The position numbers and the translations under genes are program-made. This document shows, piece after piece, positions 1-38,421 of a DNA stretch of 38,421 nucleotides. This DNA comes from Terriglobia bacterium (GTDB lineage: Bacteria > Acidobacteriota > Vicinamibacteria > Vicinamibacterales > CAVVIG01). How positions within the stretch are numbered: the first letter of the stretch is position 1; every line of letters begins with the position of its first letter. Under the pieces are notes generated by a model. The model made no database searches. It saw only the letters and a program-made list of their open reading frames with translations, and was not told the origin of the DNA. The stretch is from positions 1 to 38,421 of the forward strand of contig JAIQFX010000052.1 of the NCBI GenBank assembly GCA_020073005.1. Direction: 5' to 3'.

Positions 1-1558
1 CGCCCGGCGCGCGACGACGCCCGAGAAGCTGCGGCGCCGCCTGCAGGGCGACCTCGACACGATCGTGGCGAAGGCGCTGAAGAAAGATCCCGCCGAGCGC
101 TACGCGTCCGTCGCCGAGTTCGCCGACGACCTGCGCCACACGCTGAATCATCAGCCCATCAACGCGCGGCCCGATACGATGGCGTATCGCGCCGTCAAGT
201 TCGCGCGGCGGCATCCCCGCAGCCTGACGATCGCGGCCACGGCCGTCGTGCTTCTCGCGAGCACGATTGCGTTCTACACGGCGAGGCTGGCGCACGAGCG
301 CGACCACGCGGCGCTCGAAGCGGCCAAGGCGTCGAAGGTCAGCGAGCTGCTCCTGGGGCTGCTGACCCTCGCCGATCCCTACCGGACGCCCGACGGGAAG
401 GAGCCGACGGTGCGCAGCCTGCTCGACATCGGCGCCGAACGTATCACGCGGGATCCCAAGGTCCAGCCGGAGGTGAAGGCGGCGGTCTTCACGGTGATCG
501 GCCGCGTCTACCAGCGTCTCGGTTTGTTCGAGAAAGCGCTTCCGCTGCTCCACGAGTCGCTGGGGCCTGAACACGTCAGCATCGCGCAGAGCCTCAACGA
601 GCTGGGCGTGTTCCACCGGGAGCACGGCGACCTTGCGGCGGCGCAGCCGCTGCTCGAAGAGAGCCTCGCGATGCGGCGCCGCCTGCTCGGGAACGAAGAC
701 AAGGATGTCGCGGTGACGCTCGTCGAACTCGCCCGCGTCCTGCGCGATCGTGGGCTCGACGCGCAGGCGGAGCCGCTGATTCGCGAGTCGCTCGCCATTC
801 GCCGCAAGGTGTTCGGCGAGGAGCATCGCGAGGTCGCGACGAGCATGAACGACCTGGCGCTCCTGCTCTTCGGACGCGGCGATCTCGACGGCGCCGAACC
901 GCTGTTCCGGCGAAACGTCGAGATCAACATGAAGGTGCTCGGCCCCGACCACCCCAGCGTCGGCGTGTCCATGGGCAACCTGGCGCTGGTGCTCGCGGCC
1001 AGGGGCAAGCGCGCGGAGGCCGACAAGCTGCTTCGCGCGGACGTGGCGATTGTCAAGAAAGCGCTCGGAGAACGGCATCCGGCCTATGCGCAGGCCCTGA
1101 GCGGCCTGGCGACGGCGGCCTACGACGAAGGGCGGCTGGACGACGCGCGCACGCTGCTCGAACAGGCGATCACGATCGTGCAGACGCTCCTGCGCGACGA
1201 TCATCCCCGCCTCGTGACCTATCGCGTGAACATGGCCCGCGTGCAGATTGCGCAGCAGGAGGCCGACACGGCCGAGCCCGCGCTCCGGCACGCGCTCGTC
1301 GTGCGCCAGCATCTCTATCCACCGGGAGACTGGCGCATCGCGCAGGTGCAGAGCCTGCTCGGCGCGTCGCTCGCGGCGCAGCATCGCTACGACGAAGCGG
1401 AGCCGCTGATGATAACGGCGTCGGCCGTGCTGCGACCTATTCCGGGACCGGAGGGGCTGGAAGCCGCCGCCAACCGCAGGCGCCTCGCGTCGCTCTACGC
1501 CCCCCGCGATCGCGCGCGTCAGCCCGCCGCGCAACACACCTCGACGCTCCCGCACTGA
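1..1558 (+). CDS. Ser/Thr protein kinase with TPR repeats (5' truncated)
   Basis: The reading frame is open from base 2 to the TGA at 1556-1558, so the gene begins before the window. The first residues (GDLDTIVAKALKKDPAERY) are the end of the C-lobe of a PknB-type kinase of the kind fused to TPRs in Acidobacteriota and Planctomycetota. A single transmembrane segment follows (SLTIAATAVVLLASTIAFY, about bases 220-285). About 350 residues of TPR units of roughly 42 residues come next, of the TPR_12 type (DVAVTLVELARVLRDRG, EVATSMNDLALLLFGRG, SVGVSMGNLALVLAARG). Expected topology is a cytoplasmic kinase and an exported TPR sensor or scaffold domain. The catalytic loop lies outside the window, so activity cannot be judged. 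Confidence 0.93.
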   Translation, partial: ARRATTPEKLRRRLQGDLDTIVAKALKKDPAERYASVAEFADDLRHTLNHQPINARPDTMAYRAVKFARRHPRSLTIAATAVVLLASTIAFYTARLAHERDHAALEAAKASKVSELLLGLLTLADPYRTPDGKEPTVRSLLDIGAERITRDPKVQPEVKAAVFTVIGRVYQRLGLFEKALPLLHESLGPEHVSIAQSLNELGVFHREHGDLAAAQPLLEESLAMRRRLLGNEDKDVAVTLVELARVLRDRGLDAQAEPLIRESLAIRRKVFGEEHREVATSMNDLALLLFGRGDLDGAEPLFRRNVEINMKVLGPDHPSVGVSMGNLALVLAARGKRAEADKLLRADVAIVKKALGERHPAYAQALSGLATAAYDEGRLDDARTLLEQAITIVQTLLRDDHPRLVTYRVNMARVQIAQQEADTAEPALRHALVVRQHLYPPGDWRIAQVQSLLGASLAAQHRYDEAEPLMITASAVLRPIPGPEGLEAAANRRRLASLYAPRDRARQPAAQHTSTLPH

Positions 1559-1599
1559 CGCGTGTCGCCTTTGGGCGGCCGTTCTCGATCTCTCTAACA

Positions 1600-1617
1600 G
1601 GGGGCAGACAGGCCCCC
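1600..1617. other. Perfect 6-bp inverted repeat in the intergenic region
   Basis: GGGGGC, a 6-base spacer, then GCCCCC. It lies 41 bases after the kinase stop and 15 bases before the next start, ending just before the GGAGGG ribosome-binding site (1624-1629). There is no T-run, so a Rho-independent terminator is not supported. A 5'-UTR hairpin or transcription-pausing structure is equally possible. Confidence 0.4.
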
Positions 1618-1632
1618 GTCGTTGGAGGGTCC

Positions 1633-4600
1633 ATGCGCGGTCAGAGTCTGGTACGTCGAGTGCGGCAATGGGTGTGGCTGGCACTAGCGGTGGTGGGAAT
1701 CTCGGTGATCGCGGTCTCGTCCGACACGACCAGTGCCCAGTCCGGCGGCGCGCCTCCGGATCCGGCGAACTTGGTGCAGGACCCGCAGTTCGATCTGGGC
1801 GCGTCGGGATTCGCCGGCCAGGACCAGAGCAGCCTCGTCGTCCAGACGAGCGACGCGCCGCTCGAAGGCGCGCACAGCCTTCACGTGGGCATCGACGGCT
1901 ACGGCAACAACGTGTGGTGGGGCTACGGCTTCGCCGGCGGGCGCGCGAGCGGCTTCCGCGTCAGCGCGCACCTGCGATCGGACGTGGAGAGCTCGTCGAC
2001 GCTGCAGGTCTGCGCGATGGTCTACTACGCCGACGGCTCGGATCTGAACTGCACGGACGTCGACGGCGCCATCGGTGACAAGGGTACGGTGAGCGCCGCG
2101 CTGGTCCTCGATTCGACGCGGCTGATGCAGTCAGCCAACATCCGCCTGATTCAGCAGGGCAGCGATCCGCTGACGTTCACGCTCGACAACGCCGCGGCGT
2201 TCCTCGACGTCGTCGCGCCGCCGCCGACGGGCAGCGGCGACAGCGGCGGAGGATCCGGCGGCGGTGATACGGGCGGCAGCGGCGACACGGGCGGTACGGG
2301 TGGCAGCGGCGGCACGGGCGGCAGTGGCGGCACGGGCAGCAGCGGCGACGCGTGCGCGCCCACCAGCAGCACCAGCGTCTATCACGGCTTCACGTACCAG
2401 CTGCCCACGGTCCGGCCGTTCATCTCGCTGAACGACTACACGCAGGGCGGCGCCAACACCACGGCGGCCACGCGCCTGATCGGCGGCGCGGACGCGCTTC
2501 TCGCGGGCGACCCGCCGTACCTCTTCGGGGCCGTGCAGATGGTGCTCGCGTACCGGACGACCGGACAGCTCCAGTACCTCACCAGCGCCATCTCGCAGGT
2601 CGACCAGTTCGTCACCGAAGCCGAGGCGGCCATCGCCGCGGGCGACGCGCCCGAGATTGCCGGAGATTCCTATCTCGACGTCGGCGCGTTCCTCGAGGAG
2701 CTCTCGCTCACCTACGACACCGGCTTCGACCAGTTGACGCCCGACCAGCGTCAGCGCTGGGCCGCGTTCGCGGAGCAGTCGCTCTTCAACCTGTGGCATC
2801 CGAACGACGCGACATGGGGCGGCGTCTCGCATCCATGGACCGGATGGGCGATCTGCGATCCGGGCGACAACTACCACTACAGCTTCATGCGCGCCACGAT
2901 GCTGTGGGCATTGGCCTCGCAGAACACGGCCTGGTTCGATTTCCTGCAGACGCAGAAGTTCGGGCCGCTGCTGGACTACTTCGCGGCGCTTCCGGGAGGC
3001 GGGACGCGAGAGGGCACCGGCTACGGCACCGCGCTGAACAACCTCTTCGGCGACTACCTGTATTGGAAGGCGTCGACCGGTGAAGACCTGTCGAGCATCA
3101 CGCCGCACACGCGCGAGACCATCGACTACTGGGTCCACGCCACCGTGCCGACGCTCGATCGGTTCGCGCCGATCGCCGATCTGTCGCGGGAATCGATTCC
3201 GAACATCTTCGACTACCAGGAGAACCTGGTGCACCAGGCCGTGGTGCTGAGCGCCGGCACTCCGCAGGCGCGGCGCGGGACGTGGTGGCTGCAGAACAAC
3301 TCGGTCAACGGCGTCGCGTACCTCTTCAACATCCAGGGCGATCTGCTGCCGTATCCGGACGCGCCGGAGGCGCCGACGGACCTCATGTATCACTCCGCGG
3401 GCGCGGGCGCGCTGTTCGCGCGGACGAGCTGGGACACTGACGCCGCGTGGATCGCGTTCGTCGCCGGCAAGTACGACCAGTCGCACGCCCACCAGGAGCA
3501 GGGCAACTTCACGTTCTTCAAGAACGACTGGTTGTCCGTGACGAGCAACATCTGGTCGCACAGCGGCATCCACCAGGAAGTGGACGTGAACAACCTCATC
3601 CGCTTCGAGCGGCCCGACGGCTCGATCATTCCGCAGAACTTCGGCGAGTCGACGATGACGCCGTCGAACGCGAACGGGGTGACGACGGTCACCGCGGACC
3701 TCGCGGGCGCGTACTCGGATAACAACACCGAGGTTCTCGGCTGGACGCGCGCGCTCGCGTTGAACGGCGACACGCTCCGCGTGACCGACATGTGCAGCGT
3801 GGCTCCGGGCGTGCGTCCGATCTTCCAACTGCAGGTTCCCGCGCAGCCCGTAGTGCAGGCCGACGGCTCCATCCAGGCCGGCAACCTGCGCATCGTCCTC
3901 ATGCAGCCCGCGACGTTCGACGTCGTGGCGATGGACCCGACCGAGTTCGATCGCGGCTACCGCCTCGACTTCACGTCGGCGGCCGGATGCGGATTCGACA
4001 TGGAGCTGCAGGCCACGGCGACTTCGGGCTCGGGCTCCGGCTCGGGCACCGGTTCGGATCCGGGGACCGGTTCGGGCTCAGGCAGCGGTTCCGGCTCGGG
4101 AACGGGCTCGGGATCGGGCTCCGGTTCGGGATCGGGTTCCGGCGGTCAGACGACGACGCCGACGCCGGCCGACGGTTCGGCCGATCCGGTCGAGGCGGTG
4201 TGGAGCGAGGTCAGCACGGCGACGCGAATCAAGAGCCCTGGCCCGCACATGCACTTCACCGCGGGCGCGCCGTTCCGCATTCTGGCCGACGCGGTCGACC
4301 TCGAGGCGTGGCGATGCCCGCCCGGACATCCGCCGTACGTCTGCCCGGGCACCGAAGAGCGGTTCTACGTCGACGGCCAGTTGATCGGCGTGGTGCCGCC
4401 GAATCCTGACGACTTCAATCTGTGGGAAGTGCGCCTGCCGAACGGCCTGCCCGCGGGCGATCACGTGCTGACCGTGACCTACGTGCCGTACGACCCGTCA
4501 ACTGGTGGCGGTGGCACGCCCATCAACGGCCTGGTGCCGATCACGATTCATGTCGATCCGGCGCCGGCGCACGGCACCACCGTTTCGCTCGCGCAGGATC

Positions 4601-7600
4601 TCGTCCTGAGCGGCTCCGCCGATCTCGACTGGAACGACACGACCGTCATCGGCAACGGGTTCACGGTGACGGCGGCGCCGGGCTACTCCGGCAGCGTCAC
4701 GATTCAGAACTCGTTCGTCACGGGCCTCGGCAGCTTCGATGCGCCGGGCATCGACATCACGACGTCCGGTGCGGTCTCAATCCAGGGCTCCGTGTTCGAA
4801 GCGACGGGCGCGATGCGGTTCGGCGCGCAGGGAAGCGTGCCCGTCACGGTGACGAACAACGAGCTCCGCGCGAACAACCTCGTGACCTACGTCGCGGACA
4901 ACCCGGCGGTCCCCGTGATGCTCGAGCTGGATGGAAATACGTCCGGCGCGAAAATCGTGCAGGGCAACCGTCTCGCCGCGGGGATCCTCCGCATCAGCGG
5001 CGACAACTGGCAGATCGGCGGCCTCGCCGCTGGTGAAGGCAACATCCTGATCGGCCCGCGCGTCGTCCTCGACCTGAGCAACTCGTCGAACGACCGGATC
5101 CAGGGCAATTACCTGCACCACGACTACCACGGCGGGTTCAGTCAGGGGTACAACCTGCAGCTCGAGGGCAGCTCCGGCAACGAGCTGGCCGAGCACAACG
5201 TGATTCGCGGCGGATCGTGGCCGGTCCAGACCTTCGGCGGCGAGTTCCGCTACAACCTTCTCATCGACAGCGGCCACAACTTCTGGCGCAGCGCGCTCGA
5301 CAACACGGTGATCCATCACAACGTGTTCGCGAACGCGAGCGGCACCAACACCGGCTACGAAGGCGTGTTCAAGTTCTATGGCGGCGAGAGCGGCCTGAAC
5401 ATCTACAACAACACGTTCGACGTCGGTGGATCGATCGGTGACTTCAACTCCCCGGCGTTCAACATCGGGGCGGACTCGCTCTTCCAGTCCATCCGGAACA
5501 ACCTGTTCACGTCGTTCCTCGACGTGACGTCGAACTGGGGCAGCGCGTTCGTCGCGGCGCCCGAGGGCGCGGTGTCGAGTCCGCGCGTCGTGAGCGCCGA
5601 CTACAACGGCTTCTTCAATCCGCTGGCGCCGGACTCGGTGCGCTACCTGCCGGGGATCGTCACGAACACGCCGGGCCTCCACGACGTCCAGGCGAACCCG
5701 CAGCTGTCCGGACAGTCCGAGATTCCCTATCGGGTGTCGGAGGGCTGCATCTGGACGCTGAACTGCACGACGGGTCAGGTGCTCGCGCACTACCGCGAGG
5801 TCTACCGGCCGGCCGCCGGCAGCCCGCTGATTGACGCGGGTGATCCTGCCGACGGCGCCGGCACGGCGGTCGGCGCGATCGGTCCCGACGACACCAACGC
5901 CACGGATCTGTTCGGCCGTCTCGTGGAATCGCCGGCGGGCGGCGGCGGCACGGGCTCCGGCGGTGATACCGGTACCGGCGGTGATACCGGTTCCGGCGGC
6001 GGTACCGGTTCTGGCGGCGACACCGGCTCGGGCGGCGACACCGGCTCGGGCGGAAACACGGGCGGCGGGATCGGATCGGGCGGAGGCACGGGAACCACGC
6101 CGCCGCCGGCGAATGCGCTGGTCGCGGCGTACGGTTTCGAGGAGGGCTCCGGCACGATCGCGTCGGACGCGTCGGGCAACGGCCTGGCGGGCACGGTGTC
6201 GGACGCGACCTGGGTCGAAGGGAAGTTCGGCAAAGCGCTCGACTTCGCGGGCACGTTCGGAAGCTGGGTCACGATTCCGGACGCGGACGCGCTCGACCTG
6301 ACGACGGGCATGACCGTCGAAGCGTGGATCAAGCCGACGTCGCCGCTGCCGCAGTGGCCGTCGGTGATCAACAAGGAACGCTCCGGCGAGCTGACCTACG
6401 CGCTCTACGCCAACTCGGCGGACGGTCATCCGAACGTGGACTACACGTCGGACGGCGCGGAGGTGAATCTCGAAGGCGTGAGCGGCGTCCCGCTGAACCA
6501 GTGGACGCATCTCGCCGGCACGTTCGACGGCTCGGCGCTCAAGCTGTTCGTCAACGGGCAGTTCGTCGGAAGCGTGGCCACGACGGCGCCGATCGACGTC
6601 ACCGACGGCGTGCTGCGCATCGGCGGCGACAGCGTCTGGGACGGCGAGTTCTTCACCGGGCTCATCGATGAGGTCCGGGTCTACAACCGCGCGCTCTCGC
6701 AGTCCGAGATCGAGATCGACATGACTACGCCGGTCGTCGCAGGGACGCCGGCGCCGGATCTGGCGCCGCCGGCGGTGGCGATCGACTCGCCGGCCGACGG
6801 CAGCACGGTCTCGGGCACGGTCACGATCGCCGCAACGGCTTCGGATGACGTGGGCGTCGCCGGCACGCGCATCTTCGTCGACGACGTCCAGATCGGCGGC
6901 GAGCGGACGGCCCCGCCGTACTCGGTCGCGTGGGACACGATCGCGGCGGGCGACGGCAGCCACGTGATCACGGCGATCGCGCGTGACGCGGCGGGCCACA
7001 CCACGACCAGCGCGGCGGTCACGGTGACGGTCTCCAACACCGTCCCGCCGCCGGCCGGTCTGGTCGCGGCCTACGGCTTCGAGGAAGGCGCCGGCGCGGA
7101 GACGGCGGATGCGTCGGGCCACGGTCTGGCCGGGACGTTGTCGAACGCGACGTGGACGACAGGCCAGTTCGGCGGCGCGCTGCAGTTCACCGGCGCATCG
7201 AACAGCCTCGTCAGCGTGGCGAGCACGCCGCTGCTGCAACTCTCGACGGCGTACACGCTCTCAGCCTGGGTGAATCCTCAAGGCGCGCAGTCACTGGAGC
7301 CGGCGATCATCGCCAAGGAAATCTCGGGTGATCTGCCGTACGTGCTCTACGCCCAGGGCGATGGTGTTGGACCCAATGCGTTCACGTTCATCAACGGCGC
7401 CTACACACAGTCCGCGGCGCCGAGCCAGATCCCGGCCGGCACGTGGACGCACGTGGCCGCCACGTATGACGGCGCGTCCCTGTCGGTCTATGTGAACGGC
7501 GTGCTGGCGAGCACGACGGCGGTGAGCGGCACCTTGTCGCCCGGCGCCGGCGCGCTGCGGATCGGCAACGACACCGTCTTCTCCAATGAAGGCTTCGTCG

Positions 7601-8358
7601 GACGCATCGACGAGGTGCGCGTCTACAATCGCGCGCTCTTGGCGGCGGAAATCCAGACGGACATGGTGACGCCGATCAGCACGATTGGCGTGCCGCCGGC
7701 GCCGTCGGCGATTCCACACCTGGGCGCGCACGCGCTCTTCGCGCAGAACGATACGTTCGGGACGACGCCCACCCTCACGGCGCCGGTCACGACTCAGCCG
7801 CAGGGGAGCACGCTGCTGGCGCTCGGCATGGGCTGGCTGCGCAATCTCTCCGCGCCCGTGGACAGCTTCGGGAATTCATGGACGCCGATCAGCGGCCCGA
7901 ACATCTACTTCAGCCCCGACTTCTACACGGCGCTCTGGGCGGCGCCGTCGGCGACTGGGGGAAGCGGTCACACGCTGAGATTCGACAAGAACGAGTACCC
8001 CCAGGGCGAGATCACGCAGGCGTTGATCGAGGTGACCAATGGCGGTGTCGTCGACATGGTCTACAACCTGGCGCCGTCATCGAACCAGACGCCGGGGAGC
8101 ATCACCGTCGACGGCCCGGCGACGTTGATCGCGATCTGGGGCGGTGATTCCGCCGCGCTGGATCACACCGCGGTGCCCGACAACGGCTTCGCGGTGATCG
8201 ACTCCTACCTGGACTTCGGCAACAACTTCGAGACCGGGGTCCAGGTCGCGATCGCCGCGAAAGAAGTCACGACGCCGGGCACTTACACGGTGAGGTGGAC
8301 CTCGACGCCGGTGCAGAACGCCGCGTGCTACCTGATCGCGGTGCGGCACCAGCAGTAG
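1633..8358 (+). CDS. Giant exported modular protein: heparinase II/III-like lyase, beta-helix and two LamG-like domains
   Basis: A protein of 2241 residues; the start has GGAGGG 3 bases upstream. Visible parts in order: signal peptide about 1-36; CBM-like beta-sandwich about 45-195; Gly/Ser linker about 197-238; alpha/alpha-toroid plus sheet region about 240-795 resembling heparinase II/III or alginate lyases, with NYHY (413-416) and an HxH motif (H618, H620) as in those lyases; second Gly/Ser linker about 797-838; Ig-like segment about 845-975; right-handed parallel beta-helix about 979-1433 with repeated N-x-F/I and GN turns; third linker about 1436-1490; LamG-like jellyroll about 1495-1700; Ig-like domain about 1712-1801; second LamG-like domain about 1810-2013; C-terminal beta domain about 2030-2241. 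Probably secreted and acting on an acidic polysaccharide. Lyase activity is inferred from fold-level motifs only, and the substrate is unknown. No sorting tag (PEP-CTERM or T9SS type) is evident. Confidence 0.85.
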   Translation: MRGQSLVRRVRQWVWLALAVVGISVIAVSSDTTSAQSGGAPPDPANLVQDPQFDLGASGFAGQDQSSLVVQTSDAPLEGAHSLHVGIDGYGNNVWWGYGFAGGRASGFRVSAHLRSDVESSSTLQVCAMVYYADGSDLNCTDVDGAIGDKGTVSAALVLDSTRLMQSANIRLIQQGSDPLTFTLDNAAAFLDVVAPPPTGSGDSGGGSGGGDTGGSGDTGGTGGSGGTGGSGGTGSSGDACAPTSSTSVYHGFTYQLPTVRPFISLNDYTQGGANTTAATRLIGGADALLAGDPPYLFGAVQMVLAYRTTGQLQYLTSAISQVDQFVTEAEAAIAAGDAPEIAGDSYLDVGAFLEELSLTYDTGFDQLTPDQRQRWAAFAEQSLFNLWHPNDATWGGVSHPWTGWAICDPGDNYHYSFMRATMLWALASQNTAWFDFLQTQKFGPLLDYFAALPGGGTREGTGYGTALNNLFGDYLYWKASTGEDLSSITPHTRETIDYWVHATVPTLDRFAPIADLSRESIPNIFDYQENLVHQAVVLSAGTPQARRGTWWLQNNSVNGVAYLFNIQGDLLPYPDAPEAPTDLMYHSAGAGALFARTSWDTDAAWIAFVAGKYDQSHAHQEQGNFTFFKNDWLSVTSNIWSHSGIHQEVDVNNLIRFERPDGSIIPQNFGESTMTPSNANGVTTVTADLAGAYSDNNTEVLGWTRALALNGDTLRVTDMCSVAPGVRPIFQLQVPAQPVVQADGSIQAGNLRIVLMQPATFDVVAMDPTEFDRGYRLDFTSAAGCGFDMELQATATSGSGSGSGTGSDPGTGSGSGSGSGSGTGSGSGSGSGSGSGGQTTTPTPADGSADPVEAVWSEVSTATRIKSPGPHMHFTAGAPFRILADAVDLEAWRCPPGHPPYVCPGTEERFYVDGQLIGVVPPNPDDFNLWEVRLPNGLPAGDHVLTVTYVPYDPSTGGGGTPINGLVPITIHVDPAPAHGTTVSLAQDLVLSGSADLDWNDTTVIGNGFTVTAAPGYSGSVTIQNSFVTGLGSFDAPGIDITTSGAVSIQGSVFEATGAMRFGAQGSVPVTVTNNELRANNLVTYVADNPAVPVMLELDGNTSGAKIVQGNRLAAGILRISGDNWQIGGLAAGEGNILIGPRVVLDLSNSSNDRIQGNYLHHDYHGGFSQGYNLQLEGSSGNELAEHNVIRGGSWPVQTFGGEFRYNLLIDSGHNFWRSALDNTVIHHNVFANASGTNTGYEGVFKFYGGESGLNIYNNTFDVGGSIGDFNSPAFNIGADSLFQSIRNNLFTSFLDVTSNWGSAFVAAPEGAVSSPRVVSADYNGFFNPLAPDSVRYLPGIVTNTPGLHDVQANPQLSGQSEIPYRVSEGCIWTLNCTTGQVLAHYREVYRPAAGSPLIDAGDPADGAGTAVGAIGPDDTNATDLFGRLVESPAGGGGTGSGGDTGTGGDTGSGGGTGSGGDTGSGGDTGSGGNTGGGIGSGGGTGTTPPPANALVAAYGFEEGSGTIASDASGNGLAGTVSDATWVEGKFGKALDFAGTFGSWVTIPDADALDLTTGMTVEAWIKPTSPLPQWPSVINKERSGELTYALYANSADGHPNVDYTSDGAEVNLEGVSGVPLNQWTHLAGTFDGSALKLFVNGQFVGSVATTAPIDVTDGVLRIGGDSVWDGEFFTGLIDEVRVYNRALSQSEIEIDMTTPVVAGTPAPDLAPPAVAIDSPADGSTVSGTVTIAATASDDVGVAGTRIFVDDVQIGGERTAPPYSVAWDTIAAGDGSHVITAIARDAAGHTTTSAAVTVTVSNTVPPPAGLVAAYGFEEGAGAETADASGHGLAGTLSNATWTTGQFGGALQFTGASNSLVSVASTPLLQLSTAYTLSAWVNPQGAQSLEPAIIAKEISGDLPYVLYAQGDGVGPNAFTFINGAYTQSAAPSQIPAGTWTHVAATYDGASLSVYVNGVLASTTAVSGTLSPGAGALRIGNDTVFSNEGFVGRIDEVRVYNRALLAAEIQTDMVTPISTIGVPPAPSAIPHLGAHALFAQNDTFGTTPTLTAPVTTQPQGSTLLALGMGWLRNLSAPVDSFGNSWTPISGPNIYFSPDFYTALWAAPSATGGSGHTLRFDKNEYPQGEITQALIEVTNGGVVDMVYNLAPSSNQTPGSITVDGPATLIAIWGGDSAALDHTAVPDNGFAVIDSYLDFGNNFETGVQVAIAAKEVTTPGTYTVRWTSTPVQNAACYLIAVRHQQ
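2221..2345 (+). repeat. Gly/Ser/Thr-rich linker repeat 1
   Basis: Tandem degenerate GGCGGYWCSGGCRGC-type units encode GG(S/T)GG linkers between the CBM-like and lyase domains of the giant protein. It is low-complexity coding DNA and prone to slippage or assembly error. Confidence 0.8.
4021..4146 (+). repeat. (Gly-Ser)n linker repeat 2
   Basis: Near-pure alternation of Gly and Ser/Thr codons (GSGSGSGTGSGSGSG type) built from GGCTCGGG/TTCGGG hexamer variants. It separates the lyase module from the Ig-like and beta-helix modules. Confidence 0.8.
5938..6095 (+). repeat. Gly-rich linker repeat 3 with 15-18 base units
   Basis: Tandem units such as GGCGGTGATACCGGT and GGCGGCGACACCGGC encode (GGDTGS)n between the beta-helix and the first LamG-like domain. 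It differs from linker 2 by Asp-Thr insertions, which may bind calcium. Confidence 0.8.
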
Positions 8359-8397
8359 GGGCAGGAAGGGCGGGTAGGGCAGGTGGGGCGGGTAGGG
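8358..8397 (+). repeat. G-tract minisatellite / potential G-quadruplex
   Basis: Seven runs of three or more G lie in 40 bases on the + strand (8358-8361, 8368-8370, 8372-8374, 8377-8379, 8385-8388, 8390-8392, 8395-8397), with loops of 1-6 bases. They form a 9-base quasi-repeat (GGGCGGGTA, GGGCAGGTG). The tract begins at the last base of the giant gene's stop codon and runs up to the leader of the acyl-CoA dehydrogenase gene. It could fold as a G-quadruplex in mRNA or the non-template strand. Confidence 0.7.
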
Positions 8398-8414
8398 AGA
8401 AACGGAAAAAGCAA

Positions 8415-9596
8415 ATGACCACACTCACATCATCCGAATCAGTACTGACGCAGGCGCTGCTCGAGCGATGCCGCGAGCGGGCGCCGAAGTACGACCGCGA
8501 CAACACGTTCTGTCAGGAAGACTTCGACGAGCTGAAGGCCGCCGGCTATCTCAAGTTGGCGCTGCCGACGAAGTACGGCGGACAGGGGCTGACGCTCGCG
8601 GAGGTCGCGCGCGAAACGCGTCAGCTCGCGCTGTACGCGCCGGCCACGGCGCTGTGCATCAACATGCACAACTACTGGATCGGCACAGCTGCTGATCTGA
8701 TGCGCAACGGCGACGCCTCGCTCGACTGGTTGTTGCGTGAAGCCGCGGCCGGTGAAGTCTTCGCCGCCGGCCACGCGGAGCAGGGCAACGACATCCCCGG
8801 CCTGCTGTCCACGACGAAGGCGCAGCGCGTCGAAGGCGGCTACACGCTGACAGGCCGCAAATCGTTCGGCAGCCTCTCGCCCGTGTGGACGCGGATGGGC
8901 GTGCACGCGATGGACACCAGCGATCCGTCCGCGCCGAAGATCGTCCACGCGTTCCTGCCGCGCGACACGCCGGGCGTGTCGATCAAGAACACGTGGGACG
9001 TGCTCGGCATGCGCGCGACGCGCAGCGACGACACGGTGCTCGACGCGGCGTACGTGCCTCACAAGTACATCGTGCGCATCGTCCCCGCCGGCGCGGCGGG
9101 CGCCGACATGTTCGTCGTCGGCTTCCTCACGTGGGCGCTCGTCAACTTCGCGAACATCTACTACGCGATCGGACTGCGGACGCGCGAAGTGCTCGTCGAG
9201 CAGCTGAAGACGAAGACGTCCATCGCGATGTCGCGGCCGATGATCTACCACCCCGAAGTGCAGCACGGCATCGCCGAGATCACGATGGATCTCGAGACGA
9301 TGGGGCCGCACGTGGAAGGCGTGGCGAAGGACTGGTCGGAAGGCCGCATCGGTCCCGACTGGCTCGTGCGCCTGTTCGCGGTCAAGCACCGCACCGTGGA
9401 GGCGGCGTTCCGCATCGTCGATCGCGCGCTCGATCTCTCGGGCGGCTTCGGCATGTTCAAGAAGAGCGAGCTCGAACGGCTCTTCCGCGACTGCCGCGCC
9501 GGCCGCTTCCACCCGGCGAACCCGGCGCTGACGCACGAGGTCATCGGCAAGATCTCGCTCGGAATCAATCCCGACGAACAGCCGCGCTGGGGATAG
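8415..9596 (+). CDS. Acyl-CoA dehydrogenase family flavoprotein
   Basis: 393 residues, the usual size for the family. I chose ATG 8415 (MTTLTSSESVLTQ) because the frame upstream translates the G-tract and the end of the previous gene. The N-terminal helical domain (FDELKAAGYLKLALPTKYGG) and the middle beta-domain (GGYTLTGRKSFGSLSP, then the TWDVLGMRATRSDDTVLD region) fit FAD-dependent acyl-CoA or acyl-carrier oxidation. The C-terminal helical domain ends with RAGRFHPANPALTHEVIGK rather than the usual GTSEIQ-type segment, so the catalytic Glu cannot be placed and the substrate is open. A methyltransferase gene follows after 50 bases. Confidence 0.88.
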   Translation: MTTLTSSESVLTQALLERCRERAPKYDRDNTFCQEDFDELKAAGYLKLALPTKYGGQGLTLAEVARETRQLALYAPATALCINMHNYWIGTAADLMRNGDASLDWLLREAAAGEVFAAGHAEQGNDIPGLLSTTKAQRVEGGYTLTGRKSFGSLSPVWTRMGVHAMDTSDPSAPKIVHAFLPRDTPGVSIKNTWDVLGMRATRSDDTVLDAAYVPHKYIVRIVPAGAAGADMFVVGFLTWALVNFANIYYAIGLRTREVLVEQLKTKTSIAMSRPMIYHPEVQHGIAEITMDLETMGPHVEGVAKDWSEGRIGPDWLVRLFAVKHRTVEAAFRIVDRALDLSGGFGMFKKSELERLFRDCRAGRFHPANPALTHEVIGKISLGINPDEQPRWG

Positions 9597-9646
9597 CGAC
9601 GGCGTTCACGCAGTTTCACGACAACGACAGGAATCGAGGAGAAGTG

Positions 9647-10477
9647 ATGGCTACGACGGCGACGATGACGTTGACACCGGAGATGGTCGCGCTGAAGACA
9701 CGGCTCAAGATCGTGTGGGAGTCGGGCGACTACGGCGTATTCGCGAAGTATCTCGAGAAGGGCGCGCTCGAATTCTTCAATCGCTTGAACCTCGCGCCGG
9801 GCACCGAGTTGCTCGATGTCGCGTGCGGCGCCGGGCAGTTGTCGCTGCCGGCGGCCAGAAAGGGGATCACGGTCACCGGACTCGACCTGGCCGCCAATCT
9901 CGTGCAGCAGGCGCGAGGCAGGGCGGTCGCCGAGCGGCTCGACATTCGATTCGACGAAGGCGACGCGGAAAATCTTCCGTATCCGGATGCGTCGTTCGAC
10001 GTCGTGATGAGTCTGATCGGCGCGATGTTCGCGCCGCGGCCGGAGCTCGTCGCCGCGGAAATGATCCGCGTGTGCCGGCCCGGCGGCCGCATCGTCATGG
10101 GCAACTGGACGCCTGCCGGCCACGTCGGCCAGATGTTCAAGGCGATCGGCAGGCACGTGCCGCCGCCGGACTTTCCGTCGCCGCTCCTCTGGGGCGACCC
10201 GCTGACGTGCCGCGAGCGCTTCGGCGCCGCCCTGAAGGACGTGAAGATCACGCGGTACATGTATCCGTTCGAATATCCGTTCGCGCCAGGCAAGGTGGTC
10301 GACTTCTTCGACGAGTACTACGGACCGACCAACCGCGCGCGCGCGTCGCTCGGCGACGAAGCGCGGAAGGCGCTGCGCGACGACCTGACGGCGCTCTGGA
10401 CACGGAACAACCTCGAGACCGGTGACACGACGTGGGTCGAGGCGGAGTACATCGAAGTCGTCGGCACGCGAGCGTAG
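9647..10477 (+). CDS. Class I SAM-dependent methyltransferase
   Basis: 276 residues. ATG 9647 is preceded by GAGGAGA (9636-9642), and the frame upstream is an out-of-frame shadow of the dehydrogenase gene. Motif I is LLDVACGAGQLS (D57, G61, G63); the acidic residue after strand 2 is in VTGLDLAANLV; motif post-I is EGDAENLPYPDASFDVV, typical of UbiE/Methyltransf_11 proteins. The acceptor is unknown. Position directly after the acyl-CoA dehydrogenase suggests co-transcription. The C-terminal region (YPFEYPFAPGKVVDFFDEYY) resembles small-molecule methyltransferases. Confidence 0.9.
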   Translation: MATTATMTLTPEMVALKTRLKIVWESGDYGVFAKYLEKGALEFFNRLNLAPGTELLDVACGAGQLSLPAARKGITVTGLDLAANLVQQARGRAVAERLDIRFDEGDAENLPYPDASFDVVMSLIGAMFAPRPELVAAEMIRVCRPGGRIVMGNWTPAGHVGQMFKAIGRHVPPPDFPSPLLWGDPLTCRERFGAALKDVKITRYMYPFEYPFAPGKVVDFFDEYYGPTNRARASLGDEARKALRDDLTALWTRNNLETGDTTWVEAEYIEVVGTRA

Positions 10478-10480
10478 GCC

Positions 10481-11227
10481 ATGATCGTTCGCGGCATCGT
10501 GGCCTTCGTGGCCGCCTGGTGCGTGTGCGGGGTCGCGGGAGCCCACGCGCACGAAGCCGAACGCTTTGACGTCAGCATCCGCCTTCATGTCGATCGCTCG
10601 ATCACGTCGAGACTCGCCAAGAGCGTTCTCAAGGAAGAGACCGCGGGCATCTGGAGACCGTACGGCGTGCAGATTGAGTGGCCCGACGCGGGCACCGCGG
10701 ACGCCGGGGCAAACGGCTTTGCGCTGGACGTGACCCTCCAGCCGCGGATTGAAGAAAACGAACGGCTGCGATGGACGACAGTCCTGGGGAGTGCGCGCGT
10801 CGATCTGGACGCGCCGGGGCGGCCGCCGATTCGCGTGTCGGTCGACGCCACGGAAAGCGTACTGACTCTTCGAAAAGGCCCAGGCGCGATCGCCCAGTTC
10901 GTCACCGGCCGCGACCTGGCGCGCGCGCTCGGGCGCGTGCTCGCGCACGAAATCGGTCACGTGCTCCTCGGCGCGCCCTATCACGACGATGCGGGGTTGA
11001 TGCGCGCGGCGTTTCTTCCGGACGAGCTCGCGGAGCCGGATCGCGCGCTCTTCCGATTGACGTGCACGGATGTCGCCCGGCTGAACGCCCGACTGCATGT
11101 GCTGACCGGTGACCCGCGTTTCGCGCGTCGTCTGGGTTGGATGGGGCCCGAGCCTGCCGGCGGCTCGTACGGGATCGAGCGCCAGGAGTTGGGCGCGCAG
11201 TGCATTCCGGGCCGCGCGGTGCGATGA
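10481..11227 (+). CDS. Exported HExxH zinc-metallopeptidase-like protein
   Basis: 248 residues, starting 3 bases after the methyltransferase stop. The N-terminus (MIVRGIVAFVAAWCVCGVAGAHA) is a signal peptide. The motif LAHEIGHVLLG gives H156, E157 and H160, and the following HDDAGLM (H168) supplies a plausible third zinc ligand and a Met-turn-like GLM. Spacing is not the strict metzincin HExxHxxGxxH. Presumably periplasmic; whether it is an active peptidase is unknown. Its last codon and stop overlap an alternative start of the acetyltransferase gene downstream. Confidence 0.8.
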   Translation: MIVRGIVAFVAAWCVCGVAGAHAHEAERFDVSIRLHVDRSITSRLAKSVLKEETAGIWRPYGVQIEWPDAGTADAGANGFALDVTLQPRIEENERLRWTTVLGSARVDLDAPGRPPIRVSVDATESVLTLRKGPGAIAQFVTGRDLARALGRVLAHEIGHVLLGAPYHDDAGLMRAAFLPDELAEPDRALFRLTCTDVARLNARLHVLTGDPRFARRLGWMGPEPAGGSYGIERQELGAQCIPGRAVR

Positions 11228-11238
11228 AGGATCGAACC

Positions 11239-11775
11239 ATGCTGAGTGGATACCCCAGCGAACTTGAAGATCACATCATGCTGGCGAACCGCCACCTTCT
11301 GCACATCCGCCCGTTGCGACCGTGCGAGGACGGTCCGGTCCGCGAGCTCTATCGCCACCTGAGCCCTCGAACGCGGTATCTCCGATTCTTTTCTCCAATG
11401 CCGGTGCTGCCTGACTCCGTGCTGGGCCTGTTAACCGGTGTGGATTACCGTCGGCGGTTGGCCCTTCTCGCGGAAGTCGAGACGGCTGGCGGCGTCGAAG
11501 TCGTGGCGCTCGGCAGCTTTGGCGCGACAGACGGCAGCCGCGCGGAGGTGGCGCTGGTGGTCCGCGATGAATGGCAACGGCAGGGCATCGGGATTGCGGT
11601 CGCCGCCAGAGTGCTGCGGGCGGCGGAAGCTCGCGGATTCGATCGGTTCGTCGCTTATGCGCTCCGGGAAAACGTCGTGATACGAAAGGTCCTCGACCAT
11701 GTCGGCGATCTCGTGTCGACGAAGACCAGCGATGGCGTGTGCGAAATGTCATTCGTTCGCCGGCGACCGGCGTAA
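11239..11775 (+). CDS. GNAT-family N-acetyltransferase
   Basis: 178 residues. The start with the best ribosome-binding site is ATG 11239 (AAGGA 7 bases upstream). ATG 11224, overlapping the previous stop as ATGA, is the alternative. The fold markers are an N-terminal RPLRPCEDGPVRELYRHL helix, the beta4 region AEVALVVRDEWQRQGIG with the Q/RxxG acetyl-CoA pyrophosphate loop, and a C-terminal AEARGFDRFVAYALRENV strand-helix. RYLRFFSPMP resembles GNAT domains associated with acyl-CoA synthetase-type lysine acetylation (Pat-like). Acceptor unknown. Confidence 0.85.
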   Translation: MLSGYPSELEDHIMLANRHLLHIRPLRPCEDGPVRELYRHLSPRTRYLRFFSPMPVLPDSVLGLLTGVDYRRRLALLAEVETAGGVEVVALGSFGATDGSRAEVALVVRDEWQRQGIGIAVAARVLRAAEARGFDRFVAYALRENVVIRKVLDHVGDLVSTKTSDGVCEMSFVRRRPA

Positions 11776-11860
11776 CACGATCACGCGCCGCGAGCACGAT
11801 TCGGCCAGAGTCCAGCCACGGTACGCCCCTTGCTCGAACTCAGAGGAAGATTCGTCGACT

Positions 11861-11876
11861 TGCCGGATTTCCGGCA
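11861..11876. promoter_or_regulatory. Perfect 7-bp inverted repeat (operator candidate)
   Basis: TGCCGGA, 2-base spacer, TCCGGCA. It lies 85 bases after the acetyltransferase stop and 36 bases before the 73-residue gene. The dyad size and position fit a dimeric repressor site; it could also act as a hairpin in the leader RNA. Confidence 0.4.
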
Positions 11877-11892
11877 GGCGGATGTCTTGGTG

Positions 11893-11907
11893 TCCTCACG
11901 GGGAGGA
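11893..11907 (+). promoter_or_regulatory. Hairpin sequestering the ribosome-binding site
   Basis: TCCTC (11893-11897), loop ACGGG, then GAGGA (11903-11907). The 3' arm is the Shine-Dalgarno sequence of the GTG start at 11912, so folding would hide it. The stem is only 5 bp, so this is a modest candidate for translational control. Confidence 0.35.
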
Positions 11908-11911
11908 ATCC

Positions 11912-12133
11912 GTGGAAGAGCAGAAGTTGCCGGTGCGGCAGGGCGCGCACAACTGCAAGTGGGCCGCGCCGACGTTGTTCGAACCGGCGCCGGACTGGCT
12001 CGACGCCGAAGGCAAGCCCTGGACGTGTCACCGCGACGCCGTCCCGAAGCACCTCGAGACCACGGAAGTCTGCGAGGGCTGCCCGCGCTGGGAGCCGCGC
12101 GACGAGACAGGACAGGTGAAGCCGAAGGCTTAG
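11912..12133 (+). CDS. Small Cys-containing hypothetical protein
   Basis: 73 residues. GTG 11912 has GGGAGG 5 bases upstream, which decides the start; the open frame upstream to 11699 overlaps the acetyltransferase gene and looks non-coding. Four Cys (HNCKW, WTCHRD, EVCEGCPRW) sit among Trp, Pro and charged residues, suggesting a small metal-binding or disulfide-containing cytoplasmic protein. There is no signal peptide. I do not recognise the family. Its TAG stop overlaps the TAA stop of the convergent DUF411 gene by bases 12131-12132, and the gene ends overlap across 12130-12133. Confidence 0.7.
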   Translation: MEEQKLPVRQGAHNCKWAAPTLFEPAPDWLDAEGKPWTCHRDAVPKHLETTEVCEGCPRWEPRDETGQVKPKA

Positions 12134-12624
12134 TGCTTCGAGTAGACGGTCTGCTTGCCGTCCTTCGCGAACGCCGTCACGGTGTACGGCTGCTTCGCCC
12201 CGCCTTCCATGCCGGGAGAGCCCGACGGCATGCCCGCGACTGAAATGCCCACGATGGCGGGCTTCTCTTTCAGCATGCGCTGAATGTCCTCCGCGGGCAC
12301 GTGTCCTTCAACGACATAGCCGCCGACTTTGGCGGTGTGACACGACTCGAGATCGGCGGGAACGCCCGATTCAGTCTTGATGGCGGCGAGCCGCGTGTCG
12401 CTGACGTTGTTGACTTCCACCTGGAAGCCACGCGCCTGGAGATACTGAATCCAGGCGCCACAGCACCCTCATGTCGGCGACTTGTAGACCGCGACGGAGT
12501 TGCCGGCCGGCACGGCTGACGCCCCCCGAGTCGCGGGCTTCTGCTGCGCGACGACGACCAAGCCGAGGCAGGTGGCCACAAGGGCCGACCCGGCGAGAAC
12601 AGCGAACCGATTGCGCGTCATCAT
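12130..12624 (-). CDS. DUF411 metal-binding protein, probable selenoprotein (in-frame TGA read as Sec)
   Basis: 164 residues if the TGA at 12471-12469 is decoded. ATG 12624 (or 12621) has GTGAGG 6 bases upstream; the stop is TAA at 12132-12130. Residues 1-27 form a signal peptide (MMTRNRFAVLAGSALVA...). Then VAVYKSPT(TGA)GCCGAW matches the DUF411 (PF04214) signature, in which SPTCGCC carries a CxCC motif; the TGA replaces the first Cys (residue 52), with C54 and C55 kept. Downstream, SCHTAKVGGYVVEGHVP (C95, H96, H108) and GMPSGSPGMEGG are full-length family features with no decay. The family is associated with copper or other metal handling in the periplasm. A perfect hairpin follows the TGA. 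Alternatives are a TGC-to-TGA mutation or base error. A conventional caller would report only residues 69-164 from GTG 12420. Confidence 0.8.
12432..12458 (-). promoter_or_regulatory. SECIS-like hairpin downstream of in-frame TGA
   Basis: Reading the minus strand, 10 bases after the TGA: GCGCCTGGA, loop TTCAGTATC, TCCAGGCGC, a perfect 9-bp stem. The loop begins 20 bases after the TGA, within the roughly 16-37 base distance used to define bacterial SECIS elements. An alternative fold has a 7-bp stem, a UC bulge, a GAU/AUC stem and a UCAGU loop. The loop G is central, not among the first two bases, so the fit to the consensus is partial. The hairpin lies in coding sequence for AWIQYLQAR. Confidence 0.6.
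12469..12471 (-). other. In-frame TGA recoding site (candidate selenocysteine codon)
   Basis: TGA at codon 52 of the DUF411 gene, in place of the first Cys of the CxCC motif. It is flanked by intact, conserved codons (TCG CCG ACA before, GGG TGC TGT after). It is the only stop between the signal peptide and the TAA at 12130. Confidence 0.7.
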
Positions 12625-12649
12625 GGACAGCCTCACGTTCACAGATCAG

Positions 12650-12676
12650 TAACAGTGTAGGCCATCCCTTGGTCAA
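12650..12676 (-). promoter_or_regulatory. Candidate promoter of the DUF411 gene
   Basis: On the minus strand TTGACC (12676-12671) is a good -35 box. A GTTACT-like -10 follows about 17 bases later (near 12653-12648), about 24 bases before ATG 12624. The -10 is weak (3 of 6), as is common for activator-dependent metal-response promoters. No clear MerR-type dyad was found. Confidence 0.3.
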
Positions 12677-12732
12677 GCGTGTATCCTCTGAGTCTCATTC
12701 TCGTAGAGGTCTTTCCTGAGCTGGAGGAACCG

Positions 12733-13128
12733 ATGCTCCCGATTGGCGCGACGCTGATCGCAGCCTTGTCAGTAAGTTCAGCCCTCGGGCTCCCGGGTCG
12801 ACAAACCATCACACCCCTCCCCAGCATCGAGGTCACCGCTCCAAGAGACGTAACCAGCGTGAAGGGGCTCAATGACGCGCTATCCGCCCTGAGCAAGAAG
12901 GCCACCGAATGCGTCAAGGCTGGGGGCAAGCCCGAGACGTGCCAATGCAGCGACCCACAGGACTTGTCCAGTTTGAGGAGAGGCTACGAGAGCCTGATAA
13001 AAGAGCACCCCGACTGGAAAGATCAGTTGGTGACCTACCAGTACGTGAACCAGGAGGGACGCAATATCAGCGGAACACTCGTTCTTCAGAACCTGCGTCG
13101 CCAGCTCGAGGCGTTGAAATGTCAGTAG
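12733..13128 (+). CDS. Small exported hypothetical protein with C-x6-CxC motif
   Basis: 131 residues. ATG 12733 has GGAGG 5 bases upstream and directly precedes a signal peptide (MLPIGATLIAALSVSSALG); the in-frame ATG 12679 lies upstream of that site. The mature part has ECVKAGGKPETCQCSDPQDL, four Cys in all with one at the C-terminus (LKCQ), and a helical, charged remainder (LSSLRRGYESLIKEHPDWKD). I do not recognise the family. Base composition looks less G+C-rich than its neighbours, hinting at a different origin. Its last 10 bases overlap the start of the Rieske gene, suggesting translational coupling. Confidence 0.75.
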   Translation: MLPIGATLIAALSVSSALGLPGRQTITPLPSIEVTAPRDVTSVKGLNDALSALSKKATECVKAGGKPETCQCSDPQDLSSLRRGYESLIKEHPDWKDQLVTYQYVNQEGRNISGTLVLQNLRRQLEALKCQ

Positions 13129-13655
13129 ATCGGCGGGCGCTGCTGCTGAGCGCAATCGGCGTGAGCCTGGGTTTCGCGCAGGACGACCCAGCGTCGGTTC
13201 GCCCGAAGCCGGGCGACCTATTAACAAAAGTAGGGGACGCCGGCAAGACACCGCTGACGCCGAATGACATTCCGCTCGCCGCCGGCTACACGGCCGCGTG
13301 GGCGATGGATCCGGCTGACAACACGGTCCGCAGCGGCTCGAGACTCAATCAAGTGCTGCTGCTGCGATTCGATCCTGCGTCGCTCGCCACGACGACGCGT
13401 GAGCATGCCGCGGACGGCGTCGTTGCCTACACGTCGATCTGCACGCACAACGGCTGCGACATCGATCAATGGCTGGCAAAGGAACAGCAGTTGTTCTGCT
13501 CGTGCCACGAATCGATCTTCGATCCGCGTGATGGCGGGAAGGTGCTCGACGGTCCCGCGCCGCGCGCGCTGCCGGCGTTGCCGCTCGCGATCGCCGACGG
13601 CGCGCTCGTCGTCGCGAAACCATTCACGACCCCGGTCGGATACGAGAGAGGGTGA
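13119..13655 (+). CDS. Exported Rieske [2Fe-2S] protein
   Basis: 178 residues; ATG 13119 overlaps the previous gene by 10 bases. The N-terminus MSVDRRALLLSAIGVSLGFAQ is a signal or Tat-like leader with RR but no full twin-arginine motif. Rieske box I is C108-T-H110-N-G-C113 and box II is C127-S-C129-H130. C108, H110, C127 and H130 are the cluster ligands, and C113 and C129 are placed to form the disulfide of the high-potential bc1-type proteins. No cytochrome b gene is near. The PQQ dehydrogenase gene begins 1 base after its stop, so it may be that enzyme's electron acceptor; this is inference. Confidence 0.88.
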   Translation: MSVDRRALLLSAIGVSLGFAQDDPASVRPKPGDLLTKVGDAGKTPLTPNDIPLAAGYTAAWAMDPADNTVRSGSRLNQVLLLRFDPASLATTTREHAADGVVAYTSICTHNGCDIDQWLAKEQQLFCSCHESIFDPRDGGKVLDGPAPRALPALPLAIADGALVVAKPFTTPVGYERG

Positions 13656-13656
13656 C

Positions 13657-15453
13657 ATGAGGCGTTTGATCTTCGCCGCGTGGCTCTGTGCGATCGTGAT
13701 GGGTTTACCCGCCGAAGCTCTGCGCGAAGGTGGCCAGGCGCCAGCTCCGCCGCCACCTCCCCCGCGCGTGCCCGCGGAAGCCTCGCGCGAAGGCGGGCCG
13801 ATGCCGGCGGTCCTGCGTGCGTACGCAGCCGTCGATGCGGATCGCCTCGCGCATCCAGCGGACGGCGACTGGCTGATGGTGCGCCGGACGTACGACGGCT
13901 GGGGCTACAGCCCGCTCGATCGGATCACGCCGGCGAACGTCGCGCGGCTGCAGCCGGTGTGGTCGTTCTCGACCGGCGTGACGAACGGACACGAAGCGCC
14001 GCCGATCGTCAACAACGGCGTCATGTTCGTCGCGACGCCGGGCAATCAGGTGATCGCGATCAACGCGAAGACGGGCGCGATTCTCTGGCGCTACAAGCGG
14101 CCGCTGCCAGAGGACGTCGTCCTGCTGCACGCGACCAGCCGCGGCGTCGGGCTCTATCGCGACAAGGTGTACTTCGCTGCGGGCGAAGCCGTCCTCGTCG
14201 CGCTCAATGCGCGCACGGGCGAGGAAGTCTGGACGACGAAGGTCGCCGAAAACAAAGCGGGCTACTACATGTCCGTCGCGCCGCTCGTCGCCGACGGCAA
14301 GGTGATCGTCGGCGCGTCCGGCGGCGAGATGGGCATCCGCGGGTTCGTCGCGGCGTTCGATGCCGACAGCGGCAAGGAAGTCTGGCGGACCTACACCGTG
14401 CCCGCGCCTGGAGAACCGGGCAGCGAGACGTGGCCGAACGGCGATCAGTGGAAGACGGGCGGCGGCCCCGTGTGGGTCACCGGCACGTACGATCCGGAAA
14501 CCAGGCTCACGTTCTGGGGCACCGGCAACGGCGGACCGTGGATGGGCGATCAGCGTCCCGGCGACAACCTCTACACATCGTCGACGATCGCGCTCGACGT
14601 CGCGACCGGCGCGATGAAGGGGCACTTCCAATATCACCCGAACGATTCGTGGGACTGGGACGAAGTGTCGCCGCCGATTCTCGTCGACTACCAGCGCAAC
14701 GGCCGGACGATCAAAGGTCTCATCGATCTCGCGCGCGACGGCTACATGTGGTTCCTCGAGCGCACGAGCGGTCCGATCAACTTCGTCGAGGGCCGGCCGT
14801 ACGTGAAGCAGAACGTCTTCATGAGTCTCGATCCGAAGACGGGCCGGCCGAACGTCGATCCGGCACGCCAGCCAGGCACGGGCCGCGAGGCGGAGTTCTG
14901 TCCGTCGCACTGGGGCGGCAAGAACTGGCCGCCGGTCGCGTTCAGTCCGAAGACGCGGATGGTCTACGTGCCGGCGAACGAGAATCTCTGCACCGCGATG
15001 ATCGGCCGGCCGGTCACGTACACCGCGGGCCGCGGCTTCACCGGCATGACGAACAACCTGATGATCGCGCCGGGCGCCGATCACATCGGCGAAGTGCAGG
15101 CATGGAACGTCGACACCGGCGCGCGCGTGTGGACGCATCCGTTCGCGGGATCGACGAACTGGGGGCCGATCCTCACAACCGGCGGCGGACTGGTGTTCAG
15201 CGGCGGCACGCAGGATCGGTTGTTCCGCGCGTTCGACGCGGCGACCGGCGACGTGCTGTGGGAATTTCCGACGAACTCAGGAATCATCGGCCAGCCGTCG
15301 TCGTTCAGCATCGACGGCAAGCAGTACATCGCCGTCCAGTCAGGCTGGGGCATCGATTCGCGGACAATGCAGGCGCGTTTGAATCGCGTGCGGCCGGGAG
15401 ACTTTCCCGAGGTGCCCGAGGGCGGCGCCATCTGGGTGTTTGCGATCAAGTGA
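13657..15453 (+). CDS. PQQ-dependent (quinoprotein) alcohol dehydrogenase
   Basis: 598 residues from ATG 13657 (signal peptide MRRLIFAAWLCAIVMGLPAEA); the open frame upstream overlaps the Rieske gene. The eight-bladed propeller shows repeated tryptophan-docking motifs (INAKTGAILWRY, LNARTGEEVWTT, FDADSGKEVWRT, WNVDTGARVWTH, FDAATGDVLWEF). DSWDWDEV is the region of the catalytic Asp, and ASGGEMGIRGFVAAFD is typical of the family. No C-terminal cytochrome c domain (no CxxCH) is present. The vicinal Cys-Cys next to PQQ in MxaF/XoxF enzymes is absent: the aligned stretch reads LLHATSRGVGLY. Acts in the periplasm on an alcohol or sugar; substrate unknown. Confidence 0.9.
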   Translation: MRRLIFAAWLCAIVMGLPAEALREGGQAPAPPPPPPRVPAEASREGGPMPAVLRAYAAVDADRLAHPADGDWLMVRRTYDGWGYSPLDRITPANVARLQPVWSFSTGVTNGHEAPPIVNNGVMFVATPGNQVIAINAKTGAILWRYKRPLPEDVVLLHATSRGVGLYRDKVYFAAGEAVLVALNARTGEEVWTTKVAENKAGYYMSVAPLVADGKVIVGASGGEMGIRGFVAAFDADSGKEVWRTYTVPAPGEPGSETWPNGDQWKTGGGPVWVTGTYDPETRLTFWGTGNGGPWMGDQRPGDNLYTSSTIALDVATGAMKGHFQYHPNDSWDWDEVSPPILVDYQRNGRTIKGLIDLARDGYMWFLERTSGPINFVEGRPYVKQNVFMSLDPKTGRPNVDPARQPGTGREAEFCPSHWGGKNWPPVAFSPKTRMVYVPANENLCTAMIGRPVTYTAGRGFTGMTNNLMIAPGADHIGEVQAWNVDTGARVWTHPFAGSTNWGPILTTGGGLVFSGGTQDRLFRAFDAATGDVLWEFPTNSGIIGQPSSFSIDGKQYIAVQSGWGIDSRTMQARLNRVRPGDFPEVPEGGAIWVFAIK

Positions 15454-15501
15454 AGCCTATCGCGAGGCCAATTTCTCCCCGGCGTTGCAGGGTGGGGCCT
15501 T

Positions 15502-16233
15502 TCACCACGTCGGCAGCGCGGCCAGCTCGCGCTCGACGACGGCGGGGTCGCGCGGATGCTCGAGCAGATCGCGCGGCTCGACGTGTTGCTTCTCGATCAG
15601 GTACGCGACCATCAACTCATAGCGCACGTACAGTCCTGACCGCGCGGGATCGAGCTCGGGCGCTCCAGCCTTGAACCCCTGCAGCGCCTTCGACAGATCG
15701 AGATCGCGCGCGACGTAGTCCGCGTGCCCATCGTCGACCCACTTCGGCAGGCGAAGATACCCGAGCCGGCCCACCAGCCGTCCGTGTTCGAGGTGCATGA
15801 TCTCGTGGGCGATGAAATACGACAGCGGCCGATCGGGCGGGGTCGGCCGTCCGCTTGCGCCGATGAGGCGGTCGTGTTCCATGTCGCTCTCACGCAGGAA
15901 CACGTGCTGGCCGATGACCACGTCCGTCAGCCCGCCGGCGTTGTAGTGGCTGCGCGCGAACAGCGCGAAGCGCCAATGCGACTGGCAGATGAAGACGTCG
16001 GGGACCCGCGCCGGATCCGCGATCGCCGATCGATTCACGCGCGCCCGCGCACGCTCGAGCGTCTTCCGCATCGCCTCGGGAATCGGCCGATCCGAATGCA
16101 GCGCGATGCCCGCGTGCTGCAGCTCGTACGCGAACAGCGGCTGCGGATAGATGATGATCAACCCGTAAGCGACGACGGTGGTGAGGACGCCGGTCAGCGA
16201 CCAGCGAATCCAGCGCCTCGGTCGATGAGTCAT
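15502..16233 (-). CDS. Membrane-anchored HExxH peptidase-like protein
   Basis: 243 residues. One N-terminal transmembrane segment (WSLTGVLTTVVAYGLIIIY) puts the rest in the periplasm. FIAHEIMHLEHGRL provides H143, E144 and H147, and KWVDDGHADYVA about 20 residues later resembles the second helix with a third acidic ligand in gluzincins. The start overlaps the stop of the upstream cupin gene (ATGA, 16230-16233). Family not recognised beyond the peptidase-like motif. The 48 bases between its stop and the PQQ dehydrogenase stop hold only a weak interrupted GTGAA/TTCAC repeat. Confidence 0.75.
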   Translation of the reverse strand: MTHRPRRWIRWSLTGVLTTVVAYGLIIIYPQPLFAYELQHAGIALHSDRPIPEAMRKTLERARARVNRSAIADPARVPDVFICQSHWRFALFARSHYNAGGLTDVVIGQHVFLRESDMEHDRLIGASGRPTPPDRPLSYFIAHEIMHLEHGRLVGRLGYLRLPKWVDDGHADYVARDLDLSKALQGFKAGAPELDPARSGLYVRYELMVAYLIEKQHVEPRDLLEHPRDPAVVERELAALPTW

Positions 16234-16709
16234 CGGATCGCGCTCCCGGGGATCTTCAAGAGTACGTACGTGATGTGTGTGCCCGGCGCCACGAGAAAGC
16301 TGTGCGGAATGCCCGCCGGAACATGGACGATGTCGCCGGCCGCGAGCGCGTGACGCTCGCCGCCGTCGAGGCGCGTGCCCACGTACTCGCCGGCCGTCGT
16401 CGTCCGACGTCCGATCATCGTCCCGCCGAGCTGCAGCGCGCCCTCGCCGCTCTGCACGAAGACGACATCGATGATCGCGTCGTGCTGTTCGGGATTGCCG
16501 TCAGCGTCGCGATACAGCATGCGGAGCCGATGGTCGCCGTAGTCGGCCAGCGTCTCGCGCGACGAATGGTCTGCGGCGACATGCGCCGGCAGCGCCGCGT
16601 CGTGCGCTTTCAGGTCCCGCGCGCTCCAGATCGCAAAACCTGGCGGATCGGCGGCCGAAATAGGTGCTGCGACCAGCGCGGCCGCCAGAAGTCGAACGGC
16701 AAGCTTCAC
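16230..16709 (-). CDS. Exported cupin-domain protein
   Basis: 159 residues from GTG 16709, with AAAGGAG (16724-16718) 8 bases upstream. Signal peptide MKLAVRLLAAALVAAPISA. Cupin motif 2 is visible as GDIVHVPAGIPHSFLVAPG. In motif 1 the usual histidine cluster is degenerate (HDAIIDVVFVQSGEGALQLGG), so metal binding is uncertain. It forms a two-gene unit with the HExxH gene through a 4-base overlap. Function unknown. Confidence 0.8.
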   Translation of the reverse strand: MKLAVRLLAAALVAAPISAADPPGFAIWSARDLKAHDAALPAHVAADHSSRETLADYGDHRLRMLYRDADGNPEQHDAIIDVVFVQSGEGALQLGGTMIGRRTTTAGEYVGTRLDGGERHALAAGDIVHVPAGIPHSFLVAPGTHITYVLLKIPGSAIR

Positions 16710-16724
16710 GGTTGATCTCCTTTG

Positions 16725-16755
16725 CCGGTTCCAACGTTAATACATACTGGGCAGC
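16725..16755. promoter_or_regulatory. Divergent promoter region (cupin gene / small membrane protein gene)
   Basis: The only A/T-richer spot between two divergent genes (AACGTTAATACATACT). TAATAC and CATACT on + and TATTAA on - resemble -10 boxes, and AACGTT is a 6-base palindrome. No convincing -35 box. Tentative. Confidence 0.25.
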
Positions 16756-17067
16756 GTGAGAACGGTCGTCCTGACGCGAACGCGGATCCGGATCGCATAT
16801 GCGGTCGCCATCGCGGTCGACGTCTGTCAGTGGGTGCTCGGCCCGGTCGGGTGGGCGTTCGCCGACGAGGCCCTCGACGTCCTTGCGGCCGGGTCGATCT
16901 CGTGGGCGATCGGCTTTCACCCGCTGCTGCTGCCGGCGTTCCTGCTCGAGTTCCTGCCGATCGCCGATCTGCTGCCGACCTGGACCGGGTGCGTCGCGCT
17001 CGTCGTGATGCTGCGCCGGCGGAAGGAGCCTCCGCCCCCGGGTCCGGGCGAGGTGATCGATATCTGA
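16756..17067 (+). CDS. Small hypothetical membrane protein
   Basis: 103 residues from GTG 16756; no strong ribosome-binding site. Two or three hydrophobic segments (IAYAVAIAVDVCQWVLGPVGWAF, ISWAIGFHPLLLPAFLLEFLPIADLL, TGCVALVVML) are followed by a cytoplasmic tail RRRKEPPPPGPGE. FLLEFLPIADLLPTWT resembles small inner-membrane proteins of the YkvA-like or DUF4870 kind, but I do not assign a family. Convergent with the bicupin gene, 4 bases apart. Confidence 0.65.
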   Translation: MRTVVLTRTRIRIAYAVAIAVDVCQWVLGPVGWAFADEALDVLAAGSISWAIGFHPLLLPAFLLEFLPIADLLPTWTGCVALVVMLRRRKEPPPPGPGEVIDI

Positions 17068-17071
17068 CCCG

Positions 17072-17773
17072 TTACTTCAGCTCGATGACGATGGCGCGCG
17101 GCGCGCCGCTGACGGCTTCCTCGGTGTCCACGCGCCCGCGCGGCACCCAGCGCGCGTTCTTGAACGCGACGTCGTGCGTTTCTTCCTTCCCGTCGGCCGT
17201 GCGCGTGCGGATGCGCCCGCCGGTCACGAACACTTCGATCGTGTCCGTGTCGTGCGTGTGCCTCGCCGTCGGCGCGCCCGGCTTCCACGTGTAGTCCCAC
17301 ATCCTGACGCGCGCGTTCTCGAGCACGTTCGTGGCGCGGTCGCGAGGAAACGCCTTGGGGTCAGCGCCATTGACGGTCAGCGGCGGGACGAAGTTGTCCT
17401 TCAGATCGACCATGATCGCGAGGCGCTCGGGATCGCCAGGCGTGCCCGTGGCCTCCTCGCGGTGCGTGACGCCCTTCGGCTGGAAATACGGACGCGGAAC
17501 GTCGAACGGCTGTCCCGTCGTGGCGTTGCCGTCCGGCGTCGTCACCGTGATCACGCCGTAGCGCAGGTACACGCCCGCCATGTCGTAGCGATGACGATGG
17601 ATGGGCTGCTTCACGCCGTTGATCCAGTTGACTTCCCAGACGGTGACGCGCGGGTTGTCGAACAACTGCGTGACGCCCTTCCGCGGAAACGCGTGAGGAT
17701 AGTCCTGCGCCGCGAGAACGGTTGCGGCGGCGATGCCGCAGGCCACAATGGCCGCCACGAGGTATCGATGCAT
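17072..17773 (-). CDS. Exported bicupin-like protein
   Basis: 233 residues; ATG 17773 with AAGGAG upstream (overlapping a hairpin arm). Signal peptide MHRYLVAAIVACGIAAATVLAAQ. Two repeats follow: VTQLFDNPRVTVWEVNWINGVKQPIHRHRYD and ATNVLENARVRMWDYTWKPGAPTARHTHDTD. Each carries a cupin-like H-x-H cluster (HRHRYD, HTHDTD), so the protein is an internal duplication. Each half could bind one metal ion. Role unknown; such periplasmic proteins are frequent in Acidobacteriota. Confidence 0.82.
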   Translation of the reverse strand: MHRYLVAAIVACGIAAATVLAAQDYPHAFPRKGVTQLFDNPRVTVWEVNWINGVKQPIHRHRYDMAGVYLRYGVITVTTPDGNATTGQPFDVPRPYFQPKGVTHREEATGTPGDPERLAIMVDLKDNFVPPLTVNGADPKAFPRDRATNVLENARVRMWDYTWKPGAPTARHTHDTDTIEVFVTGGRIRTRTADGKEETHDVAFKNARWVPRGRVDTEEAVSGAPRAIVIELK

Positions 17774-17782
17774 GTGATGCTC

Positions 17783-17809
17783 CTTGCGCGTTCGAAAGTG
17801 TAGCGCAAG
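17783..17809 (-). promoter_or_regulatory. Inverted repeat between cyclic-di-GMP gene and bicupin gene
   Basis: CTTGCGC, 13-base loop, GCGCAAG (perfect 7-bp arms). It lies 40 bases past the stop of the HD-GYP/GGDEF gene and 10 bases upstream of the bicupin start, with the arm GCGCAAG merging into its AAGGAG ribosome-binding site. It could be a terminator stem without T-run, an operator around the TACACT hexamer in the loop, or a translational switch. Confidence 0.4.
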
Positions 17810-17848
17810 CGTGGCTGGGTGCCGCGGTCATCGCCCGCAGGGGAAGAG

Positions 17849-20194
17849 CTACGCGCGCTCGGCGTGCGCCAGGGCGTGGCGGTTGGAGTTGCGGGAGCGA
17901 TGGCCCGCCTTGTCGCGGTACATCCGCTCGTCGGCCGCCGCCAGCAGGTCCTCGAACGTGCGCCCGTCTTCCGGGAAGCGGGCCGGCCCCGCGCTGATCG
18001 ACAGCGCGACGCGGACGCCCGGCCGCGGCTCGAATGGATACGCGCTCACGGCGTTCTGCACTTCGGCCACGCGGCGTGCCTCGTGCTCGGGGCTGCAGTC
18101 CCACAGCACGATGATGAACTCGTCGCCGGCGAAGCGCGCGGCCAGATCGCTCTTGCGGACGGTCGATCCCAGGACGGCGCCCACTGCGCGCAGCGCGCGG
18201 TCGCCCGCCTCGTGACCGTAGGTGTCGTTGATCTCCTTGAGCCGATCCAGATCGAGGACGACGACGCTGGCGCTGGTCTGGGTCTGGGCCGCGCGCGCAA
18301 TCCCGATCTGGAACTCCCGATCGAGCGCGCGGCGGTTCGGCAGCGCGGTCAGCGGATCGGTGTGGGATTCGTGCTGCGTCTGCTCGAAGCGGGTCGAGTT
18401 GTAGATGACCGCCGCGGCCTGCTCGGCGACCCGGCCGAGGATGCGCCGGTGCTCGTCGGTGAAGCAGCCCGGGACCGTGTGGTAGATTACGACCCCGCCG
18501 ATCATCCGTCCCTCGAAGATCAGAGGACAGGGCAGCAGCGCCTTCAGATCCGCGCCGTGCGCGTCACGGCCGTCGGCGCAGGCCGGGAGCCGGAGCGACA
18601 AATCGCTCCAGGACTTCGACGTCCACTTGAACAGCGCTTCGGTGCCGGGCCCGTGCGCGGTCCGGCAGGCGTACCCCTCGGTGTCGCTGCCCAGGAACAG
18701 CGCCGACGTCGTGAAGGGCACGAGCCGGCTGACCTTGTCGTGAATCAGCGCCATCGCGCCGTCGACGCCCAGGTTCGATCCCAGCGCCTGCGCGATTTCG
18801 TAGAGCGTCTGCTCCTCGCGATGCGCGCCCGCGATGTCCTGCAGGGCGAGCTGTTCGTCGCCGGCCGGCGCGCCCTCGGGCGTCGCCTCTGTCAGGTGCA
18901 GGCGCGCGATCAGCAGATCGACCAGCTCCGGATCGAACGACGTGCCCGCGTGCTCGCGCAGCACGGCGGCCGCCTCGGCCGCGCTGCGCCCCGGCCTGTA
19001 GGGACGGTCGGTCTGCAGGGTGCTGTAGCAGTCGGCGATCGCGAGGATGCGCGCGCCGACGGGGATGTGCGCTCCGCGCAGCCCGGCCGGATAGCCCAGG
19101 CCGTCCCAGCGCTCGTGATGGCAGAGCACGAGCTCGGCCACCGGCGCGCCGAACGGCACGTTGCGCAGAATCTCGGCGCCGACACGCGGATGGATCTTGA
19201 CGCGTTCGAATTCCTCGGGCGTGAGCGCGTCGGGCTTCGCCAGGATGTGCTCGGGGACGGCCATGTTGCCGACGTCGTGCAGCAGCGCCGCCGTGCGCAC
19301 GGCCTGCACGTCGCGGTCGGAGAGGCCGACCGCTTCCGCCAGCGTCGCGGCGTATTGCTGGATCGATCGGATGTGCTCGGGCGTGCAGCCCGCCTTGGCT
19401 TCAATCGCGAGCGCGAGCGCCTCGATCGTGGCCAGCTGCACTTCCATCGCGCGGAGCGTTTCATCCTGCTCCTCGCGGAGCCGCGCCACGACGGTGTGGT
19501 AGCTCCGGAAGACCAGGTACAGCGGCATCGCCAGCAGCGCGAGCCAGACGAACCAGCCCCGCGCCCAGGCCGCGGTCGCGACGGCCGCCAGCCCGGCGCC
19601 GACCAGATAGCTCGGCGCGCTCCACAGAAAGTTGCGATGCCAGGTGCGCGCGACGGGCTGCCGTGTCGACAGCGCGATCGCGGCAGCGACCAGCGCGGTG
19701 TTGATGAAGAAGTAGAGCGGCGCCATGACGGCAGCGGCGCGCGCCAGCGCCGCGGCACTCGACGCGTCGGCGCCCATCAACGCGCCCACCGGCAGGCCGG
19801 CGACCGAGACGGTCAGCGTCAGCGTGGCGATGCTGAACACGACGCGGTGCGGCGGGTTGCGCTCGCCGGCGCGCAGCGTGCACTGGGCCCACGCGCTCAC
19901 CGCGGCGATGCACGCGGCCGGCGCGGGCCCGAGCGCGAACAGCGCCCAGAAATTCACCGTGTGTGACAGAGACAGGTTCGACTGGCTGCGGCCGAGCGGC
20001 AGCTCGATCTTCGCCGCCGAGGCGGCGACGCCGAGGCCGAGCAGCGCGAAGAACAGGCCCGCATGCTCCAGGCGCAGCCGCAGCGCGGCGAAGACGAGAC
20101 AGGCGGCGCCCGCGACCACGACGGCGGCGACGTACGCGCGCGCCGGAGCCGGCAGGGCGACGAACGTCGGGTTGTCCGACTTCCGCCTTTTCAT
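17849..20194 (-). CDS. Membrane HD-GYP / GAF / GGDEF cyclic-di-GMP protein
   Basis: 781 residues. About 1-235: six to eight transmembrane helices of a MASE-like sensor. About 255-445: HD-GYP phosphodiesterase domain with H306-D307 (LLHDVGN, usually HDxGK; here N replaces K) and HHERWDGLGYP (G367-P369). About 460-615: GAF domain (LVPFTTSALFLGS, LIFEGRMIGGVVIY). About 620-775: diguanylate cyclase domain with A689-GDEF in place of GGDEF, preceded by DLDRLKEINDTYGHEAGD. Having both a hydrolase and a cyclase domain, it may be bifunctional or one half may be regulatory. It is translationally coupled to the upstream HD-GYP gene (ATGA overlap 20191-20194). Confidence 0.92.
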   Translation of the reverse strand: MKRRKSDNPTFVALPAPARAYVAAVVVAGAACLVFAALRLRLEHAGLFFALLGLGVAASAAKIELPLGRSQSNLSLSHTVNFWALFALGPAPAACIAAVSAWAQCTLRAGERNPPHRVVFSIATLTLTVSVAGLPVGALMGADASSAAALARAAAVMAPLYFFINTALVAAAIALSTRQPVARTWHRNFLWSAPSYLVGAGLAAVATAAWARGWFVWLALLAMPLYLVFRSYHTVVARLREEQDETLRAMEVQLATIEALALAIEAKAGCTPEHIRSIQQYAATLAEAVGLSDRDVQAVRTAALLHDVGNMAVPEHILAKPDALTPEEFERVKIHPRVGAEILRNVPFGAPVAELVLCHHERWDGLGYPAGLRGAHIPVGARILAIADCYSTLQTDRPYRPGRSAAEAAAVLREHAGTSFDPELVDLLIARLHLTEATPEGAPAGDEQLALQDIAGAHREEQTLYEIAQALGSNLGVDGAMALIHDKVSRLVPFTTSALFLGSDTEGYACRTAHGPGTEALFKWTSKSWSDLSLRLPACADGRDAHGADLKALLPCPLIFEGRMIGGVVIYHTVPGCFTDEHRRILGRVAEQAAAVIYNSTRFEQTQHESHTDPLTALPNRRALDREFQIGIARAAQTQTSASVVVLDLDRLKEINDTYGHEAGDRALRAVGAVLGSTVRKSDLAARFAGDEFIIVLWDCSPEHEARRVAEVQNAVSAYPFEPRPGVRVALSISAGPARFPEDGRTFEDLLAAADERMYRDKAGHRSRNSNRHALAHAERA

Positions 20195-20892
20195 ACGGCG
20201 GTCGCCTCCAGCCAGGAAGGATTCGCTCGCGTCCGCGGCCTGTCGGCGCCCTCTCGCGCAGCCCCGTCGCGCAGGTGCTGAACGATTCCCAGGAACGCGT
20301 CGGCGAGGTTCACGTCGTACATCGTCCCGCGGCGCTCGTGAATCATCGCCACCGCGGAGCCGTGCGAGAGCGCCCGGCGGTAGGGACGATCCGACGTCAG
20401 CGCGTCATAGCAGTCGACGACGGCGATCACGCGCGCGCCGATCGGGATGTCCTCGCCCCGAAGCCGATCCGGGTATCCGGTGCCGTCCCAGTTCTCGTGG
20501 TGGTGGCGCACGATGAGCGCGAGCGAGCTCGGAAACGCCGCCGCCGTCAGAATGTCGGCGCCGATCGTCACGTGCGCCTTGACCCGGTCGTATTCGTCCC
20601 GCGTGAGCGGTCCCGGCTTCTGGAGCACGAGATCGGGGATGCCGAGTTTTCCGATGTCGTGCAGGAGCGCGGCGCCGCCAATCGCTTCGAGGATCGCGCT
20701 GTCCGTGATGCCGGTCTCGTGCGCCAGCGCCAGCGCCCAGCGCTGGACGCGCTGCGAGTGCTGTTGCGTCAACCCGTCGCGCGCCGTCATCGTGCGCGCG
20801 AGCGCCTCGCTCAGACGGGAGAGTGTGTCGGCGACCGGTTCACGGCGCGCCCTGGAGCCGGCCCGACCGTGAGAGGCCCCGAACCTAATCAT
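20191..20892 (-). CDS. HD-GYP domain cyclic-di-GMP phosphodiesterase
   Basis: 233 residues from ATG 20892 (MIRFGASHG). ATG 20991 would add 33 residues of non-conserved look. Neither start has a clear ribosome-binding site. The whole protein is a soluble HD-GYP domain: TMTARDGLTQQHSQRVQRWA, LLHDIGKLGIPD with the complete HDxGK motif, HHHENWDGTGYPDRLRG and VVDCYDALTSDRPYR. It should hydrolyse cyclic-di-GMP at a binuclear metal site. No receiver domain is attached, so input may come through the membrane partner encoded immediately downstream. Confidence 0.88.
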   Translation of the reverse strand: MIRFGASHGRAGSRARREPVADTLSRLSEALARTMTARDGLTQQHSQRVQRWALALAHETGITDSAILEAIGGAALLHDIGKLGIPDLVLQKPGPLTRDEYDRVKAHVTIGADILTAAAFPSSLALIVRHHHENWDGTGYPDRLRGEDIPIGARVIAVVDCYDALTSDRPYRRALSHGSAVAMIHERRGTMYDVNLADAFLGIVQHLRDGAAREGADRPRTRANPSWLEATAV

Positions 20893-20906
20893 GACGACAC
20901 AATAGG

Positions 20907-20921
20907 ACAGTAAACGACTGT
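20907..20921. promoter_or_regulatory. Inverted repeat ACAGT-N5-ACTGT upstream of HD-GYP gene
   Basis: Perfect 5-bp arms, 15 bases upstream of ATG 20892 in an A/T-rich patch. TATACA (minus strand, near 20925-20920) could be a -10 box overlapping it. Operator candidate only. If the gene starts at 20991 the repeat would be coding. Confidence 0.3.
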
Positions 20922-20945
20922 ATATCCACTCCCCGTTGGCTGTGC

Positions 20946-20969
20946 ATTCCCCGGGCCGAGGCAGGGAAT
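20946..20969. other. ATTCCC/GGGAAT hairpin in the intergenic region
   Basis: 6-bp arms with a 12-base loop in the 257-base region between the aminotransferase stop and the HD-GYP gene. There is no T-run. It is probably 5'-leader structure of the HD-GYP transcript. The rest of 20922-21149 shows no gene. Confidence 0.25.
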
Positions 20970-20999
20970 CCGGACCAAACGGCCTCCACATCGCCGCTA

Positions 21000-21046
21000 G
21001 GTAATAGGAGTTAAACTATTTATTTGGAAGTAGATATATGCCTAGG
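21000..21046 (-). promoter_or_regulatory. A/T-rich island, probable promoter of the HD-GYP operon
   Basis: About 45 bases of mostly A/T in an otherwise G+C-rich region, bounded by CTAGG and CCTAGG. Minus strand: TTCCAA (-35-like) and TATTAC (-10-like) are about 17 bases apart. TATTAC ends about 12 bases before ATG 20991 and about 110 before ATG 20892, which leaves both starts possible. Confidence 0.35.
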
Positions 21047-21149
21047 ACGAGCCTTGATCGAAGGCACGGCCGCGCCAGATTCTGGGCAGGTCCGCTCGAA
21101 CCAGGTGTTCCGTTTCGAATCAGCCGAATGACAACGTTGGCACGACCCG

Positions 21150-22367
21150 CTAGACCACTTCGGCGACGACGGCCGCGACGACTTCCTCGGCACGGCCGTG
21201 GGGCAGTCCCATCGTGTTGATGCGAATGCGCGGCGTGGAGGCCGTGCTCGCGTCGACGGCGTGGATGTGTTTCGCCGCAAGCCGTTCGACGGCGCCGGGC
21301 GTGACCGGCACGATCCGGAAGAGGCCGCCGAAGGCTGATGTGAAGTAACTCTCGAGCGGCGAGCCGACGGCGTGACGCCGCCAGTCGTGCGCCGCTTCCG
21401 CGAGGCGCGTGAGGATGGCCGCATGATCGGCGCGCAGTCCGTTCGGATTGTCCGCCATCGCCTGCACGAGCGCGAGCGTGACCGCGTCGATGAATCCGGT
21501 CGAGCCGCGCTCGATGCGTTTCATCCGCGCGTCCGCGCTGGCCGCTTCGTCGGCCGTTCTGCAGATCACGATCGCGGCGCCGCCCGGACGATACGCGAAC
21601 GTATTGAACACCTTCGTCGGCCCGAACGCGACGATGACCGGCGCGCCGGCGTCGACCAGCGCGTGAATCGCCGACGCGGATTCGTGAATCGCCTCGCGGT
21701 ACGGCCGGTCGCCGTAGTCGAAGCCGGCGTACGGAAAGTCGACGATGAGCGCCCGATCCTGCGATGCGAATTGCGTCCCCATGACGCGCCAAACCTCATC
21801 GTCGAGGAGCCGGCCGGTGCCGTTGTGGATCGTCTGCGCGACGATGAGGCCGCGCGACGGAATCTCGCTGAAATCAAGCGGACAGGAGTCGAACCGCAGC
21901 CCGTTCGTGTACGCGACCGAACTGTAGCCCGGCCAGCTGTCGGTCTGCACGACGAGGGACCCGTACTCGCCGTGCGGATGCTGCGCGCGGATGCTGGCGA
22001 TCGCGCGCGTGAGCGCGCCGCTGCCGCCGCCGGTCGCCCACGAGACGACCGTGCGCGCGCGAACGGTTGCCGGCAGCTCGATCGTGTCGCACAGGAACTC
22101 CTTGGCCGCGGCCAGCCGCGGGAGATCCGGCGCGTTGTAGCTGCCGCACGCGGTGCCGACGTTCTTGGCGAGCGCGGCGAACGCCGCCGGGAACGCGACG
22201 GCCTGCGACCACGGCTTGCCGTCGGCGCCGACGTTCGTGCCGACGGCGAGGTTCACCTTGCTGGAACTGGTGTCGGCCCTGAAACGCTGGTTCGCGACGA
22301 GATTGGGATCGAGCGCGGGCGGACCTTCGAGCGGGACTCCGAGCGCACTGCCTGCAATGTCTGCCAT
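21150..22367 (-). CDS. Class I aminotransferase (aspartate/aromatic aminotransferase-like)
   Basis: 405 residues. The N-terminus (KVNLAVGTNVGADGKPW) matches the KVNLGVGVY start of AspC/TyrB enzymes. IHNGTGRLLDDEVW stands for the usual HNPTG loop, LIVDFPYAGFDYG is the pyridoxal-Asp region, and FGPTKVFNTFAYRPGG holds the likely Schiff-base Lys in an altered SFSKN context. Family membership is clear by architecture, but several signature residues differ, so it is a divergent subfamily and the substrate cannot be read off. Last gene of the operon, 13 bases after the transporter stop; it may make or consume the 2-oxoacid used by the oxidoreductase encoded upstream. Confidence 0.82.
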   Translation of the reverse strand: MADIAGSALGVPLEGPPALDPNLVANQRFRADTSSSKVNLAVGTNVGADGKPWSQAVAFPAAFAALAKNVGTACGSYNAPDLPRLAAAKEFLCDTIELPATVRARTVVSWATGGGSGALTRAIASIRAQHPHGEYGSLVVQTDSWPGYSSVAYTNGLRFDSCPLDFSEIPSRGLIVAQTIHNGTGRLLDDEVWRVMGTQFASQDRALIVDFPYAGFDYGDRPYREAIHESASAIHALVDAGAPVIVAFGPTKVFNTFAYRPGGAAIVICRTADEAASADARMKRIERGSTGFIDAVTLALVQAMADNPNGLRADHAAILTRLAEAAHDWRRHAVGSPLESYFTSAFGGLFRIVPVTPGAVERLAAKHIHAVDASTASTPRIRINTMGLPHGRAEEVVAAVVAEVV

Positions 22368-22380
22368 GAGGTCTACCAGT

Positions 22381-24066
22381 TTACTTGACCGGCGCGGCCG
22401 GCACGTACGCGGGGAAGACGTACGCGAAGAGCATCGAGATGATGCCCATCAGCGTCATCAACAGCACGCTGTGCTTGATCGTGAACCGGAACAGCCGGCT
22501 CTCGTCTGCCGCGGTCATGCCCGTCGCGGCGACGGCGACGGCGATGCTCTGGATCGAAATCATCTTGCCCATGACGCCCGCGGCCGAGTTCACCGACGCC
22601 GTCAGGATGGGATTGAGATGCAGCGCGTTCGCGGTGACCGCCTGCAGGTTGCCGAAGAGCGCGTTGGTCGACGTGTCGCTGCCGGTGAGGAACACGCCCA
22701 TCCAGCCGACGACGGCGCTGAAGAATGGAAACGCGCTGCCGGACGCCGCCATCGCGAGACCGAGCGTCGACGTCATGCCCGAGTAGTTCATCAGGTACGC
22801 GAGCGCGAGCATCGACGCGATGGTCAGCATCGCGAACGACAGCTGTTTGAACGTCGCCTTGTAGATGCCAACGACCCTCGACGGCGAGACCTTGAGCACG
22901 GCCGCCGCGGCAAGCGTCGCAATGAAGCACGCCGATCCGGACGCGCTCAGCCAGTTGAGCGTGAACACCGCCCCATACGGCGACGGCTTCGGCGTGACGG
23001 GCGGAATCCGCGTGATCAGATTGTGCAGGCCGGGCACGTTCAAGCCGTTGAGCGTGCCGGGATTCATCGGCAGGAACATCGCGAGCAGCCCGTTGGTCCA
23101 GCGATCGATGGCCGCTTTGATGCCGGGCTCGCCCGCGATGAGCACGGCGACGACGAGCAGCAGGTACGGCAGCCACGCGGTGAAGATCTCGCCCGCGGAA
23201 TGCCGCTTCGGCGCGGTGGTCACGGGATGGTCGCTGTCGAGCCGCATGATCGACTTCGGCTTCCACAGCTTCAGCACCGCGACCATCACGACGATGCAGG
23301 TGAGCGAGCTCAGGATGTCGGTCAGCTCGGGCCCGAGGAAATTCGAGACGAAGAACTGCACGCTCGCGAACGACACGCCACACGCGACGATCGCGGGCAG
23401 AATCTCGAGCGCGCGGGCCGGACCCGCCATCACGACGATCAGGTAGCCCGGGATGAGGACGGACATCATCGAGCAGAGGCGCCCGATCATCGCGCTCAGC
23501 GCCAGCACCGGCAGCCCGGTGACGGCCGCGAGCGTCGTCACGGGAATGCCGATCGAGCCGAACGCGACGGGCGCGGTGTTGGCGAGCAGGCAGATGCCCG
23601 CGGCAAAGAAGGGATCGAAGCCGAGGCCCGCGAGCATCGCGCCCGAGACGGCGACCGGCGCGCCGAAGCCGGCGGCGCCTTCGATGAACGCGCCGAACGA
23701 GAACGCGATGAACATCGCCTGCAGGCGGCGATCGTCGGTCAGGCTGCCGACCGAGTCCTTGATGATCTCGAACTTGCCGGTGTCCACCGCGAGGCGGTAC
23801 AGCATGATCGACGCGAACACGATCCACGCGATCGGAAAGAGTCCGTACGCGGCGCCGTAGAGCGACGACATGAGGGCGAGCTGCACCGGCATGCCGTACA
23901 CGAGCAGCGCGACGACGATCGCCGAGCCGAGCGCGGCGAGCGCGGACATCCACGCCGGCTTGCGCCAGACGCCGAGCATGAGGAACAGCACGACGATGGG
24001 AATCGCGGCGACCGGGGCGGACAGGCCGAGGCTCCCGCCCACGGGCTCATAGTTGTGCTGCCACAT
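22381..24066 (-). CDS. Lactate permease family (LctP) transporter
   Basis: 561 residues with at least twelve hydrophobic helices. Family signatures include FIEGAAGFGAPVAVSGAMLAGLGFDP and ANTAPVAFGSIGIPVTTLAAVTGL. These inner-membrane proteins take up L- or D-lactate or glycolate with protons. No lactate dehydrogenase gene is adjacent; the neighbours are 2-oxoacid:ferredoxin oxidoreductase genes (27 bases upstream) and an aminotransferase, so a 2-hydroxy- or 2-oxoacid other than lactate is possible. No Shine-Dalgarno sequence is visible. TATAAC on the minus strand about 12 bases before ATG could be a -10 box, but without a -35. Confidence 0.92.
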   Translation of the reverse strand: MWQHNYEPVGGSLGLSAPVAAIPIVVLFLMLGVWRKPAWMSALAALGSAIVVALLVYGMPVQLALMSSLYGAAYGLFPIAWIVFASIMLYRLAVDTGKFEIIKDSVGSLTDDRRLQAMFIAFSFGAFIEGAAGFGAPVAVSGAMLAGLGFDPFFAAGICLLANTAPVAFGSIGIPVTTLAAVTGLPVLALSAMIGRLCSMMSVLIPGYLIVVMAGPARALEILPAIVACGVSFASVQFFVSNFLGPELTDILSSLTCIVVMVAVLKLWKPKSIMRLDSDHPVTTAPKRHSAGEIFTAWLPYLLLVVAVLIAGEPGIKAAIDRWTNGLLAMFLPMNPGTLNGLNVPGLHNLITRIPPVTPKPSPYGAVFTLNWLSASGSACFIATLAAAAVLKVSPSRVVGIYKATFKQLSFAMLTIASMLALAYLMNYSGMTSTLGLAMAASGSAFPFFSAVVGWMGVFLTGSDTSTNALFGNLQAVTANALHLNPILTASVNSAAGVMGKMISIQSIAVAVAATGMTAADESRLFRFTIKHSVLLMTLMGIISMLFAYVFPAYVPAAPVK

Positions 24067-24093
24067 GCGGGAGAGTTATACCCGAAAGTCGCG

Positions 24094-25514
<1,421 letters not shown>

Positions 25515-25518
<4 letters not shown>

Positions 25519-26912
25519 GCGGTCGCCTCCAGCGCGGGCGCCCGCGCGCCGCTGACGACGCACGACACGATCTCGTCGTGCGAGGGCAGGATGCCGCCAA
25601 GACGATTGACTCTCGTAATCGGGGGCGTCGCGAGATTCGCGTGCGAGATCGCGAGGCGCATCTCGTCCTCGAGCTGTGCGGCGCTCGCCTCGACGACCAC
25701 GACCTCTCGCGCGCGTCCCAGGACCGGCGCGAGCGCGCGAATCGGAAACGGCCAGAGCGTGAGCGGGCGGAACAGTCCCGCCTTGACGCCGCGCGCGCGC
25801 AGCGTCCGCACCGCGCCCTTCGCCATGCGCGACGGCGTGTTGCACGCGACGATCAGGATCTCGGCATCGCCGCACTCGAAGAGATCGGCGCGCGGCTCCT
25901 CGTCCACCATGCGCGCGTACTTCGCGAGGAGCCGCAGGTTCTCGCCCTCGAGCTCGGTCTCGCTCAGGTAGATCGAGGTGATCAGATTCCGCCGGTGCGC
26001 CTCGTCGCCCGCGACGGCCCACGACGGCACGCCGGGCTGCACCATCGTGCGCGGCAGCGTCACGCGGCCGGTCATCTGCGCGAGATACGCGTCGGCGAGC
26101 ACGATGACCGGGTTGCGGTACTTGAAGGCCAGGTCGAACGCGAGCATCGTGAGCTCGAGCATCTCCTGCGGCGTCGCCGGCGCGAGGACGATCGCGTGCG
26201 AGTCGCCGTGGCCGAGGCCGCGGCACGCGAGCTTGATATCGGACTGACTGGGCGCGATGTTGCCCAAGCCCGGACCGCCGCGCATCACGTTGACCACCAC
26301 GCCCGGCACTCTCGCGCCCATCATGTACGACAGGCCCTCGAGCATCAGGCTGAAGCCCGGCGACGACGTGAACGTCGTCGCGCGGACGCCAGCGGAGCCG
26401 GCGCCGTACAACATGTTGATCGCCGCGACTTCGCTCACGGCCTGCACGAACTGGCCGTCGAGCCGCGGCAGCAGCCGCGCCATCAACTCCGCGCCTTCGG
26501 TGGACGGCGTGATCGGATAGCCGAAGAAATGGCGGCAGCCCGCGAGGATCGCGCCGATCGCCGACGCGTACATGCCCTTGATGACGAGCGGTTCGGCGGG
26601 CGGCAGCTCGACGATGGCGTCGGGGATCGGTTCCGCGGCCGGGATCGCGGTGGCGCGCGGCGCGGGCCGCGATGCGCGCGCCGCGTCGGCGAATTCCGGA
26701 CGAAGCGCGTACGGCTCTGGACACGCGTCGAAACACAGACCGCACGCCGTGCAGTGTTCGAGATGGATCCGGACGGGCACGAGACCGGTGACGGGATCGA
26801 TGTCGCTGCCGGGCTCGATGCAATGATGCTCGCAGGCATCGATGCAGCGGCCGCAGCCCTTGCAGGAGTCCGGGACGAGGACGGGCTTTGGCCGCTCGAC
26901 GGTCGCCGCCAT
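25515..26912 (-). CDS. 2-Oxoacid:ferredoxin oxidoreductase, fused delta (ferredoxin)-alpha subunits
   Basis: 465 residues from ATG 26912 (MAATVERPKPVLV). ATG 27020 would add a 36-residue extension with no conserved look and would almost touch the divergent gene. Residues 17-64 hold two CxxCxxCxxxC motifs (C17, C20, C23, C27; C54, C57, C60, C64) for two [4Fe-4S] clusters: the delta subunit. From about residue 110 comes the alpha subunit (IKGMYASAIGAILAGC, FFGYPITPSTEGAELMA, GGPGLGNIAPSQSD). It is closest in character to the KorA/VorA group acting on 2-oxoglutarate or branched or aromatic 2-oxoacids. First gene of the four-gene operon. Confidence 0.9.
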
Positions 26913-26940
26913 GCGGACATTCGATTGCAAAGCGGTCGCC

Positions 26941-26962
26941 AGCCGCAAAAGGGGCGGCTTTT
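26941..26962 (+). terminator. Hairpin with short T-run in the divergent intergenic region
   Basis: AGCCGC, loop AAAAGGG, GCGGCT, continuing into TTTT (26959-26962), read on +. It lies 65 bases before the VOC-protein ATG and 29 bases upstream of the divergent oxidoreductase start. A terminator here would sit inside the VOC gene's leader (attenuator-like), or stop antisense transcription. The 6-bp stem and 4-T tail are weak. Confidence 0.3.
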
Positions 26963-27026
26963 CTGGAGGAATCGCGCGTTCGGCGATGTCTTGCCGGAAA
27001 CCCGTCGCTGCTCCTATCATCCAGCC

Positions 27027-28064
27027 ATGAAGAACATCTCAACGGCCGCCCTCATTGCCGTCCTGACCGCGTTCGTCGGCGTGTCGATCGCGACTCGCGT
27101 CCCCGCGCACGCGCAGGCGCCGGCGAAGACACCTGGGAACATTGAACCGCTCCACTTCCATCACATCCATCTGAACTCCGTCGATCCGAAAGCCGCGGCC
27201 GCGTACTACCCGAAGCCGTTCGCGCTGACGGCGGCGGCGACGACGTTCAACGGCTTCGAGGCGGTGAAGACCGGCAACGTCTACATCCTCTTCACCAAAG
27301 TGGCGACGACGCCGCAGAACGAATTGACCGGGCCGCAGACGTCGATCTGGCATTTCGGATGGAACACGCCGAACTCGCGGCAGTACGACGAGAAGTTCCG
27401 CGCGATGGGCCTGACGATCGCGCAGATGTGGGACGCGGCCGACGGCAAGCTCGTCGACATGTCGAGCGACACGCTGCCGGGGCTGCCGACGCAGGAACAG
27501 ATTCTGGAAATGCGCGCGAAGGGCACGCAGCCGACGCGCGAAGGCGGCTTCGGGTATCTGCGCGGTCCAGACGGCGCGATGATCGAGAACGCGCAGGCCG
27601 GAACGACCGAGCGCTTCAATCACGTGCACATGTATCACGAGCATCCGCTCTGCGCGATGCAGTGGTACGAGGAGCATCTCGGCGCGCGCCGGCCGCAGGG
27701 CCGCGGCGGCCGCGGCGCGGCGCCCGCGCCGGATCCCACCGCCGATTGTCACACCAAGCTGTACGCGCCGCCGACGTGGCCGTCGTTCGCCAAGACCGGC
27801 TTCGTCCGCGATCCCGCGGGCGGCGTGAACTTCGACGACATCTCGATCTCGATTCGTCCGTGGCCCGGCGGCGGCCTCGTCAGCACGCGCGGGAAGATCT
27901 ACGATCACTGGGCGCTCAGCACGGCGGATCTGACGGCGACCGTCACGCGGCTGAAGGGCGAAGGCGTGAAGTTCCTCGAAGAGATTCACCCGTGGGGCAA
28001 CTCGCGCGCCGCGATGATCGAAGGCCCCGATCGCATCGCCATCGAGCTGGTCGAAGTGAAATAG
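27027..28064 (+). CDS. Exported VOC (glyoxalase/dioxygenase-fold) protein
   Basis: 345 residues from ATG 27027. Signal peptide MKNISTAALIAVLTAFVGVSIATRVPAHAQA. Two vicinal-oxygen-chelate halves are suggested: LHFHHIHLNSVDPKAAAAYY opens the first, and RFNHVHMYHEHPLCAMQWYEEHLG the second, with a C-terminal GPDRIAIELVEVK. The His residues at strand starts and Glu in AIELVE are the usual metal-ligand positions. Exported VOC proteins of this length are common in Acidobacteriota, but no reaction is known to me. A linker (RRPQGRGGRGAAPAPDP) interrupts the second half. Confidence 0.85.
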   Translation: MKNISTAALIAVLTAFVGVSIATRVPAHAQAPAKTPGNIEPLHFHHIHLNSVDPKAAAAYYPKPFALTAAATTFNGFEAVKTGNVYILFTKVATTPQNELTGPQTSIWHFGWNTPNSRQYDEKFRAMGLTIAQMWDAADGKLVDMSSDTLPGLPTQEQILEMRAKGTQPTREGGFGYLRGPDGAMIENAQAGTTERFNHVHMYHEHPLCAMQWYEEHLGARRPQGRGGRGAAPAPDPTADCHTKLYAPPTWPSFAKTGFVRDPAGGVNFDDISISIRPWPGGGLVSTRGKIYDHWALSTADLTATVTRLKGEGVKFLEEIHPWGNSRAAMIEGPDRIAIELVEVK

Positions 28065-28086
28065 CCGCCGGCATCGAGAGGTGGAC

Positions 28087-29511
28087 GTGTCGAACGCGGC
28101 GCGTGTCTGGTTGACCCTGTGCGGTGTGCTGACGGCGGCGCCGGCCCTGGCCCAGCCGGCGAACCAGGCGGCGCGACCCAACCCGCTGCGCGATCTCAGC
28201 GCGGCCGTCGAAACCCTCAGCCGCGACGTGTCGCCCAGCGTCGTGCAGGTCCTCGTGACCGGGTACGGTCCGGTCGAGGAGCGCGATCGCTCGCAAGCCG
28301 GACTCGTGATTGGGCGGCAGCGCGCGATCGGATCCGGCGCGATCATCGACGCGGACGGCTACATCATCACCAACGCGCACGTGGTGTCGGGCGCGCAGCG
28401 CGTCCAGGTCGTGCTCCACGATCCGGAGTCCGAGTCGACGGCCGCGCGAGCGCTGGCCGCCGGCATGGGACGCACCGTGGACGCGCGCATCGTCGGCGCC
28501 GCGCCGGATCTCGATCTCGCGCTCCTCAAGATCGACGCGACCGGATTGCGCGCGCTCGCGCTCGCCGACTACGACCTCGTGCACCAGGGCGAGCTGGTCT
28601 TCGCGTTCGGCAGCCCCGAAGGCCTGCGCAACTCCGTCACCATGGGCGTCGTCAGCGCCGTGGCGCGGCAGCCGGATCCCGACAGGCCCAACGTCTACAT
28701 CCAGACCGACGCGCCCATCAATCCGGGCAACAGCGGCGGTCCGCTCGTCGACGTCGACGGCCGCCTGGTCGGGATCGACACGTTCATCCTGACCGAGTCC
28801 GGCGGCAGCCAGGGGCTGGGGTTCGCGATCCCGAGCGCCATCGTCGCTGCCGCGTACCCGCAGCTCCGCAAGTTCGGCCATCTTCACCGCGGCCTCGTCG
28901 GCATCAACGTGCAGGCGATTACGCCCGCGATGGCGCAGGCGCTGTCGCTCGCTCGATCGGCCGGCGTCGTCGTCTCTGATGTCGCGCCGGGCTCGCCGGC
29001 CGACATGGCGGGCGTGCAGGTGCAGGATGTCGTCTCGACGATCAACGGCCGGGCGATCGACAGCGTGCCCATGCTGTCGCTGGAGCTGGACCGGCGGAGC
29101 GCCGGTGACACGATCAAGCTCGGATTGCTGCGTGGGACCGGGTCGGTGACGCTCGACGTGACCGTGGCTGAGCGGCCGCACGCGAAGGAGCTCACCGATC
29201 TCGCCGATCCGACGAAGAATGCCGTGCATGCCCTCGGCATCATCGGCGTGGACATCACGGCGGAGATCGCCGACACCATGCCCGGCCTGCGCATCCCGTC
29301 GGGCGTGCTCGTCGTCGCGCGCGAGCAGGATCCGCGGCGGGTGGAGGTGGCGCTGATGGCGGGCGACGTCATTCACGCCCTCAATCGTTACGCGGTTCGC
29401 AGCCTCGACGGCCTGCGGGTGTTGCTCGAGGGCCGGCAGCCGGACAGCCCGGTCGTGCTGCAGATCGAGCGCGACGGCCAGCTCATGTTCATCACGGCTG
29501 AGTTCTACTGA
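28087..29511 (+). CDS. HtrA/DegP-like serine protease with PDZ domains
   Basis: 474 residues. GTG 28087 has GAGAGG 5 bases upstream; GTG 28081 lies 2 codons earlier. Signal peptide SNAARVWLTLCGVLTAAPALAQ. Trypsin-like domain with the full triad: H98 (ITNAHVV), D143 (DLDLALLK) and S216 (GNSGGPL). A first PDZ domain follows (GVVVSDVAPGSPADMAGVQVQD) and a second, more degenerate one near the C-terminus (SGVLVVAREQDPRRVEVALMAGDVIHALN). Periplasmic protein quality control is the family role. Its stop overlaps the convergent acyltransferase gene by 7 bases. Confidence 0.92.
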   Translation: MSNAARVWLTLCGVLTAAPALAQPANQAARPNPLRDLSAAVETLSRDVSPSVVQVLVTGYGPVEERDRSQAGLVIGRQRAIGSGAIIDADGYIITNAHVVSGAQRVQVVLHDPESESTAARALAAGMGRTVDARIVGAAPDLDLALLKIDATGLRALALADYDLVHQGELVFAFGSPEGLRNSVTMGVVSAVARQPDPDRPNVYIQTDAPINPGNSGGPLVDVDGRLVGIDTFILTESGGSQGLGFAIPSAIVAAAYPQLRKFGHLHRGLVGINVQAITPAMAQALSLARSAGVVVSDVAPGSPADMAGVQVQDVVSTINGRAIDSVPMLSLELDRRSAGDTIKLGLLRGTGSVTLDVTVAERPHAKELTDLADPTKNAVHALGIIGVDITAEIADTMPGLRIPSGVLVVAREQDPRRVEVALMAGDVIHALNRYAVRSLDGLRVLLEGRQPDSPVVLQIERDGQLMFITAEFY

Positions 29512-30629
29512 GGCCGGGGCGAGGCCGCGATCGCGGGCCGCAGCTCCAGGTTTCGGGCTGGGAAGTACGGGAACCGGCGTTTCAGGCCGTTGATCGGTCC
29601 TTCCATGAGCTGCCACGAAAGGGCCCCGAGCCCGATCGTCACCAGCGCATGAAGCGGCTGCAGCTCCCAGGCACGCAGCGACAGCGTCGCGACGCCGATC
29701 GCGGAGAGCAGCGTTCTGACGATGCCCGGCACGAACAGGTGCACCAGGTACACGCCGTAGCTGATGCGGCCCACGCCGGTCATGAGCCGGGCTTCGAGAA
29801 CACGTCCGACGATGCCGCGGAACCCGGCCGCGGCCCGCGAGACGATCGCCGCATACGTCAGCGCCTGCGCGAACGGAAACACGGTGTCCCACACGACGGG
29901 CGGCAACGATCCGCCGCTGACCGTCAGCGCGACGCCGGCGAGCCACAACGGAACGCCCACGCGCGTGCAGAGGCGTCGCACGGTGTGAGGCGGCCACGCC
30001 GGCGTGAATCCCGACGCTTCCACTGAGAGCAACGCGCCAATCCCCAGCGAGTCGAAGTGACCCGTTGGGAGGGCGATCAGCAGCCCGGACCACCCGAATC
30101 CCAGCGTGAGAACGCGCACGAGGGGCGACAGGAGCACCGCGCCGACGCAGACGCGCGCCAGCCATTGGCGGGGGACCAGGAGGATGATCCACGGCCAGAC
30201 GAAGTAGAACTGCTCCTCGACGGCGAGCGACCAGAAGTGGCTGACGCCCGACTTGTGGAAGAACAACGTGACGTTCGACAAGTAGGCCGCGTGCCACGGC
30301 CACGTCGCGCGCACGCCCGGAACGTTGAACCAGGCGGTCAGGGCGAGCGTGAGGTAGAACGCCGGAAGAATCCGGAGCGCGCGCCGGATGTAGAACGCGC
30401 GAAGCGCGCGGCCCACGTCAGGCGCGTCCCGCAGCCGCAGCAGGATGTCGGTGATCAGGAAGCCGCTGAGAACGAAGAACAGGTCGACGCCGGACGCCCA
30501 CGGCAAGCCGAACTGCCGCTGCGGCGCCCAGTGGGACCAGGCGACCGCCGCCACCGCGACCGCGCGCAGCCCATCAAGCTGGGGAGCCCACGCGAGCGGA
30601 TGCCTCCGCCCGGGCCTGTCGAAGGGCAC
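29505..30629 (-). CDS. Acyltransferase 3 family membrane protein (OafA/YrhL type)
   Basis: 374 residues with about ten transmembrane helices. Signatures: QLDGLRAVAVAAVAWSHW (catalytic His near the N-terminus), SGVDLFFVLSGFLITDILL, FYIRRALRILPAFY and HFWSLAVEEQFYFVWP. These inner-membrane enzymes O-acetylate or acylate surface polysaccharides, lipids or secondary metabolites. No polysaccharide operon is adjacent, so the acceptor is unknown. Same strand as the upstream TolC-family genes but separated from them by a strong hairpin. Confidence 0.92.
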   Translation of the reverse strand: MPFDRPGRRHPLAWAPQLDGLRAVAVAAVAWSHWAPQRQFGLPWASGVDLFFVLSGFLITDILLRLRDAPDVGRALRAFYIRRALRILPAFYLTLALTAWFNVPGVRATWPWHAAYLSNVTLFFHKSGVSHFWSLAVEEQFYFVWPWIILLVPRQWLARVCVGAVLLSPLVRVLTLGFGWSGLLIALPTGHFDSLGIGALLSVEASGFTPAWPPHTVRRLCTRVGVPLWLAGVALTVSGGSLPPVVWDTVFPFAQALTYAAIVSRAAAGFRGIVGRVLEARLMTGVGRISYGVYLVHLFVPGIVRTLLSAIGVATLSLRAWELQPLHALVTIGLGALSWQLMEGPINGLKRRFPYFPARNLELRPAIAASPRPQ

Positions 30630-30654
30630 GTTCGGATGATAGCGCGTTCGTGTC

Positions 30655-30680
30655 GCGCTGACCGGTGGCGGGGTCAGCGC
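30655..30680 (-). terminator. Perfect 9-bp hairpin after the TolC-family genes
   Basis: GCGCTGACC, 8-base loop, GGTCAGCGC, starting 6 bases after the TGA stop (30687) on the minus strand and before the acyltransferase gene. There is no T-run, so it may be a Rho-type or RNA-protecting 3' hairpin. Most of one arm (GTCAGCGC) recurs as a direct repeat at 30686-30693. Confidence 0.5.
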
Positions 30681-30686
30681 TCGTCG

Positions 30687-32540
30687 TCAGCGCTTTTCCG
30701 GATCGGCGAAGAGGCTGCCCTGGAGCGCGCGCTCGAACACGATGCCGTTGCGCTCCAGGAATCCGCCGACGGCGAGCTGGTGCGCGACGAGCGCCTTGGC
30801 GTAGTCGACGCGCGCCTGCGTCTCGGCCGCCTGCGCCGACGTCAGATCGCGCTGGGCGAGCGTGACGTCGTACGGCGTCGCGATGCCGGCCTGCAGTTTC
30901 TCCTGCGCGGCCTCGAACACCCTCCGGCTGGTGACCAGCGCGCGCTGCGCCGCTTCGACGCGCGAGCGGCCCTGCGTCAGGCTCACGGTCGCGCTCTGGA
31001 CCTGCCCCTGAATCTGGACCCGCGTCCGCTGGAGCGCGGCTTCCGCTTCCTGCCGCTCGAGCCGCGCGCGGACGTCGTCGGCCTGCGCCGCGCGATTGAA
31101 CACGGGCAGCGACCAGGTGACGCCGAGCGAGAACTCGGGGTACTCCCATCGCAGCAGCTGCCGCAACGCGGGATCCGTGTTCGGCGCGAGCCCGAACATG
31201 CTGAACTGGCCGTACACGCTGAAGACCGGGAGCAGATTCCTGCGCGTGTACTCCTCGGCGACGCGCTGATTTTTCAGCGACAGCTCGGCCTGCTTGATCG
31301 ACGACCGCCCCGTCATCGCGGACGCGATGCTCGGCGCGAGCGGCGGGATCTCGATGTCGCCGGGGCCGGGCAGCTCGCCCGTCGGCTCGATGACGGCGGC
31401 GTCGAGCGCGGGATCGCTCGACTTGCTGATCAGGTTCTTCAGCAGCACGCTCTGCTGCTGGAGCCGCGTGCGCGCGGTCACGAGCCGCACCTGCGCCGAC
31501 GCGAGCTGCGATTCCGCGGCCAGCAGATCCAGCGGCGTCGCCACGTCGAGGGCGACGCGCTGCCGGAACTCGCCCGCCTGCCGCGTGGCGGTCGCCACCG
31601 CTTCCTCGGCTGCGCGCACGTTCTCGCGCAGCGCGAGCAGGTCCCAGTACGCGTTGGCCGCGTTCGCCAGCGTGTTGTTGAGCGTCGTGTGGATCGCTTC
31701 GCGCACGATCTGGCCCTCGTTCTCGGCGAGCGTCATGAAGCGCCGCGTCAGCGCGGAGCCGAATCCGTTGAGCAGCGGCTGGTAGACCTGGACCGCGAAG
31801 AACGAGCTCAGCGCGGGATTGAAGAGCAGCCCCGACTGCGTCGAGACCTGCCGCTGCAGGTTGAAGCTGACGCTGTAGCTCGTGCCGAAGGAGAGCTGCT
31901 GCTGGTACCGCGTCTGCAGCACGGTCGACGGAATCGTGACGGACGCCGCGCCCGCGACCTTCGTCGTGTTCAGCGGGTTCACGACGTGGTCGTAGCTCAG
32001 ATTGATCGAGACCGTCGGATCGAAGTTGCCGCGCGGGCCGAACGACACGAGCTTGCCCTGCGTCGAGATCGCCGCGCCGCCCGTGCCGCCCGGCGACAGG
32101 CCGGCCGTCTGGCTGACGCCGGCGCCGATCGCGCCGGCGAAGACCGCGGCGGGGAGCGGCGACGCGGCGGTCCCGCGCGCCGCCTGGCCGGATCGCGCGC
32201 GCAACAGGTCCACTTGCGCGATCGCGTAGTCGTAGCGCGCGGCGGCGAGATCGAGGTTGTTGTCGACGACCAGCTGCAGGAAGTCCCTGAGCGAGAGCGA
32301 CAGCGTGCCGCCGGCGATCAGGCCCGCGAGCCGCGAACCGTTGCCGAAGTCGGCCAGGGGCAGCGGCGCGGGCCGGTACGGTTTCCAGATCAGCGGAAAC
32401 GGCGACGGGCCGTTCGTCAGGGTTCGGGTGTCGAGCCGCGCGGGCTCTTCGGCGCCGAGCGCGGCCGGCGCCAGCGATCCCGCGACGACCGCGAGCGTGA
32501 TGACGAGCGAGCGAGCAGGGAAGCGGCGCGGACGAATCAT
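30687..32540 (-). CDS. TolC-family outer-membrane efflux protein (second of a tandem pair)
   Basis: 617 residues from ATG 32540 (MIRPRRFPARSLVITL), which has AGAGGA about 9 bases upstream; ATG 32549 would abut that site. Signal peptide to about GALGAEE-type cleavage. Two OEP repeats of long amphipathic helices are present: SLRDFLQLVVDNNLDLAAARYDYAIAQ, AYWDLLALRENVRAAEEAV, LDLLAAESQLASAQVRLV, SVTQGRSRVEAAQRALVTS-like, and KLQAGIATPYDVTLAQRDL. The protein should form a trimeric channel. It is about 150 residues longer than E. coli TolC owing to an insertion around residues 95-200. No membrane-fusion or inner-membrane pump gene is in the window. Confidence 0.9.
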   Translation of the reverse strand: MIRPRRFPARSLVITLAVVAGSLAPAALGAEEPARLDTRTLTNGPSPFPLIWKPYRPAPLPLADFGNGSRLAGLIAGGTLSLSLRDFLQLVVDNNLDLAAARYDYAIAQVDLLRARSGQAARGTAASPLPAAVFAGAIGAGVSQTAGLSPGGTGGAAISTQGKLVSFGPRGNFDPTVSINLSYDHVVNPLNTTKVAGAASVTIPSTVLQTRYQQQLSFGTSYSVSFNLQRQVSTQSGLLFNPALSSFFAVQVYQPLLNGFGSALTRRFMTLAENEGQIVREAIHTTLNNTLANAANAYWDLLALRENVRAAEEAVATATRQAGEFRQRVALDVATPLDLLAAESQLASAQVRLVTARTRLQQQSVLLKNLISKSSDPALDAAVIEPTGELPGPGDIEIPPLAPSIASAMTGRSSIKQAELSLKNQRVAEEYTRRNLLPVFSVYGQFSMFGLAPNTDPALRQLLRWEYPEFSLGVTWSLPVFNRAAQADDVRARLERQEAEAALQRTRVQIQGQVQSATVSLTQGRSRVEAAQRALVTSRRVFEAAQEKLQAGIATPYDVTLAQRDLTSAQAAETQARVDYAKALVAHQLAVGGFLERNGIVFERALQGSLFADPEKR

Positions 32541-32553
32541 GGCTCGCATTCCT

Positions 32554-34461
32554 CTACTGCCGGGAGCCGGCGCCCGAGTGGAGCATCGCCGGCACGGGCG
32601 GCGCGTGCGTCTCGCCGGCCAGCGCGTCGCGCAGCTCGATGCCGTTCCGCTCGAGCATCGCCCCGGTCGCGCGATCGAAGTCCACCAGCGCCTTGGCGTA
32701 CGCCGCCGACGCGGCGACGTCGGCCTGGCGCGCCGACAGCTCGTCGCGCTCGCGCAGGATGACGTCGTAGGTCGTCGACACGCCGGCCTGCAGCTTGGCG
32801 CGCTCCGCTTCGACCGTGCGCAGCGCGAGGCGCAGCGCCTCGTGCGCGGCTTCGACCTGCGCGCGGCCCTGCGTCAGGCTGATCAGCGCCTGCCGGACCT
32901 CGAGGCCGATCTGCTGGCGCGAGCGCTGCATCTGCACGGTGAGCTGCTGTTCTTCGAGCCGCGCCCGCAGGTTGTCGGCCTGCGCGGCGCGGTTGCGCAG
33001 CGGAATGTTGGCGCTCACGCCCGCGCCGTACTCGGGATAGGCGGCCGAGAAGTCCTGGGCGAACGACGCGCCGAGCCCGTTGGCCACCACGGGCGTCTGG
33101 CCCGTGAGGCCCGCGCCCGCGAAGAGACCGAACGCGCTGACGGACGGCAACATGCCGTTGCGCGTGAAGCGCGTGGTCAGCGACTGGTTCTGCAGATCCT
33201 GCCGGGCGACCTGCAGCTCGGGGCGGTGGGCCAGCGCGTCGGCGAGCGCCGACTGCAGATCGGGCAGCGCGCGCGCGCCCGGATCGGGCAGGTCGTCGGT
33301 CGTCTCGATGTCCGCGGCGTCGAGCCCCGGGTCGCTCTCCTTGCTGATCAGGTTCTTGAGCTGCGCCTGCTGGAGCTGGAAATTGGTCTGCGCGACGATG
33401 AGATCGCGCTCGGCCGCGGCGGCGGCGGATTGCGACGAGGTCACGTCGATGCCGGCGGCGGTGCCGAGCTCGAGGCGCACCAGCGTGTCTTTTTCGAGCT
33501 CGCGCGCGGCGTCGACCGCGCGCTGCGCCGTGGCGATCGCCTGGCGCGACGCCGTGAGATCCCAGTACGCGTTCTCGATCTGGACGACCGTCGACGTCAC
33601 CTGCGCGCGAAAGAGGTGCTCCGACGTCTGCAGGTTGTTGGTGGCGACGATGACGAACCGCTTGTTCGGCAGCAGCCCGAAGCCGTTCAGCAGCGGCTGG
33701 TTGAAGCCCATCGCCACGCGGCTCACGTCGGCCGGGTTGAACAGCAGCGACTGCTGCGTCGAGTTCTGCGCGATGCCGTTGGTCGCCATCGTGAAGCTGG
33801 ATCCGTCGGCGAACAGCTGGCTGTAGTTCAGCGTGGCGGCGGCGGACGAGGTCGTCACCTGCGGCACGCCGGCGACGACGAGGCTGTTCAGCGGCGCGAC
33901 CGTCCGATCGAAGCTGGCGTTGATGCTCACGGCCGGATCGAACGTGCCGGACTGGCCGACGGCGATGGCGCCGCCGCCGCCGCTGATCCCGCCCGCGCTG
34001 CCGACGCCGCCGGTGCCGCCGGTCTGGTTGACGCCGACGCCCAGCGCGCCCGCGCTCAGGCCGCTCGGCACGAGCGCGCCCGAGATGCCGCGCGCCGCCT
34101 GCCCCGAACTGGTGCGCAGCATGTCCGCCTCGGCAATCGGCCGGAGGTAGCGCTGCACGGCGATGTCGAGGTTGTTCTCGATCGCGAGCGCCAACGCGTT
34201 CGACAGCGACAGGCGCAATCGCCCGTCGCGGATGAGATCGTGCAGGCGCGACGAGTTGGCCAGCACGAGCGGCGTGATCGGGCCGGGCCGGTACGGATTC
34301 AGCACGCCCGGAAACGCGCTGACGCCATGTGAGAAGTCCTGCAGCGCCGGCCCGCCGGTCGCCGGCGCGTCTCCGGACGAGTTCTGCGATTGCGCGAGCG
34401 CCGTCAGACCAGCAACGAACACCATGACGGCCGTGACCGTGCACGTACGAATGCCACCCAT
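32554..34461 (-). CDS. TolC-family outer-membrane efflux protein (first of a tandem pair)
   Basis: 635 residues; ATG 34461 has GGGAG 7 bases upstream. Signal peptide MGGIRTCTVTAVMVFVAGLTALAQ. It shares with the neighbour the N-terminal phrases (LNPYRPGPITPL, LSLSNALALAIENNLDIAVQRY, SSGQAARG), an inserted Gly/Ala-rich stretch here richer in Gly (about residues 125-170), and paired OEP repeats (AYWDLTASRQAIATAQRAV, KLQAGVSTTYDVILRERDEL). The two are paralogues from duplication, separated by 13 bases. Use with an RND or ABC pump encoded elsewhere is inferred. Confidence 0.9.
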   Translation of the reverse strand: MGGIRTCTVTAVMVFVAGLTALAQSQNSSGDAPATGGPALQDFSHGVSAFPGVLNPYRPGPITPLVLANSSRLHDLIRDGRLRLSLSNALALAIENNLDIAVQRYLRPIAEADMLRTSSGQAARGISGALVPSGLSAGALGVGVNQTGGTGGVGSAGGISGGGGAIAVGQSGTFDPAVSINASFDRTVAPLNSLVVAGVPQVTTSSAAATLNYSQLFADGSSFTMATNGIAQNSTQQSLLFNPADVSRVAMGFNQPLLNGFGLLPNKRFVIVATNNLQTSEHLFRAQVTSTVVQIENAYWDLTASRQAIATAQRAVDAARELEKDTLVRLELGTAAGIDVTSSQSAAAAAERDLIVAQTNFQLQQAQLKNLISKESDPGLDAADIETTDDLPDPGARALPDLQSALADALAHRPELQVARQDLQNQSLTTRFTRNGMLPSVSAFGLFAGAGLTGQTPVVANGLGASFAQDFSAAYPEYGAGVSANIPLRNRAAQADNLRARLEEQQLTVQMQRSRQQIGLEVRQALISLTQGRAQVEAAHEALRLALRTVEAERAKLQAGVSTTYDVILRERDELSARQADVAASAAYAKALVDFDRATGAMLERNGIELRDALAGETHAPPVPAMLHSGAGSRQ

Positions 34462-34510
34462 GTGAGATCTCCCGTCTCTTCGCCGAGCTTCGTGGGGTGA
34501 GGGGCGAGAA

Positions 34511-34843
34511 TCAGCGCGCGGGTGGCGCCCGGAGCGCGGCGGGAGCGGAGCGCCGCGCCGGCGGGCGGATCGGGGTGTGAGGCGCCGGCCGATCGACGCC
34601 GGCCGACAGGGGCGAACCCGCCACGACCGCGTCGACGGCGCCGAGGCACGGCGCGGTGTGCTTTTCGTGCGGGCGCTCGAGGTTCTGGCTGAACTTGAAG
34701 CCGCCGGCGTGATCGTGCAGCGACAGGCGGTCGAGCGCGCGGGAGACCGCCGGCATGGCGGCGCACTGGCCGATCAGCAGCCAGGCGGCGACCGCGAAAC
34801 TCCAGCGGACCCGTGCGCACCCGAGGCCGGACGGTCCTGTCAT
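34511..34843 (-). CDS. Small exported hypothetical protein upstream of the TolC pair
   Basis: 110 residues. The N-terminal segment WSFAVAAWLLIGQCAAMPA is signal-like. The rest contains LSLHDHAGGFKFSQNLERPHEKHTAPC, with His and Cys residues that could bind a metal, and a low-complexity Pro/Ala/Arg tail. No Shine-Dalgarno sequence; the bases before ATG are GGATCACCTCCA. It ends 49 bases before the first TolC gene on the same strand, as small metal-efflux accessory proteins sometimes do. Whether it is translated is uncertain. Confidence 0.45.
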   Translation of the reverse strand: MTGPSGLGCARVRWSFAVAAWLLIGQCAAMPAVSRALDRLSLHDHAGGFKFSQNLERPHEKHTAPCLGAVDAVVAGSPLSAGVDRPAPHTPIRPPARRSAPAALRAPPAR

Positions 34844-34863
34844 TGGAGGTGATCCTACCGCAA

Positions 34864-34908
34864 GCGCGGCACTCGCCTCGCGGCGAGATCCGCGCTAACC
34901 TACTTTTT
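34864..34908 (+). terminator. Two-part 12-bp hairpin followed by T5, in the kinase leader
   Basis: GCGCGG, CA, CTCGCC, loop TCGC, GGCGAG, AT, CCGCGC (34864-34895): two perfect 6-bp stems stacked across a 2x2 internal loop, then eight bases and TTTTT (34904-34908). The + strand ATG of the histidine kinase follows 6 bases later. It has the form of an intrinsic terminator placed within a 5' leader. Confidence 0.5.
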
Positions 34909-34914
34909 ACGCCT

Positions 34915-36465
34915 ATGGCGCTTCCCAACAGCGATCAGATCCTTCAGGCCGTCATCGAAGCGACGCCCGATGCCATCTTCGTCAAGGATCTCCAGGGCCG
35001 CTACGTCCTGATCAACCAGGCGGCCGCGCGCTTCCTCGACAAGTCGCCGGCCGACATCGTCGGCAAGAACGACTTCGAGCTGTACCCCGAAGAGACCGCG
35101 CGCCAGTTCATCGAGGACGACCGCAAGGTGCTCGCGACCGGCGAGGCGCGATCGTTCGAAGGCGTCGCGAAGAGCGAGTCCGGCGAGCAGGCCTACCTCG
35201 TCACCAAGGGCGTCTACCGCGACAAGCACGGAAAGATCCTCGGCGTGTTCGGCATCTCGCACGACATGACCGAGCTGCGCCAGGCGCAGGAGACCCTGGA
35301 GCAGACGCGCGAGGCGCTGTTCCGGTCGCAGAAGATGGAGGCCGTCGGCCAACTGACCGGCGGCATCGCGCACGACTTCAACAACATCCTCGCGATCATC
35401 CTCGGCAACGTCGAGCTGCTGCGCGCCTACCTGCCGCACGACGCGTACGCCGACGAGATCATCGACACGATCCTGCGCGCGACGATGCACGGCCGCGATC
35501 TCACGGGCCATCTGCTCGCGTTCTCGCGGCGACGCCTGCTCAATCCGCAGCCCGTCGACGTCAACGCGCTGGTCGAGAGCAGCGTGCGCCTCCTCGGCCG
35601 CACGCTCGGCGCGCAGATTCACATCAAGATTGACGGGAACGCCGCGGCCGGCATCGCGTTCGTCGATCCCGCGGCCCTCGAAGCGGCGGTGCTCAACGTC
35701 GCGCTGAACGCGCGTGACGCGATGCCCGACGGCGGCACGCTCACGATCCGCACGTCGCGCCTGGACTTGAAGAGCCCGCTGCCGGAAGACAGCGACGTCA
35801 AGCCGGGCCCGTACGCTGTGCTGGCGCTCGAAGACACCGGCGCCGGCATGACGCCCGACGTCCTCGCGCGCGTGTTCGAGCCGTTCTACACGACGAAGTC
35901 CGGCGGGCGCGGCACCGGACTCGGGCTGAGCATGGTCTACGGATTCGCGAAGCAGTCGGGCGGCACCGTGATGATCGAGTCGGCGCCCGGCCGCGGGACG
36001 ACGGTGAAGATGCTGCTGCCGCTCGCCGGGAGCGATCGCGTCCGCGCCGCCGCGAGCGCGGCGCCCGTGCAGACGACCGCCAGGCCGCGCACGATCCTCG
36101 TCGTCGAGGACGAATCCGACGTGCGCACGATCGTGCGGCGCCAGCTCGAGAGCCTCGGCCACAAGGTCCTCGTCGCGGACGCCGCCACCGAAGCGCTGAT
36201 GCTGATCAACGCGACGGGCCCCGGCGCTCCAGACCTGCTGTTGACCGATGTCGTCCTCGCGACCGGGATGAACGGGATCGATCTGGCCCAGGCGGCGCGC
36301 GCGGCGCGGCCCGGCCTGCCGATCATCTTCATGTCGGGCTACACGGCGGTGCAGGAGGCGCAGCAGCGCATTCGCGAGACGGGCGCGCCGCTGCTGTCGA
36401 AGCCGTTCACCACGCCGCAGCTCGAGCGCGCGGTGAACGAGGTCTGCGCGGCTACTTCTTCTTGA
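34915..36465 (+). CDS. Hybrid histidine kinase: PAS, HisKA, HATPase, receiver
   Basis: 516 residues from ATG 34915 (MALPNSDQILQAVIEATPDA), which is the expected start of the PAS domain; no ribosome-binding site is close. PAS about 8-125 (PAS_4 type, GKNDFELYPEE); H153 in the H-box (GGIAHDFNNILA); N-box NVALNARDAMPDGG; G-boxes DTGAGM and GRGTGLGLSM; C-terminal receiver from about 397 (ILVVEDESDVR) with D445 (LLLTDVVLATGMNG) and LLSKPFTTP. There are no membrane helices, so it senses in the cytoplasm. No DNA-binding output is attached and no cognate regulator is nearby. The 3' end overlaps the convergent AsmA gene by 14 bases. Confidence 0.93.
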   Translation: MALPNSDQILQAVIEATPDAIFVKDLQGRYVLINQAAARFLDKSPADIVGKNDFELYPEETARQFIEDDRKVLATGEARSFEGVAKSESGEQAYLVTKGVYRDKHGKILGVFGISHDMTELRQAQETLEQTREALFRSQKMEAVGQLTGGIAHDFNNILAIILGNVELLRAYLPHDAYADEIIDTILRATMHGRDLTGHLLAFSRRRLLNPQPVDVNALVESSVRLLGRTLGAQIHIKIDGNAAAGIAFVDPAALEAAVLNVALNARDAMPDGGTLTIRTSRLDLKSPLPEDSDVKPGPYAVLALEDTGAGMTPDVLARVFEPFYTTKSGGRGTGLGLSMVYGFAKQSGGTVMIESAPGRGTTVKMLLPLAGSDRVRAAASAAPVQTTARPRTILVVEDESDVRTIVRRQLESLGHKVLVADAATEALMLINATGPGAPDLLLTDVVLATGMNGIDLAQAARAARPGLPIIFMSGYTAVQEAQQRIRETGAPLLSKPFTTPQLERAVNEVCAATSS

Positions 36466-38059
36466 TCAGCCCTTCGACGAAGCCGACGGCGTTCTTCAGC
36501 GTGTCCGGATTCTTGATCACGCTGTCGACCATCGCGCCGGCGTCCGGCGCAAACACCGGATTCGCCGTCGTGCCGACAATCTTGAACGGGATGCCGTTCT
36601 CCGGGTGCCCGAGCGACGCGTAGCGGTTCACCGTGTTGACGAGCGAGGTGGAGTCGTTCACCTTCGCGATCATCCGGTACTCCATGGCTCCGCCCGGCGC
36701 GATCGTGCCGTTTCCGGTGAGCGTGCCGATGGCCGGCACGATCAGGTTGACGTTTTCGGTCCGCATGCCGTCGGGCGCCATGTGGATGGTGGCGCCGAAC
36801 AGCTGAATGAGCGTGTCGGAGGCTCTGGGAAGCCCGGCCAGCGCTCCGATCGCGCCCATCTTGCCCGCGAGGTCGAAGCCCTTGAGCTTCGCGTTCGCGA
36901 GGCCGACGGTCCCGGTGGTGACGAGGCCGTCAAGGGGACCGGTGATCGCAAGGTCCACGTCCAGCGTGCCCTCCGGGAGCGACGCGCCGCCCGGCAGCGT
37001 CACGCCGAACGCCGGCAGCATCGCCTCGAGGTCCGGCGCCGGCATCTTGTCGCCGGCCAGTTTCAATCGCACCGTCGTGGACTCGCCTGCGGTGTTGTAG
37101 TCGCCCGACAGTTTCGCCAGCGCGTTGCCGGTGTGGACGTCACCGCGCGTGACGACGCCGCGCTCCGTCTTCATGTCGTGCGACGTTTCGTAGTCGATCG
37201 CAATCGCGATGCGGGACGGCCCGCCGCCGGGCACGAGCTGCATCTTGTTCGCGGTCAACTTTCCGGTGGACGTCATGCGGCGGCCGTCGAACACCAGGTT
37301 CGAGGTGAGGTCGATGAGGCCGGCCAGACCCGAGGCCGGATCGAGGAAGCCGGTCGCCGCGAGATCGAGTCGCGTGACGTCGAGCGCCGCCTGGAACGGC
37401 GTCTCCGCGACGTCTTTCGCATTCAGCGGCCCGACGTTGCCAGTGACCGTCGCGGCGCCGCCTCCGGGCGTGCGCACGCTGAGCCGGAACGGAAACTGCG
37501 ACGCGTACGATAGGTTCGTCGCCTCGAGCGTCACCGCGTCGTACTGATGCCGCTTCGCGCGCGATCCCGCTATCCCGACGATCACCTGCCCGCCCGTCAT
37601 CGTGAGTTTCTGGACCGACACGTTCATCGACGCCGATCCGCCGGCCGCAGCGGCCCCGGGCGGTGCCGATCCGCCGAGGCTCGAGAAATTCCAGCGTCCG
37701 GCCGCCGTGCTGAGGAGCGTGACCTGCGGGTCGATCAACTGGAAAGAGCGCACGCGCACCTGTCTGGACAGGATGAGCGGCAGCCATTCGATCCCGATCG
37801 TCACGGACTTCGCCCTGACGAACGGCGCGGAGCCGAACGCCGGATCTTCGGCAATCGTGATGTCACTCACGGCAATCCCGCCGGAGAAGAGCGACACCGC
37901 GAGGTCGCCGATCGTGACCTTCCGGCCGAGCGCGCCGGTCATGTGCGTTTCGATCGTCCCGCGGAACTGATTGGCGTCAACCAGGAAGGGCAGCGCGATC
38001 GCCGCGATGACGATCAGGGCGGCGACGGCCGCGCCCGCGATCAAAAGATTCTTCTTCAT
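36452..38059 (-). CDS. AsmA-family protein
   Basis: 535 residues. N-terminal membrane anchor (NLLIAGAAVAALIVIAAIALPFLV) followed by DANQFRGTIETHMTGALGRKVTIGDLAVSLFSGGIAVSDITI, the AsmA N-terminal signature. The C-terminal part (GTLTGNGTIAPGGAMEYRMIAKV, PFKIVGTTANPVF) is the AsmA/DUF748-like beta-groove. Proteins of this family bridge the envelope and are implicated in phospholipid transport to the outer membrane. This one is of medium length. An Ala/Gly-rich loop lies at about residues 130-145. Confidence 0.88.
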   Translation of the reverse strand: MKKNLLIAGAAVAALIVIAAIALPFLVDANQFRGTIETHMTGALGRKVTIGDLAVSLFSGGIAVSDITIAEDPAFGSAPFVRAKSVTIGIEWLPLILSRQVRVRSFQLIDPQVTLLSTAAGRWNFSSLGGSAPPGAAAAGGSASMNVSVQKLTMTGGQVIVGIAGSRAKRHQYDAVTLEATNLSYASQFPFRLSVRTPGGGAATVTGNVGPLNAKDVAETPFQAALDVTRLDLAATGFLDPASGLAGLIDLTSNLVFDGRRMTSTGKLTANKMQLVPGGGPSRIAIAIDYETSHDMKTERGVVTRGDVHTGNALAKLSGDYNTAGESTTVRLKLAGDKMPAPDLEAMLPAFGVTLPGGASLPEGTLDVDLAITGPLDGLVTTGTVGLANAKLKGFDLAGKMGAIGALAGLPRASDTLIQLFGATIHMAPDGMRTENVNLIVPAIGTLTGNGTIAPGGAMEYRMIAKVNDSTSLVNTVNRYASLGHPENGIPFKIVGTTANPVFAPDAGAMVDSVIKNPDTLKNAVGFVEGLIKKK

Positions 38060-38098
38060 CGTGCGATTCTCGCCGATGCCGGAATCCGCGGCTGTTCA

Positions 38099-38421
38099 TT
38101 ACGGCACAGCGGGCCCGACGCGGACGAACCGCTGCACGCGCTTGCCTTCGTACGTCTCGGTGATGAAGAGATTCCCTTTCGAGTCCACCGCGAGATTGTG
38201 CGCGCCGTAGAACTGTCCGGCCCAGTGGCCCGCGCCGCCGAACGTGCTCACCACCTGCAGCGTCGTTCGGTTCAGCACGTAGACCTGCTGGTTCGTCCCG
38301 TCGATCACGATGACGAACGCCTGCTGCGGATCGATCGAGAACCCGAGGTCCCACACCGAGCCGCTGCCGAACGTGTTCTTCGCGATGAAGGTCTCCGCGA
38401 CGAACGTGCCGTCCTTGTGGA
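38099..38421 (-). CDS. NHL-repeat beta-propeller protein (3' part only)
   Basis: The frame is open from the window end to TAA at 38101-38099, so the 5' part lies outside. The visible 106 residues contain NHL-type blades: FVIVIDGTNQQVYVLNRTTLQ, VVSTFGGAGHWAGQFYGAHN, LAVDSKGNLFITETYEGKRVQRF. Peptidyl-amidating-lyase-like or 6-bladed propellers of this kind are usually exported in Acidobacteriota. Function unknown. It lies 39 bases upstream of the AsmA gene on the same strand. Confidence 0.85.
   Translation of the reverse strand, partial: HKDGTFVAETFIAKNTFGSGSVWDLGFSIDPQQAFVIVIDGTNQQVYVLNRTTLQVVSTFGGAGHWAGQFYGAHNLAVDSKGNLFITETYEGKRVQRFVRVGPAVP

Follow-up and report, generated by a model that had tools for sequence, protein, structure and literature searches.

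The window analysed here, a stretch of 38,421 nucleotides (contig JAIQFX010000052.1 of a Terriglobia bacterium), carries on its reverse strand a frame at 12624..12130, closed by a TAA stop (12130-12132), that gives a single uninterrupted protein of 164 residues when its one TGA is translated as selenocysteine (Sec, U). All features of the gene described below lie on the same strand. The TGA (12469..12471) is codon 52 and, in the context KSPT-U-GCC, takes the place of the first cysteine of a CxCC motif. Cysteine is therefore not found at all three positions of the motif: the first is UGA and the other two, Cys54 and Cys55 (12460..12465), are kept. The Pfam family DUF411 (PF04214) matched residues 92 to 139 with E 2.7e-26 (91.5 bits, cut-off 27), while none of the NCBIfam models matched the 164-residue protein at its own cut-off. 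The original prediction of a full DUF411 frame with one TGA at the first CxCC cysteine was thus confirmed by translation and by the Pfam match.

Further along the frame are Cys95, in an SCHT motif (12340..12342), and a GMPxGSPGM block running from Met132 to Met139 (12208..12231), whose methionines are candidate metal ligands on the basis of motif conservation. A Shine-Dalgarno-like GTGAGG precedes the frame, and residues 1 to 27 (12544..12624) resemble a signal peptide, both as judged by eye; the AlphaFold model has low confidence in this N-terminal stretch, which nevertheless suggests that the protein may be exported to the periplasm. Mechanical ORF calling in this frame returned only an ORF of 96 residues with a GTG start at 12420. 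This bears out the expectation that the front part of the protein would be lost: ordinary gene calling would truncate the gene at codon 52, leaving the last 96 residues.

The genome was searched for the machinery of Sec insertion. SelA (541 bits, cut-off 267.9), SelB (347.6 bits, cut-off 242.25), SelD (349.4 bits, cut-off 125) and a tRNA-Sec with anticodon TCA (60.4 bits, cut-off 47) were all found, so that the objection that the genome might lack this machinery falls away. The SelD has an in-frame TGA of its own, in the context ...VACAG-U-ASK, which fits the UxxK motif given for Sec-containing SelD in Table 1 of PMC13188914.

Relatives were collected by searching 198 related genomes in all six frames, the 164-residue protein serving as query; 93 of them gave matches. 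Of the 97 matches listed, 95 were taken as loci, a weak pair at E 3.7e-4 and E 9.5e-4 being excluded; one locus (L113) misses the codon, leaving 94. Codon 52 is TGA in 42 of these, TGC in 49 and TGT in three, and TAA, TAG or any other codon was seen in none. Among the matches listed from this search TGA is also the sole stop in the frame, and additional disabling mutations were not met with. The TGA thus recurs at the same codon in relatives, a point on which the original prediction had asked for a check, and the close relatives are not all Cys forms. At L093, from genome G058, a proline follows the TGA and turns the motif into UPCC, which none of the other 42 Sec loci shows in place of UGCC. 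Genome G079 has three Cys-type DUF411 copies (L050, L065 and L077) and no SelB match at E 1e-60.

A degenerate pattern, which recovers 39 of the 42 Sec loci and nothing else among the 113 loci collected up to that point, was then used to scan one genome per species in 84,980 species. This gave 82 matches, 37 of them identical over 72 bases to loci of the 198-genome search, so that the two sets overlap. DUF411 could be read across the TGA in 81 of the 82, the other (L176) being a chance match. Four of the matches (L128, L136, L151 and L188) run off the end of their stored sequence, and in another (L164, region 7636-7662 of an Anaerolineales assembly), also a Sec form, the frame is lost 21 codons past the TGA through a frameshift or an assembly error. 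Going by record titles, the matches listed cover eight named groups: Acidobacteria, Gemmatimonadota, Rokubacteria, Chloroflexi, Tectomicrobia and Delta-, Beta- and Gammaproteobacteria. These are the submitters' titles, some of which name no group and not all of which are correct (L147 is titled Acidimicrobiia). The Gammaproteobacterial titles are those of Pseudomonadales and of Parendozoicomonas callyspongiae 2012CJ34-2 (L141), the sole named strain found. Six Sec loci, mostly titled Chloroflexi (L126, L127, L149, L161, L164 and L187), have N-termini that look lipoprotein-like by eye (such as VAAC, LSAC, LAAC and LAGC), suggesting a possible membrane anchor for the protein in these cases.

Comparison of 21 close pairs of Sec forms, made without gaps, showed dN mostly well under dS both ahead of the TGA and past it; the part ahead of it is short and gives noisier values, and there two pairs (L018/L019 and L025/L027) have dN not below dS. 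With these two exceptions the claim of conserved codons to either side of the TGA stands, and coding is conserved through the UGA. All 84 Sec forms have the xCC motif, the CH of SCHT and the GMP..SPGM block; among the 52 Cys forms, xCC and CH occur in every one and the full GMP..SPGM block in 50. Cys54 and Cys55 are also invariant in a 20-sequence alignment.

A tree of 136 sequences, built from few columns and with many open forks, requires at least 13 changes between Sec and Cys, five of which are forced by well-supported branches. Sec has thus been gained or lost more than once. The clade of the window's gene contains 16 Sec and four Cys rows, the latter (L031, L033, L035 and L036) lying within an otherwise Sec clade. 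Such repeated exchange within one order amounts to a natural experiment on the gain and loss of SECIS elements.

The original prediction also included a perfect 9-bp hairpin starting ten bases past the TGA. This SECIS-like hairpin (12432..12458) has arms at 12458..12450 and 12440..12432 and the loop TTCAGTATC at 12449..12441. The bacterial SECIS model, as described in section 5 of PMC13188914, has a G in the first two positions of the apical loop, with the caveat that some bSECIS elements do not fit. The window's hairpin fails this published constraint because the first two positions of its loop contain no G. When the loop-G rule was left out, two of 40 synonymous shuffles of the window's own sequence gave a hairpin as strong (fraction 0.05).

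The hairpin was considered across the family in 84 Sec and 52 Cys stretches, all of them distinct (85 Sec until L164, which loses the frame, was dropped; L188 was too short). Hairpins were sought with the loop starting at index 16-33 from the U of UGA, a loop of 3-12 bases and a stem of at least 4 bp, with no minimum energy; these limits only approximate the published bacterial SECIS model. A hairpin with loop G below -6 kcal/mol was found in 59/84 Sec forms vs 4/52 Cys forms. The mean energy in the Sec forms was -7.0 kcal/mol vs -3.1 kcal/mol in synonymous shuffles, with 70/84 beating their shuffle mean (p 3.5e-13), whereas the Cys forms gave -2.33 vs -2.30 kcal/mol, with 20/52 stronger (p 0.38); these p-values are too good, given the kinship of the sequences and the pooling of codons over species in the shuffles. 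Without the loop-G rule the corresponding values were -8.6 vs -4.1 kcal/mol for the Sec forms (79/84) and -3.08 vs -3.08 kcal/mol for the Cys forms. Third-position GC at loop codon 8 was 0.33 in Sec vs 0.83 in Cys forms (p 2e-8, again too good for related sequences). Under the loop-G rule 13/84 Sec forms lack a hairpin, that of the window among them. When the 48 bases starting at the TGA were folded as a whole, Sec and Cys forms did not differ in energy (z -0.78 vs -0.77). By the comparison with synonymous shuffles, which looks at a single hairpin positioned as in bacterial SECIS models, the hairpin of the Sec forms is evidently selected beyond the demands of the protein sequence.

A consensus fold over all 84 Sec forms was empty, and one over the 16 Sec forms of the window's clade was not. 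The clade has a stem of 8 bp, and 14 of its 16 Sec members pair all eight positions; L022 pairs seven and L025 three, a different hairpin being present in L025 instead. One C-G to G-C exchange was seen in the stem, at pair 14-38. The clade's Cys members L031, L033, L035 and L036 form 3, 6, 4 and 4 of the eight pairs, and other Cys forms average 3.9; L033 keeps part of the clade stem, and in L036 another hairpin, of -9.8 kcal/mol, is present. The predicted 9-bp hairpin is thus real and mostly shared within its clade, though without the loop G that the published model has.

The distribution of SelB was compared with that of the two forms. A DUF411 codon could be scored in 91 genomes; at any degree of fragmentation, SelB was found in 33/42 Sec vs 34/49 Cys genomes (p 0.35), and in those with no more than 200 contigs in 24/24 Sec vs 20/27 Cys genomes (p 0.011, a value that relatedness again makes too good). 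Every one of the nine Sec genomes in which SelB was missed has at least 410 contigs. A tRNA-Sec above 60 bits is present in four of these nine and a match of 47-52 bits, of a kind that also occurs where there is no SelB, in two; the other three lack a match. SelB was also over its cut-off in 19 of 21 Sec-form genomes from other groups, which were chosen by title (that of L171 names no group), and in two of 14 control genomes.

These results bear on three ways in which the TGA might be something other than a Sec codon. It could be a true stop, in a decaying pseudogene or ahead of a short protein made from a downstream start, and the 96-residue ORF from GTG 12420 is indeed all that mechanical calling offers in this frame. 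A true stop is highly improbable, though: the TGA is the only stop and lies at this codon in eight named groups, dN is below dS before and after it in most of the 21 pairs (the exceptions, L018/L019 and L025/L027, being before it), and the hairpin is selected beyond the protein sequence. That the UGA is instead decoded as cysteine or tryptophan, by a suppressor tRNA or by near-cognate readthrough, is slightly less probable again: the sequence alone cannot name the residue and the homologues carry cysteine, but the genome has a tRNA-Sec (TCA), SelA, SelB and a SelD that itself contains a TGA, and the excess of hairpins is specific to the TGA forms. Least probable is an error of sequencing or assembly that turned TGC into TGA. 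The window does come from one assembly, but the TGA recurs, together with the hairpin, in dozens of separate assemblies, including that of a named strain and chromosome-titled records, and an error is very unlikely to have arisen so often.

The identity of the protein was examined through its relatives of known structure. The sole relative in the PDB by sequence at E 0.001 was 6wis/6wje (E 1.3e-27), titled copper resistance protein CopG. The AlphaFold model has a mean pLDDT of 85, with core blocks reaching 97, and superimposes on CopG 6wis/6wje with TM 0.87-0.90 normalised to the length of CopG and 0.67-0.70 normalised to that of the query, at 40-41% identity. The next structural matches were weak (E 0.03 and up) and mostly thioredoxin- or glutaredoxin-like, NrdH/thioredoxin-like folds among them. 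U52 aligns with the first CxCC residue of CopG. The reading as a Sec form of a DUF411 metal protein is supported, and the match to 6wis/6wje and the fold allow "metal protein" to be narrowed down to the CopG family. With a probability of about 0.93, the window's gene encodes a Sec-containing protein of this family.

According to passages of PMC7558416 and PMC8456105, CopG-like proteins are periplasmic, hold a tetranuclear copper cluster through the CxCC motif and two methionines, aid copper resistance without oxygen and have been proposed to oxidise Cu(I) and to pass the copper on; CutG of Rhodobacter capsulatus is dispensable there for the maturation of CutO. The DUF411 protein PA4714 of P. 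aeruginosa is described in part of PMC6444534 as responding to copper stress. The window's protein resembles CopG from P. aeruginosa (6wis/6wje) and CutG in fold and in the position of the CxCC motif, those two proteins being periplasmic by report. It differs from them in having UGA/Sec where they have cysteine at the first CxCC position. Another difference lies in the kind of evidence: the Cu4 cluster of CopG is reported from a structure in passages of the same two papers (PMC7558416, PMC8456105), whereas copper binding by the window's protein is proposed by analogy.

A mechanism can be suggested on this basis. SelB and tRNA-Sec would read the UGA at codon 52 as Sec, aided by the hairpin just downstream. 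The product would be an exported CopG (DUF411) protein with a thioredoxin-like fold and with Sec for the first cysteine of CxCC. Met132 and Met139 probably correspond to the two copper-binding methionines of CopG, and Cu(I) would be bound through U52, Cys54, Cys55 and the methionines, with redox cycling of copper or of a selenol/thiol pair taking place in the periplasm. Sec could act as a copper ligand, as the redox partner of Cys55, or as both. Its lower pKa (5.2 vs 8.3) and its resistance to irreversible oxidation, general advantages given in section 8 of PMC13188914, would apply here too.

Since U52 is the first CxCC residue and a copper cluster has been reported for CopG, a Sec-ligated copper site is a natural proposal, and within the reading as a Sec-containing CopG protein copper binding is somewhat favoured as the main role. 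The more specific idea, that Sec52, Cys54, Cys55 and the methionines hold a multinuclear Cu-Se/S cluster in the periplasm and that the protein is a copper redox enzyme, is put forward tentatively, at slightly short of even odds. An example of a selenolate-ligated multinuclear copper cluster was not found in the open-licence literature searched.

The main rival to a copper role arises because U52 and Cys55 make a UxxC pair: the same selenoprotein could be a redox catalyst of the thiol type, to which copper is incidental. The sequence U52-G-C-C55 fits UxxC, the weak structural matches that follow CopG (E 0.03 and up) are NrdH/thioredoxin-like, and most characterised selenoproteins are thioredoxin-like with a redox motif, according to PMC13188914 (section 7). 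Nevertheless Cys54, Cys55, Cys95, Met132 and Met139 are kept in the Sec forms as in the Cys forms, which exceeds what a simple UxxC would need, and the multicopper oxidase found next to a few loci of one genus is in keeping with copper. A purely thiol-type catalyst, whose share is contained within the probability given above for a Sec-containing CopG protein, takes most of what the copper role leaves and is judged less likely than not.

The neighbours in question were examined at 43 chosen Sec loci (one, L122, titled Acidobacteria and several with titles that name no group). Of the 149 nearest frames, 145 were usable, from 42 of the 43 loci; they were obtained with a simple ORF script and some of the ORFs are wrong. 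Among the 25 commonest of 166 Pfam families the only one with a possible metal role was E1-E2 ATPase, in 2/145 frames. Five genomes, all of a single genus, have a multicopper oxidase no more than about 2.6 kb from the gene, at four Sec loci (L018=L178, L019=L120, L020=L194 and L028=L133) and one Cys locus (L035). Transporters of RND type, recognised by their likeness to a neighbour of L148 that Pfam names as such, were seen near the Sec loci L148, L093 and L117 and near six Cys loci, and a P-type ATPase near L127. No metal or copper function was found among the window's own scanned neighbours. With copper-type neighbours so patchy, the gene surroundings lend weak support to the copper role.

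A Sec form of this family was sought in the literature. The May 2026 paper PMC13188914 lists 119 bacterial selenoprotein families and subfamilies in its Table 1, and that table has no entry for DUF411 or CopG. No Sec form under the names DUF411, CopG or PF04214 was found in the open-licence full-text literature, going mostly by the titles of the papers listed, and DUF411 does not occur in passages of PMC2398784, on the GOS selenoproteome, or of PMC12013277, on deep-Sep. This agrees with the original prediction, which treats the family as one normally known with cysteine. The gene shares with known bacterial selenoproteins a UGA followed by a hairpin, the set of SelA, SelB, SelD and tRNA-Sec, and Sec at a conserved cysteine of a thioredoxin-like fold. 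Sec-containing metal-handling proteins are known, some of them copper-linked by name, but they are different proteins and none is listed as DUF411. Sec.2 of Brachyspira (UxC) is similar in being a small thioredoxin-like protein with a motif labelled UxC, but it belongs to PF13192, 'Redox-active disulfide protein 2', according to part of PMC5330540, and not to DUF411.

The comparisons thus show a conserved family, absent from the literature searched, whose members are presumably selenoproteins, and a Sec version of the periplasmic copper-resistance protein CopG seems to be made by many bacteria from the environment. The bacterial selenoproteome would gain a family spanning eight named bacterial groups, and selenium would be tied to periplasmic copper handling. 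As the protein is small and has a Cys relative of solved structure, a U-to-C swap would be a direct probe of Sec as a candidate copper ligand.

Two other features of the window were recorded. A predicted tRNA-Arg at 24089-24163 on the forward strand lies antisense over the 3' end of a frame for a TPP/POR oxidoreductase of 982 residues (24094-27042, reverse strand). Two adjacent frames for outer membrane efflux proteins, of 620 and 635 residues, are found at 30687-34461 on the reverse strand.
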